Source of the DNA: a virus
Virus record (IMG/VR): IMGVR_UViG_3300024999_000004
Location: 1-64,000 of that record
DNA length: 64,000 nt
Direction: 5' to 3' (one strand)
Position 1 is the stretch's first letter; the number at the start of each line of letters is the position of its first letter. Both the position numbers and the translations under genes were made by a program. This document shows, piece by piece, positions 1 through 64,000 of this stretch. The notes under the pieces are model-generated. The model ran no database searches. It saw only the letters and a list, made by a program, of their open reading frames with translations, and was not told where the DNA came from.

Positions 1-3000
1 TCTGTTCCGTTCATGGCCGCAAGAGCGGGGGCACCTATCCCTGGAATATTGAGTTCACTGCCCGCAACATAAGCCCACACGGTACCGTTCCAACGATACA
101 TGCGGAGATCTCCGTTAGTTGCATCGATAAATGCCGCCTCAGTAGCACTCATGGCCGCAAGAGCGGGGGCACCTATCCCCGCAATATTCAGGTCCACCCC
201 CACCTGCTGACCTCCGCCCCACTGCACCCCACCCCCTTGGGAGCCTTCAAACTCCATGCCAGCGACCTTGCAGGAGCCGCTGGCCGAGATATAAAACCCA
301 GACTTAGTCCCATCAATAGTCGAGCCGCTTTCGTCATACCTGTCGCCTCCTCTCATGCTTCCGCCCGTCAATATTTTCACATACTTCGCAAAGAGCCTGT
401 AGATCATTGCTTCTATGTACGTTGTCCCTTCCGTAATCACAATAGGGGTAGCCAGACAATTGAGCCTGAAGATATCTTCAAGTGCTGCAGAGCGCATCTC
501 TCCTGTGACTCCTGTCTGTGTCCAAGCACTTCCGCTCCACAGGAAAGTTGCAAGAGTAGAGACTCCGGCATTGTAGTAGTTAAGCATCCAGTCATTGACG
601 TTCGGAGTTATCGTGGTTGTGGCTGTTACCGTTCCATTCACGGTTATCACGCCCCCGACAAAGGTGGAGGCGGACACTTCATAGCCTGCGAAGTTCGCGG
701 TTCCTGTAGCCGCGAGACGGCCTATTCCCCTATAACGCGGAGCATTGGACGCTACTATTGTTGTTGCAGTCCCCCCTATCGACACCCCGTCAACGATCCA
801 GCTTGTCGTGTACTTGTACCACTGAGAAGTGGTCGTCATATACACCGTATCCCCGTATATTTCCCCGGTAAGCGCCGCCAGCTCGGTAGAGTTTGCAACG
901 TCTCCGTACTGCTTGGCTTTTATCCGCACGGAGTTTTCAAGAGTTACGGAAGGCGCGGCAACCGTGCAACGATAGATCAGAAGAGGCCCGGTGGAATCGT
1001 CAAGAAATTCATCACCAATGACGGCGTTGTTTGTTGCGTTCGCCACCGCAAGGGAAGCCCATACCGCAGTCTTGTCCACCGCAATGGACCCCGCCCCCTC
1101 CCCCTGCGTCAGCGCCATATCCACAGCCTGCGCTCCGGGGCTCTGCTGTGCGTAGTTCCTCTCTATCGTATTGACCACGGCCCTCACCACAGGAGCCGGA
1201 ACCAAAGAAGCATTCTTCGTGATCCTTGAGTTATGTGCGCCTATTCCGGCCTCCGCCGTATAGACCGCTGCGTTGTATTCCACCAACGTCAGCTTTGCGG
1301 AGAAATCGTCATTCAACTCGGTGGCGACAACCAAAGCTTCCGTGGATTCAAAAGCAGTCTCCCCGAAGAAAACAAGTTGCCCCGACTCAACTGCGGAGGT
1401 AAGAACACCGACAGGAGTGACGGTATTTGAAAGCGAGGTTCCGGGGTTGCTTATGGTCGCATACTCACTTCCGGTCGCAGTCCTTATTCTGACACAGTAA
1501 CTCTCCCCTGTCGTATACTGAAACAGTTCATCCGCAATGAAGGAGCTTACGTTCCCGCCGCTCCCGTACGTTACGCTCTTGATCCTTCCCTGACCCAAGC
1601 CCCAAAGCGGAACGTCATGGGACACCCGCACAAGATCCCCTCTGGTGACGACAAGGGATTCAAAATCTTGGCTGACCGTGAAGGTTTCAGGGCGGAGTCT
1701 TCGGCACGCGAGAAGGTAGCGACCGAACTTCTTGACGGTAGCTGAATCCGTGATTCCAAGGTCTTTCACGGAAAGCGATTCGAATTCGGATGCAAGAGTA
1801 TAGGCCCCGTCCGCAGTCCTGTCGGTTCCGGCGTAATCTTTTAATATCCCATCGCCATCGGTATCCCACTTGTAGCCGTCGTCAAGGACGACCATCTCAT
1901 CTTCAGCCCAGTTCTCCGCCGCGTTGATGAACTTGATCTTGTAAGCATGAGGCATCTTCTCGAAGCTCTTGGCTCCGGTGAACCCCCATGAATTTCTCGG
2001 GGAGATGTGCTGTACAATAGTCGTCTGTGCTTTGTCCGTAACACTTGAGTACAGCCCATCCTTCAGCGTTAGTGAGGAACGGCAGGATGCAAGGATCTCC
2101 GTGAGCATCTGCCGCAGGGTTGTATCGGAAGTGTAGACACGGTTGAACTGGAAAGCGTTCGTCACGCAATAGGCGTACAAAACCCCAAGCTCGGCAAGGT
2201 CTATCTTCGTTGTATCCGTGATCGGTCTCGGATTGATGGGGCCGGTCAAAGCATGGAGGAACGCCGCAGCAGGGTTCGTACTCAGAGTCTCATCGGCATT
2301 GACTGCCCAGTCCGTTATCGCGGAACCCGCGCCGTCATAGGTCCGGTACACCTGCTCGACAACGCAATTGAGTTTCTCGATTGATCCGGACAGGGACTCG
2401 GAGGCCCGGGCCTTGACCGCAAGGAAGCACACGCCCTTCATGTCGTCGTCGGATAAGCCTATGGTATCCTGGCCTGTGATGGAGCGGAGGGCAGACCAGA
2501 CCACGGCGTCCGTACGGTCGCTGTTCTGCGCATCGAAGGTTTCCCTCTGTACGCGGACCTCATACTGCCCGGAAGTCAAGCCCGTCTTGGTTCCGGTGTA
2601 CCGGATTGTGTGGGGTATTTGTTTGGTGAAGACTCCCGAGGAGGAGCCGGAGAACGCCGTGCCTTCGATCCATGGGACGGAGTCTTTCAGGCGGTAGTAC
2701 CACTTTACGGTTGTGGTACAGTTCTGTCTGTCCCCTTCGTTCCAGCCTATGAGTCCGGAAGGGAACTCAATCTCCACTGCAATGGAGGTGGTCTTCTTGG
2801 AGGTCTCTATGGAGGGAGAGGAAGACGACCAGTATTGTGCGAGACCGGTGGCTGCTTCCGTCACAAGAGTCCCGGAGCCGGATACCTTGAATGAAAGGCC
2901 GTTGGGGGCTACGTAGGAAACGGGGAAGGTCCACGAATTCGTGGGGCTGTCGTAGGTGACAAAATCCCCGACCTGCAAGGCACCATACTTTACGTCGTCG

Positions 3001-4232
3001 TCGTAGGAGAGGAAGCTTCCGGAGTTCCGTGTTATTGTGCGCGTGGAGGAGTCCACAGCGAAGGTGAGGGAGCTGGCTCCTTGGTAGGCGGTTATGTTGG
3101 CGGTCTCGGGGGTTATTTTCCCTGATTCTGTGGTGGAGTAAAAGGTAGAGCCGTAGACCGAACGGAAACCAAAAGCTCCGTTGAATGCGGGATTGGTATA
3201 CCCGCTGATATTCACGGGACCTGCGGTGGACTCCAAGCCGGACCAAAAACCACTTGTGCCTGCAAAGTTGAGATAGCGTATTCCTGCACTTTGAGAAACA
3301 CCTGTAGTTACGCTACCTGTAAATATCTTGGCTCCTACCGTTGCCCCCTGCTCCGCTCTCCACCTTTCAAGAGGAAGATTGAGATTCTGCTCCTTGATAA
3401 CCTTCCCTACCCCAAGAAGATCAAGATACGTTTTGCTTGAAGCTGACCCCTGATGGATAGAGACTTCGACCGTACCCACTGTTCCTGTGGTAACATCGAT
3501 CTGGGAGGCTGCGTCTATGGTATTGCGTCTGTCTCCTGCGTTGGAGGCAACAACAGAGTCCCCAAATTTGATGTCGGAGACCTTCACACTTCCGTCGGAC
3601 CTTGTCTTGTCCGCATAGCCGAGAGCGAAGAGCATGTGAACGTACTTGTCTTCCCCATCCGTACCGGATATCGAGGTATGAGGAGTTGTCCAATAAGAAG
3701 GGGTAAGAAGGTGCTTTCCGAAAATTATAGGAACGGGGGCGTCCTGCTCGGCTGAGTTGGAGGCTCCGGATACGTCCTTGCGGCGATCTGTGCTTCGGTC
3801 TCCGGTATCCGTGGCTGTTTCCGCCCATGCGGACATAACCATGCTGCTTCCTATGGACATCATGGCATAGCCTACGACGGCTCCGAAGCCAGTCCAGCCC
3901 AAAACCCCTACACCTATTGCACCGATTCCTGCAATGAGCGCGCCACTTCCTATAAGGAGTGCATCCCAAAAGCTTTCATCTTTTGTGCCCGAGGAGTTCG
4001 GGCTTATTCCAGCAGGCACGACACGGACAAGAAGAGTATCTTCTCCCCCCAATAGCGTAGCTTCAAACGACTCCTCGGGCAACCTGTCATCATTCAGCAC
4101 TACAAACAAAGAGCTTTCTTTCTTCAGCCCTTCTATTGAATCCAGAGCCTGCCTTACGGAGAGCCCTTCCGCAACTTCGAGAATCTTCCGCTCCGACATC
4201 AGGGGGTGAAGAAAGGCGACTACTCTGGGCAT
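1..4232 (-). CDS. J-like tail tip attachment protein, 3' end outside window
   Basis: At least 1410 residues, read leftward from an ATG with an AGGAGA ribosome site. It begins with a small beta-grasp-like region, then a hydrophobic glycine-rich stretch (about residues 90-130), then the long beta-rich body expected of a lambda J / host-specificity protein. The motif NYAQQSPGAQAVDMAL and repeated lectin-like or DUF2793-like modules lie toward the C-terminus. Its place directly after an NlpC/P60 gene and a DUF1833 gene is the usual tail-tip order. It would form the central tail tip and contact the host receptor. The stop codon is not in the window. J-like identity rests on context, size and N-terminal organisation. 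Confidence 0.85.
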   Translation of the reverse strand, partial: MPRVVAFLHPLMSERKILEVAEGLSVRQALDSIEGLKKESSLFVVLNDDRLPEESFEATLLGGEDTLLVRVVPAGISPNSSGTKDESFWDALLIGSGALIAGIGAIGVGVLGWTGFGAVVGYAMMSIGSSMVMSAWAETATDTGDRSTDRRKDVSGASNSAEQDAPVPIIFGKHLLTPSYWTTPHTSISGTDGEDKYVHMLFALGYADKTRSDGSVKVSDIKFGDSVVASNAGDRRNTIDAASQIDVTTGTVGTVEVSIHQGSASSKTYLDLLGVGKVIKEQNLNLPLERWRAEQGATVGAKIFTGSVTTGVSQSAGIRYLNFAGTSGFWSGLESTAGPVNISGYTNPAFNGAFGFRSVYGSTFYSTTESGKITPETANITAYQGASSLTFAVDSSTRTITRNSGSFLSYDDDVKYGALQVGDFVTYDSPTNSWTFPVSYVAPNGLSFKVSGSGTLVTEAATGLAQYWSSSSPSIETSKKTTSIAVEIEFPSGLIGWNEGDRQNCTTTVKWYYRLKDSVPWIEGTAFSGSSSGVFTKQIPHTIRYTGTKTGLTSGQYEVRVQRETFDAQNSDRTDAVVWSALRSITGQDTIGLSDDDMKGVCFLAVKARASESLSGSIEKLNCVVEQVYRTYDGAGSAITDWAVNADETLSTNPAAAFLHALTGPINPRPITDTTKIDLAELGVLYAYCVTNAFQFNRVYTSDTTLRQMLTEILASCRSSLTLKDGLYSSVTDKAQTTIVQHISPRNSWGFTGAKSFEKMPHAYKIKFINAAENWAEDEMVVLDDGYKWDTDGDGILKDYAGTDRTADGAYTLASEFESLSVKDLGITDSATVKKFGRYLLACRRLRPETFTVSQDFESLVVTRGDLVRVSHDVPLWGLGQGRIKSVTYGSGGNVSSFIADELFQYTTGESYCVRIRTATGSEYATISNPGTSLSNTVTPVGVLTSAVESGQLVFFGETAFESTEALVVATELNDDFSAKLTLVEYNAAVYTAEAGIGAHNSRITKNASLVPAPVVRAVVNTIERNYAQQSPGAQAVDMALTQGEGAGSIAVDKTAVWASLAVANATNNAVIGDEFLDDSTGPLLIYRCTVAAPSVTLENSVRIKAKQYGDVANSTELAALTGEIYGDTVYMTTTSQWYKYTTSWIVDGVSIGGTATTIVASNAPRYRGIGRLAATGTANFAGYEVSASTFVGGVITVNGTVTATTTITPNVNDWMLNYYNAGVSTLATFLWSGSAWTQTGVTGEMRSAALEDIFRLNCLATPIVITEGTTYIEAMIYRLFAKYVKILTGGSMRGGDRYDESGSTIDGTKSGFYISASGSCKVAGMEFEGSQGGGVQWGGGQQVGVDLNIAGIGAPALAAMSATEAAFIDATNGDLRMYRWNGTVWAYVAGSELNIPGIGAPALAAMNGT
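11..178 (-). repeat. 30-bp direct repeat inside tail-tip gene
   Basis: The same 30 bp occur at 11-40 and 149-178, period 138 bp (46 codons, in frame). They encode GIGAPALAAM at the start of a repeated module, with text such as MYRWNGTVWAYV between. It marks a tandem domain array in the C-terminal part of the tail-tip protein, likely to continue beyond the window edge. Confidence 0.85.
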
Positions 4233-4255
4233 GTTGTCTCCTGCTAAAAGCGATA

Positions 4256-4657
4256 CTATAAGCGGTAAAACCCTCTGACCCTGGATGCAATCCTTATGTC
4301 GGAAAGGCGGGAAAGACGCGAGGAATCCCGCCCGAGGATATCTGAATGTAGCACGTTATTGGGGGCCACGTAAAGGCCGACGTGACAAGGAAATCCACGA
4401 AAGGTCATAAGAACAATGTCGCCTTCGGCGGGGACATCGACTTTCGTCGGGCGGAGGGATGTTATCGCGTTATCGACCACTTCGGCCAGCCACTCCTTTT
4501 CCGGCTCCCCGTAAGAACTGGCAAAAGAAGGAAGGTCTTTTCCATATTCGTTTTTGAGAACCAGTCTGACGAGGCCCCAGCAATCGCAGCCTTCCAGTGT
4601 ACGCCCGTGAGGGACAAAGGGTATTCCGGTATATAAGGATACGTTCAGCATAACCAC
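4256..4657 (-). CDS. NlpC/P60-type tail tip peptidase
   Basis: 133 residues matching the NlpC/P60 cysteine peptidase fold: GCDCWGLVRL with candidate catalytic Cys26, then FPCHVGLYV with His92, and a later polar residue (His104). Family members in tail tips cut peptidoglycan cross-links or help assemble the tip. It sits just upstream of the J-like gene (23-bp gap) and after the DUF1833 gene, equivalent to the lambda K position. The lambda K protein also has a JAMM domain, which is absent here. Confidence 0.85.
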   Translation of the reverse strand: MVMLNVSLYTGIPFVPHGRTLEGCDCWGLVRLVLKNEYGKDLPSFASSYGEPEKEWLAEVVDNAITSLRPTKVDVPAEGDIVLMTFRGFPCHVGLYVAPNNVLHSDILGRDSSRLSRLSDIRIASRVRGFYRL

Positions 4658-4666
4658 CCTTATGTT

Positions 4667-5176
4667 CTAGCCAAACAACCCCGGAGCGTTCTGCGCGGTA
4701 GCCCGTACCGGCCCCATCTGGTTATCAAGTCTGTCCTCGTATACGAGATCCCCGGATACCGTGTTCACGTCGTATGTGACGGCTTTCAAAGAATATTCCC
4801 AAGGCACCATCTCCTCGAAATCCCCCACGCCGTCATTGGGAAAGAACATGGCACGGGCTCGTATTGTCGGGGAGTTTACGAGGATTCGTATGGCCGAAAT
4901 AACGAGCTGATCGACGGCGGATATGGTTATCCTTGCATTTGTTATGCTATCGTCAGTTTCTCCTGGATACTGGATGGAGAAGGGGAAGGGAAGATACACA
5001 TGACCGCTATAAGTGATGGATTCGGTGTTGTTGCAAAAGTAGATTGTGTCCGCTCCGACCAGAGTTGCGAACGCGGCCTCCGCCGAGTATATTTCAAGGA
5101 GAGTAGGGGTCTGCGCGAATGTCTGTGCCGCCTGCATTGCCAACTTGGCGGCGGCGGAAATTGTGGCTCGGCTCAA
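4667..5176 (-). CDS. DUF1833-type minor tail protein
   Basis: 169 residues, recognised as a DUF1833 phage protein by length, position and text such as LLEIYSAE, SITYSGHVYLPFPF and TITSGDLVYEDRL-like strands. The family sits in the lambda L position and probably forms part of the tail tip. The start overlaps the upstream stop by four bases, indicating translational coupling. Family function beyond tail assembly is unknown. Confidence 0.75.
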   Translation of the reverse strand: MSRATISAAAKLAMQAAQTFAQTPTLLEIYSAEAAFATLVGADTIYFCNNTESITYSGHVYLPFPFSIQYPGETDDSITNARITISAVDQLVISAIRILVNSPTIRARAMFFPNDGVGDFEEMVPWEYSLKAVTYDVNTVSGDLVYEDRLDNQMGPVRATAQNAPGLFG

Positions 5177-5517
5177 GGTAATACCTCCAACGAAAGAGAA
5201 GCAACCAACTCAAATCCGAGCAACGGAAGGTCCGGGGGCTCCAGGAATCTCACGGACAGGGAACCCCCTGTCAAAGGATCGGTGTAATCGAAGGGAATTG
5301 CCCCTCCGGCCAAAGTGTCGTAATAGAGGGTATCAAGAATAGTCTTCTGTGCGCGGGAAAGCCTTAAACTATGAGTTACCGCAGTGGGAACGGCAGAGTA
5401 TCTCCTTCGCTCTACAGTGGGCTCACCCTCCTTGGACCTGAGAACTCCGTCTGCGCTCTGCTCGGAGAAGTTGTCCTGAAGGGGAAGGGCAGGCAATGTT
5501 GAAGGCCAAGCAGCCAT
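5173..5517 (-). CDS. Minor tail protein, lambda M-like position
   Basis: 114 residues with a beta-rich pattern: VLRSKEGEPTVERRRYSAVP, then FDYTDPLTGG and VRFLEPPDLP. Its whole length aligns by eye with the C-terminal third of the neighbouring 276-residue protein at 5580-6410. They share RSK near the start of the domain, LD..YYDTL / LDEFWRYDTL, and an F.DP / WPNP turn before a strand. It is therefore a tail-tip building block that has been duplicated. The leader contains the recurrent GAAGTC motif. Confidence 0.65.
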   Translation of the reverse strand: MAAWPSTLPALPLQDNFSEQSADGVLRSKEGEPTVERRRYSAVPTAVTHSLRLSRAQKTILDTLYYDTLAGGAIPFDYTDPLTGGSLSVRFLEPPDLPLLGFELVASLSLEVLP

Positions 5518-5532
5518 TTAGACAGCCCTCCT

Positions 5533-5569
5533 TTTGAAATTTCCGGCGCTAGGTGGTGACTTCGCCCCA
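5533..5569 (-). promoter_or_regulatory. Recurrent leader motif (GAAGTC family), copy on left arm
   Basis: Reading leftward: GGGGCGAAGTCACCACCTAG, then GCCGGAAATTTC just ahead of the AGGAGG site of the 114-residue tail gene. The same core is found before genes at 27553, 41926, 44037, 48373 and 53407. Either a regulator site or a conserved leader RNA; function unknown. Confidence 0.55.
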
Positions 5570-5579
5570 TACTGTACGC

Positions 5580-6410
5580 TCAACTTGTCGCCCGCACAAC
5601 AATACTTGCAATGAACTCCTGCCCATTCGGCGTATACCTCGGAGCCCCTACAAACTTGACTGAGGAGGTAGCCTCAGTATAAGGGTTCGGCCATGTAAAA
5701 GCAACCGTTCCGTGCAAGGTATCGTACCTCCAGAACTCGTCCAACAATACTTTCATCGCTTTGTCCACAGCATACGCACAAGTATAGCTCGCGGGAGACC
5801 ATGTATGCCGGACCCGGATCTTGTCATAGCCTGTATCCATCTTCGACCTTATGGTTCTGGGAGGAATGGCTTCGGATGCGGAAATCGGAAATTGCGGAAG
5901 TACAACGTAGGCGGAAGGCGACAAATAGATTCCCATGAAATCGGCAGGCATAAGCACAGAAGAATACCGCCTGAACTCGTCGATGACGCCGTTGCTGTTG
6001 CTTGTAGGGCTCAAGGTCCCCGAAGGAGCCAAAGTGGCGGAAGGAGCCAACGTTGCGGAGGGCGCAAGACCCGCAGTAGCGTACACGAATCCAGCGGGGC
6101 CGTTTCCGAGTACTCCTGTCGGGTAGGTGGTTTGGTCAAGAAATACAGCAGAACTCAATACAGGGAGGCCGTTGGCATAGACAGAGAGATTGGTTCCCGA
6201 TCTCGTATAGCCTAAAGAGTACCACGTAGCGTCAGCCATCACCGTCTGCGGAGAGGGGGCCGTGAAGGCTCCGTTTATTATGGCCCCGAGGTATCTGGTC
6301 GTCGGGTGGATTGCGAGGGGGCAATCATGCCGAAGCAATGGGGAGGTGAGGATTCGGTAGCTTCCTGCTACGTTGGTGCCTTTGTAGGAGAAGACTATGG
6401 ATTCAGACAT
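5580..6410 (-). CDS. LamG-like domain fused to minor tail domain
   Basis: 276 residues. The N-terminal 170 look like a concanavalin/LamG sandwich (ATWYSLGYTRSGTNLSVYAN, then NGVIDEFRRYSSVL). A low-complexity linker of LAPSATLAPSATLAPSGTL lies between. The last 90 residues (from RTIRSKMDTGYDKIRVRHTW) match the complete 114-residue tail protein next door. A receptor- or glycan-binding lectin-like domain has apparently been attached to a copy of a tail-tip subunit. Carbohydrate binding is inferred, not shown. Confidence 0.65.
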   Translation of the reverse strand: MSESIVFSYKGTNVAGSYRILTSPLLRHDCPLAIHPTTRYLGAIINGAFTAPSPQTVMADATWYSLGYTRSGTNLSVYANGLPVLSSAVFLDQTTYPTGVLGNGPAGFVYATAGLAPSATLAPSATLAPSGTLSPTSNSNGVIDEFRRYSSVLMPADFMGIYLSPSAYVVLPQFPISASEAIPPRTIRSKMDTGYDKIRVRHTWSPASYTCAYAVDKAMKVLLDEFWRYDTLHGTVAFTWPNPYTEATSSVKFVGAPRYTPNGQEFIASIVVRATS

Positions 6411-6423
6411 TATGATACTCCAC

Positions 6424-7911
6424 TCACGATATCCTCTTCACGAGTACGGTAAGGTTTGCGCTCGCGGTTCCTGTTGCGGCGGCTCCGGCTGCGGTGGTCC
6501 CGAGCTTGACGGAGTTGATCGTGGCACCGTAGGTAAGGATCGTCCAGAAGTAGGTTCCGGAGCCTGCGGGCATTGTCAGAGTGCCTCCGCTTGCCACGTC
6601 TATCGCCGTCTGGTAGCCAACGGAACCTGCGGTGACTATGCTCGCAGGGTCCGTGCTTGCGAGGAATCCTGTACTGCTGTAGACGGCACGCGCATTCGGA
6701 ACCGCCGTCGCCGCGTCAATAACGGCACTGGGCTTGAAGGCTCCGGGGTTCTGGTACAGGGACCAGATTTCCTCTGCGGAGAGGGCGCGGTTGTAGATGC
6801 GGGGGTCGGTCTCTGTTGTTTCTACTAAACCAAAATTGCTGGTAGCTTGGTAGCACCCAAAATAGAGGGTTCCCGTTGTGGGAATCACGGGAGTGGTCAA
6901 TGTCGTTGTCCCGAAGTATACCCCGTTACGGTATGCCAGCACTACTCCGGTGGACCAGTTAATTACTATGCCATATGTCATTGCCGTAGTATCAAAGGAT
7001 GTAAAAAAGCTGCTGAAACTGTACTCCACTCTGGCAGATCCATTCCAGTAACTCAGGATCAGGTTGTTCGTGCTCAGAGCACGATATACCCATAAATGCG
7101 CCCCGGACACGGCCCCGACATTCAATATTCCTACTGACTGGACAGCACCAACCCCACCGGAAATTTTCCATGAGTGAAAACAAAAAACAGATGGCATGAT
7201 GAAATTATCTACCTTCGTGTAATCATTTGTTCCGTCCCGCCTCAGCCCCCTCCCCGCCATCGTATTGACCGGAGTCGCACCGTACACCGTGCCGTGGTTC
7301 CCGGAGCCCGAGGCATCAAGGGCAAGGGAGGAGTAGGTGCCGTCGCCGACGTAGATGAAAGACACGGATACCGGATTTGCATTGTTTGTCGTAGAGTTGA
7401 AAAGCAACTCTACGTCAGTAAAACTGGCTCCGGTGGTGATGTCAGTGACTCCGCTCGTCTGCCCCGCGATGGATTTGGTGACATGCGTCCCCGCTCCCGA
7501 GGTCCCTATCTCAAGAGTCGTCAGATCAGTTTGGGCGCAAGACCATTTGACGCGCACGGTTTTCGACGACACCGCGAGAGCTTTGTTCGCGCGAACAAAT
7601 GTTGTCGGGGCCGCTCCTGCGGTAAGCACCAATTTGTCAGAAGCGGCGGTGACGACGGTATCCGTCCCCATCGTGGCCCAGCCGTCCACGGTCGAGAACT
7701 TGATAGTCAGATAGGTAGGGGAAGGCCCATCCGGCCACTCGGGCAGGCCCCCGAGGGCAGGGGCGCAGATGAGGCCGGAGAGGAGGGATTTCTGTTCGTT
7801 CAATCTGTCCACCGTATCAACCATGGCGTTAAGATTCAATTCATCCACAGGTACGGTGAAACTATCATTATCGAAGACTCCGGGCTTTGTTCCGACCCAA
7901 GGTGTTGCCAT
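6424..7911 (-). CDS. Tail-associated protein with LamG/concanavalin domain
   Basis: 495 residues. The centre has LamG hallmarks: LALDASGSGNHGTVYGATPV, a RNGVYFGTTTL strand pair, and DPRIYNRALSAEEIWSLYQN. This last pattern (IYNRALSAEEI) is the standard end of LamG-type domains. N- and C-terminal regions are Thr/Ala-rich beta structure. Position between tape measure and tail-tip genes suggests a distal tail or fibre component binding host surface glycans. Confidence 0.7.
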   Translation of the reverse strand: MATPWVGTKPGVFDNDSFTVPVDELNLNAMVDTVDRLNEQKSLLSGLICAPALGGLPEWPDGPSPTYLTIKFSTVDGWATMGTDTVVTAASDKLVLTAGAAPTTFVRANKALAVSSKTVRVKWSCAQTDLTTLEIGTSGAGTHVTKSIAGQTSGVTDITTGASFTDVELLFNSTTNNANPVSVSFIYVGDGTYSSLALDASGSGNHGTVYGATPVNTMAGRGLRRDGTNDYTKVDNFIMPSVFCFHSWKISGGVGAVQSVGILNVGAVSGAHLWVYRALSTNNLILSYWNGSARVEYSFSSFFTSFDTTAMTYGIVINWSTGVVLAYRNGVYFGTTTLTTPVIPTTGTLYFGCYQATSNFGLVETTETDPRIYNRALSAEEIWSLYQNPGAFKPSAVIDAATAVPNARAVYSSTGFLASTDPASIVTAGSVGYQTAIDVASGGTLTMPAGSGTYFWTILTYGATINSVKLGTTAAGAAATGTASANLTVLVKRIS

Positions 7912-7933
7912 ATACTCACTCTCCTAAAAATCG

Positions 7934-8146
7934 CTACAAAAGTATTCTTGACGCAGCGTTCGTAAAATCTCCGCCGTTCCCGCTTATTCCTTCAACGAGA
8001 GCCACGGAAGTCACGGTGCCATCGTCATCATATCCCGAATCGTCCTGCCCCGCAACAACGTTGAAGGAGAAATACTGTACCAGATTTGGTACGGAGACTT
8101 CAGCTCCCGATATCAGGCGTGCTGCGAGATCATAGGGCCAGTCCAT
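7934..8146 (-). CDS. Small protein between tape measure and LamG protein
   Basis: 70 residues, beginning MDWPYDLAARLISGAEVSVP and containing an acidic DDSGYDDDGTV stretch. I recognise no family. Position makes a small distal-tail or assembly role plausible. A ribosome site (AAGGAGCC) precedes the ATG. Confidence 0.55.
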   Translation of the reverse strand: MDWPYDLAARLISGAEVSVPNLVQYFSFNVVAGQDDSGYDDDGTVTSVALVEGISGNGGDFTNAASRILL

Positions 8147-8210
8147 AATATCGGCTCCTTACAAAGAAAAAAGGAAGAATTGCGGCCCTTTCAGTAGAAG
8201 GGGACGCAGG

Positions 8211-10991
8211 CTACGACCTCCTGACCCCCCCGAATCCCGGGACCCCGCGCGTTTTCAATTGAGTATCCAGTTCTCCGTTGGCAATCATCGAACGGACAGT
8301 ATCCCGCAGGACAACACGAATCTGCTTTCCACCGGAGGAATTGGTCGTCTCTTCCGTAGTGGCGGAGACTCCGTTTACCCTGGTGGATTGGTCGATGACA
8401 ACGATGGAAGTGGAGCCTCCGACTGCGGACACGCCCAACTTACCACTTGCTGTTCTTGTCACGGGCATGATGGCCTCGGGGCCTTTCTCCCCCATGACCC
8501 CGAAGCCTCCCGCGTGATTGAACAGCGTGGGGGAGGACACGATGCCTCCGGATGCGAACGCGGATATCAGGCCGCTTGAACCATAGATGTTTCCGAGGGC
8601 ATTCGCGGTTACACCAGAGCCAGAGGCGGCTTTTTCACTTCGATCAGCATTTGCAGAGGCAATGCCCGAAACTACGGAGGTTCCTGCGGCAAGGGCTATG
8701 AGGCCCCAGCCTCGGGCGTCCTTCCCCATTGAGTTGATGAGTATGGTCAAGCCTGCGGAAAGGAACATTTGCGGAAGCTGCTTCAACAAGGATAGGCCGA
8801 TATTGCCTATGGCTGCGGCAAAGTCGTCGGCTCCTGCGGCTCCGTTGACAAAGAGTTCGCCCATGGCGAAGAGGGCGTCGAGGCCGGAGTTGGCGGCGAG
8901 ATCCCCTAATGCGCCTTTAAGGTTCTCCACAGCCTGATACATTTCTGCAAGTCTAGTTGCTTCCTCTTCAGCCCACCATGATTCCCCTTCGGGGAGAGCG
9001 GGGATAAGTTCCCACGGATTTCTTCTTGGAACTTCAGTAGCTCCGAAAGCCATCTCCCCCAAAGGGGTAGCGCTGGGGCCTCTGTTCATGGGAACAGGAA
9101 GAACATTATGACGGAGTCCTATATCAAGAAACTCTTGATTGCTACCAAAATCCACCATCTCACCGAGACTGGTTTCTGTGCGCCATGGGGTGTCCATGTC
9201 CCAGTCCCACCCCATCCCTTTCCCTTTGGCCGCAAGTCTGTCCATCTCTACTATAAAATCGAACAAAGGTTGCAGGAAAGCGTCGTTGATTCCTTGGAAG
9301 GCTATCCCGGCTTTGAAATCCGTGTCCTTCAAGGCAAGGAGGCTGGGAACGTATTCACGGGCGGAATCTGCAAGTTTTTGGTACATATCCGATTCAGACA
9401 TGCCGAGGGCTATGCGGGTCTTCTCGTTGGAGTACATTTGGTTGTACTTGCTGAGATCCCTCATGGTAGCGTCTACTGCGGATTCTCTCCCTCCATAACG
9501 AAAGGTGGTGCCTTTGTCTCCTGCTCCTGCAGCGGGAGTACCCAGCCTGCTCAAAGCAATATCCGAAAGTTTGAACTGGTCTTCCTTGAGCTGAAAAAGT
9601 TCTTTCTGAAGGTCCTTCACATCTATGAACAAGTTGTACCGGAAATCTTTGGTAGTAAGGTCCATAAGCCGCCGTATTTCGGCGGCGCGCTTTTCTGTGT
9701 AAGCTATTGCTGCAGTTATATCCCCTTTGGCTCCTTCACTACCAAGCACAGCCTTGAGATTTGGGGCGTCTATCGTCCCGGGGGTGAGCACAGAAACGAA
9801 TTTCTCCGCAGCAACCGTCAACAAGGGGAGCACAGAGGTGCCTATATCCGACAAAGCGAGTTTCCATGTATTCACTGCAATAGTAAGACGACCCTCGAAA
9901 GTATCCGCCATGGCTTCCGTGAATTTATAGAATCTTCCGCCTTCAGCGGTCAGCTTGGTAAGGGCAGCTTCGAATTCAGGAAGCCCTATCTCCCCTGCTC
10001 GGGTAAGCTCCCGTATCTTCATGGTAGTGGTGCCCATTACATCGGCGAGAGCTTCCATAATGGGGATACCGGCGTTTACAAACTGGTAAATGTCCTGCTG
10101 CATGGCCTTGCCTTGGCCACGTACCTGTCCATACACAAGGGCAAGATGCTCGAAATTCGAGCTGTTTCCTTGGGTGACATCCGCCAAGGTAAGCATGACA
10201 TCTTTTACTTCTTTCGCGGAGAAACCAAAGCCAAGGAGCGTCCTTGTCGCTCTATCCATAGCAGAAACAGTGACAGGGATTTCTGTGCTCAATTTCTTTA
10301 TATACAAAAGAAGATCCTCTCCTTCTACCTGTGTCGAGGTAAGAACGGAGTAGGATTTGGCCATAGTCTCCATGGCCGCTGCATTTTCCACCAACACTTT
10401 GGGTACAGCAGACAAGAGATTGTACAACGTCTGGAGACCGCGAACGACAAGGTAAGCTCCGGTGCCTAATCTGAGCATGGCTCCCAACACACCTTCCGCC
10501 CCTGTACGGGCATTCAGCAAGTTGGAGAACATATCAGTCCAGTCTTTCTGGGAGTTCCTTACTGTGGCTGCAGTCTTTTCGTGGGTAGAGGAAAGATTGC
10601 GCATTGCGGTAGCGTGTTTCTCCGCCACTTCGCCCATCTTGGCGTTGGCGGAGTAAAACTTGCGCATAACAGCATCGCTCGTGCCTACGGATCTTGCTGC
10701 CTTTTCGTGGGAAGTAGTAAGTTTCTGGAGTTTGGCAGAGTGAAGTTCAGTAGCCTCTGAGCTTCTCGTGGTTTGATCTGTAAGTTTCTGCTCCGCAACA
10801 CCCGTGCCAAATACTGCAGTTTTCAGCTTTTCGAGTCGCTCTGCTGTGCGAATGAGCGCCGCGTCGAATCGTTCTATCTGCGCAATAGTGGGCTTCGCGG
10901 ACATCCCCACAGCAGTGAGGGCTTGCTCAAAAGACTTTAACTGAGGGATTCCGCCGACTTTGGACTCTATAAGGAGGGAAGCATCCGCCAT
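8211..10991 (-). CDS. Tape measure protein
   Basis: 926 residues. The N-terminal quarter is coiled coil. Residues about 165-400 carry the tape-measure N-terminal domain signature (AMDRATRTLLGFGFSAKEVK, LADVTQGNSSNFEHLALVYG, VMGTTTMKIRELTRAGEIG, AALTKLTAEGGRFYKFTEAM). Hydrophobic segments near 175-200 and 740-800 fit membrane-inserting parts ejected during infection. It follows the tail chaperone pair, as expected. At roughly 0.15 nm per residue the tail would be about 140 nm (estimate only). Confidence 0.92.
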   Translation of the reverse strand: MADASLLIESKVGGIPQLKSFEQALTAVGMSAKPTIAQIERFDAALIRTAERLEKLKTAVFGTGVAEQKLTDQTTRSSEATELHSAKLQKLTTSHEKAARSVGTSDAVMRKFYSANAKMGEVAEKHATAMRNLSSTHEKTAATVRNSQKDWTDMFSNLLNARTGAEGVLGAMLRLGTGAYLVVRGLQTLYNLLSAVPKVLVENAAAMETMAKSYSVLTSTQVEGEDLLLYIKKLSTEIPVTVSAMDRATRTLLGFGFSAKEVKDVMLTLADVTQGNSSNFEHLALVYGQVRGQGKAMQQDIYQFVNAGIPIMEALADVMGTTTMKIRELTRAGEIGLPEFEAALTKLTAEGGRFYKFTEAMADTFEGRLTIAVNTWKLALSDIGTSVLPLLTVAAEKFVSVLTPGTIDAPNLKAVLGSEGAKGDITAAIAYTEKRAAEIRRLMDLTTKDFRYNLFIDVKDLQKELFQLKEDQFKLSDIALSRLGTPAAGAGDKGTTFRYGGRESAVDATMRDLSKYNQMYSNEKTRIALGMSESDMYQKLADSAREYVPSLLALKDTDFKAGIAFQGINDAFLQPLFDFIVEMDRLAAKGKGMGWDWDMDTPWRTETSLGEMVDFGSNQEFLDIGLRHNVLPVPMNRGPSATPLGEMAFGATEVPRRNPWELIPALPEGESWWAEEEATRLAEMYQAVENLKGALGDLAANSGLDALFAMGELFVNGAAGADDFAAAIGNIGLSLLKQLPQMFLSAGLTILINSMGKDARGWGLIALAAGTSVVSGIASANADRSEKAASGSGVTANALGNIYGSSGLISAFASGGIVSSPTLFNHAGGFGVMGEKGPEAIMPVTRTASGKLGVSAVGGSTSIVVIDQSTRVNGVSATTEETTNSSGGKQIRVVLRDTVRSMIANGELDTQLKTRGVPGFGGVRRS

Positions 10992-11026
10992 GTTATTCTC
11001 CCCCTAAATTATCCCTGCAGTCCTCT

Positions 11027-11404
11027 CTACTTCTCCTTCATGATCTCCCCGATCACCGAAGAAGCCGCCTGATCCATGGACAGTATAGCAGAAATCTCCA
11101 CGGGCGTCAATTTGTATCCTGCCACGGTCTCGTAGGCCGCGATGTCCTGAAAGGAAACCCCTTCAGATCCTCTTAATCTTATGAATATGGTGAACAGATA
11201 CTCGAAGCCCTCGGGGACCGGAACATCCTGTGCAAGCTGGTCATCCACACTTCCGCTATCCGCCCCCGAAGGCAGTTGCCTGCGGACAGAAGTGAGCGTG
11301 CTCCGCAGGGTGTTTCCGTCCTTCCTCGGGTAATCGAGGGTGAACTTGCCCCGAACCGCTTCTGTCAGCTCTTCGGTTCGGGCTTGATAAAATTGCTGCG
11401 GTAC
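11027..11404 (-). CDS. Tail assembly chaperone, -1 frameshift extension (T-like)
   Basis: An open frame runs from the overlap with the upstream chaperone (about 11404) to 11027, with no ATG in its first half. The only internal starts are GTG-like, e.g. at 11248. It lies in the -1 frame relative to the 149-residue gene, exactly as in lambda G/GT. Sequence such as FQDIAAYETVAGYKLTPVEI looks like the C-terminal chaperone domain. The product is probably made only as a fusion through ribosomal slippage within 11365-11404. No textbook heptamer is present; the TTTT run in AGC AAT TTT ATC is the best slip site. Confidence 0.75.
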   Translation of the reverse strand, partial: VPQQFYQARTEELTEAVRGKFTLDYPRKDGNTLRSTLTSVRRQLPSGADSGSVDDQLAQDVPVPEGFEYLFTIFIRLRGSEGVSFQDIAAYETVAGYKLTPVEISAILSMDQAASSVIGEIMKEK

Positions 11405-11814
11405 TTATAGTACTCAAGAACTTGCTCGCGGATCATGGGGACTTTGGTGTACAGCATCGTGGCGTTGGCTTTGTCGAATTTCAGCTCGTCCTTGCCCCAA
11501 GAGATGTTCTTCCAGTCCTTCGTGAGGCGTATGGCTCGGGCGACATCACGCTCCACACGCTCGGTGGCTTCTTTGTCAACAGGAAGGGGGGCTTCGGCTT
11601 TCTTGGTAGCAGCTCCTGCTGCGCGGGAGGCAAACATATCACCGAGCTTCCGGCTGTTCTCGCGCTCGGCTTCAATATCAATGCTCGCGGCTTCCTTGCT
11701 GTCGGGTCCGAGGACCTTGATTTGAGCGTCCAGGGGGTTGTTTTGTAAGTCGTTTACAACCATCCACGTGCCCTCGGCGCTAGACTCTTCGGTGTTGAAA
11801 GACTTGAAATCCAT
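11365..11814 (-). CDS. Tail assembly chaperone (G-like)
   Basis: 149 residues, acidic and charged, with the usual arrangement KEATERVERDVARAIRLTKD then WGKDELKFDKANATMLYTKVP. It lies between the major tail protein and the tape measure and probably coats the tape measure during tail assembly. The stop at 11365 overlaps an open -1 frame that encodes the longer fused form. Confidence 0.8.
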   Translation of the reverse strand: MDFKSFNTEESSAEGTWMVVNDLQNNPLDAQIKVLGPDSKEAASIDIEAERENSRKLGDMFASRAAGAATKKAEAPLPVDKEATERVERDVARAIRLTKDWKNISWGKDELKFDKANATMLYTKVPMIREQVLEYYKYRSNFIKPEPKS

Positions 11815-11946
11815 GTCGCTTCCTTTCTATGGAGAGAGGGGAATAAGGCTCCCCGTACGGAGAGTCAACAAACAATAAACTGACAACGCCGAAAGGAAAT
11901 CCATGGCACTTCCTTTCTATGGAGAGAGGGGAATAAGGCTCCCCCG
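11806..11946 (-). repeat. 49-51 bp near-perfect duplication of chaperone start region
   Basis: Positions 11806-11856 and 11896-11946 are nearly identical (period 90 bp). Each holds the ribosome site and the ATGGATTT start. The copy nearer the chaperone starts the real gene; the other starts a 25-codon ORF (11827-11904) beginning MDFLSAL. Confidence 0.85.
11827..11904 (-). CDS. Possible 25-residue leader peptide
   Basis: ATG at 11904 with AAAGGAAG upstream, product MDFLSALSVYCLLTLRTGSL plus five residues, ending inside the ribosome site of the chaperone gene. It arose from the duplicated start region. It may be a translational leader or simply a duplication scar; no function is claimed. Confidence 0.3.
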   Translation of the reverse strand: MDFLSALSVYCLLTLRTGSLIPLSP

Positions 11947-11958
11947 TATGGAGGAGCC
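11937..11958 (-). terminator. Hairpin after major tail gene
   Basis: Stem GGCTCC/GGAGCC with further C-G pairs inside and one mismatch, 8 bases beyond the major tail stop. On the transcribed strand it is followed by TTATT, so it is only a weak intrinsic terminator. It may lower expression of chaperones relative to tail tube. Confidence 0.45.
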
Positions 11959-11965
11959 TATTTGA

Positions 11966-13276
11966 TTATGCAGGATCGAGCCTCGAAACACGCATGTTCG
12001 TAGTGGCCGCACCTTTGGTGTTGGCGGAAGGAGTCAGTTCAATCGCAGTCCATGTGACTTCCTGTATCACTTTCTTGGGGTCCGTGGTTTCCGTAAGTCC
12101 CATGATCTGAATGTTGGGCAGATCAAAAGCATACCCCATGCCCGCGCCTTGGGTGGTCAAAGTAGTGCCGAAATCCGGGTCCATCAACCGCACAGTGAGA
12201 CCAAACTTCGTCTCCGCCCTGAACTTGGTCCAATAGCTATTGTCTGTAAGGAAGATGCTCATGGTTCCACTGATGACAGAGTTCCCTTTTCCAAGACCGT
12301 AGGGATATCGGGCACCCACAGGAAGCAGGGATTCGATGTCGTTGGTACCGTTGATTGTTAGTGCCGTGACTACCGCAACAGGAGTATTATCCTGCGTGAT
12401 GTAGGCCAAAATGTCATTGGCAGTAAGGACGGAATTGGTGTCAGCCGCTACGATCGATGCTCCAGCGGCCACTGTTGAGTACACAGAAACATCAGTGGCT
12501 GCGGCGGCACGGGTATCTCCCTGCCCGAGCACACGGCCCATAAACTCGAAGGCTCCGGTAACTATGGAGTCGGGGTTGATGGTCAGGGAGAAGGTATTGG
12601 CGATGCATCCGATGGCCATCTTGACCTGAACGAGAGTAGCTGCGGTGTTGGTGAGAGTCTGCTCAAAAGCAAGGGATTTCACAGAGGTTCCAGGGGAGAC
12701 ATAGGCCATTCTGCGAATGACCACATCCGCATGGCCCGGAGTCGCGTGGGCCACCATAGTGGCATAGTTCGGGGTCACTATGGTGATGCTGGTATCGTTG
12801 ACAAGGGCCGAAATTCGGTAGTACCCATTGTTACCCAAATCAGTTGTCAAGAAACCGGAGAGGCGTATCCATTGGCCTACTGCGAGGGTTCCGGTCTCTG
12901 TGACCGTAAGTAAGGTAGTGGCCGCAGGCGTCCCTACAATTACGTTTTGTGCCGCCATAGCTGCTTCAGCAGCAGTGAAGTCCGCACACATCCAACTTTC
13001 CAGAAAATCGTCGAACTGCATCGATCCTGCAGTATGCCCGCCCGAATAGGAAAGTTCGAAAGGAACCGACACAGCGGGTGTGTGGGCCCCAAGGCGCACG
13101 GATGTCAGGGCACGCCTGGTGTTCAATTCAGCAGTGGTAAGCTGCGTCCTTCCTTCACCGATGGAGGCGGCGGGAAGCTTTCTCACAGATGTGAATGCAG
13201 TTATGGGAACTGCCCAAGACGTTTCTTTACAATAGCCCAAATACGCGCCGGTCCCCTCGACTATCTCACCTGCCAT
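11966..13276 (-). CDS. Major tail (tube) protein
   Basis: 436 residues. The N-terminus (GAYLGYCKETSWAVP, then RTQLTTAELNTRR) and the GSMQFDDFLESWMCADF block are typical of the Phage_tube_2-type tail tube family. The insertion of Ala/Thr-rich beta strands in the middle makes it longer than many relatives. Placed between the tail terminator and the chaperone genes, the standard location for the tube subunit. Confidence 0.8.
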   Translation of the reverse strand: MAGEIVEGTGAYLGYCKETSWAVPITAFTSVRKLPAASIGEGRTQLTTAELNTRRALTSVRLGAHTPAVSVPFELSYSGGHTAGSMQFDDFLESWMCADFTAAEAAMAAQNVIVGTPAATTLLTVTETGTLAVGQWIRLSGFLTTDLGNNGYYRISALVNDTSITIVTPNYATMVAHATPGHADVVIRRMAYVSPGTSVKSLAFEQTLTNTAATLVQVKMAIGCIANTFSLTINPDSIVTGAFEFMGRVLGQGDTRAAAATDVSVYSTVAAGASIVAADTNSVLTANDILAYITQDNTPVAVVTALTINGTNDIESLLPVGARYPYGLGKGNSVISGTMSIFLTDNSYWTKFRAETKFGLTVRLMDPDFGTTLTTQGAGMGYAFDLPNIQIMGLTETTDPKKVIQEVTWTAIELTPSANTKGAATTNMRVSRLDPA

Positions 13277-13312
13277 GGTATTTCTCCTCTAGCTTATACA
13301 CTATATTGCTCT

Positions 13313-13329
13313 GTAGGCTGGAAGCCTAC
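13313..13329 (-). terminator. Hairpin upstream of major tail gene
   Basis: Perfect 7-bp stem GTAGGCT/AGCCTAC with a 3-base loop, between the homing endonuclease stop and the major tail start. No clear U-run follows, so terminator or mRNA processing/stability hairpin are both possible. It separates the endonuclease from the highly expressed tube gene. Confidence 0.45.
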
Positions 13330-13360
13330 CCTAGAAAGAATCAGGTCAAACAAAAGTATA

Positions 13361-14242
13361 TCACGGAGAAGAGGTTATAGCAATACCCTGCTGTTCATTG
13401 TACTCTTTCAGATATTGCCAACGATGTTTTTTGTAGCTTTGCTTGTACCCTTTCAGACAGGCAACTAAACCGGAATAACACTTTGCGCCGGGGTCGTACT
13501 TCTCTGCAGCTTGCGCCAATGAGTCAAATACTTCCTTGGTATCCAAACAAACTACAGGGACTCCGTGAGTCTTTCTTTTATTCTCTCTGAACTTTGCTCT
13601 ATCTTCCTCTGTAAAAGGATGCTCTATATGGTACATTTTGAGCGCGGCACTCAGTCTACCTCTCGCTTTGTCAGGATCAGAGAATTGTTCCCATCCGTAG
13701 CCTCCTCTTGCCATTCGTGTAGCTCTAGCTTTGGTGATCTGCTCCGCCGTAATATTTCGAACATTGGGATGGCTAAAGAACTTTTTTCTTTGCTCTTCCG
13801 TCCACTTTTTGCCTACGTTGGCAAGACGAAGTTTTTCTTTGCATTCGGGGGATCTTGGTATGCCTCTCTTCTTGGCTGCCGATTTTTCATTGGCCTCCGC
13901 AGACCGAATTCTTCCTTTGGAAGAACCGCAGGAGTCTGTCTTCAGATTATACCCAAACTTCGGATGTATGGAATTCGTGGCCCACATCCATCTCTCTTCC
14001 TTCAAAGAGAGATCCTCCGCAGTATCCGCGTAATCCACAACGAACCAAAAGAACGCCTCGGGACCGTGCTTGAATATTGAATTGTGAAATCTATTTGTGG
14101 AACGCTTCTTACCGTGCCACAGATGCGTAGCTTTACGCCTTTCCAGACGCATCGTGGTCTTCCCCACGTAGTACTTTTGCGTAACAGTGTTAACCGCCGC
14201 ATAGATAATCCCATACGGCCTCACGTTCTCCTCGATACTCAT
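13361..14242 (-). CDS. GIY-YIG homing endonuclease
   Basis: 293 residues from an ATG that overlaps the tail terminator stop (ATGA). GIY-YIG motif: YGIIYAAVNTVTQKYYVGKT (residues 10-29), followed by RRKATHLW, the FHNSIFKHG block and a conserved Glu in LKEERWMW. The C-terminal half has NUMOD-like segments (SPECKEKLRLANVGKKWTEE) and a KSYKKHRWQYL end typical of DNA-binding modules. It is a selfish endonuclease inserted between tail genes; it is not needed for virion assembly. Confidence 0.88.
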   Translation of the reverse strand: MSIEENVRPYGIIYAAVNTVTQKYYVGKTTMRLERRKATHLWHGKKRSTNRFHNSIFKHGPEAFFWFVVDYADTAEDLSLKEERWMWATNSIHPKFGYNLKTDSCGSSKGRIRSAEANEKSAAKKRGIPRSPECKEKLRLANVGKKWTEEQRKKFFSHPNVRNITAEQITKARATRMARGGYGWEQFSDPDKARGRLSAALKMYHIEHPFTEEDRAKFRENKRKTHGVPVVCLDTKEVFDSLAQAAEKYDPGAKCYSGLVACLKGYKQSYKKHRWQYLKEYNEQQGIAITSSP

Positions 14243-14685
14243 GCGTATACATCCGCCCAGAATTCCGCACTCACTATAAGCCCGTACCACGAGTCCGAAA
14301 TTTTTGGAAAATGACGAATTCCCGGAGTCATCATGTGTACGTACTGTGTAGGCGCGGCCGTCGGATACCCAATCGAAGTCCCGCGCTTGAATGCCGCCGC
14401 TATGGTGTTGGCCGCAACGAAACCATCATACAATCCTGCCGGGTTTCCATCGACCGTAACCTTCGGGACCCGGATCGTGATCTGTAAAAATCCCTTGTGC
14501 CTATCTGCGGCTTGAGGGAAGAGCCCTGCGGCGACGGGTTGGGCGTAGAGAATATCTACGGCGTAATTCATTTGGGTGACAGGGAAATCCACGCTGGGAC
14601 CGTTAGGATATGAGGTATAAGCATCGTATCCCAAGGCGGAGAAATGTGCGATCAGAGCGCCGTCGATATCAGATTGCTGGCCCAT
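14239..14685 (-). CDS. Tail terminator protein (DUF4128-like)
   Basis: 148 residues. N-terminal helix (DIDGALIAHFSALGY), a central KGFLQITIRVPKV strand set and the length fit DUF4128/gpU-type tail completion proteins. It lies between the HK97-gp10-like gene and the tail tube, where the terminator that caps tube polymerisation is usually found. Confidence 0.7.
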   Translation of the reverse strand: MGQQSDIDGALIAHFSALGYDAYTSYPNGPSVDFPVTQMNYAVDILYAQPVAAGLFPQAADRHKGFLQITIRVPKVTVDGNPAGLYDGFVAANTIAAAFKRGTSIGYPTAAPTQYVHMMTPGIRHFPKISDSWYGLIVSAEFWADVYA

Positions 14686-14699
14686 TCAGACCCTCCAGA

Positions 14700-15179
14700 T
14701 TATGCTCCTGCAAGGTACTTTCTTGCTTCGGACGCTACAATAGTATCCCACGTCAGGGCATTTACTCGAACAAATCCAGCGACCGCCTGTGAACTGAAGC
14801 CTCCGACAGTACGCCCCGTCTTGCTGGGGCTTGGATATTGCCCATACTCCAACATTTGAGCATACTCGCTGTACAAGGAAGCAAAAACGGACTCTCCTTC
14901 CGAGGGCTTCCAACTTGCTGCCGCTGCTCTGACTGCCGCTTTCGCCGCCTCTCCGGAACGGTCGTTACGATGGACTTCCGAAGGTTCGGAACCAGCCTCT
15001 GCATTCCAATCACCTCTTGCCGTAACATCGTCGGGGTCTGTTTCATCGATGGGCGTTTCTGAAATAATTTTATCCATCAAAATTATGAAGCTCCTCCTAG
15101 CCACCTCATCCGGGATGCTCTTGAGCTTCAGCTTCATTGCATCCAGTTGCAACAGAAATTGACCTATGTTGCTTTCCAT
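14700..15179 (-). CDS. HK97 gp10-like neck/tail completion protein
   Basis: 159 residues: an N-terminal helix (QFLLQLDAMKLKLKSIPDEV), a helix with IILMDKIISETPIDETDP, and a C-terminal YSEYAQMLEYGQYPSPSKTG segment. The last is characteristic of gp10/minor tail Z-type proteins, where Y..Y..ME.G appears. It would join tail to connector. Confidence 0.7.
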   Translation of the reverse strand: MESNIGQFLLQLDAMKLKLKSIPDEVARRSFIILMDKIISETPIDETDPDDVTARGDWNAEAGSEPSEVHRNDRSGEAAKAAVRAAAASWKPSEGESVFASLYSEYAQMLEYGQYPSPSKTGRTVGGFSSQAVAGFVRVNALTWDTIVASEARKYLAGA

Positions 15180-15206
15180 TGCAATTCTCCCCCGTCCATT
15201 ATTGCC

Positions 15207-15284
15207 TTATAGAACAAGCCAGAAGTACAGAACCAATGCTCCGTTGATCCCCCCTACAAAAAGAGCAAACAACAGATACTCCAC
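15207..15284 (-). CDS. Tiny membrane peptide (25 aa), tentative
   Basis: GTG start three bases after the head-closure gene stop. The product is VEYLLFALFVGGINGALVLY plus five residues, a single hydrophobic helix. Coding potential cannot be proved from length alone. The conserved spacing to the flanking genes and hydrophobicity make it worth listing. Confidence 0.3.
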   Translation of the reverse strand: MEYLLFALFVGGINGALVLYFWLVL

Positions 15285-15285
15285 C

Positions 15286-15717
15286 CTACGCCCTGCACTG
15301 AAGCGTCCACAGGATCGTAGTAACTACTCCCGAGGTTTCATCCTCTCCCGGCTGCAAACTCTTTACAGAAACGATATTTAGCACAACACTTCCTAAGACC
15401 AGTTTGTCCGCCGTAGTCGGATCTGTGAGGTCTGAAGTTATGAACTTCCTGTCAGAAGACATTATCGAAGTCCCGTCAATCTCCGTGGCCTCATACTTGC
15501 TCTCAACCACACGCCCCGCCACCAGAGTCACCGCAGTAGCCGGATCAACGTACACAATGACATGGGTCGTGTTATTCTCCCACTGATACCGGCTCTGCCC
15601 CGCGTTCCACGTCTTTGTATAGCCTGCGGAAGTTCCGGGGCGCTGCAAAGAAGCAGCCTTCCCGTTCTTATTGATGAGCCTCTGAGCCACGTTGGTTTTT
15701 ATCTTCGCGTATTGCAT
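15286..15717 (-). CDS. Head-tail adaptor / head closure protein
   Basis: 143 residues with a small beta-barrel pattern: IKTNVAQRLINKNGKAASLQ, then SKYEATEIDGTSIMSSDRKF and a hydrophobic C-terminal strand. The YEA.EIDG..I...D form is common in head-closure proteins. Start is one base from the upstream stop. Position between the connector and gp10-like genes supports the role. Confidence 0.7.
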   Translation of the reverse strand: MQYAKIKTNVAQRLINKNGKAASLQRPGTSAGYTKTWNAGQSRYQWENNTTHVIVYVDPATAVTLVAGRVVESKYEATEIDGTSIMSSDRKFITSDLTDPTTADKLVLGSVVLNIVSVKSLQPGEDETSGVVTTILWTLQCRA

Positions 15718-15718
15718 C

Positions 15719-16228
15719 TCAGCACCTTAAAACAGACAGAGACCCTCTTCCACCCACAACGAGGGGGGAGATCATGGCCGCAATCGTCGGGTACACGGTG
15801 GCGGAAGACGCGCCTTCAAAATACTCTATGGTGATGATATCCACTTTCTCGCTCTTCACCGCCCCTCCTCTATCGCGCGAAGCGAGAAGTGCTCCGGGAG
15901 TTGCAAGTTCGATAAGAGCAGCTTCCGCCGTCACGTTCTTCAGGATGACAGGGACGCCTGTGAGTTCGAATTCCTCGGGGTAGGTGTAGGCATAGCTTCG
16001 GGGCCAGTCGAGGGCCTGCGCGTAAGAGAACTTCTCGCCGCGCCACTGCCCGGAATACAGGGAATCCAGGGATCGGGTGGCACGCACGAGGGCAGTTTCC
16101 TTGTCAGCCGTCAGGGCGGCTGCCCATGCGGTATTCCCCATATCCGCGTGATATGTGTCGGCGGCAGTTACTGCCAAATAACTCGTCGCGGTCGAAATTC
16201 CTGTGCCATCCTCAACGACAAAAGCCAT
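15719..16228 (-). CDS. Head-tail connector, DnaT-like family
   Basis: 169 residues. Helical N-terminus (SYLAVTAADTYHADMGNTAW, then KETALVRATRSLDSLYSGQW) and the WPRSYAYTYPEEFELTGVP block are diagnostic of the phage family often labelled DnaT-like ssDNA-binding. In this gene order it is far more likely a head-tail connector than a replication protein. The DnaT name should not be taken as function. Confidence 0.75.
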   Translation of the reverse strand: MAFVVEDGTGISTATSYLAVTAADTYHADMGNTAWAAALTADKETALVRATRSLDSLYSGQWRGEKFSYAQALDWPRSYAYTYPEEFELTGVPVILKNVTAEAALIELATPGALLASRDRGGAVKSEKVDIITIEYFEGASSATVYPTIAAMISPLVVGGRGSLSVLRC

Positions 16229-16289
16229 AAGTATCTCCTACTGATAAGGAAGTTTAGCACAAAAACCGCATGCGGACAATAGCCACAGC

Positions 16290-16850
16290 TTAGAACTGAA
16301 GCTCAAACAATATCTGGCTTATGTTAAATATGATGTCTTTCCCTGAACCGTTCACCACTTCCATGAGTGTCTTTCCTGAATTTGGCCTTATGATGTTGAC
16401 ATCCGTTTGAGTACTCCCGCCTCCGCTGCTCTGGTTCGTGCTTCCTGTCCCCACGAGCCATTCCAGCGCCGACTCTCCCTTGACTGTTCCGGTAGGCCCT
16501 TCCGTCAAAGTCAACTTGGACTCCCCACCGATTATCGTATTCAGATTGTATGCATGGAGCAAGGTCCCGCCCGAATAGTTTGTTCCTCTGTAGACAATGA
16601 CGGTGACGGGGCCACTCGTAGTAGAAAACTGTGCGGGACGCAGAAACACTACTTTGTTCAGTCCAACCAACGTTGTGTAGTCCAGCAAAATAAGAAGGGA
16701 GGCCCCTGTCAGGATAGTGAAGTTCTTCTGAAGCAGGAAGCCTGCTCCTCTTACTGTGTAATCGTCGGCGTAGGTTGTAGTCCTGCTGGCGTCTCCGGAG
16801 AAAGAGCGGGAGTTCTCTGTAAGTTCCGCCACCCTTTCCATAGCGCTCAC
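16290..16850 (-). CDS. Virion protein, paralogue of its upstream neighbour
   Basis: 186 residues, GTG start chosen because MSAMERVAEL aligns with the MSAPERTTEI start of the next gene. Both share a NKVVFLRPAQ / KYIHLRPAKL strand followed by a VIVYRGT / VQVYEGT strand and end in a short beta segment. Tandem duplicates in the capsid-connector interval, probably decoration or accessory head proteins. No named family recognised. Confidence 0.6.
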   Translation of the reverse strand: MSAMERVAELTENSRSFSGDASRTTTYADDYTVRGAGFLLQKNFTILTGASLLILLDYTTLVGLNKVVFLRPAQFSTTSGPVTVIVYRGTNYSGGTLLHAYNLNTIIGGESKLTLTEGPTGTVKGESALEWLVGTGSTNQSSGGGSTQTDVNIIRPNSGKTLMEVVNGSGKDIIFNISQILFELQF

Positions 16851-16852
16851 GG

Positions 16853-17416
16853 TTAGCCCCTGGATTCCTCGTAGAAAGGAAGGTCGAAATACCCGGTGGT
16901 GGCAGTGGCCGCTCCGATGTTCGTGAACTTCACGAGGTAAAGGGTCCCCGGCTTCAGAACGATTTCCTGTGTTCCTCCTGCGGAGCCTCCTGAAGCATTA
17001 CCCGTACCCGCAGCGCCCGCTCCATCCTGCCCTACGATGGTTCCGTAAACTGGATTGGCTACGCCCACCGTGACAACAGTACCAGCAAGATTGGAGGAAT
17101 TCCTGTTGCGGTTTATGGGAATATAAGCAGAGCCATCGGTCGAGGAGGTGCCCTCGTACACTTGCACCGCCAGGAGATTGGCTGTGGACAGAAGTTTGGC
17201 GGGACGAAGATGGATGTACTTGCCTGCCGAGGCTACGGGAGTCAACAGAGTGACAACGTACACGGCGGCGGCAGCCAGAGATCCCGTATTCCCGATCACG
17301 CTGAAGCTCTTCCCTTCGTGTATCTCTCTGTGGTCGTTATCCATGACTCCGAGGGCTCCGGTGAAGGCGTCTCTTGCCCCCTCCAGAATTTCCGTTGTTC
17401 GTTCGGGGGCGCTCAT
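16853..17416 (-). CDS. Virion protein, paralogue of downstream neighbour
   Basis: 187 residues from an ATG with GAGGAGA upstream; a longer form starting at 17449 lacks such a site. It shares its N-terminus and LRPAKLL...VQVYEGTSS core with the 186-residue gene below, and has a Gly/Ala-rich loop (AGAAGTGNASGGSAGG). Likely a surface-exposed head protein. The duplication implies related subunits on one particle. Confidence 0.6.
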   Translation of the reverse strand: MSAPERTTEILEGARDAFTGALGVMDNDHREIHEGKSFSVIGNTGSLAAAAVYVVTLLTPVASAGKYIHLRPAKLLSTANLLAVQVYEGTSSTDGSAYIPINRNRNSSNLAGTVVTVGVANPVYGTIVGQDGAGAAGTGNASGGSAGGTQEIVLKPGTLYLVKFTNIGAATATTGYFDLPFYEESRG

Positions 17417-17417
17417 A

Positions 17418-17798
17418 TTAGGGTCTCCTCTGGAGGTTCTTCCTGACAAACTTGGGCTGGTGGGGGGCTTCAGCGGCAGGGGCTTTCACTACTACAGAAG
17501 CAGACGCTTCCGCTTCGACCGGAACTTCCGGGTCTTTCCTTACTACGGAAGGCTCGGAAGTGACAACTTCCGCCACCGGGGGAGGAGCCGGAGCGGGGAC
17601 AACGACTTCCACGACAGGAGCTGGATCTTCAACTACAGGCGCGGGAGCCGAAATCACCTCTTCCCTGAACTTGCACTTCCGCAAGATGTCAATCTCTTCC
17701 GGTTTGTCTGTAGCATATTCCCCTCCAACAAAAGAACAGAGGGTTTTGTTGTTGCCCGGGTCCCATACATGGCCGTTACCAAAGAACTTGATTTTCAC
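17418..17798 (-). CDS. Small capsid-region protein with Pro/Ala/Val tail
   Basis: 126 residues. The first 45 (KIKFFGNGHVWDPGNNKTLC, then GGEYATDKPEEIDIL) match a small globular domain seen in many capsid gene clusters. The rest is a PAPVVE/PAPAPPPV low-complexity linker ending in basic residues. Looks like an adaptor with a flexible arm. Specific function unknown. Confidence 0.6.
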   Translation of the reverse strand: MKIKFFGNGHVWDPGNNKTLCSFVGGEYATDKPEEIDILRKCKFREEVISAPAPVVEDPAPVVEVVVPAPAPPPVAEVVTSEPSVVRKDPEVPVEAEASASVVVKAPAAEAPHQPKFVRKNLQRRP

Positions 17799-17820
17799 TT
17801 GATTCTCCTAAATCCCCACG

Positions 17821-17858
17821 AAAGAAAAGAGCCCTCCCTCCATACCGGAGGAGGGCCC
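17821..17858 (-). terminator. Intrinsic terminator
   Basis: On the transcribed strand a GC-rich stem (GGGCCCTCC pairing with GGAGGGCTC, one G-U pair) with a short loop is followed by TCTTTTCTTT. It follows the stop of the beta-helix-like capsid gene. Confidence 0.8.
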
Positions 17859-17866
17859 TACCTTTA

Positions 17867-19036
17867 CTACGCCGTGGTGCTGAGTCCACCCGCAGCTGCG
17901 GCAGTCGGGGCACCGACGTTGTTGAACAACTGCGTACCGTTGGCGGTCACGTTCACGGAGGCACAGTCCTGCAGGATGATCTTGTCGGTCGATCCCGTCA
18001 CGATGTGCAGAGCCGCAGGGACAGCCGTGGACAGAGCGTAATTGAACAGACAACCACGGAAAGCCGTCGGGCGACCACCAGAGGTACTGGCGCTCTTGAT
18101 CGCGCCGTGGGCGGTTCCTGCGGTCACGTACCCCTGGACCTCCACGCCGAGGAACCTGTTGCGTGCAACGGCTCCGCTCAGGAGGATCTCGGAAGCGGCG
18201 TTGTTGCCCTGCGCCACGGTATCGGACCCGATGGTTCCGCCCTCGAAGCAGGCCTCTTCAGCCGCATCCAGCTTCAGGCTATAGTTGGTGGCGGCGGTGG
18301 CCGCACCCATGGCTCCTGCGATGTGGCAGTTGCCGAAGTAGTTCCGGGCACCGGAGACCACGACGCCACCGATTTCGAGGGCGTTGGAACCGCCGTTCCA
18401 CATCATCGTGTTGTAGAAGGCGTTGTTGGAACCGGAAACCGTGATGAGGTTGACGTTGATGCTGGTCATGGACGTATGCGCCCCGACGGTGAGAGTCCCG
18501 GTGACGGTGATCGACAGGGCAGAAACCGTAACGACCGTGATGGCGGCGGCGTTCACGTTCGTGATGAACTTCATCCCCGCCACCCAGCCATCGGTAATGA
18601 AAGATCCCGTGGCGCGGGAAATGGAAGTGTCCGCCACAGCCGTCAGCGTCGCTGTCGTGACGATGCTCTTGTTGGCCAGACGCGAACGCATGAAGCTCTG
18701 CACAGGAGCACAGGCACCGACAACCGTGATTCCGTGCTTGTCCCAAGCAAGTTCCTGAGTGGCATAGCTCGTGGTCTGGGACGCGGTTCCGGTTCCCCGG
18801 GAGAGCAGGACGATGCCGTCACCGGCTCCGCTTACACAGCGGTCGTACGCGCCCGAGGAATCGAAGAGGGAAGCGAGGGCGCGGTCGGTCGAGATGCCGT
18901 CGGCTCCGTTGGTTCCGGAGGTCGGATCTACCCAGTACCACGTTCCCCGGATCGGGGGCAGGGGACCGGCAGCGTTGAGGGCAGTGAGGTAGTCGCGGGC
19001 GGACGGCCAAAAGCCGTCGGGAATGGAAAGATTCAT
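17867..19036 (-). CDS. Beta-helix-like capsid-associated protein
   Basis: 389 residues from ATG at 19036 (AGGAGC upstream; longer GTG/TTG forms lack a site). It has RGTWYWVDPTSGTNGADGIS near the start, then repeated short strands (GSNNAFYNTMMWNGGSNALE, RNYFGNCHIAGAMGAAT, ARNRFLGVEVQGYVT) typical of right-handed parallel beta-helices. A head decoration or spike. The DPTSGTNGADG start is common to phage virion proteins of this kind. Confidence 0.65.
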   Translation of the reverse strand: MNLSIPDGFWPSARDYLTALNAAGPLPPIRGTWYWVDPTSGTNGADGISTDRALASLFDSSGAYDRCVSGAGDGIVLLSRGTGTASQTTSYATQELAWDKHGITVVGACAPVQSFMRSRLANKSIVTTATLTAVADTSISRATGSFITDGWVAGMKFITNVNAAAITVVTVSALSITVTGTLTVGAHTSMTSINVNLITVSGSNNAFYNTMMWNGGSNALEIGGVVVSGARNYFGNCHIAGAMGAATAATNYSLKLDAAEEACFEGGTIGSDTVAQGNNAASEILLSGAVARNRFLGVEVQGYVTAGTAHGAIKSASTSGGRPTAFRGCLFNYALSTAVPAALHIVTGSTDKIILQDCASVNVTANGTQLFNNVGAPTAAAAGGLSTTA

Positions 19037-19041
19037 GATGT

Positions 19042-19764
19042 TTAGCTCCTGGCCTGAATCACCCGGAGACCGGGGTAGATGGTGAACGTGTTGATCGCAG
19101 CCGATCCAGCACGACAATTGAGTGACAAGGTAAGGGAAACAGTGGGAAGGCTGGCCGAGAAAGTCGCAACTTTCACCCCGTCAAGGAAGAAAGTAGCAAG
19201 GGTCCCGTCCCAGTCAATCTCGTACTCGCGGGCCACGACGCCCATGGTCCCCGCAGCCGCAACAGCAGTCTGCGTTCCCGCAAGGTAGCTGTGGCAGTTG
19301 ATGGTCGTGGTGTTGTCGAGCTTGCAGAAGAACAGGCCCTCCACAGCAGTGTTGATCCCATGGGAGACGCTCGTGACAAGGAGATCAGTCTTGATGCCGC
19401 ACAGGCCGAACAGGAAGTCAGACTGCGTGGCTTCAGACAGCTTGATCTCACAATACGCCTTGAAGGGTTTGCCTGCTTCGCACTTGACGAGGGCTCCCTT
19501 GACCTGTGCGTTGATGCCCGCAAAGTCTTCCGCCGAAGTGGCGATGGTTATCAGTTCTCCGGATGTCACCGAAGGCACTGCCGTAGGGGTAGTCCCTACC
19601 ACCGTCAGCGTGAGCGGAGCCACACCTTCGGAGGGGGTAAGGATCACTTTCTGGACATCCCCCCACGCATCATGCCACCGCACTCCGATCCCGGTTACGT
19701 TTTCCTCCAGGATTCCGAGGGTGGTTGAAGCGGGAGTCAGGGGTCCCTGCTTGAATATGCTCAC
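19042..19764 (-). CDS. Capsid decoration protein, jelly-roll/lectin-like
   Basis: 240 residues with alternating strands: KCEAGKPFKAYCEIKLSEAT, then FFCKLDNTTTINCHSYLAG and TLATFFLDGVKVATFSASLP. The pattern (F.LDG.KV) resembles LamG-type sandwiches. Placed next to the capsid gene, so a head-surface protein is likely. Start ATG at 19764 overlaps the stop of the upstream endonuclease. Confidence 0.6.
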   Translation of the reverse strand: MSIFKQGPLTPASTTLGILEENVTGIGVRWHDAWGDVQKVILTPSEGVAPLTLTVVGTTPTAVPSVTSGELITIATSAEDFAGINAQVKGALVKCEAGKPFKAYCEIKLSEATQSDFLFGLCGIKTDLLVTSVSHGINTAVEGLFFCKLDNTTTINCHSYLAGTQTAVAAAGTMGVVAREYEIDWDGTLATFFLDGVKVATFSASLPTVSLTLSLNCRAGSAAINTFTIYPGLRVIQARS

Positions 19765-20720
19765 TGTACAGCCTCCTTATCTTCAGTACAAATAGGACAG
19801 AGTTCTCTTGTCACTGTACCACAGATAAACGGCTTGTTGCAAGAGGTACATTTGATGCGGAACCTCCGAAGGTACAAGGACTTATCAGGGTTCTTGGGGC
19901 TCTTGGGGCTCTTGAGAGGTCTGTTCGTCGTCGTGTCCACAGGCAGGGGCTCAAGGATCACGGAAGGGTCGGTCTTGAGTACAAAGACCGTCTGGTAATC
20001 AAAATGCTGTGGGACGTAGGCGTAGCCGTCTTTCCGCAGGATGTTGAGCTTCCTCCATCCGTACTTGGACTTGCATTCGGGGCAGAATTTCTTATGCGTA
20101 GCGTTGGATTCGAATACGGTATCACAAACTACACAGGAGACAGGTGTAAGTTTTGCTTTGGGACACTTCCTGCCTCTATGCGCTCGGGACATGTTAGCTA
20201 GGGCTTCTGTGGTGTGAGGAATTCCCTTATTTGGGGCAGGTTTTCCCTTTCGTATTGCTGTAAGATGCGCCTTCGTCTCGGGGGAGTAAACTACCTTCTT
20301 CCCTTTGTTGGGAGAGATTATCTCCCCTGAGGCGTACTTTCGTTTAAGTGTAGCACTTATTTTAGGTGCTGCCTTAATATGCGCAAGCCTACTTATCTCT
20401 CTGGCTTCTTCCGTAGCCATAGAGGCTCCCTCCCCTCCGTGAGTAAGGTTGTACCCACAGCAAGAGATGGCGGTTGAAAACAAATCAATATACTCCCGCT
20501 CAAGATCGCACAACACTTCGTTGTCGTCGGAGTGCTCCAAAATCTTCCACGCAAAGTTCTCGGGTCCGTACTTCAGAAGGGCGGCATGGAACACAAAGCC
20601 GTCTTTTCGACGAGCACTGTTTAGATGACAATGCCTTCGTCGGGTAAGAGCGGAATCCCTGCTCTTTCCGATGTACATTTTCCCGTTTACTCTGTTGGTT
20701 GCGCAGTAGACTATTCCCAT
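19761..20720 (-). CDS. GIY-YIG homing endonuclease with zinc ribbons
   Basis: 319 residues. GIY-YIG: MGIVYCATNRVNGKMYIGKS, then FHAALLKYGPENFAWKIL and LEREYIDLF with the catalytic Glu. A NUMOD3-like repeat follows (SPETKAHLTAIRKGKPAPNK). The C-terminus has two treble-clef or ribbon pairs (CVVCDTVF..CPEC and CTSCNKPF..CPIC). Inserted between the capsid terminator and a decoration gene with a 4-base overlap. Not closely related by eye to the other endonuclease at 13.4 kb. Confidence 0.9.
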   Translation of the reverse strand: MGIVYCATNRVNGKMYIGKSRDSALTRRRHCHLNSARRKDGFVFHAALLKYGPENFAWKILEHSDDNEVLCDLEREYIDLFSTAISCCGYNLTHGGEGASMATEEAREISRLAHIKAAPKISATLKRKYASGEIISPNKGKKVVYSPETKAHLTAIRKGKPAPNKGIPHTTEALANMSRAHRGRKCPKAKLTPVSCVVCDTVFESNATHKKFCPECKSKYGWRKLNILRKDGYAYVPQHFDYQTVFVLKTDPSVILEPLPVDTTTNRPLKSPKSPKNPDKSLYLRRFRIKCTSCNKPFICGTVTRELCPICTEDKEAVQ

Positions 20721-20750
20721 GGGAAGCCTTATGTAGGAGGAAACAAAAGA

Positions 20751-20782
20751 TTAGGGACGAAGATTAAAATCTTCGTCCCTAA
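20751..20782 (-). terminator. Strong terminator after capsid gene
   Basis: Perfect 14-bp stem TTAGGGACGAAGAT / ATCTTCGTCCCTAA with a TAAA loop, 8 bases past the capsid stop, followed by TCTTTTGTTT on the transcribed strand. Ends the scaffold-capsid transcript and shields the endonuclease. Confidence 0.92.
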
Positions 20783-20790
20783 ATTACACT

Positions 20791-21741
20791 TTACGCGGTA
20801 GCGAGTCCCGTGAGGGTGCCGTGGTAGGTCTCGGCGCTGTAGTCAATTCCGCACTGACTGTACATGTAGCCTCCGTATGCCGCAGCGGAGGCTGCAGTCG
20901 GCTGCCACAGAACCTCGGCTCCATCCATGGAGAATTCCATCCCGCCGTTGCTGAGAGGCACGATGGGGACGTACACCGGGGAAAGAACGGAGATGTCCGC
21001 GATCAGGAGCGTTCCCGCAGGAATCTGGGGATCGTAAACCACGCCCATCTGAGCAAAATCCGTCTCGATGAGCTGAATGTTTGCACCACCAACCGTCCGG
21101 CTCTGGGGCACGTACTCGTACAGATGCGAAAGCTGTTGCTTCTGATAGCCGTTGACGAAGATCACGGGGTCGGTGAACGGGGAGCCGTTGTCGGCCATGG
21201 TCCGCAAGAGCTTGTCGATGAGGGGCTTGGTGAGAGCAGCACCCGCAGCCGCCACGGTGTTCGTGGTGATGCCAGTGATGATTCCGCGAGTCTTGGCCGC
21301 AGTGGCGGTCGTGGTCGCATTCGCGTAGACACCGTTCAGGAAAGCGTACTCCATGTCGAGAGCCATCTGCTTGAGCTGGACATTCTTCTGGAAGGTCAGT
21401 TCGTCCACGACCGGATTGGGGTCGTTGGTGTTGATGCCGCTCATGAAGCCGGAGGTGCTCTGTTTCTTCAGCGACACTTGCACGGTGTTCTGGAAAATCT
21501 GCACCGTGTTGGTGGCCTCGGAACGGGCCGTGGTCGTCGGAGTCAGGGTCCCTACGGAGTCATCTTCCGAGATCGCGGGCTGGGAAGCCGCAGCAAGGGT
21601 CCACGTCTGGGCAAGGGGAAACAGGAAGGCACCGGAGCGCCGGGACCTGCCCGCGATGAGGTTGAGGAAGGGGGTCTGCTTTCCGCCGATCTGGAGAAGC
21701 TCGCCACGATAGTTCAGGGTATCGGTCTTGGTCATGGCCAT
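20791..21741 (-). CDS. Major capsid protein, SU10-like (DUF5309)
   Basis: 316 residues. TDTLNYRGELLQIGGKQTPF at the N-terminus, the NTVQIFQNTVQVSLKKQSTS strands, then FQKNVQLKQMALDMEYAFLN, RGIITGI and SHLYEYVPQS are hallmarks of the SU10 major capsid family, an HK97-fold shell protein. Preceded by a coiled-coil scaffold gene and followed by a strong terminator, as expected for the most expressed virion gene. Confidence 0.92.
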   Translation of the reverse strand: MAMTKTDTLNYRGELLQIGGKQTPFLNLIAGRSRRSGAFLFPLAQTWTLAAASQPAISEDDSVGTLTPTTTARSEATNTVQIFQNTVQVSLKKQSTSGFMSGINTNDPNPVVDELTFQKNVQLKQMALDMEYAFLNGVYANATTTATAAKTRGIITGITTNTVAAAGAALTKPLIDKLLRTMADNGSPFTDPVIFVNGYQKQQLSHLYEYVPQSRTVGGANIQLIETDFAQMGVVYDPQIPAGTLLIADISVLSPVYVPIVPLSNGGMEFSMDGAEVLWQPTAASAAAYGGYMYSQCGIDYSAETYHGTLTGLATA

Positions 21742-21779
21742 GGTGTTCCACCTGTTTTACGTAAGGACCTTTGCTCTCA

Positions 21780-21794
21780 GGGGCTTCGCGCCCC
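21780..21794 (-). promoter_or_regulatory. Hairpin between scaffold and capsid genes
   Basis: GGGGC/GCCCC stem with a GCGAA loop (transcribed strand), between the scaffold stop (21803) and the capsid start (21741), with no U-run. Could process or stabilise the capsid message rather than terminate it, adjusting the capsid to scaffold ratio. Confidence 0.4.
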
Positions 21795-21802
21795 CAATTA
21801 CT

Positions 21803-22588
21803 TTAATCCTTCATTTCGGAAGCCAACTTCGCTTTCAGCATAATAGCTAATTCTGTTCTGCCGCTTGCGAGGGCTTCCTGATATAATTGCTCGGTCGATT
21901 TGGAGCCCCCTATGGACCCCGCACCTCCGGCACCTGACGCTCCGCTTCCCGAGGACCTCGGAGGAGCAAGGATGCTTTTGGCAAGAACGCTGGTATCGGC
22001 CCAGTTCTTGATGTAGTCAAGAGGCGTAACCTCCATCTCCACACCGCTGTCGCCTTTCATGCGCGCATACACGCGCCGCGTACCGTCCTCACCCACATCG
22101 ATCTTGATGTCACCGGACAACAGACCAAAGACTTCATCGGACATGCTCGGGTCCTTGAGCGACAAGGAAGAGATGGCCTTGCGGAGTTCGGCGGCTTTCA
22201 CCGTCTCGTTCAGGATTCTGGATTCTTTGTCCACCTGATCCTGGAGCTTCTTCGCCAGCTTCTCGAATTCCTTGTTCTGCTTGGAGGTGCCTTGAAACTT
22301 CGCGTTCACCTCGTCAAGTTCTTTCTGCTTGGACTCCAGAATCTTGTCCCGGTCCTCAAGTTGCCGCAAAACCTTGCTGAACTCCTCGGGGTCCGCAGAC
22401 GTGACTGTCTGGGCCTTCGCTTCCAGCTCGCGTATCTTGGTCTTCTGGGCGGCGATGCTTGCAGCGCTTTCGTTGAATACCGTGCCCATCTTCTCGAAGA
22501 TACCCGCCGATTTTTCCGTGAACTCTTCCTTCTTGTCTTCAGGCACAAATCCAACCAGAATGTCCCGAAGCTCGTCCTGAAACGCCAT
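21803..22588 (-). CDS. Capsid scaffolding protein
   Basis: 261 residues from an ATG at 22588 with AAGAAGG upstream. Residues about 40-130 are strongly coiled coil (KTKIRELEAKAQ, KVLRQLEDRDKILESKQKEL). A Ser/Gly linker (SSGSGASGAGGAGSIGG) separates a short helical C-terminus, the usual capsid-binding end. Located immediately before the capsid gene. No protease motif seen. Confidence 0.8.
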   Translation of the reverse strand: MAFQDELRDILVGFVPEDKKEEFTEKSAGIFEKMGTVFNESAASIAAQKTKIRELEAKAQTVTSADPEEFSKVLRQLEDRDKILESKQKELDEVNAKFQGTSKQNKEFEKLAKKLQDQVDKESRILNETVKAAELRKAISSLSLKDPSMSDEVFGLLSGDIKIDVGEDGTRRVYARMKGDSGVEMEVTPLDYIKNWADTSVLAKSILAPPRSSGSGASGAGGAGSIGGSKSTEQLYQEALASGRTELAIMLKAKLASEMKD

Positions 22589-22691
22589 GCAACCTTCTTT
22601 GCCAATCGGCAATGCAGAGAGATGATTATTTTGCCTCTGTCGTAGGCTCAACCGGGCCTGTCCAGAAGCAAACCGTATACTAACATTGTCT

Positions 22692-22720
22692 ATACTACAA
22701 CAAGAGTTACAAAGTGTCAA
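22692..22720 (-). promoter_or_regulatory. Sigma-70 promoter for scaffold-capsid operon
   Basis: Reading leftward TTGACA (22715-22720), 17-bp spacer, TAGTAT (22692-22697). A hairpin GCGGTG/CACCGC (22721-22736) lies directly upstream of the -35, either the end of the portal transcript or an operator. Confidence 0.85.
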
Positions 22721-22747
22721 GCGGTGATTCCACCGCCTTATTCCAAC

Positions 22748-24313
22748 TTATTTAAGCAAGCCTGAAGTCGCGGACGCCGTGGTCAAACCACCTTCCGCAG
22801 GAGGCGCTACAATAGGAGGAAGTGCCGCGATCTCCTTCATGTGCTTCTCGAAGCTCTTGTCTCCGCGCACGAGGCCTCCGGCGACAATAGCTTCGTAGAA
22901 TTCCTCGTCGCTGATCTTGTTGGCCGTCCTCGCTCCGATGAGGGCAATGAGAGTCTGGCTGTCAATATTCCCCGGCAAATAGTTGGTGGACAATCGATAG
23001 GTGATTTCCTGCCTGTCCTTGCCTTTCAGACCCATGAATTCGGCCATGCATCTGAGCGCGGACGTGAGGGCCAAGGAGATATTGTTGGCCATGGTGGCAA
23101 GGATTGCCTGCTCTCCCGCGCGGTGGATGGCTGCGGTCTCGGCGGCTTCCGTCGATTTGGCATCCCCCGCGAGGATCTTGTTTCCGAGGACTGACATATC
23201 GTCCACATATTCACGCATCAACTCTTTCGTGGGATTGATGCCTTCTCCGGTCATTTCCAGGAAGGTGGCGCTTCCTCCCTCGGTGAGCATGATAGCCGAA
23301 GTCGGGCCGAGCTTGATGCTCTTTGCCACCTGCCCGTTCTCGTCCATCAACTGCCCGCTGATGACGGGGGTGGGAACATCCGCCCAATGCACCGCATGGT
23401 TGCGGTCGGCAGAAGCTTGGTAGTGGTGGATATTCAGGAACGCCATATCGAGCAAGGGCGGACGCTGAACCTTCATGGTGTTTTCCATGGGGCCGATGGG
23501 GTAGAAGGGGATATAGTGCATGGGTTCGCCGTCGCAGAAAATGTAGCCGGAATCCAGCGGGAGCATCTTCTCTTTCGTCCCCACCAAAGCATCGGGATCA
23601 ACTTCGTAGACCTCAAAGACGCAGTTGACCACTCCCTCGGATTCCTCAAGACGGAATATCCTGACGCGGGTGGATATCTTCGTTTCGTAGGTATACAGGG
23701 AAGTTCCGGAGGCAAAAGGCTCCTCATAGGTATCCTGCAATTTAAGGTACGTCAGCACCCTTCTGTTTCCGATACGGCCTTCCCTCCAGTCGAGGATATT
23801 CTCCGCCGTGTACATAATGAGGTAGGGCCTGATTCCGTAGTTCTCCACGTCCATCCTGACCAGTGGCTCCTCGGGCGTGACCGGGTACTCAACAAGAATA
23901 CCCACCCTTCCGGGAGTAAGTGTTTCGGCCAGGGAGTTCATGGCAAAAGCGTCCAGGGGGACGCCTGTCAGCGTGATGTCGGATTCAAGAGCCCTGATTT
24001 CTTTGGGCGCTTCGAACGTGGGCTTCTTCCTTCCCACAAGACCCAGCATGGCATCGATTGCGCGTCCCGTGAATCCAGTGAAGGAGGCGCGGTTCAGGTA
24101 GGCAAGGTACTCGGATTCGTTCATGCCGTTGGGCTGGGGGAGGTAGGTTGTCTTGTTTTCCTTTACAACATCCTCGCCTTCGACGACATCACGCATCAAG
24201 GCCCATCGGCCCTTGTTGGCTTCATATTCACGGTGCACGGTCATCAGACCCACGGGGATGGGGACGGCGGAGCCCATGGAGGCTGCGGCTACGGAGGCGA
24301 GGGTATAGTCCAT
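22748..24313 (-). CDS. Portal protein (DUF4055)
   Basis: 521 residues. Matches the DUF4055 portal family: HREYEANKGRWALMRDVVEG, YLPQPNGMNESEYLAYLNRA, FTGFTGRAIDAMLGLVGRKK, then LADGE-like IFCDGEPMHYIPFYPIGP and KSTEAAETAAIHRAGEQAIL. It forms the dodecameric DNA gate of the head. Directly downstream of a small basic gene and the large terminase, as usual. Confidence 0.88.
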   Translation of the reverse strand: MDYTLASVAAASMGSAVPIPVGLMTVHREYEANKGRWALMRDVVEGEDVVKENKTTYLPQPNGMNESEYLAYLNRASFTGFTGRAIDAMLGLVGRKKPTFEAPKEIRALESDITLTGVPLDAFAMNSLAETLTPGRVGILVEYPVTPEEPLVRMDVENYGIRPYLIMYTAENILDWREGRIGNRRVLTYLKLQDTYEEPFASGTSLYTYETKISTRVRIFRLEESEGVVNCVFEVYEVDPDALVGTKEKMLPLDSGYIFCDGEPMHYIPFYPIGPMENTMKVQRPPLLDMAFLNIHHYQASADRNHAVHWADVPTPVISGQLMDENGQVAKSIKLGPTSAIMLTEGGSATFLEMTGEGINPTKELMREYVDDMSVLGNKILAGDAKSTEAAETAAIHRAGEQAILATMANNISLALTSALRCMAEFMGLKGKDRQEITYRLSTNYLPGNIDSQTLIALIGARTANKISDEEFYEAIVAGGLVRGDKSFEKHMKEIAALPPIVAPPAEGGLTTASATSGLLK

Positions 24314-24481
24314 TTACTTCTTTCCTTTTTTCTGTGCAGGCTTTTTGGAGGATTTCTTGCTTTTGCCCGCCTTCTCTAAGGCAATAGCTACGGCCTGCTT
24401 ATGGGAATACTTCCCGCTGTGTTCAAGCTCGGAGATGTTGGCAGAGACCGCTTTCTGCGAGGAACCTTTCTTCATGGGCAT
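24314..24481 (-). CDS. Small basic protein, DUF6496-like
   Basis: 55 residues from ATG at 24481 with AGGAGG seven bases upstream. Lys-rich throughout; [20 protein letters not shown] is the conserved block of the DUF6496-like small phage proteins found next to portal or terminase genes. Possibly nucleic-acid binding. Function unknown. Confidence 0.6.
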
Positions 24482-24517
24482 CTTGTGGCCTCCTGTAGGA
24501 GCGGACAATTACATACA

Positions 24518-24546
24518 AGTATACAATGAAACGGCGGAAGACGCAA
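24518..24546 (-). promoter_or_regulatory. Probable promoter for portal operon
   Basis: Reading leftward TTGCGT (24541-24546), 17-bp spacer, TATACT (24518-24523), 37 bases before the small basic gene start. Confidence 0.65.
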
Positions 24547-24567
24547 TACTGCGGAGATACGGGGAGG

Positions 24568-25860
24568 CTAGGCTCCTGTCACGGGGACTCTCTGCATCCC
24601 GTTTTTGAGTGGAAGTTGTGCCATAATCAGATATCCTAATGCATCACCTATATGACCTAATGGCGACTTGGGATCAGGAATCCGGGTTCCTTCCACATAG
24701 GTGAATCCGTCCAAGGACTTTTTGATATGCTGGGTGGACCCTCCTTTATGGAAGAGAAGGCGTCGTTCCCCTGCCGCAGAACAAAGAGCGGCATTGACGG
24801 TATTGATCCTGTCAACAACGTGATATTTGGTTCCGGGGTCGTAGACCTGAAATCCTGCCTTGCGGAGGATGGTGAAGTCGGTTGTTCCGGCTGCGGCGGA
24901 GGTATGCCGGGAACCACCCGCAGGATCAGGGAAACAATAAACCGGGTTATCGGGGTATCTTCTCCGTATTTCCTTCGCCATGAGTTCGGTGTTGCTGTCG
25001 GGAATTTCAATGTCATCGATGATATGGAGATCCCGTCCTCTGCGTATGCCTACAACAACAGCCCCAGGGCTGATATTGAAATCCTCGCCTATCAAGATAG
25101 TTGTTTCTCCATCCTGCGCCATGAGCACAGATTCAGACAAATCAACTACATTCTTATCCCTGTCAAAGGCGTAGTAAACACGTCCTGCCATGTTGACAAA
25201 ACTTGCATTGAACTCCTGCTCGAACATCCGGGGGTCCATGTCCCGTCTTGCAGCTTCTATTTCTTCCTTCGGAACGTTTCCACCATCTTCCGTGGTGTAA
25301 TGATGATAGCCCCAAGAGGGGTCGCCCTCATGCTTATTCTTCAAATCATATACCCAATCAAAGCCGTTTGGAGTGGTTATGAATAAGGCATCCCCCTGTT
25401 TATCCGCCAAACTGGGGCGTATGACTTCCCACGTATACGCAGCCTGATCGCGGGCTTCGTCGAAAACCACGAAATCGAGGGGATCTCCACGGAGAGAATC
25501 AGGGTTGTCCGCACTCTTTACTGTTATGGTAGACCCGTTCAACAACTCGATGGACAGATCGGTTTCATTCTTATCTTTGATGTACGCCCTTGGAAGAAAC
25601 TCCTTGAGCGGCTTCCAAAGCAGGCGCTTCCCCATGCCTCTCGAAGGTGCAATAAACCATATATAGGAGTTTGCTTTCCTTACGGCGTACTTGGAAACTT
25701 CATACTTTCCCAGATACGTCTTCCCGAAACGTCTCCCGGCAACCACCACCCTATTTCTGGCAGGATCATTGAATATCGTCTCCTGCGGCCCCGTCATTAT
25801 GAACTGGAGGGGAGGGAGGATGTTGCCTCTTTTTCTGCGCGGCGCTATGGGTGCTGACAA
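24568..25860 (-). CDS. terL: Terminase large subunit
   Basis: 430 residues. Walker A AGRRFGKT (41-48), Walker B FVVFDEA (130-136), coupling motif ITTPNGFDW, then the RNase H-like nuclease with GEDFNISPGAVVVG, CFPDPAGGSRHT and the final HIGDALGYL acidic motif. It packages DNA into the procapsid through the portal. Complete by length and motif content. Confidence 0.95.
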   Translation of the reverse strand: MSAPIAPRRKRGNILPPLQFIMTGPQETIFNDPARNRVVVAGRRFGKTYLGKYEVSKYAVRKANSYIWFIAPSRGMGKRLLWKPLKEFLPRAYIKDKNETDLSIELLNGSTITVKSADNPDSLRGDPLDFVVFDEARDQAAYTWEVIRPSLADKQGDALFITTPNGFDWVYDLKNKHEGDPSWGYHHYTTEDGGNVPKEEIEAARRDMDPRMFEQEFNASFVNMAGRVYYAFDRDKNVVDLSESVLMAQDGETTILIGEDFNISPGAVVVGIRRGRDLHIIDDIEIPDSNTELMAKEIRRRYPDNPVYCFPDPAGGSRHTSAAAGTTDFTILRKAGFQVYDPGTKYHVVDRINTVNAALCSAAGERRLLFHKGGSTQHIKKSLDGFTYVEGTRIPDPKSPLGHIGDALGYLIMAQLPLKNGMQRVPVTGA

Positions 25861-25872
25861 ACGTTGCCTTCC

Positions 25873-26358
25873 TTACGTATACACAAGAGATTCTATCTGT
25901 TTATACGTGTCGGGATGGAAACGCATCTTTTCCTTGTTGGCTTCCCACCATGCCTTCGTATCGGGGGTCCCTTGGGCCTTTCCAGCTCCGACCCAATCAC
26001 AGTACATCTCAAGGATCGCGGAAGGGTGCATAGGGATAAGTTTCTCTTGTCCCCTCTCTGTTGCCAGGACCCAGTACTGCCAATGATGCTGATGAAGCCT
26101 TGTATGAACGAACCACGCATCCTCGAATGCTTTGTTTCCTGTGTCCGTGGGCTTGTAGTATCCTGTAGCGTCCCTCTTCTGTTTCTTGCTTCCATCTTTG
26201 TTGTAGAACAGATTGGCGTAGGCAAAGAAAGAGAAGGGCAGGAATTTATCCCAGTCGTGGATAAAGCCACGCCAGAACAGGCAACGATTGAAGCACTCAA
26301 GGAGAACAAACCATTTATGCACCGCGACGTACTTGAAATAAGCCAAGTATCCTCTCAT
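25873..26358 (-). CDS. DUF5662 family protein
   Basis: 161 residues with the DUF5662 signature: HKWFVLLECFNRCLFWRGFI, HDWDKFLPFSF, then HHWQYWVLATERG and DWVGAGKAQG...WWEANKEKM. Several conserved His/Asp residues suggest a metal site. Common in phages, biochemical role unknown. Sits immediately downstream of the HExxH protein gene. Confidence 0.8.
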   Translation of the reverse strand: MRGYLAYFKYVAVHKWFVLLECFNRCLFWRGFIHDWDKFLPFSFFAYANLFYNKDGSKKQKRDATGYYKPTDTGNKAFEDAWFVHTRLHQHHWQYWVLATERGQEKLIPMHPSAILEMYCDWVGAGKAQGTPDTKAWWEANKEKMRFHPDTYKQIESLVYT

Positions 26359-26367
26359 GGAAGCTCC

Positions 26368-26790
26368 TTATTCATTATAGTGTCCATTCTCCCGCAGCAC
26401 TTCCACAACCCCCGCCATCATGTCCCCGATCAGATAACAAAGGTCCTCTTCGGCGTCATCGATTCCCGCCTCAGCTGTAGGGAGTTTCCTTCCCGCAGCG
26501 CGGCTATAAGCAAGAGCAAGATGCGTGCATTCATGCGATAATACCCTTGTCCCTAAAGCATCCTCGGAGACAAAGAGATACGCGAACGGAGCATCCCCGC
26601 TATACCCTGTTCTCCTGACCAAGGCTCTTGTTCCTTCCTCCCACACATCCTCCCGTTTATACACTCCCCTGTAAAAGTCCTTTACGTACTTCTCCAGCTC
26701 GTCATTATCGCGTACTACGTGCATCTCGAAGAAGAAAGGGAGGGAGTCCTTGCTCAGGGTGTAAATGGCTACGTCATCTTTTTCAATCAA
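26368..26790 (-). CDS. HExxH metalloprotease-like protein
   Basis: 140 residues with LSHECTHLALAYS (His86-Glu87-Cys-Thr-His90) and a later EAGIDDAEEDLCYLIGDMMA that could supply a third ligand. It resembles small phage zinc-peptidase-like proteins. Substrate unknown. The stop of the upstream gene overlaps its start by 8 bases. Confidence 0.65.
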   Translation of the reverse strand: MIEKDDVAIYTLSKDSLPFFFEMHVVRDNDELEKYVKDFYRGVYKREDVWEEGTRALVRRTGYSGDAPFAYLFVSEDALGTRVLSHECTHLALAYSRAAGRKLPTAEAGIDDAEEDLCYLIGDMMAGVVEVLRENGHYNE

Positions 26791-27118
26791 GAGGACCGTC
26801 CATGGGAAGCAAAGCTACCGTCTTCCCCGCCAGTGCGTGAGAGCAGTCGGACAGGAATTCGATATTTCCATCACGGACGAAGGAATGGCAGAGAATGTGG
26901 ATTGCCCCTTTCACGTGTATTCCGTCCGGTGCAAGGACGGTGTTTCCCTCACTGTCAAACTCAGGTTCCCAACCTTTGGGCGTGTTCCAGCACGGGCCTA
27001 CTTTCAGGCTAGGGGAGAAGGTTGGCTTCACCATGTCCCCGTTGAACGACCACCTTGAGTCAAAACTGTGGTGGCTCCGGCATCCGGGGCACCAGAATGC
27101 GAGGGCTCCATCGGACAA
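26783..27118 (-). CDS. DUF6527 family protein
   Basis: 111 residues: FWCPGCRSHHSFDSRWSFNG, then KPTFSPSLKVG, ILCHSFVRDGNIEFLSDCSH and ALAGKTVALLP. The CPGC pair and later CH..C suggest zinc binding. Common small phage protein family with unknown function. Confidence 0.75.
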   Translation of the reverse strand: MSDGALAFWCPGCRSHHSFDSRWSFNGDMVKPTFSPSLKVGPCWNTPKGWEPEFDSEGNTVLAPDGIHVKGAIHILCHSFVRDGNIEFLSDCSHALAGKTVALLPMDGPLD

Positions 27119-27137
27119 CTTGATAAGGACATCGGGT

Positions 27138-27422
27138 TCAACAAAAGAAAGTCTCCTCCATCCAGCTATGGGTAACGTCCCTGAACTTCCCCTTCCTTAC
27201 GTCTGCGAGGAAATCATCTGGTCCGTACACGGGCTTCATAATGTCCTGCACGCCATCTTCGTTTCGCTCCGTAGGCACATAGATTTCAGGTTCGTACTTC
27301 CTGTCTCTCCATGCGTAGTACAAATAGGCGTCTTTTTTGGCCTTCTCGATGTCTTCGTATACTCCGAGAGGGAAGGCATGGGACTCTTCACCGCCGTATC
27401 TACGGGCAATCAATACAAACAA
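27138..27422 (-). CDS. Hypothetical protein, 94 aa
   Basis: Begins MFVLIARRYGGEESHAFPLG and has the pattern of a small alpha/beta protein (YEDIEKAKKDAYLYYAWRDR). No family recognised. Between the 39-residue gene and the DUF6527 gene. Confidence 0.55.
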   Translation of the reverse strand: MFVLIARRYGGEESHAFPLGVYEDIEKAKKDAYLYYAWRDRKYEPEIYVPTERNEDGVQDIMKPVYGPDDFLADVRKGKFRDVTHSWMEETFFC

Positions 27423-27433
27423 GAGAACCTTCC

Positions 27434-27553
27434 CTACATGCCCGGCTTCAGAATGACCCCGTCAAGATCGACAAAGTACATTCCGTCCGCAGTCTTGATC
27501 CACCCAAGATACCCGACATCAGCAGGAAACGCATACAAACCAAAATCAAACAT
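27434..27553 (-). CDS. Hypothetical protein, 39 aa
   Basis: ATG at 27553 with GAGGGG upstream; product starts MFDFGLYAFPADVGYLGWIK and contains TADGMYFVDLDGVILKPGM. Good ribosome site and position directly after the GAAGTC leader motif argue that it is expressed. Confidence 0.5.
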   Translation of the reverse strand: MFDFGLYAFPADVGYLGWIKTADGMYFVDLDGVILKPGM

Positions 27554-27565
27554 TTTGTGCCCCCT

Positions 27566-27599
27566 CGAAAATTTCCGGCCCTAATCGCCGACTTCGCTC
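27566..27599 (-). promoter_or_regulatory. Recurrent leader motif (GAAGTC family)
   Basis: Reading leftward: GAGCGAAGTCGGCGATTAGG, then GCCGGAAATTTTC immediately before the ribosome site. Closest relatives are at 41884 and 43989 on the opposite strand. Confidence 0.6.
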
Positions 27600-27653
27600 A
27601 ATAGAACAAACAAAAGATAGACAAATAACACTACCTTCCGCCCCAAAATTGAC

Positions 27654-28031
27654 TTATTCCTTCCTGCTAACCACCGGCTGCGGAATCTCCGGCACAGAAT
27701 TCGAAACCGTCTGCTTGTTCCCCCACCTCTCCGAGTACAGCCTTTCAAGCAAGAAACGATTCTCTGTGGAAATCCCCCGCATCTCGTTCTGAATCCTGAT
27801 ATTCTCCAAGCTCGAAGCCAGAGTGAGTTCCTTCTTCTTGTGCCTGCACAAGCACTGGTACTGGAACGCCTCGTCGGCATCCAGAAGATCCTGCTCTTCG
27901 TACGAGAGTTCGTTGGCAAGGTAGGCGCTGTCGATGTCCAGCCCGTAGCCCACGGCTTCGAGAACGTGCTTCTTTATGTCTTCGAGCGTCCTATGGGAAG
28001 GGAAGCGCCCGTCATCAAATGTAGTATCCAT
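27654..28031 (-). CDS. Probable terminase small subunit
   Basis: 125 residues, all helical. The N-terminal part (LEDIKKHVLEAVGYGLDIDS, then AYLANELSYEEQDLLDADE) resembles the helix-turn-helix of small terminases. RGISTENRFLLERLYSERWG matches their common ISTENRFLLERL...WG tail. It lies upstream of the packaging genes. Assignment is by pattern and position, so moderate. Confidence 0.55.
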   Translation of the reverse strand: MDTTFDDGRFPSHRTLEDIKKHVLEAVGYGLDIDSAYLANELSYEEQDLLDADEAFQYQCLCRHKKKELTLASSLENIRIQNEMRGISTENRFLLERLYSERWGNKQTVSNSVPEIPQPVVSRKE

Positions 28032-28097
28032 CCCCTGCTCCTTGCCGCCTGTCGCTACACGTACCTAAGTCCAGAATACGGCAAGAAATGGGAAAAG

Positions 28098-28532
28098 TCA
28101 AGCACCTCCTGCTGCCACGAAAGGTCCTCTAAGAGGGCACAGCGCTTCCATGACCTCCGCAAGAGAGCAGGCAAACACCCCACCATTCCTTTGTATTATG
28201 TTCCCCACCTGATTCAGGGATCTCAACTGCCCCTCATCAAATCCATCTTGCAACACACAAAAGACTGTGTGGTACGGTCTTTTGTTGGAGTCGTCCACAG
28301 CTTCCGCAATAGAGTACACTCCCGTCATCTCTTTCGTTATCACGTACAGACAAATATTGTTGCTGCCGAAGGCTCCGCACTCCTCTCTCTGTTTCCTCTC
28401 TTCCTCCATGCATTCGAGAGTCCAGTCGGGGACAACAGGATTGAAGTAGTCTATTCCTCTTTCTTCCAGCAAAGGAATAAGGGCATCACGCCACGTGCTT
28501 TCGTTGCAGGTTCCTCCGAGAAATACTTTCAT
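28098..28532 (-). CDS. Nucleoside 2-deoxyribosyltransferase-like protein
   Basis: 144 residues. MKVFLGGTCNESTWRDALIP, then DYFNPVVPDWTLECMEEER and ICLYVITKEMTGVYSIAEAV show the Rossmann-like deoxyribosyltransferase fold (FLGGTCN start, FNP.V.DW, and the Y.I..EM.G..S.AE loop). Might handle deoxynucleosides or be a non-catalytic nucleotide sensor; phage versions are often uncharacterised. Confidence 0.75.
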   Translation of the reverse strand: MKVFLGGTCNESTWRDALIPLLEERGIDYFNPVVPDWTLECMEEERKQREECGAFGSNNICLYVITKEMTGVYSIAEAVDDSNKRPYHTVFCVLQDGFDEGQLRSLNQVGNIIQRNGGVFACSLAEVMEALCPLRGPFVAAGGA

Positions 28533-28711
28533 CCTTCCGTTCCTTCCGATTGCATATCCGCAATCTGGAGTCTAAGGCTCAGGGCGCTGGCCACTTTGGC
28601 TACCACTGCTTCGTAGCTCCTTCCGGCGATGCGCAATTTGATTGCCTGCCACAAGGTAATATTCAAATTCAGTTCAATGAACGCCTTACCTACTTGCTCT
28701 CGGTACTTCAC
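28529..28711 (-). CDS. Small helical protein, 60 aa
   Basis: Start set at a GTG (28711) because AAGGAGG lies six bases upstream; a longer TTG start would place the ribosome site inside the gene. Product KYREQVGKAFIELNLNITLW...RSYEAVVAKVASALSLRL is helical. Overlaps the next gene by four bases. Function unknown. Confidence 0.55.
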   Translation of the reverse strand: MKYREQVGKAFIELNLNITLWQAIKLRIAGRSYEAVVAKVASALSLRLQIADMQSEGTEG

Positions 28712-28712
28712 G

Positions 28713-28910
28713 TCAGTCCTCCTTTTTGACAACAGCTACAGGCCTTTCGAAAAACCTCTCTTCAAGTTCCTCCCTCAGATAATACCTCCGCCCTCCCGGA
28801 GTCCTCCGCGCAACAAGTACGCCTTTGTTGTCCCAATTCTGCAGGGTCTTTATGGTGATTCCGAGGAAAGCCGCAGCCTTTCCGGTGGTCAGAATGTATT
28901 CGTTACTCAC
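28713..28910 (-). CDS. MerR-like helix-turn-helix regulator
   Basis: 65 residues, GTG start with GGAGG upstream. YILTTGKAAAFLGITIKTLQ then NWDNKGVLVARRTPGGRRYY is the winged helix of MerR/excisionase type (GIT..TLQNWd..G.L...RTpgGRRyY). Short, with no effector domain, so a DNA-binding regulator or excisionase-like factor. Located in the early leftward operon. Confidence 0.8.
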   Translation of the reverse strand: MSNEYILTTGKAAAFLGITIKTLQNWDNKGVLVARRTPGGRRYYLREELEERFFERPVAVVKKED

Positions 28911-29380
28911 GTCAACTTACCTCCGTCCGGTAGTGGCATAGGTGGGGAGGGCAACAATTCAAGACATTCCTTGAGCCCTTGAATCTCGGATTCAAGGGTC
29001 AGGATTCTTTGCTCCATGTCCTTGATCTTTCCCCCGCTGGAGTCGAAATTGCCGAGGGTTGCCCGCATCGGCTGGTGAGTGAAGGGGTGAATACCGGTGT
29101 ATACTATGGGCTCGGGCGGCACCTCAGCGGAGGGCGTAGATGAGAACGGGAGCTTCGAAACTTCCCCAGTGGAACAATCGTAGAGGGTAGATTCGGAGGT
29201 CCATGGCACCTCGGGTGCGGGACTCAAGGACTCAATGGCTTTGACTATAGCCAGCAGGTTGTACTCCGCCCTCCAATAGCAGACATCACACAGCTCTGGA
29301 TGCTTCCCCGCCTTCCTTCCGTGGAGGTGCTCGTTGATGGCATGGGAACCGCATTTAGCGCAGCTGATGTGGTTATTCAA
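28907..29380 (-). CDS. Zinc-finger protein with coiled coil
   Basis: 157 residues from a TTG at 29380 with GGAGG six bases upstream, overlapping the MazG-like stop. SCAKCGSHAINEHLHG...CDVCYW is a two-pair zinc site; a later segment (DMEQRILTLESEIQGLKECL) is coiled coil. Repeated PxVPW text also occurs in the neighbour. Function unknown. Confidence 0.55.
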   Translation of the reverse strand: MNNHISCAKCGSHAINEHLHGRKAGKHPELCDVCYWRAEYNLLAIVKAIESLSPAPEVPWTSESTLYDCSTGEVSKLPFSSTPSAEVPPEPIVYTGIHPFTHQPMRATLGNFDSSGGKIKDMEQRILTLESEIQGLKECLELLPSPPMPLPDGGKLT

Positions 29381-30044
29381 CTTGTACCTCCAGTGCTTTC
29401 TTGTACGTTCGGGCGTTATCCGCAATCATCATTGCGAAGTTGGCAACGTCAACGGCTTCATCAATGACTCCGTGGATCGTGGAATCCGTGATCTCCAGAC
29501 AAGCAAGACGGAAAGCTGCTTGGCCAAGTTCCGCTACTTCCTTTTCCAGCAAAACAAGCAACTCCGAGAATTCGGAGGCATTCCAACCTCCCTTGTGGTC
29601 ATTCTCCCTCAGCTTGGCCTCCATGCGCTCGGCAAACCAGAGGACGGAAGGACGTGGCTTCCGGGAAAGCACAGGCTCAGGGGTCCAGTGCTTCCATTGG
29701 ACGGGCGGGCCTGCGGAGGGGGTGCTTACATTGGGGCGAGGTAAATCAGGAGCAGGGGTCCATGGCATCGTGGGCTCGGGACTCAAGGAATCCATGGCTC
29801 TTGGCTCGCTGTCTACAAGTGAAGCAACCCATTTGCACAGCAACGCTTCCGTGCGTTGAATTGCTCCGTCGCTTTCTTCGAGAACATCTTCTACAATCTG
29901 CTCTGCAATTTCTCTTGGTGAACACGTTTCCACTTCCTTTGCATCCGTGGCTCGGGGCTCAAGGGTCTGGAGGTATTCGTCCATCTCGTCCTTTGAATAC
30001 ACCGCTGTGGTTTCTCTTGCATAGAAGGGCTCGGGTCTCTTCAT
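29373..30044 (-). CDS. MazG-like nucleotide pyrophosphohydrolase
   Basis: 223 residues. The N-terminal half is variable with Pro-rich text (SPEPTMPWTPAP). From about residue 137: WFAERMEAKLRENDHKGGW, then LEKEVAELGQA and DEAVDVANFAMMIAD. This is the all-alpha NTP pyrophosphohydrolase arrangement (E..EL, D/E-A-x-DVANF). Phage members include dATP/dGTP hydrolases and MazZ, which feeds dGMP to PurZ. A PurA/PurZ homologue is on the other arm. Confidence 0.75.
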   Translation of the reverse strand: MKRPEPFYARETTAVYSKDEMDEYLQTLEPRATDAKEVETCSPREIAEQIVEDVLEESDGAIQRTEALLCKWVASLVDSEPRAMDSLSPEPTMPWTPAPDLPRPNVSTPSAGPPVQWKHWTPEPVLSRKPRPSVLWFAERMEAKLRENDHKGGWNASEFSELLVLLEKEVAELGQAAFRLACLEITDSTIHGVIDEAVDVANFAMMIADNARTYKKALEVQVE

Positions 30045-30559
30045 TCGGGGGCTCCTTGGGTCTTGAGTGAGGCGCGGGCTCTGACACGGATATCTTCGAG
30101 TTGCACTAAATAGGACTCTTCTGCTTCGTGCGTTGTCATGCTCGGATTTGATGGGGCGTGGATGTGGGCAAAGTATTCCAGTGCCTCCCGCATCCGATGA
30201 ATCCGGGATTCAAGGGGCTCCCTTTTTTCCCTGTCCTGCCCCTCCATTCTCATCCGCAAATCCATCATTTCACGTAACCTGCGCACCTGCTCTTTCAGAT
30301 TCACAATTTCGAGGCTGGCTTCGTGGTACTGCGTTTCGAATGACGGGCAACCAATCCTGCCCTCCCTTTCGTCGTATAAGCACTTTACCGTCTCCCCCGG
30401 AAGAATAAAACCCGGGCCGTAGTCTCCGTGGTGCTTGCATATCTCACGGCAATAAGCACTTCCAAGCATCACTGTCCCTGTCACTCCTTGGGCCTTGTGC
30501 GGGCAGGGGACAAGGCATCTGCCGTTGAGCATGTCGTACGGAACTGGATATTCGTTCAT
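30041..30559 (-). CDS. Cys-rich small protein, 172 aa
   Basis: ATG at 30559 with AAGGAAG upstream. N-terminal CLVPCPHKAQ...CREICKHHGDYG...CLYDEREGRIGC carries several Cys/His, likely metal binding. A coiled coil (ASLEIVNLKEQVRRLREMMD) follows. Coupled by overlap to neighbours on both sides. Function unknown. Confidence 0.55.
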   Translation of the reverse strand: MNEYPVPYDMLNGRCLVPCPHKAQGVTGTVMLGSAYCREICKHHGDYGPGFILPGETVKCLYDEREGRIGCPSFETQYHEASLEIVNLKEQVRRLREMMDLRMRMEGQDREKREPLESRIHRMREALEYFAHIHAPSNPSMTTHEAEESYLVQLEDIRVRARASLKTQGAPE

Positions 30560-30873
30560 ATTTTCTTCCTTTGTACGTTGCTCATACAACCACGCATATT
30601 TGCTCTAACCCACCACCACACGCTTCTGCCGCTCGACTCTATCAGCTTCGCGTTCTGCAGTAGCCATTCCCCGCGTTCTGCTGAAATCTTTTTTACTCTG
30701 CGGAAACCGTTCCCTCTGAATAGCTTGCCGTTTGAATCCACGATGTTATGGCGCGGGGGCTCATGGGCGGTCAAGGATTCGTAAAAGCCCACGGCCCAAT
30801 GGTCCTGTGGGTCGCCATCGACGTACTTTGTGGCGAGGACGTAATCGCCTTTCTGGAGATTAGGCGCGTTCAT
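30556..30873 (-). CDS. Small SH3/KOW-like protein, 105 aa
   Basis: LQKGDYVLATKYVDGDPQDH then WAVGFYESLTAHEPPRHNIV has the look of a small SH3/KOW barrel. C-terminal half basic, Trp-rich (SVWWWVRANMRG). Four-base overlaps both sides. Function unknown. Confidence 0.5.
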   Translation of the reverse strand: MNAPNLQKGDYVLATKYVDGDPQDHWAVGFYESLTAHEPPRHNIVDSNGKLFRGNGFRRVKKISAERGEWLLQNAKLIESSGRSVWWWVRANMRGCMSNVQRKKI

Positions 30874-31067
30874 CCGAGGGCTCCTTGGCTCTTGCTGGTC
30901 AATTCATCCACAATGAAAGAAAGTTTGTGCTGGGGCTCGGGGGGTCCTTGAGGCGGGGAATCCGTGGCCACGGATTCAAAGGCCCGTTGGAGGCAGTCAT
31001 TAATAGTGCGGGACTTCCCGTTCCTTCTTCCGAGGCAGAAAATACGTGATTCATTGGCTCCGTGCAT
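30870..31067 (-). CDS. Hypothetical protein, 65 aa
   Basis: ATG at 31067 with AAGGAG upstream; basic, with NGKSRTINDCLQRAFESVAT. No family recognised. Second gene of the leftward operon. Confidence 0.5.
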   Translation of the reverse strand: MHGANESRIFCLGRRNGKSRTINDCLQRAFESVATDSPPQGPPEPQHKLSFIVDELTSKSQGALG

Positions 31068-31114
31068 CTGTGGCTCCTTGTGGCGTTGGGTCGGAGAATC
31101 CGGGCTCGGGGGCT

Positions 31115-31273
31115 TTATACATTCCCATCAAGCACCTTTTGAATTGCCTCAAAAATGGCGTTGTATTGCCCGACGGTAAGATTTGGCTCTCTTCTTTCCT
31201 CCATATTCTTTTTTGCTTCTTCGAATATCACCCGAGTCATTACGCGAATCTTTCGATTCAGATTACCTTCCAT
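31115..31273 (-). CDS. Hypothetical protein, 52 aa, first gene of leftward operon
   Basis: ATG at 31273, AAGGAG eight bases upstream, and a strong promoter 30 bases before it. The product (MEGNLNRKIRVMTRVIFEEA, then LTVGQYNAIFEAIQKVLDGN) is helical and charged. Being first after an extended -10 promoter suggests an early role, but no family is recognised. Confidence 0.6.
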   Translation of the reverse strand: MEGNLNRKIRVMTRVIFEEAKKNMEERREPNLTVGQYNAIFEAIQKVLDGNV

Positions 31274-31301
31274 CCTGTTACTCCTTGTCCTACTTTACTA
31301 T

Positions 31302-31330
31302 ATATTACCACATAAACCATTGCCTGTCAA
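31302..31330 (-). promoter_or_regulatory. Leftward early promoter
   Basis: Reading leftward TTGACA (31325-31330), 17-bp spacer ending TGG, then TAATAT (31302-31307): extended -10 type. Drives the small genes from 31273 leftward. Confidence 0.88.
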
Positions 31331-31573
31331 GTCCCTTCTGTCAGGAAAAGTGCACATACTCCTGACAAACGAATAAGCGGCCTGTCCTCCGTCTTCACGT
31401 ACATGAAGTGTATAAAATGCTCAGACTGTTCCTAACTACGGAGGGGATGAATCCGGCCCCACCTATAGCGTCGGTCCATACCCCCTCCCCTCCTACGCTA
31501 TAGGTAGCGCCCCGAGCCCTTGAACCTTCGCACTACAACACCATAGCTAGCGTATACCTATGTATAGTATGAC

Positions 31574-31595
31574 CCTACGCTACATGTAGCGTAGG
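31574..31595. repeat. Perfect 22-bp palindrome
   Basis: Half-site CCTACGCTACA, no central loop, so likely a dimeric protein-binding site or cruciform rather than an RNA hairpin alone. Degenerate relatives occur upstream at about 31493 (CCTACGCTATAGG). Confidence 0.9.
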
Positions 31596-31605
31596 CCCCA
31601 GGTTC

Positions 31606-31674
31606 ACTGAACCCATTCACCTAAATATCGGTTACTGAACCCATTCATTGAACTAGACTCACTGAACCCATTCA
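31606..31674 (+). repeat. Three 14-bp iterons
   Basis: ACTGAACCCATTCA at 31606-31619, 31634-31647 and 31661-31674. Spacing is 27-28 bp, more than two helical turns, which is typical of iterons bound by an initiator or repressor. Confidence 0.85.
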
Positions 31675-31738
31675 CCTAAACAGCCCCCATGCGTCGCTTG
31701 ATCCTCTAATAAATCGAATCGAATTCTCCTTTATTTAC

Positions 31739-31766
31739 TTGCGCTTTTCGCGGTATCGTGTATAAT
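31739..31766 (+). promoter_or_regulatory. Rightward promoter for small-gene block
   Basis: TTGCGC (31739-31744), 16-bp spacer, TATAAT (31761-31766), 38 bases before the first rightward gene. Confidence 0.65.
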
Positions 31767-31803
31767 GATTATAGGTGATTAGAGCTTACTTGGGGGTGAC
31801 GAG

Positions 31804-31977
31804 ATGAACCAAAATACAGAGTTGACTATATCGCAATTGCGTTTTTCGGAAACCTGGCTTGCGCAGTCTTTGCGCGCAGTAACTCCGGTATATTTCGAGC
31901 ACGAAAAAGCCGCCTTTGAACGGTTGACGTGCGAGCTTGCGCAGGTACGTGCAGAGATTGCAACGCGGAGGGCGTAA
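31804..31977 (+). CDS. Hypothetical protein, 57 aa
   Basis: ATG with GGGGGTG upstream; product MNQNTELTISQLRFSETWLA and a helical, Arg/Glu-rich C-terminus (LACELAQVRAEIATRRA-like). First gene of the rightward block. No family recognised. The stop is one base before the next ATG, so translation is coupled. Confidence 0.6.
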   Translation: MNQNTELTISQLRFSETWLAQSLRAVTPVYFEHEKAAFERLTCELAQVRAEIATRRA

Positions 31978-31978
31978 A

Positions 31979-32167
31979 ATGCAACACACTAACCCGACCA
32001 TAGCCCCCGCGATGCAATCCGCCATTGACCGCCTTCGTTCCGCTCTTGCACACGGTGCGAGCATGGACCGCGACTATGCGGACGAATGGGCGCGCATGAG
32101 GCGAGCGAGCGCGCGGAATAACGGAATTGCGTACCGTAGTGCGCGCATAGCGCAAGAGGCGGACTAA
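31979..32167 (+). CDS. Hypothetical protein, 62 aa
   Basis: Start at ATG 31979 (GGAGGG upstream) rather than an upstream GTG. MQHTNPTIAPAMQSAIDRLR then a charged, Arg/Ala-rich helix (RMRRASARNNGIAYRSAR). Likely nucleic-acid or protein binding; no family recognised. Confidence 0.55.
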   Translation: MQHTNPTIAPAMQSAIDRLRSALAHGASMDRDYADEWARMRRASARNNGIAYRSARIAQEAD

Positions 32168-32329
32168 ATGGAATACGCTATAAGCATGATCGAATCGCAC
32201 GGGTACCGCGTAGTGTCGCTAGATGCCTTGATATTCGCGGTACTCCATCGCGGACTATTCTATAATGCGATGGACCTTTATTCTGATTTATCCGCAAGCT
32301 TGCGCGATGGAATTATTGAAGAGAGCTAG
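32168..32329 (+). CDS. Hypothetical protein, 53 aa
   Basis: ATG directly follows the previous stop. MEYAISMIESHGYRVVSLDA and LIFAVLHRGLFYNAMDLYSD suggest a small alpha/beta protein. No family recognised. It is the third gene of a tightly packed small-gene run. Confidence 0.5.
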   Translation: MEYAISMIESHGYRVVSLDALIFAVLHRGLFYNAMDLYSDLSASLRDGIIEES

Positions 32330-32384
32330 GGACCATGGGCGCGCCGTATGGCGTCGCCTTAGCTTGAGCATAGGAAGGCATAAA

Positions 32385-32669
32385 ATGACTTACTTTGTAG
32401 GCATGATGCAAACGCATAACAAACGGTGGAACAACTTGACGCGAGAACTTGAAACCGTTCCGGAATACCTTATCGATTGCATGGGCTCCGATAGCTATAC
32501 AACGGTTGACGGGAGACTCTCCCGCGACCATGCGATCATGGAAGCGCATAGCGTAGCGGCGAAGCGCGGAAGGCCTGCCTTCTTTGTTATCAAGGCTTCC
32601 AGCTTCCATAATTTTCTTGACTTGCGGGATTCAGGGAAAGGGAAATTCATCCGGACGGTGACAAGATGA
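32385..32669 (+). CDS. Hypothetical protein, 94 aa
   Basis: ATG at 32385 chosen for GGAAGG upstream. MTYFVGMMQTHNKRWNNLTR, then ETVPEYLIDCMGSDSYTTVD and HAIMEAHSVAAKRGRPAFFV. Alpha/beta pattern, no known family. Overlaps next gene by four bases. Confidence 0.55.
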   Translation: MTYFVGMMQTHNKRWNNLTRELETVPEYLIDCMGSDSYTTVDGRLSRDHAIMEAHSVAAKRGRPAFFVIKASSFHNFLDLRDSGKGKFIRTVTR

Positions 32670-32908
32670 AACCGCTCATCCGAGATGGAATCTCCATGAT
32701 TCAATCGAATTCCGGCTTGATCAAAATCAAATTCCCCGATAACCGCGAAGCATCCCTCCTTTCCAACGGTCGCCGCCTCTCATGGGATACCTTCGACGGC
32801 TTCCTCCGCGCGGCCCATCGTCCGGAAGGATCAAAGGGGAAAGTATTCGGGAAGAGCGAACGGTACGCGGAAAACGTGAGCGCAGGAATCAGGGAGGCGC
32901 GGAGATGA
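32666..32908 (+). CDS. Hypothetical protein, 80 aa
   Basis: Starts MKPLIRDGISMIQSNSGLIK with two short strands (IKIKFPDNREASLLSNGRRL) and a basic C-terminus. Overlaps both neighbours by four bases. Function unknown. Confidence 0.55.
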   Translation: MKPLIRDGISMIQSNSGLIKIKFPDNREASLLSNGRRLSWDTFDGFLRAAHRPEGSKGKVFGKSERYAENVSAGIREARR

Positions 32909-33276
32909 TGAACCTTGAAGCAAAGGCCCTTTTCGATCAATTCGGACGCAAACTTGAAACAGGGAAGCGGGAATTTTACCGCAAGATCCGCGCCATAAAG
33001 GAAGGCCATATCAACGCGGCAGACTTCCCCGCTACTTTCGCCTGGGAAAGGTCCTGCTATCGCGGACCGGCATATAATGAGGTAGCGATGCACGCACTTT
33101 CCGAATTGCTTGAATGCTACGGCGTAGAATCCATAGACTCAAGCGAAACAAAAAACGGAGAGTATATTGACTACCTGAACGTAGGCGATCCTTACATACC
33201 GACCGTTGTAAGGTGTACCGCATGGACCCATGAATTCAGACTCGCAAAAGGAGGATACGCGGAATTCGTGAAATAG
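32905..33276 (+). CDS. Hypothetical protein, 123 aa
   Basis: ATGATG start coupled to the previous stop. Helical N-terminus (NLEAKALFDQFGRKLETGKR) and a mixed C-terminus with VGDPYIPTVVRCTAWTHEF. No family recognised. Last gene before a hairpin and a new promoter. Confidence 0.55.
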   Translation: MMNLEAKALFDQFGRKLETGKREFYRKIRAIKEGHINAADFPATFAWERSCYRGPAYNEVAMHALSELLECYGVESIDSSETKNGEYIDYLNVGDPYIPTVVRCTAWTHEFRLAKGGYAEFVK

Positions 33277-33281
33277 TGCGC

Positions 33282-33309
33282 TTGCGGGATTCTCTTTATG
33301 GTTTATACT
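33282..33309 (+). promoter_or_regulatory. Probable promoter overlapping a hairpin
   Basis: TTGCGG (33282-33287), 16-bp spacer, TATACT (33304-33309). A stem of TCTCTTTAT with ATAAAGGGA (33291-33318) overlaps it. Confidence 0.5.
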
Positions 33310-33318
33310 ATAAAGGGA
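33291..33318 (+). repeat. Leader hairpin A, copy 1
   Basis: TCTCTTTAT/ATAAAGGGA stem (one G-T pair), followed by a second stem with AATCG/CGATT (33327-33347). The same two-hairpin layout recurs at 34233 and 34970. Confidence 0.55.
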
Positions 33319-33374
33319 ATGATGCAATCGAACTATGAGCGATTGAAGTCTAAGCGAGAAGGAAGGTATTGAAT

Positions 33375-33749
33375 ATGAAGGCAAAAAGAGTCTATGACTT
33401 CAGGGGCTTTGAAGGTCCGGACGCTTCGCTTGAAATATCACTTTTTGAGTATGGCCTCGCTTGGAAATGCACAAGCAAAACAAAGCAAGATTATTGCTTT
33501 GTATACGGCGTGCGCGCAAGCGATAAGGGAGAATATGACCGCTTCACCTATGCTACTCTTTCCCTTGACGACTGGAAGTCAATTGTCAATGAATCATGGT
33601 TCAAGGCGGAATCGGTAGGAAATTACTTCGAACGTTCCGCCGAAACCTTGATAGAAGGATTCCCTGAATCTTTGCATGAGGGCGTGATATACCATGGAAC
33701 GGAGAATATTTTCGGTTCTTGCTACCATGAAGGGTTTGTAATAGTATGA
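33375..33749 (+). CDS. Hypothetical protein, 124 aa
   Basis: ATG at 33375 with AAGGAAGG eight bases upstream. MKAKRVYDFRGFEGPDASLE, then YTLSLDDWKSI-type text (YATLSLDDWKSIVNESWFKA). Looks like a compact beta/alpha protein. No family recognised. Overlaps the next gene's start. Confidence 0.55.
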   Translation: MKAKRVYDFRGFEGPDASLEISLFEYGLAWKCTSKTKQDYCFVYGVRASDKGEYDRFTYATLSLDDWKSIVNESWFKAESVGNYFERSAETLIEGFPESLHEGVIYHGTENIFGSCYHEGFVIV

Positions 33750-33910
33750 ACGCGCTGGCGAAATTCGAAGCGGAACCGTGTATCGGCGTACCGCTGGAAT
33801 GGCTTCAACTGATAAAAGCCCACGCGCTTGAGCAAACACGGATTGCATTGATATCGCGCGAGCTGGACGATATGATCGATAGCGCGTGCCTTGACAGCGA
33901 CGAAGATTGA
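33746..33910 (+). CDS. Hypothetical protein, 54 aa
   Basis: ATG overlaps the previous stop. MNALAKFEAEPCIGVPLEWL and then helical LIKAHALEQTRIALISRELD, acidic at the end (DSACLDSDED). Function unknown. Confidence 0.55.
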   Translation: MNALAKFEAEPCIGVPLEWLQLIKAHALEQTRIALISRELDDMIDSACLDSDED

Positions 33911-33925
33911 AAGGAGGGTAGAACC

Positions 33926-34219
33926 ATGAAAAGACAATTCAAGCCAGTACCTTGCAAGTATGGTGCACCTATGGGAAGGGATTCCTTCGGAGACCCGCGC
34001 AAAGTATCGGACAAGCGAATTTCACTTTTCCGCGTCCGTATGGTTGACGGAGACTATGACGACGGAGGCGCGTATTGGGGTGGATATCCTTCCTCTCCGC
34101 TCTACTGCGCAAGGACCGGCGACGGTTCAACCTATCGGGACTTCGCGCGCGCGAAAAGCCGGAAGGAAGCGGCGGAGATAATGGAAATTCCGGACTCCAA
34201 GCTTAAAATAAGGGCATAG
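33926..34219 (+). CDS. Hypothetical protein, 97 aa
   Basis: ATG with AAGGAGGG upstream. MKRQFKPVPCKYGAPMGRDS, Gly/Tyr-rich middle (DDGGAYWGGYPSSPLYCART) and a basic helix (ARAKSRKEAAEIMEIPDSKL). No family recognised. Confidence 0.55.
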   Translation: MKRQFKPVPCKYGAPMGRDSFGDPRKVSDKRISLFRVRMVDGDYDDGGAYWGGYPSSPLYCARTGDGSTYRDFARAKSRKEAAEIMEIPDSKLKIRA

Positions 34220-34232
34220 AGGGCTTCCCTTT

Positions 34233-34253
34233 CCTTCCTTGTATAAAGGAAGG
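34233..34253 (+). repeat. Leader hairpin A, copy 2
   Basis: CCTTCCTT GTATA AAGGAAGG, followed by a second hairpin region around 34260-34277 (AACGC TTTAT GCG). Precedes a gene starting at 34306. Same layout as 33291 and 34970. Confidence 0.6.
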
Positions 34254-34305
34254 ATGAGGAAACGCTTTATGCGCTTCATATCCATTTACTAAGGAAGGTA
34301 CTATC

Positions 34306-34548
34306 ATGCGTTCCAAACGTTCCGACCTGATTCGCCGCGCCTTGCGCCTCCGATCCTCGGCCCTCCGCGCCTCCGACCCTCTCATGTGCGCGCTCCTGCT
34401 ACGGCAAGCGAACGCATGTTTGCTTAAATCCGAGCGGCTTGACTCGATACTTCCGAGGAATCCGGTACGCGACTGCCGGGCGGCTATCATCGAAGGTCCC
34501 TATCGTGCCATGGCGCGGGCTTCAAGGTTCGCGGGAATAGAAGACTGA
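34306..34548 (+). CDS. Small basic protein, 80 aa
   Basis: ATG with AAGGAAGG upstream. Very Arg/Ser/Leu-rich: MRSKRSDLIRRALRLRSSAL and LMCALLLRQANACLLKSERL. Helical, probably nucleic-acid or membrane associated. No family recognised. Confidence 0.5.
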   Translation: MRSKRSDLIRRALRLRSSALRASDPLMCALLLRQANACLLKSERLDSILPRNPVRDCRAAIIEGPYRAMARASRFAGIED

Positions 34549-34564
34549 AGGAAAGGAAGGAAAC

Positions 34565-34957
34565 ATGAAAGCGGATATATCGAAGACTCAAGGAATGGAT
34601 AAGTTTTCCGTAGGAAACTATCGGGAAAAAGAATTGTACTACGGCTACAAATGCGTAGACAAGAAGGACGAGCGCGCAATCATCGATCTCCGCCTATACG
34701 CTTCCCGGTCCGATAAGTACGGACGCAAATATGCGGTTATCTGGACGAAAGACGGAGCGGGGAAAGGATACGCGGGCGGTTACGGGTATGACAAGAAAAG
34801 CGCAGCCGTAAGCTCCGCGATAGAAGACGCGGGGATAAGCTTGAGCGAAAGGATCGACGGGGTAGGGGAAGATGCAATCCGCTCCGCGCTTTCCGCGATC
34901 ATGGAAGCATACGGCTATACGCCGGAGGCTTGGATTCTCGTCGAATTCTACGCGTAG
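34565..34957 (+). CDS. Hypothetical protein, 130 aa
   Basis: ATG with GGAAAGG upstream. YYGYKCVDKKDERAIIDLRL and KYAVIWTKDGAGKGYAGGYG indicate a beta-rich start; then IRSALSAIMEAYGYTPEAW helix. The alternation suggests a compact alpha/beta protein. No family recognised. Confidence 0.55.
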   Translation: MKADISKTQGMDKFSVGNYREKELYYGYKCVDKKDERAIIDLRLYASRSDKYGRKYAVIWTKDGAGKGYAGGYGYDKKSAAVSSAIEDAGISLSERIDGVGEDAIRSALSAIMEAYGYTPEAWILVEFYA

Positions 34958-34969
34958 AACGCTTCGCCT

Positions 34970-34993
34970 GCCTTCCAGTACCTATTGGAAGGC
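34970..34993 (+). repeat. Leader hairpin A, copy 3
   Basis: GCCTTCCA/TGGAAGGC stem, followed by GAATCG...CGATTC second stem (34998-35018). Could also be overlapped by a promoter (TTGGAA, 17 bp, TATACA at 35008). Precedes the gene at 35045. Confidence 0.6.
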
Positions 34994-35044
34994 GGATCGA
35001 ATCGCTTTATACACGATTCAATATATTCTCGCAAGGAGCGTACT

Positions 35045-35428
35045 ATGGAAGCAAGGAAAGCAATCGAACAGATCCGGAATGAAGCCTATCACAAGGAACA
35101 AAAGAAGGAAGCCCGCAAAGCCCTGAAGGCCAAAATCGGCTTCATCCCCAAAACCATCGATATTCAAGGCAAGGAATGGTTCGATAAAACGTACGGCAAT
35201 TCTTACTTCTCCGCCGTCGTAACGCTCGATTATCTCCTTCCTACGCAAAAAACCATCGTCCTGCCCTTCCAGTACGGCTACGGGGATTCCTACACGCAAG
35301 CGGCAGCCGAGGCCCTGGGGCTCAAGGCTCCCCTGTCATACTCCGCAAGGGAGGCGGGGATCATGCTGCGCGCGAATATCGAATGCGGATGCCTCCAGAG
35401 GGATGTCAAGAGGTGGGGGAGGGAATGA
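35045..35428 (+). CDS. Hypothetical protein, 127 aa
   Basis: ATG at 35045 (AAGGAGC upstream). Charged helical start (EARKAIEQIRNEAYHKEQKK), then FDKTYGNSYFSAVVTLDYLL strands and QYGYGDSYTQAAAEALGLKA. A small alpha/beta phage protein of unknown function. Overlaps the next gene by four bases. Confidence 0.55.
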   Translation: MEARKAIEQIRNEAYHKEQKKEARKALKAKIGFIPKTIDIQGKEWFDKTYGNSYFSAVVTLDYLLPTQKTIVLPFQYGYGDSYTQAAAEALGLKAPLSYSAREAGIMLRANIECGCLQRDVKRWGRE

Positions 35429-35850
35429 AGGAAGATCCCCGCGCAAAATTCAAGGAAGAATTCGACAACGAATGGAAGGCCGAAATATTCTCTCCATACG
35501 AGGATATCCCCCTCCTTTACTCTCCCGATAACCTGGAGCGCTTCAAGGAGCGTGTGAAAGTAGCTGCGCTCCTCCGCTATCGGCCTGACGATGAGGGAGT
35601 CCCGATCAACTGGTTCGCAGTCATTCAGGATTTAGGGATCGATTATACGTACATCATAAGGACACCGGAATTCATGGTCCAAAGGATCGAGGGCTACATG
35701 GACCGGCTATATGAATCGGAAGGAGCCTTGATCCGGCTATACAACGGCGGGGCTATAGATATCATGGGGCTTGATTCCGTCAATGCTCGGATTCTCCCGG
35801 AGATTCTACGGGAGATAGCTTTGTACGAGGAAAGGAGCGTATCAAGATGA
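35425..35850 (+). CDS. Hypothetical protein, 141 aa
   Basis: ATGA overlap with the previous gene sets the start at 35425. MKEDPRAKFKEEFDNEWKAE resembles the tail of the 37-residue ORF at 36086 (NKFKELFDKEWQGE), suggesting shared ancestry. Remainder helical, acidic. Function unknown. Confidence 0.55.
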   Translation: MKEDPRAKFKEEFDNEWKAEIFSPYEDIPLLYSPDNLERFKERVKVAALLRYRPDDEGVPINWFAVIQDLGIDYTYIIRTPEFMVQRIEGYMDRLYESEGALIRLYNGGAIDIMGLDSVNARILPEILREIALYEERSVSR

Positions 35851-36062
35851 AGGAAGCCCGCTGGAAAACTGCAGTGAAGGAAGAGGCGAAGAAAGGAAAG
35901 GAGGGCTCTTTTATTCCGGCAATAAAGGAGCACAGAAAATTATGGGCAAGAATCCATGAATCCTGCCCCCTGATTCCTATGCCGCTACTATCAAAAAGCA
36001 AGGAAACCATAGAACGATACGCCCTGAAGCAAGGGCTTGTGTTTGTGCGGTTCAGGAGCTAG
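35847..36062 (+). CDS. Small basic protein, 71 aa
   Basis: Coupled by ATGA. MKEARWKTAVKEEAKKGKEG and RHAL-like helix (KSKETIERYALKQGLVFVRF). Lys/Arg-rich. Function unknown. Confidence 0.5.
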   Translation: MKEARWKTAVKEEAKKGKEGSFIPAIKEHRKLWARIHESCPLIPMPLLSKSKETIERYALKQGLVFVRFRS

Positions 36063-36085
36063 ACCCTACTAAGGAGCACAAGGAA

Positions 36086-36199
36086 ATGAAGAATTCCATC
36101 GTAGTAGACGGGAAGAAGCGAGCTTGTCTTATGAAGCAAGGCAACAAATTCAAGGAACTATTCGACAAAGAATGGCAAGGAGAGTGCTATAATGAATAA
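36086..36199 (+). pseudogene. 37-aa hybrid/remnant ORF
   Basis: ATG with AAGGA upstream. Its first 12 residues (MKNSIVVDGKKR) repeat the start of the intact gene at 36502 almost to the base. Its second half (KFKELFDKEWQGE) matches the N-terminus of the gene at 35425. It looks like a recombination-made hybrid or a decayed copy, though it could still be translated. Confidence 0.6.
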
Positions 36200-36407
36200 G
36201 GCTTATGTTATTCGAAACAATAAAGGATATATACGTATCTACGAAGATGCGGGATGCTTTGAAGTAGTAGAGGATATCTCTGATGCTACATTCTATGACT
36301 CCGAAACCTTTGCGTATGAGGGGCTGCTCAAACTAGGAAACGCCCTTCGCAGTTTTTCCGTTGAATTCTACCTAATACAATGCGTGGCTATAGTCTACGC
36401 GCGATAA
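36192..36407 (+). CDS. Hypothetical protein, 71 aa
   Basis: ATG overlaps the preceding short ORF. MNKAYVIRNNKGYIRIYEDA then DISDATFYDSETFAYEGLLK indicate a small beta/alpha protein. Low GC compared with neighbours. No family recognised. Confidence 0.5.
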   Translation: MNKAYVIRNNKGYIRIYEDAGCFEVVEDISDATFYDSETFAYEGLLKLGNALRSFSVEFYLIQCVAIVYAR

Positions 36408-36412
36408 CCACA

Positions 36413-36473
36413 AGGAGGCCGCAGCGACAATATGCACAGTCATAAAATCAGCTTATAGGCGGCGAATTCACCC
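36413..36473 (+). repeat. Composite intergenic repeat, copy 1
   Basis: A 28-bp block starting AGGAGGCCGCAGCG and ending GCACAGT is identical at 37597-37624. Both are followed by a reverse-oriented GAAKTCGCCGCC motif with TATAGGC (36451-36473 here). Sits between small genes; mobile or regulatory nature unknown. Confidence 0.7.
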
Positions 36474-36501
36474 ACAAGAATACAAGAAGGAGCATATCAA
36501 G

Positions 36502-36798
36502 ATGAAGAATTCCATCGTAGTAGACGGGAAGAAGCGGACATGCGTCATTTACGACAACGGAGGGCCGGACGCGCCCGACGGCTCCATAGACCGCTATACC
36601 GTCATCCTCCGGGCCTATCGGGACAAGGGGCTAGGATGCATGGTATATCCCTACCTTGCGTGCTCGGAATCCCCCTTCCAGTCATTCGGGCAGAATGGGG
36701 ATTCATACGAATCAATCCGTGGTAAGCATCTAGGAAAGCGCGTCACCTTCGAAGACGCTCCAGAAGACGTGAAGGCGTTCATACTTCAGGAATTCTAG
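36502..36798 (+). CDS. Conserved phage protein, 98 aa
   Basis: ATG with AAGGAG upstream. VIYDNGGPDAPDGSIDRYTV, then YPYLACSESPFQSFGQNGDS and HLGKRVTFEDAPEDVKAFIL match a widely seen phage protein of unknown function (DNGG...DRYTV, FGQ, HLGK). Its first 12 codons are repeated at 36086. Confidence 0.65.
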   Translation: MKNSIVVDGKKRTCVIYDNGGPDAPDGSIDRYTVILRAYRDKGLGCMVYPYLACSESPFQSFGQNGDSYESIRGKHLGKRVTFEDAPEDVKAFILQEF

Positions 36799-36800
36799 CG

Positions 36801-36821
36801 CCCTCCCCTGCATAGGGAGGG
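36801..36821 (+). repeat. Intergenic hairpin
   Basis: CCCTCCC/GGGAGGG stem with a 7-base loop, just after the stop at 36798. No U-run. Related in position to the leader hairpins at 33291, 34233 and 34970. Confidence 0.5.
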
Positions 36822-36847
36822 AATCAAAGGATCAAGGAAGGAAAACG

Positions 36848-37159
36848 ATGGAAGCGACAAAACTAGCGGGAATACTCGCAGAACATGCAGCATGGTTGAA
36901 AGACCTCACGAAAGGAGAACGCGCGAACCTCCGGGGCGCGAACCTCCGGGGCGCGAACCTCCGGGGCGCGAACCTCGATTTTTCCTGTTTCCCCCTCTGG
37001 TGCGGGGGGACAAGATTCAAGGCGGGTGACAAGTTGATCATGCAGGTTCTGGCGCATCTTTGCTCCTGGGAAGTATCAGAGGAGGCGAAGGAAGAACTCG
37101 ACAAAGTAAGGGAGTATGCGAAAAAGTCGCATAGAGCGGAGGAATGCGGTATCCTCTAG
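36848..37159 (+). CDS. Short pentapeptide-repeat protein
   Basis: 103 residues. Residues about 26-43 carry LRGAN repeats (RANLRGANLRGANLRGANLD) encoded by a 15-bp DNA repeat (about 36924-36975). Then GGTRFKAGDKLIMQVLAHLC and a helical end. The array is only 3-4 units, too short for a full beta-helix, so it may be an interaction patch. Similar short pentapeptide proteins occur in phages. Confidence 0.7.
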   Translation: MEATKLAGILAEHAAWLKDLTKGERANLRGANLRGANLRGANLDFSCFPLWCGGTRFKAGDKLIMQVLAHLCSWEVSEEAKEELDKVREYAKKSHRAEECGIL

Positions 37160-37190
37160 CCCGCGCGGCTTAATAAGGAGAAAACCTTAT

Positions 37191-37598
37191 ATGGATCTAG
37201 CTATAGGCTACTTATTGTTCCTCGCATTCGTCCCGCAAACAGAAAACGCAACCTTCCATCCTGTCTACGGGGGCTTTGAACAAAGCATTACAGAACCCGC
37301 GTTCGTAGCATCCATGGGCCTTAAGTTCACTCTAGGAAGATTCACGCTCTCCCCTACCATAGAAACGTACACAATGAAAAGCAAGGAATCTCCGTTTTTC
37401 AACCCCTTCCGCTCGGACTATGAAATCAGGGCGGAATTCCGGCTCTCCGATAAGGACGCGCCAACGCAAGTAACGGCGGGCGCATGGCATGAATGCGTGC
37501 ATCCCGTGGACTCCGGGGACCTCCCCTCCGTTGTCAACAGATACGCGGGAGGGGAAACGCGATTTTATCTCAAGATTCAAGGGCTCACGGGTCCCTAG
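37191..37598 (+). CDS. Putative exported/outer-membrane-like protein
   Basis: 135 residues, ATG at 37191 (AAGGAG upstream). Hydrophobic start (DLAIGYLLFLAFVPQ) without a clear basic n-region, then strands such as EPAFVASMGLKFTLGRFTLS and TVAGAW-type text that resemble a small barrel. The WHECVHPVDSGDLPSVVNRY block is distinctive. Possibly an envelope protein; weakly supported. Confidence 0.45.
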   Translation: MDLAIGYLLFLAFVPQTENATFHPVYGGFEQSITEPAFVASMGLKFTLGRFTLSPTIETYTMKSKESPFFNPFRSDYEIRAEFRLSDKDAPTQVTAGAWHECVHPVDSGDLPSVVNRYAGGETRFYLKIQGLTGP

Positions 37599-37694
37599 GA
37601 GGCCGCAGCGACAATATGCACAGTATATAGAAGGAAGTTGATCCAACTCACGCCTATAGGCCCGAAATTGCCTCCCTGGGCGGCGACTTCGCCC
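37597..37694 (+). repeat. Composite intergenic repeat, copy 2
   Basis: Same 28-bp block as 36413 (37597-37624), ending with the reverse-oriented motif GGGCGAAGTCGCCGCC at 37677-37694 when read leftward. Overlaps the stop of the gene before it. Confidence 0.7.
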
Positions 37695-37696
37695 AT

Positions 37697-37826
37697 AAAA
37701 GACCCCGCGCATGGGGATAAAAGACCCCGCGCATGGGGATAAAAGACCCCGCGCATGGGGATAAAAGACCCCGCGCAAAGGGCAAAAGACCCCGCGCATG
37801 GGGATAAAAGACCCCGCGCAAAGGGC
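37697..37826 (+). repeat. Six tandem 21-22 bp hairpin units
   Basis: Units AAAAGACCCCGCGCATGGGG plus AT (37697, 37719, 37741, 37784) and variants with CGCAAAGGGC (37763, 37806). Each contains a CCCC/GGGG or CCC/GGG mini-stem. No unit is a spacer-separated array, and reading frames through it are probably incidental. Confidence 0.85.
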
Positions 37827-37866
37827 AAAAGACCCTATACGGGAGTACAAGAAGGAGCACAGACAA

Positions 37867-38385
37867 ATGAAATTCGAAGAAGGCAAGAGCTACAAAATAA
37901 TAAAAAGTGCGACGAATCCCCCCGGCCCTCCTGTCAGTCTACACGACGGCTCACCTCATCTCTGCACCAAAGCCGTACCCGAAAGTGCGAACGTACACGC
38001 AAGCTTCGATTGCGACGAATCCCCGGCCCTTATGACGATCTACACGCCGGAGGATATGGCGGACTTTCAGGAGGTGGCCACCGCCCGCAACGGAGTATTC
38101 ATGGAAGCTTCCTACTTGGAAGCAGGCAACGAAAGCAACAAATTATTCGGGGTAGATGCGAACCACCTGAAGGACAAAACCATCGAAGTCCTCCGCATAG
38201 GGGAAGGAGAAAACACGGAAACGGCCGTCCTGATGGCCATAAGGAGCGGGGTCCTCACGTCCCGGGATCTTGCGGCCTTCACGGCGTATACGATCAGCGA
38301 AGCCTACGGAAAGGCTCAGATGAGGGAAGCCGCCCCGGATTCGCTCACGGCCCTCATGGAAGCCCTGAAGGGATATCGAGGATGA
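37867..38385 (+). CDS. Hypothetical protein, 172 aa
   Basis: ATG at 37867 with AAGGAG upstream; the ORF continues upstream through the repeats but that part lacks a ribosome site. FEEGKSYKIIKSATNPPGPP, SAYTPEDMADFQEVATARNG-type helices and a C-terminal IRSGVLTSRDLAAFTAYTIS. No family recognised. Coupled to the next gene. Confidence 0.55.
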   Translation: MKFEEGKSYKIIKSATNPPGPPVSLHDGSPHLCTKAVPESANVHASFDCDESPALMTIYTPEDMADFQEVATARNGVFMEASYLEAGNESNKLFGVDANHLKDKTIEVLRIGEGENTETAVLMAIRSGVLTSRDLAAFTAYTISEAYGKAQMREAAPDSLTALMEALKGYRG

Positions 38386-38678
38386 AAACCACGGAAGCAA
38401 GGATATTCTGCGGCAGAGATGCCGAAGGCCCTATCATCATGGTCGGGGGGACGAAGGAAAAAATCTGCGGCATAGACGTGATTCAATACTTCCAGAAGCC
38501 TCCCTACAAGGAGGCTGCGAAGCATACAAAGTATGTATGCTGGGAAGGAAGAATCCGGACGGATATCGTCCCGGGAACCATGCTGGAGGAATCAACGGAA
38601 GACTGCGCAGACCTGATCGAAAGGTTCTTCCCCTACGCCACAATAAAATACGTCACCTTGGAGGAGGTGCTGCAATAG
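38382..38678 (+). CDS. Hypothetical protein, 98 aa
   Basis: ATGA overlap. MKTTEARIFCGRDAEGPIIM, then GIDVIQYFQKPPYKEAAKHT and LIERFFPYATIKYVTLEEVL. Compact alpha/beta pattern. Last gene before a strong terminator. Confidence 0.55.
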   Translation: MKTTEARIFCGRDAEGPIIMVGGTKEKICGIDVIQYFQKPPYKEAAKHTKYVCWEGRIRTDIVPGTMLEESTEDCADLIERFFPYATIKYVTLEEVLQ

Positions 38679-38691
38679 GTACAGGGAATCA

Positions 38692-38735
38692 GAGGCCCCG
38701 GAGGCAAGGAATCCATGAATCCGGGGCCTCCATTT
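38692..38735 (+). terminator. Strong intrinsic terminator
   Basis: Perfect 10-bp stem GAGGCCCCGG / CCGGGGCCTC with a 19-base loop, followed by CATTTTAA. Ends the small-gene block before the AT-rich non-coding region. Confidence 0.85.
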
Positions 38736-40088
38736 TAATACAAAATCAAGGATAACTTGGCATGAAAACCCTCGAACGAATTTTTACGATTTTTTATTTT
38801 TTCTTCGCGTATAGAAGGTGTAAGTGTATGATTTTTCATACGCCTGACGATATTTCGACATTCATCGAAATCTAAATATAGAAAAATTCATCGGTATGGA
38901 CATTTTGGAGATAAAAGTTAAGTCCTTATATAGAAACAAGTTACGTGAGATTTTGGCGGAAAAATGCATAAAATGAGTTTATTTTAAAGTCATACAGGGT
39001 AAGGAGTTACGCTAAGTTTTTCGTACATATAGAAAATAATATACTGTAAGTCCTTACTGGATAAGGAATTAAGAAAACATTACAATCATTATAATTATAA
39101 TGTTCACATACAGTGACGAAAAACGTAACTCTTTACTGGATAAGGAATTACGTTTTTCTTTGGTGAAAAAATAATTTACTTTTCTGGCAAGAGTGGTGTA
39201 ACTCTTTACTATGCAAGGAATTATTTTACACCGGAATCTGGGTTTTTGGCGCATTTTGCGTGGACGCTAATTCCTTTCTATGTAAGGAGTTATGCATAGG
39301 CACTAAAAATTCCTATCTTTTCCCCAAGATATGCGTAGTTTATACACCAAATTCGGAAACGACCTATGTAAATCCTTACAGGGAAAGGAAATATTCGTTT
39401 GTGTTTTATGCATAAAATATACAGAAAATAGGAAGGTTTGCACTGAATGAGCAAGAGTCAGGGGAGCATAAGAACTCGGGTTCAAAGTAAAGCTACACCT
39501 AACAAGGAGTTATGAAAAAGAGAGTCCGGGGGTCCAGAGGCAGAAATTCAAAGAATACGGGAAAAACGCATACAATTATGCAGTGAGTGGAGATGAAGAA
39601 AAATAAAATTCGGGGCTCGGGGCTCGGGGGTAGCAAGAATCGTACCAAGCGGGAATCTTAGACAAGACTAACAATGAAATAACTCTTTATGTAGCAAGGA
39701 TGTGGGGGCCCTATAGGGAGGGTTTTCAATTATTTTTCTTTTTATTTATATTTTATTACCAAATATGAACATTTCTGAAAAAAGCAAAACATTATAATTG
39801 TAATGTTTTGAAAAAAGTTTTGATTTGGTGAAAAGATATAAATAAACATAATTTTTCGCTGTAATTCGTGGCTATGTATAGAGTTAAGGTGTTTTTCTGT
39901 TGTTTTTGTTTTCCCTTCTAATGCCTTTTGGCGGAAAAATAGACGTTTTGTCGTATGCATTTTGGAGCCCCGAGCCCCGAGCCCCGAGCCCCGAGCCCCG
40001 AGCCCCGCCAACCAGTAGTCAAGAGCCCCGAGCCCCGAGCCCCGCCCACCAGTATTCAAGAGCCCCCGAGCTAAAAACTTAAAACTTC
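38736..40088. other. AT-rich non-coding region with many imperfect palindromes
   Basis: About 1.35 kb with no supportable gene. At least six copies of a ~25-bp imperfect palindrome (consensus about TAACTCYTTACTNNATAAGG then AATTA) lie near 38919, 39046, 39119, 39195, 39265, 39368 and 39676. Two are closed by longer stems (AAAACGTAA/TTACGTTTT at 39119-39156; GGTGTAA/TTACACC at 39195-39232). Another palindrome family, ACATTA...TAATGT, occurs at 39077 and 39790. GAGCCCC tandem repeats lie at 39965-40055, complementary to GGGGCTC repeats at 39611. Candidate origin, partition-like site or structured RNA; function unknown. Confidence 0.6.
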
Positions 40089-40117
40089 TTGACAAAAAAT
40101 AAATTAAAGAGTATATT
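40089..40117 (+). promoter_or_regulatory. Sigma-70 promoter for AbrB-like pair
   Basis: TTGACA (40089-40094), 17-bp AT-rich spacer, TATATT (40112-40117). Confidence 0.85.
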
Positions 40118-40144
40118 ATTTAAGTATTAATTACACCGCGTTTG

Positions 40145-40345
40145 ATGGAAGCCAAGATGCACGAAGGCAGAAAAGAAGTTAAGGTATTGAAAGTTCCGGA
40201 GGGCGATGATTTTGTTCTCGGCTTGCCGCGTTACTTCGTCCGGGACCTGCACAACCGGGGAGTGGAGTATGTACGTTTCACTGTGAAAGGGGCAGTCATA
40301 ACCATCGAGCCAATGAACCCCGGATTCCTTGCTCCCTCTCATTGA
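40145..40345 (+). CDS. AbrB/MazE-like DNA-binding protein
   Basis: 66 residues. EVKVLKVPEGDDFVLGLPRY then FVRDLHNRGVEYVRFTVKG and AVITIEPMNPG show the swapped-hairpin layout: strand, proline-containing turn, helix, strand, I-T-I-P strand. It shares this arrangement with its downstream neighbour. Start is ATG 40145; ATG 40157 (GGAAG upstream) is an alternative. Could be a repressor or an antitoxin-like regulator; no toxin partner is visible. Confidence 0.6.
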   Translation: MEAKMHEGRKEVKVLKVPEGDDFVLGLPRYFVRDLHNRGVEYVRFTVKGAVITIEPMNPGFLAPSH

Positions 40346-40357
40346 TGAGGGCATTAA

Positions 40358-40591
40358 ATGATCAATTTTCACAGTGACTCTCTGGGGGTAGACGGGACAG
40401 TAGACAAGACCGTCAAGATCCCGGAAGGCCGCAGCAAGCAGTTTGTCCTCTCCCTTCCCGTAGCTGCGGTAGACGCCATGAGAGACCTTGGAGCCAAGAA
40501 GGTCAGTGTTATTGTGCTGAAGGAAGGCGGCATACTCATTGTCCCCGTGAATCCTCCCATAAACCATAACCCCTATAAGTTTCCTTCCTAG
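40358..40591 (+). CDS. AbrB/MazE-like protein, paralogue
   Basis: 77 residues. VDKTVKIPEGRSKQFVLSLP, then VAAVDAMRDLGAKKVSVIVL and KEGGILIVPVNPP: same strand-turn-helix-strand pattern as the gene before. Tandem paralogues just after the palindrome-rich region suggest DNA-binding regulators that might recognise those repeats (inference). Confidence 0.6.
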   Translation: MINFHSDSLGVDGTVDKTVKIPEGRSKQFVLSLPVAAVDAMRDLGAKKVSVIVLKEGGILIVPVNPPINHNPYKFPS

Positions 40592-40606
40592 CACGATAGA
40601 TATTCC

Positions 40607-40635
40607 TTGACATAACATCTATTGTATGATAAGAT
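40607..40635 (+). promoter_or_regulatory. Extended -10 promoter
   Basis: TTGACA (40607-40612), 17-bp spacer ending TGA, TAAGAT (40630-40635). Spacer text closely matches that of the promoter at 45583. Confidence 0.85.
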
Positions 40636-40672
40636 AGCCATATATTCCTTGTAAGCCCAGGAGGCTACTACA

Positions 40673-41848
40673 ATGAGCGTGCCCGCAACGAAAGATATTT
40701 CTATTGTCAAGACAATCCTTTCCCACGGAGGGGACTGTGGATGTTTTCCTTGTGTTGAGTGTCCTTTGTCCCAACCAGAGGGCGAATGCCCCCGTGAAGG
40801 TGCTGATGACGACACTCTAAAGCTCGCGCAGGAGTGGCTGAAGAAGCACTCGCCCTCTTCCATTGTCGAGGTCGTAATCGCGCAGGAGGGGGAGTGCCTT
40901 GGGTTTTCTTGTTTCTCCTGCCCTTTGGAGGGCGAATGCGAACTAACTGACGCTTCCTCTTTCTCTGCGGCACTGAAGTGGATGGAGGAAAATTCGCCTT
41001 CCCCCCGCGCGGGCGTCAGCAGCTGGACGAACAACCAAGGCGAAGTCTTCCATATAGGAGACGAAGTTACAGGAGCGGCCTCCCCCGGAATCAGAGGGCG
41101 TATTCATTGTCAGAGCCACGCGCCGGATTTGGTTGTCGTTGTCCTCAGCGGGGATACTGCCCGGGGGTGGGGGAAAAGCCACAGCGACTTCCCGAAGGAT
41201 CTCCCTCCTGAAGCAAAGTGCTGGAATGTCGCGGCGGAGTGTTTACGCAAAGCGCCTGCTGTTCTCTCCGGAGTAGAGGGATTCCGCGACAGCCTCGGAA
41301 CTCCTATTGCTATCGGAGCCCGGATTCTCTGCTCCGATGCATCCGCTGCCTCCGCAAAGGCGGGGGTGGAAATCCATACCTTTGTGGGGATGCTTCCGGA
41401 CGGAAGATACAAGGAAGATCGGGATTTTGGGTGGAGGTATTGCGTTGCAGTCTCCACCCCTCCGGTGGAGGGCGAGGGCTCAGAATTCAAGCCCGGGGAT
41501 TTCGTGAGAAGCGAAGACTACCCTAACTTGAGGGGCTATATTCACTGTATGAAAGCAGACGGTGCTTATATTGTCATCCGCACCGACGGGGAGGGGTGGG
41601 ACAAGAGCACGGAAGCCCTGACACAGGATCTCCCGGAGGGGACGAAATGCTGGAAGGTGAGTGCGGGGAGTTTAAGGAAAGCTCCTGCTTCGGATTATAC
41701 CTCCCGAGGAGTAGGAGGGTCGATGCACGCGCAACTGCTTGCCGGAGGGGAGCGAATAACTCTTGTTTGTCGCCCTTCTCCTACTCCTCTTCTTTCTACT
41801 ACTCAGTCTTTTGACGAAATCCGGCTGCAGCTGCTCAGGGGGATGTAG
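40673..41848 (+). CDS. Modular Cys-repeat plus SH3-like repeat protein
   Basis: 391 residues, ATG with AGGAGG upstream. Two N-terminal Cys modules (CGCFPCVECPLSQPEGECP and CLGFSCFSCPLEGEC, each ending in a helix with a WLKKHSP / WMEENSP tail). Then two ~65-residue modules of the form GDEV...GRIHC...V...G.GW...LPPEAKCWNV...LRKA, and a C-terminal SFDEIRLQLLRGM. The same module and tail are in the next protein. I know the Cys module from phage proteins but not this combination. Role unknown; a zinc/SH3 scaffold is an inference. Confidence 0.7.
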   Translation: MSVPATKDISIVKTILSHGGDCGCFPCVECPLSQPEGECPREGADDDTLKLAQEWLKKHSPSSIVEVVIAQEGECLGFSCFSCPLEGECELTDASSFSAALKWMEENSPSPRAGVSSWTNNQGEVFHIGDEVTGAASPGIRGRIHCQSHAPDLVVVVLSGDTARGWGKSHSDFPKDLPPEAKCWNVAAECLRKAPAVLSGVEGFRDSLGTPIAIGARILCSDASAASAKAGVEIHTFVGMLPDGRYKEDRDFGWRYCVAVSTPPVEGEGSEFKPGDFVRSEDYPNLRGYIHCMKADGAYIVIRTDGEGWDKSTEALTQDLPEGTKCWKVSAGSLRKAPASDYTSRGVGGSMHAQLLAGGERITLVCRPSPTPLLSTTQSFDEIRLQLLRGM

Positions 41849-41883
41849 AGCATTCTTGCCTGTGGGGTGTTTCCTGCTCGGTG

Positions 41884-41915
41884 GGGCGAAGTCGGTGACT
41901 ACAGGCGAAAATTTG
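41884..41915 (+). promoter_or_regulatory. Recurrent leader motif (GAAGTC family)
   Basis: GGGGCGAAGTCGGTGACTAC then AGGCGAAAATTT just before the GGAGG site of the gene at 41926. Nearly identical to the copy at 43989. Confidence 0.6.
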
Positions 41916-41925
41916 GAGGATTCAA

Positions 41926-42486
41926 ATGGGCTGGAAGAACACTTCAGGGTATTGTTTCAACATAGGCGATATTGTGGAGGACGCAGAAGATCCCTTGGTC
42001 AACGGGAAGGTTGTGGCTGTAGACTCCTCGGGGAATAATCTTGTCATCATTCGTTCCGATGGGAGGGGGTGGCCCAAGGAAGATCACGATTACACGCAGC
42101 ATCTCCCGGAGGGAACGAAGTGCTGGCATGTTTTGTTGGATGACTTGAGGCCACACAGTACGGAAGCTTCCGGATTCAAGGTCGGAGACTTCATCTGCGA
42201 CAAGAGCAGCAATAATGTCATTGGGCGTATTCTCCTTGTCGATGAGGTCGGGGATTATCTGACAGAACGTGCCGAGCACCTGCCGAAAGGAACGAAGTGC
42301 TGGGGGGTACTGAAGAAGAACGCAGCCATGAGTACGCGGCCATGGCAGGAGATGTCCTTTGCAGGCCACGTCGGGAGCGAGCATATTATCCCCCTCCTGC
42401 GGCGTACCCAAGCAGAAATGAGAAGCGCCCGCGTAGTGGCGGACACCTTTGATAGCATCCGCCTGCAACTTCTCCGTGATTTGTAA
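41926..42486 (+). CDS. SH3-like repeat protein, partner of upstream modular protein
   Basis: 186 residues. Module 1: GDIVEDAEDPLVNGKVVAVD to LPEGTKCWHVLLDDLRP. Module 2: GDFICDKSSNNVIGRILLVD to LPKGTKCWGVLKKNA. The TFDSIRLQLLRDL tail is shared with the 391-residue protein. The conserved G.KV..D.....GTKCW frame and shared tail define a family of at least two members here. Confidence 0.65.
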   Translation: MGWKNTSGYCFNIGDIVEDAEDPLVNGKVVAVDSSGNNLVIIRSDGRGWPKEDHDYTQHLPEGTKCWHVLLDDLRPHSTEASGFKVGDFICDKSSNNVIGRILLVDEVGDYLTERAEHLPKGTKCWGVLKKNAAMSTRPWQEMSFAGHVGSEHIIPLLRRTQAEMRSARVVADTFDSIRLQLLRDL

Positions 42487-42513
42487 TAGCCTACCGTTCA
42501 TTATAAATAGTAC

Positions 42514-42542
42514 TTGACATTACATACAATACATGGTATAGT
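42514..42542 (+). promoter_or_regulatory. Sigma-70 promoter
   Basis: TTGACA (42514-42519), 17-bp spacer, TATAGT (42537-42542). Confidence 0.85.
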
Positions 42543-42615
42543 GAATCCGGCATCCTGTATGGGCGTGCCTTAGTTTTGTACCGCCCCTGACCTAGGGTAG
42601 GGGCATGGAGCCAAC

Positions 42616-42936
42616 ATGAAAATGATCGAGTTCATCCGCAAGACCACCGCCGAAGTCATTGACGACATGAAAGCCCCGTTTCGCATGAGCATGATCTCCC
42701 GGACCTTCGATTCCCTGATCGACAAGGCCGAGGAGACCCGCCTGGACGTGGAAACGAGCCTCTTGGACGAGCGGAAGGCGCTGTCGCTCTCCTCCGACGA
42801 GATCGAGGCGAAGGCGCACATCAAGCAGATCGTCGAGCTTCAGATGAGGCTCGCGGCTGCGGAGGCGAATGCCAAGGCCGTGGGGGCCGAGAAGGTCTTC
42901 GAGTTCGGGGATGCTCCCGCTGGCGGGCAGAAGTAG
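42616..42936 (+). CDS. Coiled-coil protein, 106 aa
   Basis: Mostly helical: FIRKTTAEVIDDMKAPFRMS, LIDKAEETRLDVETSLLDER, IEAKAHIKQIVELQMRLAAA. ATG preceded by GGAGCC. Likely a small oligomeric protein. No family recognised. Confidence 0.55.
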   Translation: MKMIEFIRKTTAEVIDDMKAPFRMSMISRTFDSLIDKAEETRLDVETSLLDERKALSLSSDEIEAKAHIKQIVELQMRLAAAEANAKAVGAEKVFEFGDAPAGGQK

Positions 42937-43003
42937 GGGGCAATTCGGGGCTCCTGCCTGTTTTATTTCTTCCGCTGTATCTCTTGACTTGAAAGGAGTA
43001 AAA

Positions 43004-43411
43004 GTGAGCTATTTCAAGGAAGAATTCGAGGATGCTGTCGGTATCAAGTGGACCAAACGCATCATGGTTGCGGTGGCCGTCCTCGCGGTGTACATTGCCA
43101 TCTCTTTCTTTTCCGGCATCTGGCCCTTCTCTGTTGCGTCGGGCCTTGCCAAGGCCGTGGTGAACGAGAAGGCCATCATCCACAACTACGAATGGTTCTA
43201 CGACCAATTCTCTTCCATTGTCGCGCAGGAGGCCAACGTCGCCGCCATGGAAGGAACCCCTGAGCAGCCGCCGATGATCATGGTCCTGAACAATGCAATT
43301 GCCGAGTACAACAGCAAATCGCGTATGGCTATGACGCGAACCCTTTGGAAGGCGGACGACCTTCCCTACCAGATCCCGTTCTATACCCGCACTACAAGGA
43401 GCCCTGAATGA
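43004..43411 (+). CDS. Single-pass membrane protein, 135 aa
   Basis: Start set at GTG 43004 because GAAAGGAG lies six bases upstream; longer forms lack a site. YFKEEFEDAVGIKW, then TM helix IMVAVAVLAVYIAISFFSGI, then NYEWFYDQFSSIVAQEANVA. The YEWFYDQ pattern recurs in phage membrane proteins. N-in orientation with a large extracytoplasmic domain is likely. Function unknown. Confidence 0.6.
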   Translation: MSYFKEEFEDAVGIKWTKRIMVAVAVLAVYIAISFFSGIWPFSVASGLAKAVVNEKAIIHNYEWFYDQFSSIVAQEANVAAMEGTPEQPPMIMVLNNAIAEYNSKSRMAMTRTLWKADDLPYQIPFYTRTTRSPE

Positions 43412-43962
43412 AGAAATTCTTCTCCCTCGTTTTGTTTGTCGTTTTCGCGCTTTCCCTCAACGTCTGCCCGGTTTTAGCCGAAGGCACCCCCGACGCCCGT
43501 TCTCAGGCTGTCACGCAATCACAGGCTACGGCACGTACTGCGAGGACAGCGGTACCCATTCCTCAGCTTTCCTACTTCCAGGAACTCAAGACGGCGGCGC
43601 GGTGGGCGGAAAGATGGGACAAGCCCTCGGTAGTCACCTTTGTCTACCTTGTGTCCTTCGGAAAGGTCTTGGGGTACTACGTTGCCGACGGAAAGCCTGC
43701 GTCCACGAGATCTTATATAACTCCGGAAAGCCACATTGGGGGCGGAGGTACGGCAGGGTACTATGAGGAATCCCTTCCTGATCTCGATGGCACCTACGGA
43801 GAGAACAATGTCGGCATACGATTCTTCACCGCAGAGGGAGTTGCTTCCGAGTGGGGCGGAAACGGGATGTGTTATTTGTACACCGACGCTCCCGCAGACT
43901 TCGGGTACGAGGTTCCCCGGCTTTATAAGAAGGCAGGCGCAGGAGCTGCGGGGAAGAAGTAG
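43408..43962 (+). CDS. Secreted protein with signal peptide
   Basis: 184 residues. MKKFFSLVLFVVFALSLNVC then PVLA/EG is a clear signal peptide with likely cleavage after Ala. The mature part has FQELKTAARWAERWDKPSVV and a Gly-rich middle with VASEWGGNGMCYLYTDAPAD. Coupled to the membrane protein by ATGA. A periplasmic partner of the membrane protein is a reasonable guess. Confidence 0.65.
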   Translation: MKKFFSLVLFVVFALSLNVCPVLAEGTPDARSQAVTQSQATARTARTAVPIPQLSYFQELKTAARWAERWDKPSVVTFVYLVSFGKVLGYYVADGKPASTRSYITPESHIGGGGTAGYYEESLPDLDGTYGENNVGIRFFTAEGVASEWGGNGMCYLYTDAPADFGYEVPRLYKKAGAGAAGKK

Positions 43963-43988
43963 AAAGGCAGGCCCCGGCAGGATATGTC

Positions 43989-44021
43989 GGGGCGAAGTCG
44001 GCGACTACAGGCGGATTTTTT
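43989..44021 (+). promoter_or_regulatory. Recurrent leader motif (GAAGTC family), best copy
   Basis: GGGGCGAAGTCGGCGACTAC then AGGCGGATTTTTT, 15 bases ahead of ATG 44037. The AGTCGGCGACT core is an 11-bp palindrome. Confidence 0.65.
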
Positions 44022-44036
44022 GAAGGAGGCCTTCCT

Positions 44037-44303
44037 ATGTTGTTCGAAATATCCGATGAGGACATCAGGACCCTTGAGGAGGCTTCCTTTGAACTTGCTT
44101 GGGACACAGCCTACGGGAACGTGGGGGCACGCACAGCCATGAGGTCACTTGACGCCCTCGCACGAAGGATGCGTGAAGCCCAAAGAGAAACCGTTCGTGG
44201 CTCCTCCCGAGCCCGGATTCTTGGAGCCGTCGCATACTTGCTCCTTGCCATGGCCGGTATCCTCGGCGCTTGCTGGTTATATACTCTATCTCTTCCGAAG
44301 TAG
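44037..44303 (+). CDS. Tail-anchored membrane protein, 88 aa
   Basis: ATG with GAAGGAGG upstream. Cytoplasmic-looking helical N-part (DIRTLEEASFELAWDTAYGN) and one C-terminal TM (ILGAVAYLLLAMAGILGACW). Short tail. Function unknown. Confidence 0.6.
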   Translation: MLFEISDEDIRTLEEASFELAWDTAYGNVGARTAMRSLDALARRMREAQRETVRGSSRARILGAVAYLLLAMAGILGACWLYTLSLPK

Positions 44304-44355
44304 CCGCCTGCCTCGCGGGTAGGGGCTGGTTATTTGCCTTCAGTAAAAGGAGCCT

Positions 44356-44940
44356 ATGATGCAGGATTCACAGATGCTTGACCCCCACGCCGTGTTTTGT
44401 TCCCTTTTTCGTGGAGGAAGCAAGGCTCACGGTCAGCTTCTTCGCGGTAAAGTTTACTCCACGATCTTTGGGCCGACGACCCCCGCCGACTACGCCTCTC
44501 ATCTGGCGGGGCACATAAGCCTCGGGATCGTCCCTGTTCTTGACGACGGATCTTGCCGTTTCGGAGTCATCGACGTGGATTTGATTCCGTCCATTTCCTC
44601 GGGAGGGGAGGCGCATTTGATCCGCGAAGCGTGGAAGCTCGGGCTCCGCCCGTTCCGGTCAAAAAGCGGAGGGCTTCATTTGTACGCTTTCTTTCGTGTC
44701 ACGGAAGCTGCGGAGGAAATTCGTGACTATCTTCTTGAACTTTGTCAGGAACTCAGTCTCCCGCAAAATACCGACATTTTCCCTCGGACATCAAGGGACT
44801 TCCTGTCATGGGTCAATCTCCCTTATTTCGGGGATACCCGACGCATGATTATGCAGGATGGGTGTGAGGTCTCTTTTCATGAGGCCATGGAATCTCTATC
44901 CCGATTTCTGCCTTCAGTAAAAGGAGCCACAGATGCTTGA
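44356..44940 (+). CDS. Archaeo-eukaryotic primase-like domain protein (TOTE-type)
   Basis: 194 residues. DVDLIP (Asp73-Val-Asp75), then RSKSGGLHLYAFF (101-113, His108), then NTDIFPRTSRDF and VNLPYFGDTRRM. This is the AEP order seen in TOTE conflict-system and phage primase-like proteins: metal-binding DxD, sGGxH motif, then NLPYFG. No helicase is fused and none is next to it. It may prime phage replication or act as a nucleotidyltransferase. ATG with AAAAGGAGCC upstream. Confidence 0.78.
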   Translation: MMQDSQMLDPHAVFCSLFRGGSKAHGQLLRGKVYSTIFGPTTPADYASHLAGHISLGIVPVLDDGSCRFGVIDVDLIPSISSGGEAHLIREAWKLGLRPFRSKSGGLHLYAFFRVTEAAEEIRDYLLELCQELSLPQNTDIFPRTSRDFLSWVNLPYFGDTRRMIMQDGCEVSFHEAMESLSRFLPSVKGATDA

Positions 44941-45529
44941 ACTCCGTATCGTCACTTTCGTGTTTATCTTGTGGGGAGTCGCTTCCCTGTCCTTCTCGCT
45001 CGGGTTTATCTTGTGCTCTTTGTTCAAAATATCCCCGCCGGAGCCAGACTCCCCTGTAACCAGCGGGGAGATCGAAGTCGGCTCCCGTGTCTCTTTTAAG
45101 TCGGCTGGCGGCTACTGTTGGAGCGTTCCTCATCAGAATTTCTACGGGATCGTGGAAGAGTTGGGGGCAACTTCCTGCAATGTCGCCATCTACGACAGGA
45201 GAACAGGGAAGAGAAGCCAGATTCTTGACTCCCGGCATCCCGAGCCATGGACCTTCCTGTTTTCGGAGATTGGGTTGGAGGAAAAGCCGAAACTCGATCC
45301 GAAATTCAAAGTCGGAGACAAAGTTGTTCCGATCAGCAAGTCAGTGGGGGATACTTTGGAAGGGTCCTTCGCGTGGAAAGAGGCCAAGGCAGGAAGAGGC
45401 TTCCTTGTTTTTGAGGGAATCGACATTGATATTCCTTGTCTCGTCTGCGACGGCGATTTCTTCCTCGAAGAGGATCTTGTTTTGTACGATCCTCCGGCCT
45501 CGGGGCCTGTGCATCTTCACGAAAACTGA
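44933..45529 (+). CDS. Membrane-anchored SH3-like protein, 198 aa
   Basis: ATG overlaps the primase stop. N-terminal TM (FVFILWGVASLSFSLGFILC), then two barrel-like segments beginning GSRVSFKSAGGYCW and GDKVVPISKSVGDTLEGSFA. The second has a V..P..S..DTL form of a KOW/SH3-like unit, loosely like the GD.V modules at 40673 and 41926. Function unknown. Confidence 0.5.
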   Translation: MLELRIVTFVFILWGVASLSFSLGFILCSLFKISPPEPDSPVTSGEIEVGSRVSFKSAGGYCWSVPHQNFYGIVEELGATSCNVAIYDRRTGKRSQILDSRHPEPWTFLFSEIGLEEKPKLDPKFKVGDKVVPISKSVGDTLEGSFAWKEAKAGRGFLVFEGIDIDIPCLVCDGDFFLEEDLVLYDPPASGPVHLHEN

Positions 45530-45547
45530 TTTTCAAGTTTTTCTTTG

Positions 45548-45576
45548 TTTGAAGTCGCCGCGTAAGAACGAAGATA
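45548..45576 (+). promoter_or_regulatory. GAAGTC-family motif upstream of promoter
   Basis: GTTTGAAGTCGCCGCGTAAG lies seven bases before the -35 box at 45583. In this copy the AAT rich end is missing. It fits an operator near a promoter better than a ribosome-site leader. Confidence 0.45.
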
Positions 45577-45582
45577 ATTGTA

Positions 45583-45611
45583 TTGACATAACATCTACTA
45601 CATGATACAAT
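45583..45611 (+). promoter_or_regulatory. Extended -10 promoter
   Basis: TTGACA (45583-45588), 17-bp spacer ending TGA, TACAAT (45606-45611). First 10 spacer bases match the promoter at 40607. Confidence 0.88.
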
Positions 45612-45637
45612 AGAGTCTAAGATTCAGGAGGCCCTAG

Positions 45638-46015
45638 ATGGATAATTTGTTCGAGAAAGCGCTGCGCATGAAACTCCGGTTCCCGCTCCTGGGAAGTCTC
45701 ACCTGCGAGGACCTGTGGGATGTCGGCGTGGAGCAGCTTGACGCCTGCTTCCAGCTCCTTAGTCCTAAAGGGGTAGCCGGGGTATCTTTGCTCAAACCCG
45801 AGGGCTACAAGGACGAGAAGCTTGAGCTTCAGCTTGAAATCCTCCGCCGTGTCGTGGAGGTAAAGCTGGCGGAAGCACAGGCCAAGACCGAAGCCAAGGC
45901 CCGCAAGGCCAAGCGGCAGAAACTCATGGAAGTCCTCGAATCCAAGAAGGAAGGGGAACTCCTCGGGAAGACGACCGAGGAACTCCAGAAGATGCTGGAC
46001 GATCTCGAAGGCTGA
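45638..46015 (+). CDS. Widespread phage protein, 125 aa (unknown function)
   Basis: LFEKALRMKLRFPLLGSLTC, EDLWDVGVEQLDACFQLL, LELQLEILRRVVEVKLAEAQ and LLGKTTEELQKMLDDLEG match a common phage family (K.RF...G.L..EDLWD...LD, then K..I...K and ..ELL....EEL..ML..L). Helical, acidic C-terminus. Role unknown. First gene after the extended promoter. Confidence 0.7.
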   Translation: MDNLFEKALRMKLRFPLLGSLTCEDLWDVGVEQLDACFQLLSPKGVAGVSLLKPEGYKDEKLELQLEILRRVVEVKLAEAQAKTEAKARKAKRQKLMEVLESKKEGELLGKTTEELQKMLDDLEG

Positions 46016-46027
46016 GGAAAAGGCCGG

Positions 46028-46065
46028 AGCGCCCCTTCCGAGCAAACGGCGGGGGCGCTATTTTT
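46028..46065 (+). terminator. Intrinsic terminator
   Basis: AGCGCCCC (46028) pairs with GGGGCGCT (46052-46059) across a 16-base loop, followed by ATTTTT. It lies between the 125-residue gene and the YfaP-domain gene, so some read-through is needed to reach the latter. Confidence 0.8.
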
Positions 46066-46081
46066 GCAAAGGAGTAAATCA

Positions 46082-48277
46082 ATGGAATTCAAGCAGTTCA
46101 AGAAGGCTCTTCAGGACCACGTTGCGGTTATGTTGTCAGGAGGGGATCAGCTCTTCCTTGTCAATATCCCCGACTTTCCCCCTGTGCCGGGGAACACCGC
46201 ACCCGGGGCCAATTCTCGCCTGTGGAACACCTACCTCAACACCTTCCCCGCAGGCACCAACGAAATCTTCCGCGAGCGAAGGGAGTACGATTGCAGTGCC
46301 TGCAGATCCTTCATCAAGGAGCACAACGGCACCGGGCTCTCCTCCGGGGGTATCGGCAACGTAGTCACGATCAAGGAAGGGAAGATAACTTCCATTTGGG
46401 ACTTCTGGGATTCCTTGCCCGAAGACAGCGAGTACAAGCCCTCGGTAAAAGCAATGTCCGCTATCGTGCGTCATGCTGCCATGGCCGAGGACGGGATCTC
46501 CGATGTCTTTGTCTATCAGTCCCCCTCCTTCGGCATCGACAAGAACAGGGAGGAGGCCACAGACGGGAGTATCCTCACTTGGGAGCACCTGCACGTGAAG
46601 CTCCCTCCCGCCTACGCTTCCAAATGCTCCTCTTCCGTCGCCCCCGCGACAGCGGCCTTCCGCGACGCCCGCAACGTCTTCAAGCGTTCCCTGGACGAGA
46701 TCACCATCGATTCCACAGAGACCGTGCTCGAACTCATCGCATCCAATTCCCTGTACAAAGGAGAGGAAAATACCGGCCTTCTTCAGGCCTTCCTTGCCCT
46801 CCAGAAGGAGTACAACAACCTTCATGCGGATGGTCCTGCGCGTTCCCTGTACGCTTGGGAGAAATCCGTCCTCATAGGACCCGCGCTCGCCAAGATCCGG
46901 AATCACGCCATCGGGACGCTCCTGACCGACATATCCTGCGGAGTAGACTTGGACGAAGCCGTCCGCAAGTTCGAGGCCATGGTCGCCCCCGCCAACTACA
47001 AGCGGCCCAAGGCCATCTATACACAGGCGATGCTCAAAGCTGCCGAGGAGACCGTCTCCTCCCTCGGGTATTTTCCTTCCCTGAAGCGCCGCCATGCGAA
47101 GCTGGACGACATCTCGGTCGGCAACGTTTTGTTTGCCGACCGAGATGCCGCGCCCTTGATAGCAGGGGACGTATTTTCCTCCATGAAGGAAGAAGCCGCT
47201 GCGGTAAACCCCAAGAACTTCTCCAAGGTGGAGGAAGTGGGCATCGATACCTTCGTATCCGACATCCTGCCGTCCTCGGCTTCCTGTTCCCTGCTTCTCG
47301 AAGCCCGCCATTGCGGCAACCTCGTCTCCCTCATCGCCCCCGAGGATAAGGACGCGCCTTCCATGTTCAAATGGCCCAACGGCTTCTCCTGGGCCTACGC
47401 GGGCAACATGGCCGATTCCATGAAGCAAAGGGTCAAGGAAGCCGGAGGGAAAGTGGACGGGGACCTCCGATTCTCGATCCAGTGGAACGATGACCCACAG
47501 AATCCTTTGGCTGACCAGAATGATCTGGACGCGCACTGCATCGAACCCGGAGGCAATGAAATCTACTACGGCACGGCGAAGGGCAGAGCCATTCATCGCT
47601 CGGGAGGAGAGCTGGACGTGGATATCCGCGTTCCCGGAATGTCTGTCGCCGTGGAGAACATCACGTGGCCGGACAGGGACCGGATGCCCGAGGGTGTCTA
47701 CAAGTTGTTCGTCCGTAATTTCGACCATCGCGGAGGCAGGACCGGCTTCAAGGCCGAGGTCGAATTCGACGGCCAGATTCATTCCTTTGTCTACGGGAAG
47801 GAAGTGAAGCAAGCCCAGAACGTTCAGGTAGCCGAGGTGATGTACAGCAGATTGGGGGGTTTTGATATCGTCGAGAAGATTCCCTCCGAACTGGGGGCGG
47901 GCTCTTCCCGCAAGGTGTGGGGCGTCAACACCAATACCTTTGTTCCCGTGGTCGCGGCCATGCACAGCCCGAATTTCTGGCTTGATTTCTCCAGTGATGA
48001 AGCAGAGCGGGCCTTACGAACGGGAGTCGGCAACAAGCACTTCTTCTTCATGCTCAAAGGTTGCGTCAATCCCGAGCAGCCCAACGGCTTCTTCAACGAG
48101 TACCTGAAGGAAGAGTTGATGCAGCACAAGCGGGTCTTCGAGGCCCTGGGCGCGAGGATGAAGGTGGCGGAGAGTCCTGATCAGCTCTCGGGAGTTGGAT
48201 TCAGCTCCACGCAGAGGAACCATTTCTTTGCGAAAGTAGAGGGTCGGGTGGCTCGGGTTCTCAAGGTCATGGTTTGA
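46082..48277 (+). CDS. Large protein with YfaP/DUF2135-like domain
   Basis: 731 residues from ATG 46082. First two thirds unknown: a Cys pair (YDCSACRSF), HxxxM-type helices (EKSVLIGPALAKIRNHAIGT) and ENTSPAIKG-like region IAGDVFSSMKEEAAAVNPKN. From about residue 460: LRFSIQWNDDPQNPLADQND LDAHCIEPGG (split only here), then AIHRSGGELDVDIRVPG and NITWPDRDRMPEGVYKLFVR, the YfaP/DUF2135 beta-sandwich signature. Co-located with J-domain/kinase-like and vWA genes. Such proteins are seen in other phages but their role is unknown. Confidence 0.7.
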   Translation: MEFKQFKKALQDHVAVMLSGGDQLFLVNIPDFPPVPGNTAPGANSRLWNTYLNTFPAGTNEIFRERREYDCSACRSFIKEHNGTGLSSGGIGNVVTIKEGKITSIWDFWDSLPEDSEYKPSVKAMSAIVRHAAMAEDGISDVFVYQSPSFGIDKNREEATDGSILTWEHLHVKLPPAYASKCSSSVAPATAAFRDARNVFKRSLDEITIDSTETVLELIASNSLYKGEENTGLLQAFLALQKEYNNLHADGPARSLYAWEKSVLIGPALAKIRNHAIGTLLTDISCGVDLDEAVRKFEAMVAPANYKRPKAIYTQAMLKAAEETVSSLGYFPSLKRRHAKLDDISVGNVLFADRDAAPLIAGDVFSSMKEEAAAVNPKNFSKVEEVGIDTFVSDILPSSASCSLLLEARHCGNLVSLIAPEDKDAPSMFKWPNGFSWAYAGNMADSMKQRVKEAGGKVDGDLRFSIQWNDDPQNPLADQNDLDAHCIEPGGNEIYYGTAKGRAIHRSGGELDVDIRVPGMSVAVENITWPDRDRMPEGVYKLFVRNFDHRGGRTGFKAEVEFDGQIHSFVYGKEVKQAQNVQVAEVMYSRLGGFDIVEKIPSELGAGSSRKVWGVNTNTFVPVVAAMHSPNFWLDFSSDEAERALRTGVGNKHFFFMLKGCVNPEQPNGFFNEYLKEELMQHKRVFEALGARMKVAESPDQLSGVGFSSTQRNHFFAKVEGRVARVLKVMV

Positions 48278-48295
48278 GAGTAGTGGTGTGAAGGG

Positions 48296-48332
48296 AGGGA
48301 GGAGATTGTTTTGTGGTCTCCTCCCTTTGTTT
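48296..48332 (+). terminator. Intrinsic terminator
   Basis: AGGGAGGAGA / TCTCCTCCCT 10-bp stem with a 11-base loop, then TTGTTT, after the YfaP-domain gene. The T-run leads straight into the GAAGTC motif at 48329. Confidence 0.8.
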
Positions 48333-48359
48333 GAAGTCGCCAAATAGTAGCAGATTTTT
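48329..48359 (+). promoter_or_regulatory. GAAGTC-family leader motif
   Basis: GTTTGAAGTCGCCAAATAGT then AGCAGATTTTTC, followed by AGGAGG and the ATG at 48373. Confidence 0.55.
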
Positions 48360-48372
48360 CAGGAGGAAACTC

Positions 48373-48702
48373 ATGTTGTACTTTGTTTTCGGAATCGTTG
48401 CGGCTATCGTTTTGCTCGCCCTGCTTGTGTGGTTGGCAAACGATGCTTGCGAATGGTACAATATCATGGCGGGTGTGCTGGCATTCGTCCTCGGCGCGTT
48501 CATGTTTATCATCCTCGTATGTTACTGCGTCTTCCTGAAAGACTGGATCGGCTCCGAGTACAAAGCCACCGTCTTGAATAGGGAGTATGGGGCCTCCTAC
48601 ACCCGGGAGGAGATATTCTACGCCTCCGATGTCATTGATACCATTCGGCAGCTTGACCGGACGCGGATGGAGATAAATGGGGATCTGATGAAGAAAGAGT
48701 AA
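48373..48702 (+). CDS. Two-helix membrane protein, 109 aa, widespread in phages
   Basis: ATG at 48373 with CAGGAGG upstream. TM1 FVFGIVAAIVLLALLVWLAN, TM2 IMAGVLAFVLGAFMFIILVC. The C-terminus SEYKATVLNREYGASYTREE then IFYASDVIDTIRQLDRTRME is a motif I have seen in many unrelated phages (LN..YG..YT.EE.F.A.DVID.I..LDR.R). Unknown function, perhaps membrane-anchored replication or superinfection factor. Confidence 0.65.
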   Translation: MLYFVFGIVAAIVLLALLVWLANDACEWYNIMAGVLAFVLGAFMFIILVCYCVFLKDWIGSEYKATVLNREYGASYTREEIFYASDVIDTIRQLDRTRMEINGDLMKKE

Positions 48703-48783
48703 GGCGGGATTCCCCGCGCAGGATCTTGAAGGGAGTGTGCGGAGAATTCTTTGCTTGAGGTTGTCGTCTGAGAAAGAATCTTA

Positions 48784-48812
48784 TTGACATCCAATCTCTG
48801 ATGTGATACACT
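48784..48812 (+). promoter_or_regulatory. Extended -10 promoter
   Basis: TTGACA (48784-48789), 17-bp spacer ending TGA, TACACT (48807-48812). Confidence 0.85.
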
Positions 48813-48834
48813 ATCTCTATATGGAGGCCCTAAG

Positions 48835-49227
48835 ATGAAGCACCAGCTCTACAAGAAACAACCGAAGTCGAAGAAAACAAAGAAAGGCACCTACCCCAAG
48901 CTTTACCTCGAAGCGGAAGGCCCCGGCAGGAAGGAAACCCGGAAGCGTTGGAGCATGGCCGGACGCATGTCCTCTACGGGAAAGTTCTTCGGCGGAGTCA
49001 AACCCAAAGCGCTCGCGGGCGAGTTCCTCATGAACAGGTACCTCTCAGGGCGGAACATGGCCTCCTTCCCCTCGTGGTTCGGGTGGAAGAAGAGTTCCAC
49101 GATATCCGCCGCCTCCGGGGGGAAGGATGAATACAGGGAGCGGATGAAGGCGGCGCGGGGGCGGTCGTGGTGGTACGATAAAAGGACGGTGCGGCATCCT
49201 GCTCCGGTGCGGAAGGCTTCAGTCTAG
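48835..49227 (+). CDS. Small basic protein, 130 aa
   Basis: Strongly basic: MKHQLYKKQPKSKKTKKGTY, KRWSMAGRMSSTGKFFGGVK and WWYDKRTVRHPAPVRKASV. Lys/Arg-rich ends flank a Gly/Ser/aromatic middle. Likely DNA or RNA binding. First gene of the promoter at 48784, ahead of the J-domain/kinase-like gene. Confidence 0.55.
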   Translation: MKHQLYKKQPKSKKTKKGTYPKLYLEAEGPGRKETRKRWSMAGRMSSTGKFFGGVKPKALAGEFLMNRYLSGRNMASFPSWFGWKKSSTISAASGGKDEYRERMKAARGRSWWYDKRTVRHPAPVRKASV

Positions 49228-49268
49228 GAGCCCGGATTCTTTGCACCACGAAGGAAGGAGACCTGAAG

Positions 49269-50267
49269 ATGCTCGCAGCCAAAGCCATACTTGCAGCAAA
49301 GAAACCTGAAGACATCTTCTCTTCTCCTGCCTCTGAAGATTCCTTGAAGAAGGAATTCCGGGCTTTGGCGAAGAAGTGGCATCCTGATGCTTCCGCCTCA
49401 CCCCACGTCTCCTTAAACGGTGAAGTGTTCTCCCACATTGCCTCATTGTACGGAAAGGGCCTTGACAAGATTGCTTCAGGCACTTGGGGCGCGGAGGGGT
49501 TGCTCGTATTGGCGGGCAAGAAATACCCCTACCTGTCTAGTTCCCCCACGGATTCCGGAGATGTCTTTGTCGGTGATTCTTTCCTCGCTTACTTTGTGAA
49601 GAAGGAGTATTTCTCTCTCCTGAAGAACATCCCTATGTTGAAGTACAAGGATTCTTCCATGGAAAAGGAGATGAGTCGTTTCTTTGGGAGGGAAATATCC
49701 GCAACCGCCATAGCGAGGGCCTCCGCACCTGACGGCACCTACCTCCTTTACGAGAAACAGAAGGGTGAGTTTCTTCTCTCCGACGTTGTAAAAGCAGGCA
49801 CCATTCCCCCCAAACAAGCGGCATGGATTCTCAGTCGCTTGTACAACATCTCCTGCTATCTTCAATGGAGCGGCCTCGTTCATTGCGACATCAATAGCGG
49901 CACGATCTTGATTGACCCCGCGAACCACGGACTCCGGCTTGTAGGTGGCTGGTGGAACTGCCACAAGGAAGGAGAGCACCTCTCTTCCTTGCCTTCCAAG
50001 ACGTACTCCGTGCTCCCGCAGCGGCTTCTTGAAAAGAAGGAAGCTGTTCACGTTTTCGTGCAGGAGCAGATAAAGGCGGCGGGGAGGGAGATATTTACCG
50101 GGTCGGATGTTCCTGCGGCAATCAGGAATTTCCTCGAACTACCATGTGCCTCGGACAAGTCAGCGCAGTTTTATTTCTCGAAGTGGTATGAGGATATTCT
50201 TGGCAAGGCCTTCGGCCCGAAGAAATTCGTGCCCTGGGATCTTTCGGACAAGGATGTGTACAAGTAA
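49269..50267 (+). CDS. J-domain fused to degenerate kinase-like domain
   Basis: 332 residues. J-domain at about 13-60: DIFSSPASEDSLKKEFRALA then KKWHPD with the HPD motif (His38-Pro39-Asp40). The remainder looks kinase-like: N-lobe strands FVGDSFLAYFVKK, a LLYEKQKGEF hinge, and LVHCDINSGTILIDP with HxD (His205, Asp207). It lacks the usual Asn after the loop and the DFG Asp, as LRLVGGWWN replaces it. It may be a pseudokinase or unusual enzyme linked to host Hsp70 through the J-domain. No exact family name known to me. Confidence 0.7.
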   Translation: MLAAKAILAAKKPEDIFSSPASEDSLKKEFRALAKKWHPDASASPHVSLNGEVFSHIASLYGKGLDKIASGTWGAEGLLVLAGKKYPYLSSSPTDSGDVFVGDSFLAYFVKKEYFSLLKNIPMLKYKDSSMEKEMSRFFGREISATAIARASAPDGTYLLYEKQKGEFLLSDVVKAGTIPPKQAAWILSRLYNISCYLQWSGLVHCDINSGTILIDPANHGLRLVGGWWNCHKEGEHLSSLPSKTYSVLPQRLLEKKEAVHVFVQEQIKAAGREIFTGSDVPAAIRNFLELPCASDKSAQFYFSKWYEDILGKAFGPKKFVPWDLSDKDVYK

Positions 50268-50320
50268 GTACTCCCGTACGGGGGTGCTGAGTTTTCTGAT
50301 CAGTGAGAAGGAGTAACATT

Positions 50321-50449
50321 ATGGGTTTGGGAATTGACGAGGGATTCAAGGATTACGGCAGTGCCGAAGCGTCCGTGCAGGCTGCCCCGGTAGCCACAGA
50401 AACCGCCGCAGAAGAAGCCACAGAAACCGCCGTGGAAGGGGAGGCCTGA
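50321..50449 (+). CDS. Acidic 42-aa protein
   Basis: ATG with AAGGAG upstream. MGLGIDEGFKDYGSAEASVQ then an AAPVATETAAEEATETAVEG acidic Ala/Glu/Thr tail. Ends one base before the vWA ATG, so translation is linked. Possibly a small partner of the vWA protein; unproven. Confidence 0.5.
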   Translation: MGLGIDEGFKDYGSAEASVQAAPVATETAAEEATETAVEGEA

Positions 50450-50450
50450 T

Positions 50451-51377
50451 ATGGGAGGAGGAAGCTGGAGCCCGAGTTCATGGGCCACTCACGCAACCGC
50501 TACCGCGTCGATGTCGCGCTCGGCATTGTACTCAAGCCGGGGCATCAAGAAGGAACTTGACCCCAAGGGCGTTGCCGTCAGGGAATCCCGGGACTCCACG
50601 GAGCACCCTGAATCGACGGCCATTGCCGTGTTCCTCGATGTCACCGGGTCCATGGGGTTCATCGCGGAGAAGATCGCCAAGGAGGGCCTCGGAACCTTGT
50701 TCCAGGAAATCCTGGACCGCAAGCCCGTGCCCGATCCGCAGCTCCTGTTCGGGGCCATCGGCGACGTAAGGTGCGACAGCGCCCCGCTTCAGGTGTCCCA
50801 GTTCGAGTCCGACAACAGGATCGTGGAACAGCTCACCGGCATCTACCTCGAAAGCGGCGGCGGCGGAAACGACACGGAAAGCTACGATTTCCCTTGGTAC
50901 TTCGCGGCAAAGCACATGGCCGCAGATTGCTTCGAGAAGCGTGGCAAGAAGGGTTATTTGTTTACCGTCGGCGACGAGTCCACCCCCGCAGGAATCTCCC
51001 CGGAGCATCTGAAGGAGTTCCTCGGCAGCGCAGAAGAAATCACCGAGGAACTTTCCGCCGAGGAGCTTCTGGCCATGGCGGAGAAGAAGTGGAACTGCTA
51101 TCACATCATCGTCGAGGAAGGGAACTATTGCAGCTTGCGCGGGCGTGATGCCGTCCTCCGCAAGTGGCAGGATCTCATGGGCCAGCGGGCCGTTCCCCTT
51201 TCTGACTACACCAAGCTTCCTGAAGTCATCATCTCCCTGATCCAGCTTTCCGAAGGAGCTGACAAGAAGAAGGTGGTGGATTCGTGGGACGGTTCAACGT
51301 CGGTAGCGGTCGCCGCTGCTTTGGACGGGATAGTAGCCCGCTCGGGCGGCTCGGGCGCGGGCATGGTCGCCCTTTAG
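50451..51377 (+). CDS. von Willebrand factor A (vWA) domain protein
   Basis: 308 residues. MIDAS DVTGS (Asp63 to Ser67, in AVFLDVTGSMGF), then a Gly-rich ESGGGGNDTESYDFPW and FTVGDESTPAGISPEHLKEF, the third metal loop. Helical parts KKWNCYHIIVEEGNYC and HKVIISLIQLSEGADKKKV-like complete the Rossmann-like fold. Metal-dependent binding protein, intracellular (no signal peptide). Comes right after the J-domain/kinase-like gene and acidic peptide. Confidence 0.85.
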   Translation: MGGGSWSPSSWATHATATASMSRSALYSSRGIKKELDPKGVAVRESRDSTEHPESTAIAVFLDVTGSMGFIAEKIAKEGLGTLFQEILDRKPVPDPQLLFGAIGDVRCDSAPLQVSQFESDNRIVEQLTGIYLESGGGGNDTESYDFPWYFAAKHMAADCFEKRGKKGYLFTVGDESTPAGISPEHLKEFLGSAEEITEELSAEELLAMAEKKWNCYHIIVEEGNYCSLRGRDAVLRKWQDLMGQRAVPLSDYTKLPEVIISLIQLSEGADKKKVVDSWDGSTSVAVAAALDGIVARSGGSGAGMVAL

Positions 51378-51394
51378 GACATAAGGAGAATCGA

Positions 51395-52564
51395 ATGAAA
51401 GGAATCGCCGTCATAGGAGCCAACTACGGAGACGAGGGGAAGGGTCTTATGACGGACTTCCTTTGTGCAAGGGAAGCCAAAGCAGGAAAGCAGGTATTCG
51501 TTGTCCGGCACAACGGAGGCGCACAGGCGGGGCATACTGTGGTGGCTCCTGCCTCAGAGGGGGGCTTCCGGCATGTCTTCCATCACTTTGGTAGTGGAAC
51601 CCTGCAAAGCATCCCCACAATCCTCGCCAAGGATTTCATTCTCAACCCCATATTGTTCCGGAAGGAATACGAGGAGCTTGAAGCTGCGGGGTACGCTCCC
51701 GAGGTTTTCGTAGACGTAAGATGCCGGATAACAACTCCGTGGGACATGGTGTACAACCAAGCACAGGAGGAAGCTAGGTCCCCCGCTGTGGCGGGAGGAG
51801 AGCGGCACGGAAGCTGTGGCGTCGGAATCAACGCCACGGTGGACAGGAATGAGGTGATTCCTTTCACTCGTGAGTCGGGTTGCCTGAGTTCGTTGGAGAG
51901 GATATCCGGGCACTACAAAAACAAGATGTTCCCTGCAGGGGTGCCATCAGAAGCCGAGAATTCTCGATTTTTTATGTCTCCGGGACTGGAAGAGGTGGGC
52001 CACGCATTCAGCTCTGATCTGTACTTCCTGATTAGGCACACTTCCGTCATGGATTATCCTCTTTGTCAACACCCCAATGCGGACAGCTTCACCTTCATCT
52101 TCGAAGGAGCCCAGGGCCTCGGACTCGATGAATATATGGGCTCCTACCCCCATGTCACGAGGTCCAATACGGGCCTGCGGAACGTCGTCGATTTCTGCCG
52201 GGAGCACAAGATAGACCTTGACGAGATTGTCTACGTGACCCGGAGCTACCTCACGAGGCACGGGAATGGGCCCATGGAAGGAACCCTATATTCTGAAGAA
52301 GCGTATTTCGAGGACAAGACGAATGTTCCGAACCCGTGGCAAGGGACTCTTCGTCAGAGTGCCATGGATGAGGAAGCCTACTTCAATATGGCGGAAAGAG
52401 TTGCATGGGATACTCAGTCAGTGGGAATGGGAAGCAAGCCGATATCTTTGGCTATCACTCACAATGACCAATTAACGTCCGAAGATTGGGAGTACTCACT
52501 TATTCCTGTCAAGTACAAAAGCTTCGGGGAGACGAGGGAAGATGTGAAGGAGACCAAAAAATGA
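51395..52564 (+). CDS. Adenylosuccinate synthetase homologue (PurA/PurZ family)
   Basis: 389 residues, ATG at 51395 (AAGGAG upstream). IGANYGDEGKGLMTDFLC includes the P-loop GDEGKG with the catalytic Asp13 kept. HNGGAQAGHTVV has His47. Then GSGTLQSIPTILAKDFILNP, RHGSCGVGINATVDR and FEGAQGLGLDEYMGSYPHVT, and TRSYLTRHGNGPM. The phage-type RHGSCGVG and TRSNTG patterns match the phage PurZ/PurA clade. PurA makes adenylosuccinate from IMP; PurZ uses dGMP for 2-aminoadenine DNA. Keeping Asp13 is like PurA or PurZ0. Confidence 0.82.
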   Translation: MKGIAVIGANYGDEGKGLMTDFLCAREAKAGKQVFVVRHNGGAQAGHTVVAPASEGGFRHVFHHFGSGTLQSIPTILAKDFILNPILFRKEYEELEAAGYAPEVFVDVRCRITTPWDMVYNQAQEEARSPAVAGGERHGSCGVGINATVDRNEVIPFTRESGCLSSLERISGHYKNKMFPAGVPSEAENSRFFMSPGLEEVGHAFSSDLYFLIRHTSVMDYPLCQHPNADSFTFIFEGAQGLGLDEYMGSYPHVTRSNTGLRNVVDFCREHKIDLDEIVYVTRSYLTRHGNGPMEGTLYSEEAYFEDKTNVPNPWQGTLRQSAMDEEAYFNMAERVAWDTQSVGMGSKPISLAITHNDQLTSEDWEYSLIPVKYKSFGETREDVKETKK

Positions 52565-52836
52565 ACAAAACGCCTGTTACTGAACAGGAAATAAAAGAAA
52601 TATTCCACTCTTTCCTTCGAAGTAGAATTTCTGCAGGTGGATGGGAAGGCTATGCTTATACTGAATTCTGGAAATACCGAAGCGCATGCAACGAATTTCT
52701 CGAAGAACATGGTTATAAAGCCAGTTGGGCGTACTTTGAACAAACCCTGTGGGGTAATGGTGGGTGGGGGTACAAGGACAAGATGGCTTGCTACTTGCGG
52801 GTAGTCCCTGCCCACAGTCACTGTGAGACCAAGTAA
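52561..52836 (+). CDS. Hypothetical protein, 91 aa
   Basis: ATGA overlap with the PurA-like stop. KTPVTEQEIKEIFHSFLRSR, then WEGYAYTEFWKYRSACNEFL and TLWGNGGWGYKDKMACYLRV. Aromatic-rich alpha/beta pattern. No family recognised. Possible accessory to PurA/PurZ only by position. Confidence 0.5.
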   Translation: MNKTPVTEQEIKEIFHSFLRSRISAGGWEGYAYTEFWKYRSACNEFLEEHGYKASWAYFEQTLWGNGGWGYKDKMACYLRVVPAHSHCETK

Positions 52837-52873
52837 GCCTCTCCTCCGTCCGCCTTCATAAAGGAGCCCACAA

Positions 52874-53368
52874 ATGTCTGATACCGAAGAAAAGAAACTG
52901 ATCTGGGTCCCCGCATCATGGGCCACCGAATTCGAGGCCGCTGCTAACGAGGCTGCCCAGCGTAAAGTGATCGACGATATCCTTGCAAACACCAAGACCT
53001 CCATGCGCGGAGACCTCGAACAACTGGAAGAAGATGCCCTCCGATTCAGGGGCCTGCTCCTGGGGTACAAGGAAGCATACTCCAAGGCCCTTCAGGAACA
53101 CTTCGACGCCAGCTACAAGGTATGGGAGGATCTGGATTCCAAGATGCCTTCCATGAAGGCGAGTGCGGACAAGCTGTTGCGCGAGTTTTCGGAGGTCAAG
53201 CCTGCGGTGGAGGAGGTTGCCTCCCGAATAGCGATTATTGCAAGGGGAATGGAGAGCGTCAACACGTATCATCTGACCAGGATGATCGATCTTATCAAGG
53301 CCATCGAAGGCTGCGACGAGAAGACAAAGGATGTCCTGCGGAGGGTGCTTTCGCAGCCTTCTGTTTGA
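52874..53368 (+). CDS. Coiled-coil protein, 164 aa
   Basis: ATG with AAGGAGCC upstream. FEAAANEAAQRKVIDDILAN, LEQLEEDALRFRGLLLGYKE, DKLLREFSEVKPAVEEVASR and YHLTRMIDLIKAIEGCDEKT form an almost all-helix protein. No family recognised. Its TGA stop is part of the GAAGTC motif. Confidence 0.55.
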   Translation: MSDTEEKKLIWVPASWATEFEAAANEAAQRKVIDDILANTKTSMRGDLEQLEEDALRFRGLLLGYKEAYSKALQEHFDASYKVWEDLDSKMPSMKASADKLLREFSEVKPAVEEVASRIAIIARGMESVNTYHLTRMIDLIKAIEGCDEKTKDVLRRVLSQPSV

Positions 53369-53394
53369 AGTCGCAGACTATAGACGGGATTTTT
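53363..53394 (+). promoter_or_regulatory. GAAGTC-family leader motif
   Basis: CTGTTTGAAGTCGCAGACTA then TAGACGGGATTTTT, before AAGGAG and the ATG at 53407. The stop codon of the upstream gene falls inside the motif. Confidence 0.6.
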
Positions 53395-53406
53395 AAGGAG
53401 CCTATC

Positions 53407-53838
53407 ATGGGAACAAACTACTACTGGTACCCCGAGCCCCCGTGCCCTTGCTGCGGGAGGAGACCTGAGCCCGTGCATATCGGGAAATCGAGCGGAGGCT
53501 GGTGCTTTGCTTTGCACGTGTATCCCTTCTCGGAGGACAGCGAACCGGGAACTTTCTCTGTTGATTCTCTCGAAGCATGGAAGAACAGGTTCGAAACGGA
53601 AGGCTCTTTCATCGAAGATGAATACGGAGATCTTGTATCTGTGGAGACCCTGCTGCAGGCTATAACAGAAAGGAGCGCAAGGACTCCCGATTCTGCGTAT
53701 CCGTATTCTTGGTACGAGCAAAACCACGCCGTTCCCGGACCCAACGGCCTTGCGCGTCGTCAGATAGACGGGGACTTCTGCATCGGCCATGCGCCGGATG
53801 ACGGGACCTGGGATATTTGCATCGGGGAGTTCTCGTGA
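53407..53838 (+). CDS. Conserved phage protein, MGTNYY family, 143 aa
   Basis: ATG with AAGGAGCC upstream. MGTNYYWYPEPPCPCCGRRP, EPVHIGKSSGGWCFALHVYP then WKNRFETEGSFIEDEYGDLV are the standard blocks of a very common phage protein (MGTNYY..., CxxCGR, HIGKSSGGW, DEYG). Two Cys pairs suggest a zinc site. Function unknown. Confidence 0.8.
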   Translation: MGTNYYWYPEPPCPCCGRRPEPVHIGKSSGGWCFALHVYPFSEDSEPGTFSVDSLEAWKNRFETEGSFIEDEYGDLVSVETLLQAITERSARTPDSAYPYSWYEQNHAVPGPNGLARRQIDGDFCIGHAPDDGTWDICIGEFS

Positions 53839-54047
53839 TTCTGAGGTTTCCTTTGGATAGCTTTTACTCGGCGCTCAATCCGGGGGATGTGGTTGATTAC
53901 TACGGAGTTTTTCATAAGGTAGTCAGCAATTGCTTGGAAGAAGATGAGGAAGGCATGCTTGTTTGTGCGTTTCAGATGGAGGAAACGTTTCCTGTCCCGA
54001 CTCCTCTTTTGAGGGTAAGCAAGAGAGAAATCACTTTTGATATCTGA
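53835..54047 (+). CDS. Hypothetical protein, 70 aa
   Basis: GTG start overlapping the previous stop, with GGGGAG upstream. ILRFPLDSFYSALNPGDVVD and FHKVVSNCLEEDEEGMLVCA with a beta-rich feel. No family recognised. Confidence 0.5.
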   Translation: MILRFPLDSFYSALNPGDVVDYYGVFHKVVSNCLEEDEEGMLVCAFQMEETFPVPTPLLRVSKREITFDI

Positions 54048-54061
54048 AGAAGGAGCAAACC

Positions 54062-54130
54062 ATGATCTATAGCGTCGTGATCGGAAGGGCCACACGAAAA
54101 GGGTCCGAACCCCTTGTTACCAAGTCATGA
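54062..54130 (+). CDS. Possible 22-aa peptide
   Basis: ATG with GAAGGAGC upstream, product begins MIYSVVIGRATRKGSEPLVT and ends TKS. Its stop overlaps the next ATG (ATGA). Could be a leader coupling translation of the 41-residue gene. Confidence 0.3.
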   Translation: MIYSVVIGRATRKGSEPLVTKS

Positions 54131-54252
54131 CGGCGCACTACGAGCAGGAACTTGTGAAGGAAGTGAAGAAGATGGCGGACGAGCTGAAGTCACGGATTCC
54201 CGCAACTATTGCCGAAGAGATATCCAAGACGGTGGTGAAGTATCTCAAGTAG
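54127..54252 (+). CDS. Small helical protein, 41 aa
   Basis: ATG coupled to the preceding stop. MTAHYEQELVKEVKKMADEL then KSRIPATIAEEISKTVVKYL. A single charged helix with an internal GGATTCCCG-like turn. Ends 7 bases before the next gene. No family recognised. Confidence 0.45.
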   Translation: MTAHYEQELVKEVKKMADELKSRIPATIAEEISKTVVKYLK

Positions 54253-54259
54253 GAGGAGC

Positions 54260-54823
54260 ATGAAATCAAAACGTATGGCTTTATTTCTGGCAGTGGTATT
54301 AATGGCCTCCCGGGCATTCGCCTCCCCTCCCGAGCTTCCGCAGCACCCTCAACCTTTGTCAGAGCCCTATTACTCTTTCGTGATCGATCTCTGCACCAAA
54401 AATCATCTGGCTTCCACCTACACCCTGAACCTGATATGGGCCGAGAGCCTTAACAACCCGAAAGCCGAGAACTGGAACTACCGGTGGATCAATACTTCCA
54501 ACACAGGAAAAGACGGGAAAACAAAATGGATATGGCGCTATCTCCCCGTATCTTGGGATCGTGGATTCTTCCAGCTCAATCAGGACTCCCTCCCCGATTT
54601 CTCTGTCCGATACAATGGAGGGAAGCCCATAGATCCTTTTGACTGGAAGACCAACCTGAGAGTGGGGATAGCCCATCTCGCATATTGCAGGAAAATGACG
54701 GGATCGATGTTCGGAGCCGTGGCATCCATGAACATGGGGGAGAGGGGGTATGCCGAGTGGCTGGAAGGGAAGAGGGAGATGAGGTACTCGACCAAGAGGT
54801 TGTTGGAACTGGTGTTTCAGTAA
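54260..54823 (+). CDS. Secreted lytic transglycosylase (SLT-like)
   Basis: 187 residues with signal peptide MKSKRMALFLAVVLMASRAF / ASPPE. LIWAESLNNPKAENWNYRWI has the catalytic Glu of SLT transglycosylases, then DRGFFQLNQDSLPDF and LRVGIAHLAYCRKMTGSMFG, VASMNMGERGYAEW. It would cleave murein in the periplasm after Sec export. Unlike a cytoplasmic endolysin with holin control, this suggests an entry-, exclusion- or exported lysis role. It is in the rightward non-virion arm. Confidence 0.8.
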   Translation: MKSKRMALFLAVVLMASRAFASPPELPQHPQPLSEPYYSFVIDLCTKNHLASTYTLNLIWAESLNNPKAENWNYRWINTSNTGKDGKTKWIWRYLPVSWDRGFFQLNQDSLPDFSVRYNGGKPIDPFDWKTNLRVGIAHLAYCRKMTGSMFGAVASMNMGERGYAEWLEGKREMRYSTKRLLELVFQ

Positions 54824-54850
54824 TGCCACTATTTTGAGAGGGAGGACTAG

Positions 54851-55060
54851 GTGGAAAAGATAAGAACTGAAGTAAGACATTCACAGACAAAAGATGCTTG
54901 GAATGTTATAGGAACCCAAGTCGGTGGAAAATACAAAATTGCCAGAGTTCCCTATCAGGTTGTCCCGGGCAGTGAGATATGCACGACTCGCAACAAGCAC
55001 GAGGCGATGGAGCACGCACTTTTTATAAGCAAATGTTTCAATGAATATACCGACACCTAA
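54851..55060 (+). CDS. Hypothetical protein, 69 aa
   Basis: GTG start with GGAGG upstream. MEKIRTEVRHSQTKDAWNVI, then GGKYKIARVPYQVVPGSEIC and NKHEAMEHALFISKCFNEY. Reads as a small beta-sheet plus helix. No family recognised. Confidence 0.5.
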   Translation: MEKIRTEVRHSQTKDAWNVIGTQVGGKYKIARVPYQVVPGSEICTTRNKHEAMEHALFISKCFNEYTDT

Positions 55061-55088
55061 CAACTACCACAACATGATGGAGCCCTGA

Positions 55089-55403
55089 ATGGACGAACAC
55101 GGATACCCCGAGGCCCAAGACATTGCGCATCTGAAAGAAGAGCTTTCGCACATGGATTTCCACCGGGGAGCAAACGCCATAGCGCAGCTTATCGAAGCAA
55201 CAGGCTACGGCACCGCGTCCCTGCTGGGGGCCAGTGGAACAAACCCCGGAAGACTCGAAGTTTCTACCGGAGGCTGGTCGGGATGCGAAGAGATTCTTTC
55301 CGCAACACACAATACCTTGTGGAGGATGGCGTTTTGGGAATCCGTGCATCGTGGAGGCCTTGAGGTTTTCGTAGACGCTCACGGCATAGGGGGCAGCCAA
55401 TGA
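55089..55403 (+). CDS. Conserved phage protein, 104 aa
   Basis: ATG with GGAGCC upstream. EVSTGGWSGCEEILSATHNT then LWRMAFWESVHRGGLEVFVD is a block common in phages (GGWSGcE.i..a...t.lw...w.s..RGG...F). Helical start. Overlaps the next gene. Function unknown. Confidence 0.7.
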   Translation: MDEHGYPEAQDIAHLKEELSHMDFHRGANAIAQLIEATGYGTASLLGASGTNPGRLEVSTGGWSGCEEILSATHNTLWRMAFWESVHRGGLEVFVDAHGIGGSQ

Positions 55404-55645
55404 AATCCTTCCTTAAACTCCTCGCAGAAAAAGGCGTAACGGAAATCCGGAACACCCTGACTTCCTTGTATGCCAGGTACAATGATGTTTATGTGGATAT
55501 AACAAAAACACCTTCACAGTCAGCTGCTTCTTCATGGCACATGGAGGTTGTGGACTTTGCAGGACCGAATTTGATGCGCAGGCGCAAATGGGACGGCTCC
55601 GTGAAAGAGCTTCTCGTTGTTCTGCAGCGTATTGATTTTGATTAA
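55400..55645 (+). CDS. Hypothetical protein, 81 aa
   Basis: ATGA-coupled. MKSFLKLLAEKGVTEIRNTL, then DVYVDITKTPSQSAASSWHM and RRRKWDGSVKELLVVLQRID. Small alpha/beta pattern. No family recognised. Confidence 0.5.
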   Translation: MKSFLKLLAEKGVTEIRNTLTSLYARYNDVYVDITKTPSQSAASSWHMEVVDFAGPNLMRRRKWDGSVKELLVVLQRIDFD

Positions 55646-55663
55646 GGTATTCAGGAGGCCCTG

Positions 55664-55921
55664 ATGGACGATATGCGAATGGACTGCATGGTGCGGATAT
55701 GCAAAGCCTACTACGACATGCCCGAGCACGGAACCGGAGGAAGTCTTCATATTGTACTGGACGACGACAACGTAGACCATGGCAGTGTTCTCTCTTGCAT
55801 CAAGTTTGCGGAAGAAGAGGGGGATATTATCGGGCAGGGAATAGGGCTCATGCTCTCCCGGATGACGCGGATAGAACGCTCACGGTTGGTGTCCCGCTAC
55901 AAAGAATATGCACTCTCGTAA
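55664..55921 (+). CDS. Conserved phage protein, 85 aa
   Basis: ATG with CAGGAGG upstream. MVRICKAYYDMPEHGTGGSL then HIVLDDDNVDHGSVLSCIKF and GIGLMLSRMTRIERSRLVSR is a common phage pattern (GGSLHIVLDDgNv..., then L..M...eR). Function unknown. Confidence 0.7.
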   Translation: MDDMRMDCMVRICKAYYDMPEHGTGGSLHIVLDDDNVDHGSVLSCIKFAEEEGDIIGQGIGLMLSRMTRIERSRLVSRYKEYALS

Positions 55922-55928
55922 GTTTTGA

Positions 55929-55957
55929 TTGACACCAGAGAGTATACGTGATATAAT
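55929..55957 (+). promoter_or_regulatory. Extended -10 promoter
   Basis: TTGACA (55929-55934), 17-bp spacer ending TGA, TATAAT (55952-55957). Near-perfect consensus; drives the radical SAM / RtcB operon. Confidence 0.92.
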
Positions 55958-55982
55958 TGCGCGTTAACAGGAGAACAACAGA

Positions 55983-56198
55983 ATGCTTTGTTTCCAAGAC
56001 CGCACCTTCTGCCCTTTTTATGAGACCTGCACCAAGGGCGTTACTTGCAGGGCCGCTCTGACTGAAGAGATTGTGGCGGCTGCGGAGGAGTGGTTCGCCT
56101 CCTGGGTCAAAGACAGAAGGCCGGGGGAGCAGGCTCCGGTGATGGTTCATTCTTCGGAGCCTTCTTGTTTTGTGCCTGCTGCGGGGGAGGACCAATGA
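55983..56198 (+). CDS. Small Cys-rich protein (CFQDRTFC), 71 aa
   Basis: ATG with AGGAG upstream. MLCFQDRTFCPFYETCTKGV then TCRAALTEEIVAAAEEWFAS has four or five Cys near the N-terminus, suggesting metal binding. This CF.DRTFC block is found in other phages. It overlaps the radical SAM gene by four bases. Confidence 0.65.
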   Translation: MLCFQDRTFCPFYETCTKGVTCRAALTEEIVAAAEEWFASWVKDRRPGEQAPVMVHSSEPSCFVPAAGEDQ

Positions 56199-57157
56199 AA
56201 CTTGAAGATATTGGATTCTACTCCCTGTCTGATGCCCGCGCCGCTTCCGTGACGTGGGAGAGTGATCTTCAAAGGTGTGAGTTGATCCTGACCGATAGAT
56301 GCAATTTTCGCTGTACTTATTGCAGGGGCATCGGGGAGGATCTTCGCGGCGACCTCCCCCTTGAACAAGCGAAAGAGGTGATCGATATTTGGGCATCAGG
56401 GAACCTCCGCAACGTAAGGTTTTCGGGAGGAGAACCTGCTGTGTGGAAAGACCTTCTTGCCCTCGTGAAGTACACCCGAAGCTTCCCTTGTTTCGAGCAT
56501 ATTGCCTTATCCACCAACGGCAGCTTCCCTATCGCATACTACCATGAACTTCTTCTTGCGGGGATCAATGACTTTTCCATCTCCTTGGACGCTTGCTGTT
56601 CCAAGACTTCCGATGCCATGGCAGGAGTAAACTCTCACTTTGATCACATCTCCGAAGTAATCCGTTATTTGTCAAAGCTGACCTACGTCACTGTAGGGGT
56701 CGTGCTTGACCGGCAGAACAAGGAAGAATTGAAGGATATCGTAGAGTACGCTTCCAGTCTGGGCGTCTCGGATATCCGCATAATCCCTTCAGCTCAATCA
56801 AACCATTTTCTCGACATTGATATTGAGACAGACCTTCCTATATTGAGGTATCGAATAACTCACCTGAAGCAAGGACGGCATGTTCGCGGACTTTCCGAAT
56901 CAGATTGTCACAAGTGCCATCTGGTGAAAGATGACATGGTGGTCCTTCACGGAAAGCATTTTCCTTGTGTTGTCTACATGAGGGAGCAGGGGCCTGCCAT
57001 AGGGGATGTGTACGGAAAGACTCTTGCTCAAATAAGGCAGGAGAGGAAAGAGTGGTTCGAGCGGACGGATACACATAAGGAAACGATATGCAAGAGGAAT
57101 TGTCTTGATGTGTGCATTGACCATAATAAGTGTGCGGAGAAGGAGGAGATGCAATGA
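56195..57157 (+). CDS. Radical SAM enzyme with SPASM-like Cys-rich end
   Basis: 320 residues. ILTDRCNFRCTYCRG gives the [4Fe-4S] Cys36, Cys40, Cys43. VRFSGGEPAVWKDL (GGEP), then STNG and SISLDACCSKTSDAM complete the barrel motifs. C-terminus has CHKCHL, FPCVVYM and CKRNCLDVCIDHNKC, likely auxiliary cluster ligands. Overlaps its neighbours both sides. Substrate unknown. Such phage enzymes are rare, and I cannot name the reaction. Confidence 0.88.
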   Translation: MKLEDIGFYSLSDARAASVTWESDLQRCELILTDRCNFRCTYCRGIGEDLRGDLPLEQAKEVIDIWASGNLRNVRFSGGEPAVWKDLLALVKYTRSFPCFEHIALSTNGSFPIAYYHELLLAGINDFSISLDACCSKTSDAMAGVNSHFDHISEVIRYLSKLTYVTVGVVLDRQNKEELKDIVEYASSLGVSDIRIIPSAQSNHFLDIDIETDLPILRYRITHLKQGRHVRGLSESDCHKCHLVKDDMVVLHGKHFPCVVYMREQGPAIGDVYGKTLAQIRQERKEWFERTDTHKETICKRNCLDVCIDHNKCAEKEEMQ

Positions 57158-57348
57158 AAGCCTTTTTCAATTCCATGGGTGCTCTCGTCCTTGCTCCGGA
57201 AGACAATACGGAAAAGTATGCTTTAGGTAAATGGGTCAATGAAAACAGCTCGGGGAATTCCTGCGGCCACGGTGTATTTCTTTTCACCGGCAGAATTCTT
57301 TCAGCGGAAGAGCTGAAGGTGGAAAAGGGGGAGACTTCATGTTCATAA
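57154..57348 (+). CDS. Small KAFF-family protein, 64 aa
   Basis: ATG with AAGGAGG upstream. KAFFNSMGALVLAPEDNTEK, YALGKWVNENSSGNS then VFLFTGRILSAEELKVEKGE. Paralogue at 59011 (KAFFN, PEDNTERY). Overlaps the RtcB start. Role unknown. Confidence 0.55.
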   Translation: MKAFFNSMGALVLAPEDNTEKYALGKWVNENSSGNSCGHGVFLFTGRILSAEELKVEKGETSCS

Positions 57349-58493
57349 TGCAAGGAAAGCACAATATCGCCCGCGTGATGCTGAAGGACGAATCTTTTCT
57401 TGACGGGCCCTCCCGAGCCCAGATTCAGGGATTCCTGAATTCCCCTGCCTTTGCAGGAAAGCCCATAACAATCATGCCCGACGTGCACTACGGGAAAGGC
57501 TCCTGCGTGGGCTTCACGATGCCTCTGTCTTCGCATATCCTGCCAGCTCAAATTGGGGTAGATATTTCCTGTGGCGTACTCGCAGCAAATTTCGGCCAAA
57601 TCAGCGTCTCCGTGGAAGCTTTCGATTCTTTTGTCAGGGAAAACATTCCCTCCGGGCACAAGATAAATACCGACCCCGTGTACATGCACAAGGTATTTGA
57701 CAGCTTTCCCGGAGCGCTCGTGGATCTGATTGATTTGGCTGGAGCAAACCACGACAAGGCAGCGGGCGCTGTAGCCTCCTTCGGCTCAGGCAACCATTTT
57801 TTGGAATTGGACCGCGACGAAGACGGGAACCTTTGGTGCGTCCTGCACTCAGGAAGCCGGAATCTCGGGCTCCGCGTAGCCGAGCACTTCATGACCAAGG
57901 CACAGGAAAATCTTGCAAGGTATTTTATTGAAGTTCCCAAGGACGAGGCATGGATTCCCCTCGAAGACCCTTTGGCTGTAGCTTATCTTGAGGCGGTCAA
58001 GCTGATGCAGGGGTATGCGGAGCGCAACAGGAATGAGATGATGTGGAGGGTAGCTTCTTTCGTTCGCAGAGGTCCTCTTGAAACAGTACAATCTATCCAT
58101 AACTATATTGATTTCTCCGGAGTAGGGGGCTCCGCAATCATCCGAAAAGGAGCGATCTCCGCAAAGAAGGGCGAACGCTGCATCATCCCTTTCAACATGG
58201 CCGAGGGCTCTGCAATCTGTATCGGAAAAGGAAACCCCGAGTGGAACTTCTCCGCTCCTCACGGAGCCGGGAGACTTCTGAGCAGGACCAAGGCGAAGGC
58301 AAGCCTCAATGTAGAGTCTTTTGTCTCCCAGATGGCGGAAGCCGGGGTCTACAGTACTTCGGTAGGAGCAAGCACCTTGGACGAAGCCCCGGGGGCCTAC
58401 AAGGACAAGCAGATGATCCTCGACGCCATCGCGCCCACGGTATCCGTGGTTTCGTGGCTCAAGCCGTTCTATAATTTCAAGGCTTCTTCTTAG
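57339..58493 (+). CDS. rtcB: RtcB-type RNA-splicing ligase
   Basis: 384 residues. MPDVHYGKGSCVGFTMP, GVDISCG (Asp75, Cys78), FGSGNHFLE (His153), HSGSRNLG (His170), SIHNYIDF (His254), then GSAICIGKGNPEWNFSAPHG with the guanylated His308. All expected metal and GMP ligands are present, so an active Mn-GTP RNA ligase joining 3'-phosphate or 2',3'-cyclic phosphate ends to 5'-OH is likely. Spacing is close to E. coli RtcB (408 aa). It might repair host-nuclease-cut tRNAs during infection. Confidence 0.95.
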   Translation: MFIMQGKHNIARVMLKDESFLDGPSRAQIQGFLNSPAFAGKPITIMPDVHYGKGSCVGFTMPLSSHILPAQIGVDISCGVLAANFGQISVSVEAFDSFVRENIPSGHKINTDPVYMHKVFDSFPGALVDLIDLAGANHDKAAGAVASFGSGNHFLELDRDEDGNLWCVLHSGSRNLGLRVAEHFMTKAQENLARYFIEVPKDEAWIPLEDPLAVAYLEAVKLMQGYAERNRNEMMWRVASFVRRGPLETVQSIHNYIDFSGVGGSAIIRKGAISAKKGERCIIPFNMAEGSAICIGKGNPEWNFSAPHGAGRLLSRTKAKASLNVESFVSQMAEAGVYSTSVGASTLDEAPGAYKDKQMILDAIAPTVSVVSWLKPFYNFKASS

Positions 58494-58512
58494 AGAGGAG
58501 AAAAGGAGTATC

Positions 58513-58770
58513 ATGCACACCGTATACGGAATGCTCGCTTCAGGATCTTGGGCTTTTGCCGTGGGTGATGATGGAGCAATTTTTCATCGTCTGTTTGCAG
58601 GAGAAGCACCACCTTATGGCCTTGATTTCCCTGAGTCCGTTGAAAGGTTTGATTCCCGGTACGGAAAGGGCTGCTGGAAGCTGGTCTTCGTGGAAGACGA
58701 GGACGCTTCGTATGACAAAGTTCTGCAAGACCTTGTGGAAGGGTCTTTTATATGGGAAGAGGGAAAATGA
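58513..58770 (+). CDS. Hypothetical protein, 85 aa
   Basis: ATG with AAAGGAG upstream. VYGMLASGSWAFAVGDDGAI, FPESVERFDSRYGKGCWKLV then EDASYDKVLQDLVEGSFIWE. Alternating strands and helices. No family recognised. Coupled to the next gene. Confidence 0.5.
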   Translation: MHTVYGMLASGSWAFAVGDDGAIFHRLFAGEAPPYGLDFPESVERFDSRYGKGCWKLVFVEDEDASYDKVLQDLVEGSFIWEEGK

Positions 58771-59009
58771 CCCTCACAGATGCTTCCTTATGGGACTTCT
58801 CAGAACCCCTGACCCCGGATTCTTCGGTCCAATGCCCCGAGTGCCATGAGTGGTCCCCGATCGCAGATTGGAGGGAAGGATCGGTTTACTGTGAAATTTG
58901 CAGCGAGCATACAGCAATTGTTTGCCCGAAGTGCTTGGAGCAGTTTGATTGGCTGGATGAGGATATTGTTTTTGAGGTGCGTAGCAGGTCAACAGAGAAG
59001 GAGGTGTAA
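58767..59009 (+). CDS. Zinc-ribbon protein, 80 aa
   Basis: ATGA-coupled. SVQCPECHEWSPIADWREGS then VYCEICSEHTAIVCPKCLEQ carries three CxxC knuckles. Small zinc-binding protein with unknown partner. Confidence 0.6.
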   Translation: MTLTDASLWDFSEPLTPDSSVQCPECHEWSPIADWREGSVYCEICSEHTAIVCPKCLEQFDWLDEDIVFEVRSRSTEKEV

Positions 59010-59010
59010 C

Positions 59011-59196
59011 TTGAAAGCATTTTTCAATAGAGACAAGGTGTTGGTGATAGTTCCTGAAGACAACACGGAAAGGTATGTCTTGCATCAATGGAGCAATCCT
59101 CGTACTTATCATGGTGGACCTTCTCACGGGCCTCTTTTTGTTACGGATGTCATTCTTTCAGAAGATGAAATTTTGGCTGAGATGAAGGAGACATAG
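59011..59196 (+). CDS. KAFF-family protein, TTG start, 61 aa
   Basis: Start TTG at 59011 with GAAGGAGG upstream. LKAFFNRDKVLVIVPEDNTE then RYVLHQWSNPRTYHGGPSHG, VTDVILSEDEILAEMK. It aligns with the 64-residue gene at 57154 over its length. The two paralogues flank RtcB and the next two genes. Confidence 0.55.
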   Translation: MKAFFNRDKVLVIVPEDNTERYVLHQWSNPRTYHGGPSHGPLFVTDVILSEDEILAEMKET

Positions 59197-59200
59197 AGTT

Positions 59201-59590
59201 ATGATAATCACAAGACTCCGTTGCTGGACCACGAATCCCGGAGAGAGCGAAAGAATAGAAGAGGAGTCCCTCTCCGCCCTCGGGCGCAGGATCGGACTCC
59301 CCTCCCTCTCCAAAGCCCGCAAGGGCCGCTCCGTATTTGACCATCAGGGATTCAGGATTCACGTGATCTCCTCCCCCACCGGAGGAAGAGGAGCCGAAGC
59401 CGACCTCGGACCCACGGAAGCACAGATGCGGAAGCTGGCGCAAGAGGCGGAGCTGAAGAGGAAGGTTGCGAGGAATCTGGCGGCTTCGTGCAGGAAGTAT
59501 AATAAAGAGGGAGAGAGCAACGCACGAAAAGATGGCCCACTTTTGAGGGGGCTCGTGACTCATGGGCTCGGGCAGCTTTGGCGATATTGA
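59201..59590 (+). CDS. Hypothetical protein, 129 aa
   Basis: ATG with AAGGAG upstream. IITRLRCWTTNPGESERIEE, then IHVISSPTGGRGAEADLGPT and a basic helix (RKVARNLAASCRKYNKEGES). No family recognised. Confidence 0.5.
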   Translation: MIITRLRCWTTNPGESERIEEESLSALGRRIGLPSLSKARKGRSVFDHQGFRIHVISSPTGGRGAEADLGPTEAQMRKLAQEAELKRKVARNLAASCRKYNKEGESNARKDGPLLRGLVTHGLGQLWRY

Positions 59591-60013
59591 ATGAGAGCCA
59601 TACTACGAGCATTCCTGATTTTGTCTCTTTCGTTTGCTGTTATTTACGGGGAGTACCAGATATTTGTCAAAGGACCCGAATATGCAAAACCGCATAGCGG
59701 CACCGTGCTATCTTCCTATGAATCAAAAGGCAGGGGCTCTTGCTGGTTTTCTGTGGTTGACTTTGATAACGGCGACGTGCAGGAGGTCAACACAGGCCAC
59801 ACAGAGTATAGAGCAGGAAGCCGCTTTACCGGAAAACTCTCGTGGAATCCTTTGCTCGGAGTTTCCGGAACCGCGTATAGCTGGAATCCGGGAGACTGGC
59901 TCATATTTGTGTCCATGCCCGCTATAGTATTCAATGTAATGCTGTTCGTTGGCGGGATAACAGCAATCTTTGTTTTTGCTTTCGGAAAACAAGGAAAGAA
60001 GGAGGAAGCATGA
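59591..60013 (+). CDS. Two-TM membrane protein, 140 aa
   Basis: ATG one base after the previous stop. N-terminal hydrophobic helix FLILSLSFAVIYGEYQIFV and C-terminal TM IVFNVMLFVGGITAIFVFAF, with an extracytoplasmic region (SYESKGRGSCWFSVVDFDNG) between. Basic C-terminus KQGKKEEA. Function unknown. Confidence 0.55.
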   Translation: MRAILRAFLILSLSFAVIYGEYQIFVKGPEYAKPHSGTVLSSYESKGRGSCWFSVVDFDNGDVQEVNTGHTEYRAGSRFTGKLSWNPLLGVSGTAYSWNPGDWLIFVSMPAIVFNVMLFVGGITAIFVFAFGKQGKKEEA

Positions 60014-60183
60014 ATTATTCCTTGTCTCTGCTGGCTTACTTCTGTATTTTGGCTCAGGTTCTTACGCTCTTCCTAGGCAAGTTGGAAGTCACAAACGCAA
60101 CTTTGTTTACGACCGTCGTTCTAGGCATCGTGGCAATTATGTGCAAACTTGGGCACATGATGGAAAAGAAGGAGTCGAAATGA
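60010..60183 (+). CDS. Tiny membrane protein, 57 aa
   Basis: ATGA-coupled. Hydrophobic MNYSLSLLAYFCILAQVLTL then LGKLEVTNATLFTTVVLGIV and a short charged end. Shares (E)VTN and a second hydrophobic helix with the next gene. Could be holin-like; not proved. Confidence 0.5.
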   Translation: MNYSLSLLAYFCILAQVLTLFLGKLEVTNATLFTTVVLGIVAIMCKLGHMMEKKESK

Positions 60184-60326
60184 AAATGGTATTGTTCTTC
60201 GTCTCTTACGGAGGTCTTATCCTCTTCCTTATTGTGGCGGCGGTAGAAAAAACAGAGGTGACAAACCTGCATCTCCTTGCTGCTATGGTCGCTGGAGTCA
60301 CCACAATTCTCTACAAACCCGAGTAA
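60180..60326 (+). CDS. Tiny membrane protein, 48 aa, paralogue
   Basis: Overlaps the previous stop. MKMVLFFVSYGGLILFLIVA then AVEKTEVTNLHLLAAMVAGV. Same helix-TEVTN-helix layout as the 57-residue protein. A tandem pair of two-helix proteins. Confidence 0.5.
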   Translation: MKMVLFFVSYGGLILFLIVAAVEKTEVTNLHLLAAMVAGVTTILYKPE

Positions 60327-60337
60327 GGAGGCACGAA

Positions 60338-60613
60338 TTGAGTGGATGCTACGGCGATAGCGAAGAAGACAGAGGCAGAGCTGCTCAGCTCGATCGTCAT
60401 TTACTGGAAGAGTTCCGAGAAGTTCCTTGTGCCGGATGCCACTACTTGTTCGAGGCATCCGAGCTTGACGAGGACGACTTCTGCAAAGACTGCGCGGAGC
60501 AGGATGACGAGCTGGATGATATTGAAGAAGATCAGGATTCCTCGGATGAGTTTGGCTTTGATCCTGATTTGAAGCAGAAAGATTTTGCGCCCAGTACGGA
60601 GGAACTGAAATGA
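60338..60613 (+). CDS. Acidic zinc-binding protein, 91 aa
   Basis: TTG start with AAGGAGG seven bases upstream. MSGCYGDSEEDRGRAAQLDR, CAGCHYLF..CKDC ribbon, then DDELDDIEEDQDSSDEFGFD acidic. No family recognised. Confidence 0.5.
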   Translation: MSGCYGDSEEDRGRAAQLDRHLLEEFREVPCAGCHYLFEASELDEDDFCKDCAEQDDELDDIEEDQDSSDEFGFDPDLKQKDFAPSTEELK

Positions 60614-60960
60614 CACCAAAAGAAATCGCGCACGGAATAATTGACTCAGGGGGCTGTTGCCCGACTCCCAAAGGCGACACAGTTTCCTGTAGGACATGCC
60701 CAGCTACCAACGCTACGAGCTGGGGAGGTTGCGGAAGCGATGACCGTGATGAAGACCGTCAACGTCGTGTCGAGGTATGCCGGAGTTTTCTGAAGGTCTT
60801 GGGAGTGGACAAACCCAAGAAGAATCCCCGCCCCACAGTCAGGCAGTTGTACAAGATGGCAGTAATCTCCTCCGGAAGATTTGAGGGTGGGGATTCCGAT
60901 GAGGTTGCGATCTGGGTCGGAAGGGTGGCGGACTCGCTGTTGCAAGAGGACAAGGAATGA
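60610..60960 (+). CDS. Hypothetical Cys-rich protein, 116 aa
   Basis: ATGA-coupled. PKEIAHGIIDSGGCCPTPKG then CRTCPATNATSWGGC with six Cys in the first 45 residues, then a helical KNPRPTVRQLYKMAVIS. No family recognised. May bind zinc. Confidence 0.5.
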   Translation: MTPKEIAHGIIDSGGCCPTPKGDTVSCRTCPATNATSWGGCGSDDRDEDRQRRVEVCRSFLKVLGVDKPKKNPRPTVRQLYKMAVISSGRFEGGDSDEVAIWVGRVADSLLQEDKE

Positions 60961-61538
60961 ACCTCGCCCCCTCCTACCTTCACTGCAACGAACCCAAGCC
61001 CGGCGTCCTCCTTGTGTGCGACATACGGAACGAACTCACGTTCGAGGAATCTTTGGAAGCTGTCGCGCAGTTCAAGCGGGAGATTCTTGAAGAGCAGCAA
61101 ATAGGAGCGAGCATGTACACCGAAGACGAACTTCTCGACAAAGCAAGCGACCTGTTCAGAAGGCTCGGAGGGATCGGAAACTCCGACGCCCGTATTGTCC
61201 GGGGCCTCATCGAGAGAACGGAGCGCAAACCCTGTATTGGTGGTTATCTATCCCCCTCCGGAACTCCTCCGATGTGGATCAACTTCGAAAACGAGGACTT
61301 CACGTGGGACGAGTTGGCGGAGGTCCTTGCGAAGAGGTTCGGGAAATCCGACATCGAAGAACTTATTCGCTTATTGGGGGAGAGGCTGAATCCTGATACT
61401 GAAGTTTCCTGCCGAACATGCGAGCATGACGGGCAACAACATTTGTACCGCGTCGCTTGTACAGGCTGCGGTACGGAAGAGGAATCCCGGAACTATTCCC
61501 GAAAGGTACTATTTCTTGACCCTCTACATAAGACCTGA
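60957..61538 (+). CDS. Hypothetical protein, 193 aa
   Basis: Starts MNLAPSYLHCNEPKPGVLLV, helical middle (EAVAQFKREILEEQQIGASM) and WINFENEDFTWDELAEVLAK. Two CxxC pairs near the end (CRTCEHDG, CTGCGTEE). Unknown. Confidence 0.5.
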   Translation: MNLAPSYLHCNEPKPGVLLVCDIRNELTFEESLEAVAQFKREILEEQQIGASMYTEDELLDKASDLFRRLGGIGNSDARIVRGLIERTERKPCIGGYLSPSGTPPMWINFENEDFTWDELAEVLAKRFGKSDIEELIRLLGERLNPDTEVSCRTCEHDGQQHLYRVACTGCGTEEESRNYSRKVLFLDPLHKT

Positions 61539-61563
61539 CCCCCGGACCTTCGATTCCCCGTCC

Positions 61564-61719
61564 ATGGGCTCTGTGGAGTGGAAGATCCTCACGCCGTCGA
61601 GAAGGATTGCTTCGGGGCTCCGCGCGGATCTTGCGAAGGCTTTGAATGATTCGCACGATGTGTATGTGCGGAGGGAAGAGGTGGAAGAAGCAGAGGATAT
61701 TTTGGAGGAAGACGAATGA
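61564..61719 (+). CDS. Short acidic protein, about 51 aa
   Basis: ATG at 61564, no good ribosome site seen. MGSVEWKILTPSRRIASGLR then LAKALNDSHDVYVRREEVEE. An upstream alternative start inside the previous gene gives a 97-residue form. Start uncertain. Confidence 0.4.
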   Translation: MGSVEWKILTPSRRIASGLRADLAKALNDSHDVYVRREEVEEAEDILEEDE

Positions 61720-61985
61720 GCACCTACTATGCCCAAAAAGAAATCACAGGTCGCGTGAAATCCGTGGCCTTTGATTCCGGACGCATTGATCTTGCGGACA
61801 AGGAAAAGACGGTTCTTTTCTGCCCTTCGAGTTTGTTGTTGTCCTTATGCAAGGAGATCATGGACCGACCCATTCTTACCTTTGTCATTGACGGGAAAAT
61901 TGTGGTATCTTTCAGGCAGCATAGCTATGAGGAGATAAACCGATGGAAAAGCCTGAACCACTCACCCTTACGCGAACAGGGTTGA
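61716..61985 (+). CDS. Hypothetical protein, 89 aa
   Basis: ATGA-coupled. MSTYYAQKEITGRVKSVAFD then ITVFC-like KTVLFCPSSLLLSLCKEI and ILTFVIDGKIVVSFRQHSYE. Beta-rich. Overlaps the next gene by 43 bases. Unknown. Confidence 0.45.
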   Translation: MSTYYAQKEITGRVKSVAFDSGRIDLADKEKTVLFCPSSLLLSLCKEIMDRPILTFVIDGKIVVSFRQHSYEEINRWKSLNHSPLREQG

Positions 61986-62266
61986 TCGAGACCAGTTGGG
62001 AGGTTGACTCGGAGTTTTCGTATTACTCGGTCAATGAGATGGACGCCTACCTCGCCGACCTTGAGGCAAAGGTTATTCGCGCTGAAGCTGCGGCAAAGCG
62101 CGAGGCAGGTGACTGCGAGAAGGTACAAGAGGAAAACAAACGAATGCGGAACGCGCTGGCGTACGTAATTTGCTGCGACGTAGACCCGCGCACAAGCACT
62201 CTTACTGCAACTTCCCGCTTGAGGTTGGCGGCAGAAAGAGCCCGCGCCGTATTGAAAGGAGCCTGA
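61943..62266 (+). CDS. Coiled-coil protein, 107 aa
   Basis: ATG with GAGGAG upstream, inside the previous gene. MEKPEPLTLTRTGLIETSWE, then MDAYLADLEAKVIRAEAAAK and coiled coil REAGDCEKVQEENKRMRNAL. No family recognised. Confidence 0.5.
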   Translation: MEKPEPLTLTRTGLIETSWEVDSEFSYYSVNEMDAYLADLEAKVIRAEAAAKREAGDCEKVQEENKRMRNALAYVICCDVDPRTSTLTATSRLRLAAERARAVLKGA

Positions 62267-62271
62267 ATAAC

Positions 62272-63027
62272 ATGCCTCCCTCCCTCCTTCCCCCCATGCT
62301 CCGCGCCCTCACGCTAGCCCGGGACTCCGCGATCCTCCTCCCCCCGAGAACCGCTGTCCTGAAAGAAAGGTTCATGGACCTCCACTACAAGTGCGGCAAA
62401 CATTCCGATGTCCAGACCAGCGAAAACATCCCCATAGAGAGGCACCTGAAAACCATTGACAGGATCAGCAGGAGCGGGAAGGGCCTCCGGGAGGATATCA
62501 TGGAGTACATGAAAGGCCACCACCTTCTCCCGGGAGAGGCCCAGACATATAATATGAGGCTATGGGCAAGATATGAGCTGGAAGAGGATGAGGGGGATGA
62601 TGGATTCGGAACCTCTGTATATCCCAGTTTCGGCTCCCTCATCATGGCCTACGCCCATAAGAAGATTGGAACGGAAGGCACGGAGCGTATCCGTCTGAAG
62701 GCCACGAATCTGTGGTATCTCTATGGGCTTCCGAATGAGGGGGCCGAAGATGGGCTCTCATCAGGAGATCCTGTCTTCATTGACAACGTGAATGAGTGGA
62801 GCGCAAGGAACCCAGGAGTCTTGCCGTATGACAGGGCATGGACAAAACGGCCAACGAGGATGTCTTTTGTTTTGTATCAGGGACTCATTCCCTTGAACGA
62901 AGAACACCCCGAGAGGAGGGTGGCCACAAGAAAAGGGCATTCGGGGTTCAGGGCTCCGGATGGTGGGGTATTTTCTCTTGATGAATTCCAGGTCTCGGGG
63001 TTGTTCCGGGGGAAGCACAAGAGGTGA
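62272..63027 (+). CDS. Hypothetical protein, 251 aa
   Basis: ATG at 62272 with AAAGGAGCC upstream. PPSLLPPMLRALTLARDSAI, PIERHLKTIDRISRSGKGLR, MAYAHKKIGTEGTERIRLKA and MSFVLYQGLIPLNEEHPERR. Large enough to be an enzyme or structural factor, but no motif is recognised. Confidence 0.5.
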   Translation: MPPSLLPPMLRALTLARDSAILLPPRTAVLKERFMDLHYKCGKHSDVQTSENIPIERHLKTIDRISRSGKGLREDIMEYMKGHHLLPGEAQTYNMRLWARYELEEDEGDDGFGTSVYPSFGSLIMAYAHKKIGTEGTERIRLKATNLWYLYGLPNEGAEDGLSSGDPVFIDNVNEWSARNPGVLPYDRAWTKRPTRMSFVLYQGLIPLNEEHPERRVATRKGHSGFRAPDGGVFSLDEFQVSGLFRGKHKR

Positions 63028-63046
63028 CATAAGGTAGGGAGCAAAG

Positions 63047-63250
63047 ATGAAAAAGCAATCACGTATTTTTGACTGGGAGTTTATCCGGCACGATAGCTGG
63101 GTACAACTCGTCGGAACTTCTTGGGGGGACCCAAGATTCCCTGACGGAGAACGCATCAAGACCTCCATGGTGGAGAGGGTGGACTTCGTTGCGGGTTTTG
63201 CAGAGACAAAGAACACGATCTATTCACTGGAATGGGGGCACGGATGCTGA
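63047..63250 (+). CDS. Hypothetical protein, 67 aa
   Basis: ATG with GGGAGC upstream. MKKQSRIFDWEFIRHDSWVQ then LVGTSWGDPRFPDGERIKTS and TKNTIYSLEWGHGC. This small DS..V.L.G..WG..RF pattern occurs in phages. Overlaps the next gene by seven bases. Confidence 0.55.
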   Translation: MKKQSRIFDWEFIRHDSWVQLVGTSWGDPRFPDGERIKTSMVERVDFVAGFAETKNTIYSLEWGHGC

Positions 63251-63474
63251 TCAACCTGACCTATTTCAAGAAAAGCGGAAAGTACTACGGAGAGGGGGCA
63301 TACGAGTCGAACTTCGAGCAGATGTTTGAGGTATTCGATGAAGTACGAATTTTGCCGTTTCACCCGGGTCTTTCCGGAAGATGGGATGGTCCCATCCTTG
63401 TGACATGCGACAGTGAAACAGGCTGCCCGGGGCTGGTGAATCTGGGCTCGGTGCGTAGCAATACAGCGAAGTAG
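63244..63474 (+). CDS. Hypothetical protein, 76 aa
   Basis: ATG overlapping the previous stop. MLINLTYFKKSGKYYGEGAY, then FDEVRILPFHPGLSGRWDGP and ILVTCDSETGCPGLVNLGSV. Small alpha/beta protein seen in other phages in similar form. Unknown function. Confidence 0.55.
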   Translation: MLINLTYFKKSGKYYGEGAYESNFEQMFEVFDEVRILPFHPGLSGRWDGPILVTCDSETGCPGLVNLGSVRSNTAK

Positions 63475-63483
63475 GGAGACAAA

Positions 63484-63696
63484 ATGAAACAGGCAACACC
63501 AACAGTTCGTGCCAACGGGTTATGGAATCATTTTACAGGGAAAAAGAGATGGGTAATCACTTGTGGGGAATGCGCGCACACATGGGCGGAGAAGGTATTC
63601 ATTGTCGAGCCTTCCTCCGCAATTTGTCCTTGCTGCCATACACAGAATGTGTGGTCTGCGGCTGCGTTTGAACGGGCGTATGAGGAGACAAAATGA
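63484..63696 (+). CDS. Zinc-ribbon protein, 70 aa
   Basis: ATG with GGGAG upstream. WVITCGECAHTWAEKVFIVE then SSAICPCCHTQNVWSAAAF: CxxC...CxxC ribbon with no other domain. Possibly a transcription- or RNA-related adaptor. Overlaps the next gene. Confidence 0.6.
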   Translation: MKQATPTVRANGLWNHFTGKKRWVITCGECAHTWAEKVFIVEPSSAICPCCHTQNVWSAAAFERAYEETK

Positions 63697-63938
63697 CAGA
63701 TGATGAGAAAGCCGAGAAACTTCAGCTAACTCGCTTGTGCGAAGACAGGGCGAAAAAACTCCTGAAAGAGGGAGATCGCGTAGGATGTACAAAATGCCCG
63801 GGAACAAAACGCATATTTACTTTTGTTGGTTGGGCAGGTCATTGGATGTTGTCGAAATCAGGCATTGATGATCTTCATCCTTGGAACGTATACTCGGTCA
63901 ATGGAGTCCCGATGGATTTCAAAGAGGGGCCACAATGA
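63693..63938 (+). CDS. Hypothetical protein, 81 aa
   Basis: ATGA-coupled. EKLQLTRLCEDRAKKLLKEG, then DRVGCTKCPGTKRIFTFVGW and SKSGIDDLHPWNVYSVNGVP. One CxxC pair and a small beta sheet pattern. Overlaps the last gene in the window. Confidence 0.5.
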   Translation: MTDDEKAEKLQLTRLCEDRAKKLLKEGDRVGCTKCPGTKRIFTFVGWAGHWMLSKSGIDDLHPWNVYSVNGVPMDFKEGPQ

Positions 63939-64000
63939 CCAAGAAACCCCAAGATATTTCCTTCCTCGAAGCCGCCCGAATCCTCGAAGAGTACGCAATG
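63935..64000 (+). CDS. Truncated gene at right edge
   Basis: ATG coupled to the previous stop; only 22 residues are visible (TKKPQDISFLEAARILEEYA and one more). The frame is open to the window end. Identity cannot be judged. Confidence 0.5.
   Translation, partial: MTKKPQDISFLEAARILEEYAM

Follow-up and report, generated by a model that had tools for sequence, protein, structure and literature searches.

Two unrelated arrays of putative protein-binding sites between divergent promoters at the main gene junction of a phage genome

The stretch of DNA analysed here (the window) comprises bases 1-64000 of a virus record of 93,595 bp. The record ends in a direct terminal repeat of 104 bp, and the phage genome, of about 93.49 kb, is therefore probably complete. 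A leftward arm that starts at 31.27 kb carries genes of the terminase, portal, capsid and tail families. Rightward genes, which include primases, helicases, polymerase A and methyltransferases, extend from 31.80 kb to 87.5 kb, and leftward genes are found again from 87.5 kb to the end of the record. The single exception to this layout, for which the gene caller took the strand arrangement as a prior, is a questionable plus-strand ORF (237-1229). The main divergent junction of the phage genes is the repeat-bearing gap described here, and the features in and around it are as follows.

31115-31273, minus strand: first leftward gene (52 residues; predicted two-helix hairpin, without a family match).
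31274-31803: gene-free gap of 530 bp, the whole putative control region, between divergent genes that start at 31273 (leftward) and 31804 (rightward).
31302-31330, minus strand: leftward sigma-70-type promoter, TTGACA-17-TG-TAATAT (10 of 12 consensus positions and an extended -10).
31339-31367: inverted repeat TGTCAGGA-N13-TCCTGACA (arms at 31339 and 31360), immediately upstream of the leftward -35 box.
31453-31474: dyad site A, CCGGCCCCACCTATAGCGTCGG (CCGACGCTATAGGTGGGGCCGG on the opposite strand), 13 of 18 positions.
31492-31513: dyad site B, CCTACGCTATAGGTAGCGCCCC, 14 of 18 positions, the second-best site of the genome.
31535-31556: dyad site C, ACAACACCATAGCTAGCGTATA (weak), 12 of 18 positions, in register with the others.
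31574-31595: dyad site D, the perfect palindrome CCTACGCTACATGTAGCGTAGG, 18 of 18 positions.
31604-31625, plus strand: iteron 1 (14-bp core at 31606-31619).
31632-31653, plus strand: iteron 2 (core at 31634-31647).
31659-31680, plus strand: iteron 3 (core at 31661-31674).
31701-31740: AT-rich, easily melted tract of about 40 bp, the best 40-bp window of the gap.
31739-31766, plus strand: rightward promoter candidate, TTGCGC-16-TATAAT, read from the sequence (-35 at 31739-31744, -10 at 31761-31766).
31804-31977, plus strand: first rightward gene (57 residues; without a PHROG match).

The rightward genes have several features of their own. The small unknown genes between 31804 and 38678 form a block whose third-position AT skew is opposite in sign to that of the adjoining 39-50 kb block and of the left arm; the block may have been acquired as a separate module. 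Tandem repeats, perfect or nearly so, lie at 36921-36976 (15-bp units) and at 37695-37835 (22/43-bp units), the latter overlapping the predicted start of the gene at 37755-38678. Two adjacent genes in 40673-42486, apparently paralogues, encode products with the common repeated motif GxGW...LPEGTKCW...LR. Two primase-type genes, at 44356-44940 (194 residues) and at 6477-8183 of L003 (568 residues), match PF22548 (an archaeo-eukaryotic-type primase domain) and PHROG 21866 (primase). The gene at 51284-52564 encodes an adenylosuccinate-synthetase-like (PurA-like) enzyme that retains GDEGKG; its best PHROG is labelled 2-aminooxy adenylosuccinate synthetase, and its score lies below the NCBIfam PurZ cut-off. 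The phage also has a PF04447 dATP/dGTP pyrophosphohydrolase and a PolA that resembles DpoZ (below cut-off), and a 2-aminoadenine (Z) genome is possible.

No plausible ORF was found in 31274-31803, in agreement with the statement of the earlier note that no gene fits here. An RNA explanation for the gap was considered and set aside: no Rfam match was obtained in the 64-kb window, and the predicted folding is only mildly better than that of shuffled sequences (z of about -2.6 and -2.2). The region is 51% AT and hence is not AT-rich overall. The earlier note had placed the repeats between two outward promoters, and the promoters are of unequal quality. The leftward promoter is a strong match that shares its class with most of the other best promoter-like sites of the phage. 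The rightward promoter is only a weak match, with a perfect -10 box but a poor -35 box (half of the consensus), and it falls below the thresholds of both promoter scans; such a combination would suit an activated promoter. Some 410 bp separate the two -35 boxes, and no promoter-like site internal to the gap was found at the scan thresholds used. The leftward promoter probably serves the terminase-portal arm, because from 31.3 kb to about 13.4 kb it is the sole minus-strand site of the strong class that lies within a gap. The inverted repeat beside it may be an operator or may have arisen by chance: about 0.15 inverted repeats with 8-bp arms are expected per gap of this kind, and half of the site is also found within genes.

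The gap carries two arrays of repeated sites. The three 14-bp iterons with a periodicity of 27-28 bp that the earlier note had reported are exact copies of ACTGAACCCATTCA, which start at 31606, 31634 and 31661 (spacings of 28 and 27 bp); copies 1 and 3 are identical across 22 bp. The closest other matches in the genome are at 84671 (two mismatches) and 1517 (three mismatches). A 14-mer triple within 250 bp was seen in none of 100 simulated genomes, and a 10-mer triple was seen in two of 2000 shuffles of the 530-bp gap. The perfect 22-bp palindrome at 31574-31595, also noted earlier, is the longest perfect palindrome of the genome. Palindromes of at least 22 bp occurred in two of 100 simulated genomes and in none of 2000 shuffles of the gap; taken alone and genome-wide, the palindrome is only moderately rare. 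Its degenerate relatives prove to be ordered: together with it they make up a row of four 22-bp dyads, with starts at 31453, 31492, 31535 and 31574 and spacings of 39, 43 and 39 bp. When scored against the 18 specified positions of the dyad, the two best sites of the genome both belong to this array; site C is weak by itself and is counted because of its register. The core TAGCGT/ACGCTA occurs 29 times in the genome, with five of these occurrences falling inside a stretch of about 125 bp in the gap, and clustering as tight as this was not obtained in any of 20000 random placements.

The iterons are positioned 10-85 bp to the right of the dyad array and are followed by the easily melted tract of 40 bp and then by the rightward promoter. 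Both arrays are far above chance expectation and are absent elsewhere in the phage. The iteron and dyad sequences are unrelated, and two proteins are therefore expected to bind them.

Relatives of the region were sought in viral contigs (by terminase, portal, MazG-like protein, g72 protein, iteron doublet and palindrome), in bacterial genomes (by iteron doublet and terminase) and in plasmids and phages (by blastn); a scan with the single 14-bp iteron used a query that is too short to be informative. In these collections the gap, with its iteron and dyad arrays, was found only in near-identical contigs of the same phage. A close relative, represented by one contig with about 91-93% DNA identity, ends short of the gap region. 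An unrelated contig (L224) has the palindrome arms in common; there the arms form a hairpin with a T-rich run behind it, which is probably a transcription terminator, and this match was rejected.

The presence of non-random, locus-specific arrays of putative binding sites between outward promoters supports well the interpretation of the gap as a divergent cis-acting control region. More specifically, we assign a probability of about one half to the reading in which the gap controls, from upstream, both the strong leftward promoter and the weaker rightward promoter. Two different DNA-binding proteins, of phage or host origin, would occupy the two arrays: one a dimer on the four TAGCGTAGG dyads (period of about 40 bp) and the other a protein on the three direct repeats (27-28 bp). 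The bound proteins would set the balance between leftward and rightward transcription. The strong leftward promoter would read into small nucleotide-metabolism genes and then into terminase and portal, and the rightward promoter, with its weak -35 box, would read into the small unknown genes at 31.8-38.7 kb. The distance from the arrays to either -35 box is about 60-270 bp, and they would therefore act from upstream, via activation, looping or wrapping, without covering a promoter. The gap, the promoter match and the repeats with their order and uniqueness are seen directly; that proteins bind here, in which direction they act and which proteins they are is what we infer. In favour of a control region, the arrays are non-random and are confined to the main gene-strand switch, and the overall AT content of the gap is not high. 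Against it, neither array overlaps a core promoter, these motifs were not found at other promoters of the phage, and an origin of replication, too, would be compatible with iterons next to an AT-rich tract.

The phage encodes two small HTH proteins that are candidate binders, and neither gene adjoins the control region.

28713-28910, minus strand: MerR/HTH_17-type small protein (65 residues; PF00376, E-value 5e-12), in the leftward gene run.
82718-82948: XRE protein (76 residues; XRE match at 82733-82900).

The 52-residue first leftward product was also considered as a binder and was rejected, as a single-sequence model predicts a two-helix hairpin without a recognised DNA-binding fold.

In a phage whose products include a small XRE protein and a MerR/HTH_17 protein of excisionase-like type, a pair of divergent promoters accompanied by tandem operator-like sites could also represent a lysis-lysogeny switch of the lambda or 186 type or, if the phage is temperate or plasmid-like, an attachment or partition site. 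However, no match to the tyrosine integrase family (PF00589) was found in the genome, and neither a serine recombinase nor ParA/ParB is among the Pfam matches. The search for repressor-like genes returned the single XRE match, 51 kb from the gap, and no adjacent repressor/Cro pair; no repressor gene lies beside the gap. Moreover, the sites do not overlap the promoters, and their spacing is unlike the one-turn repeats of 186 Apl (PMC7498355). A lambda-type lysogeny switch and an attachment site are both unlikely because a tyrosine-integrase match, an adjacent repressor and promoter overlap are lacking, and we give this account a low probability.

The same DNA can serve both for control and for the start of replication, so the control-region reading does not exclude a role of the gap in replication. 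If the gap were the phage replication origin, an unrecognised phage initiator would bind the iterons, melt 31701-31740 and load the phage helicase/primase, while the dyads would bind a regulator and divergent transcription would aid opening. Several observations are consistent with this. Near-identical direct repeats, in three exact copies, directly adjoin the locally easily melted tract; three iterons are within the range of two to seven known from plasmids (PMC4980987); the phage carries its own polymerase, primases and helicases; and the minima of the cumulative GC, AT and purine skews lie at most about 150 bp from the right edge of the region. Among 40-bp windows, the tract is surpassed in ease of melting by only about 0.5% of the genome, but it is short and DNA at 38.9-39.9 kb is far more meltable and has more repeats. 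The iteron period corresponds to about 2.6 helix turns and is thus poorly phased; in RK2, a half-turn offset of iterons abolishes cooperative binding (PMC4980987). No strict DnaA box was found, and none of the genes scanned was recognised as a plasmid- or lambda-type initiator. This includes the scanned genes neighbouring the gap, which bears out the remark of the earlier note that no known initiator is adjacent.

Cumulative GC skew, taken over the full genome, is lowest at 31,749 and highest at 88,300; the maximum lies near the gene-strand switch (about 87.5 kb) and not at the antipode (about 78.5 kb). A skew minimum at a divergent junction can stem from gene orientation and needs a fourfold-site control before an origin is called, the use of fourfold sites only being an established way to separate coding direction from replication (PMC3269016). 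In every segment, genes read on their coding strand show an excess of G at the first and second codon positions, whereas at fourfold-degenerate sites the skew is near zero or opposite. The minimum at the gap therefore reflects gene orientation, and the codon-position analysis rules out GC skew, which the earlier note had proposed as a check, as proof of an origin. Of the features of an iteron origin, helical phasing, an initiator match among the neighbouring genes scanned and a replication-caused switch in strand composition are all lacking at the gap. An origin in the gap is less likely than not, and the evidence for it is weak in view of the more plausible start site 7 kb away.

38877-39963 (38760-39963 in a wider delimitation): gene-free AT-rich stretch of about 1 kb, with seven to eight copies of a 25-bp dyad (TAACTCTTTACTGGATAAGGAATTA and its relatives); rival origin candidate.

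No other gene-free gap of the genome is as large as this stretch (about 38.8-39.95 kb), which is 71-72% AT at both ends in a phage that is roughly 48% AT. At 80, 150 and 300 bp, the windows that melt most easily anywhere in the genome lie inside it, and the top 40-bp window, at 40094, is on its right flank; for each of the four window sizes tested, the easiest-melting DNA is thus in or next to the stretch. The eight best matches of the genome to the 25-bp dyad all fall within it. These properties make it a better origin candidate than the gap at 31274-31803, and an origin here, with a dimeric protein binding seven or eight dyads and the gap having no replication role, is a serious possibility that nevertheless falls somewhat short of even odds. 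There is no skew change at 39 kb, and the stretch lies directly upstream of a strong promoter (40089), so it could instead be regulatory or an acquired silenced element. A GC-rich heptamer array separates the stretch from this promoter on the right. The heptamer, GAGCCCC, occurs in tandem at 39965-40046 and also at 39610-39629, with single copies at 30932, 31102, 31509 (inside the control region) and 53430; in another copy of the phage (contig IMGVR_UViG_3300025011_000153) the array is about 36 bp shorter. An origin at 39 kb and the control-region reading of the gap can both be true, and the probabilities of the readings do not sum to one.

A further and improbable reading is that the four-dyad array (about 40 bp) and the three-iteron array (27-28 bp), with two phage proteins, would constitute a new type of origin or enhancer in which one complex starts replication and flips transcription of the arms. 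Taken together, the part of the earlier proposal of a textbook origin or genetic switch that holds is the control region; the textbook origin is not well supported, in view of the skew, the phasing, the initiator and the rival site, and a lambda-type switch is unlikely. The gap is the master junction at which the two gene arms meet in a phage lineage that is almost without relatives in the collections searched, and it supplies two defined site arrays together with two candidate binders.

Comparison with known systems places the gap close to several of them. Like lambda OL/OR, the gap has dyad-like sites, three of them in near-tandem arrangement, ahead of a phage promoter; unlike in lambda, the sites lie off the promoters, there is no adjacent repressor gene and there is no integrase match. 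The iteron origins of RK2, pSC101 and R6K share with the gap tandem direct repeats beside an AT-rich tract, and pSC101 likewise has three iteron copies (PMC4980987). The phage differs from these origins in its core of 14 bp (classical plasmid iterons, in the cases listed, are 17-22 bp long; PMC4980987), its spacing of about 2.6 turns, an AT-rich tract of only about 40 bp, the lack of an adjoining initiator gene or strict DnaA box, and the presence of a second, unrelated dyad array. The Apl-bound pR-pL region of phage 186 (PMC7498355) resembles the gap in having direct repeats between divergent early phage promoters and in the encoding of an excisionase-like small HTH protein. The Apl sites repeat every helix turn, whereas those in the gap repeat every 27-28 bp, and the present phage has no integrase match and has its HTH gene in the leftward gene run, not adjoining the region. 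Finally, the pLS20 conjugation switch (PMC4207663) has divergent promoters, as the gap does, and involves DNA looping; the pLS20 promoters overlap, whereas those of the phage are well separated at their -35 boxes.
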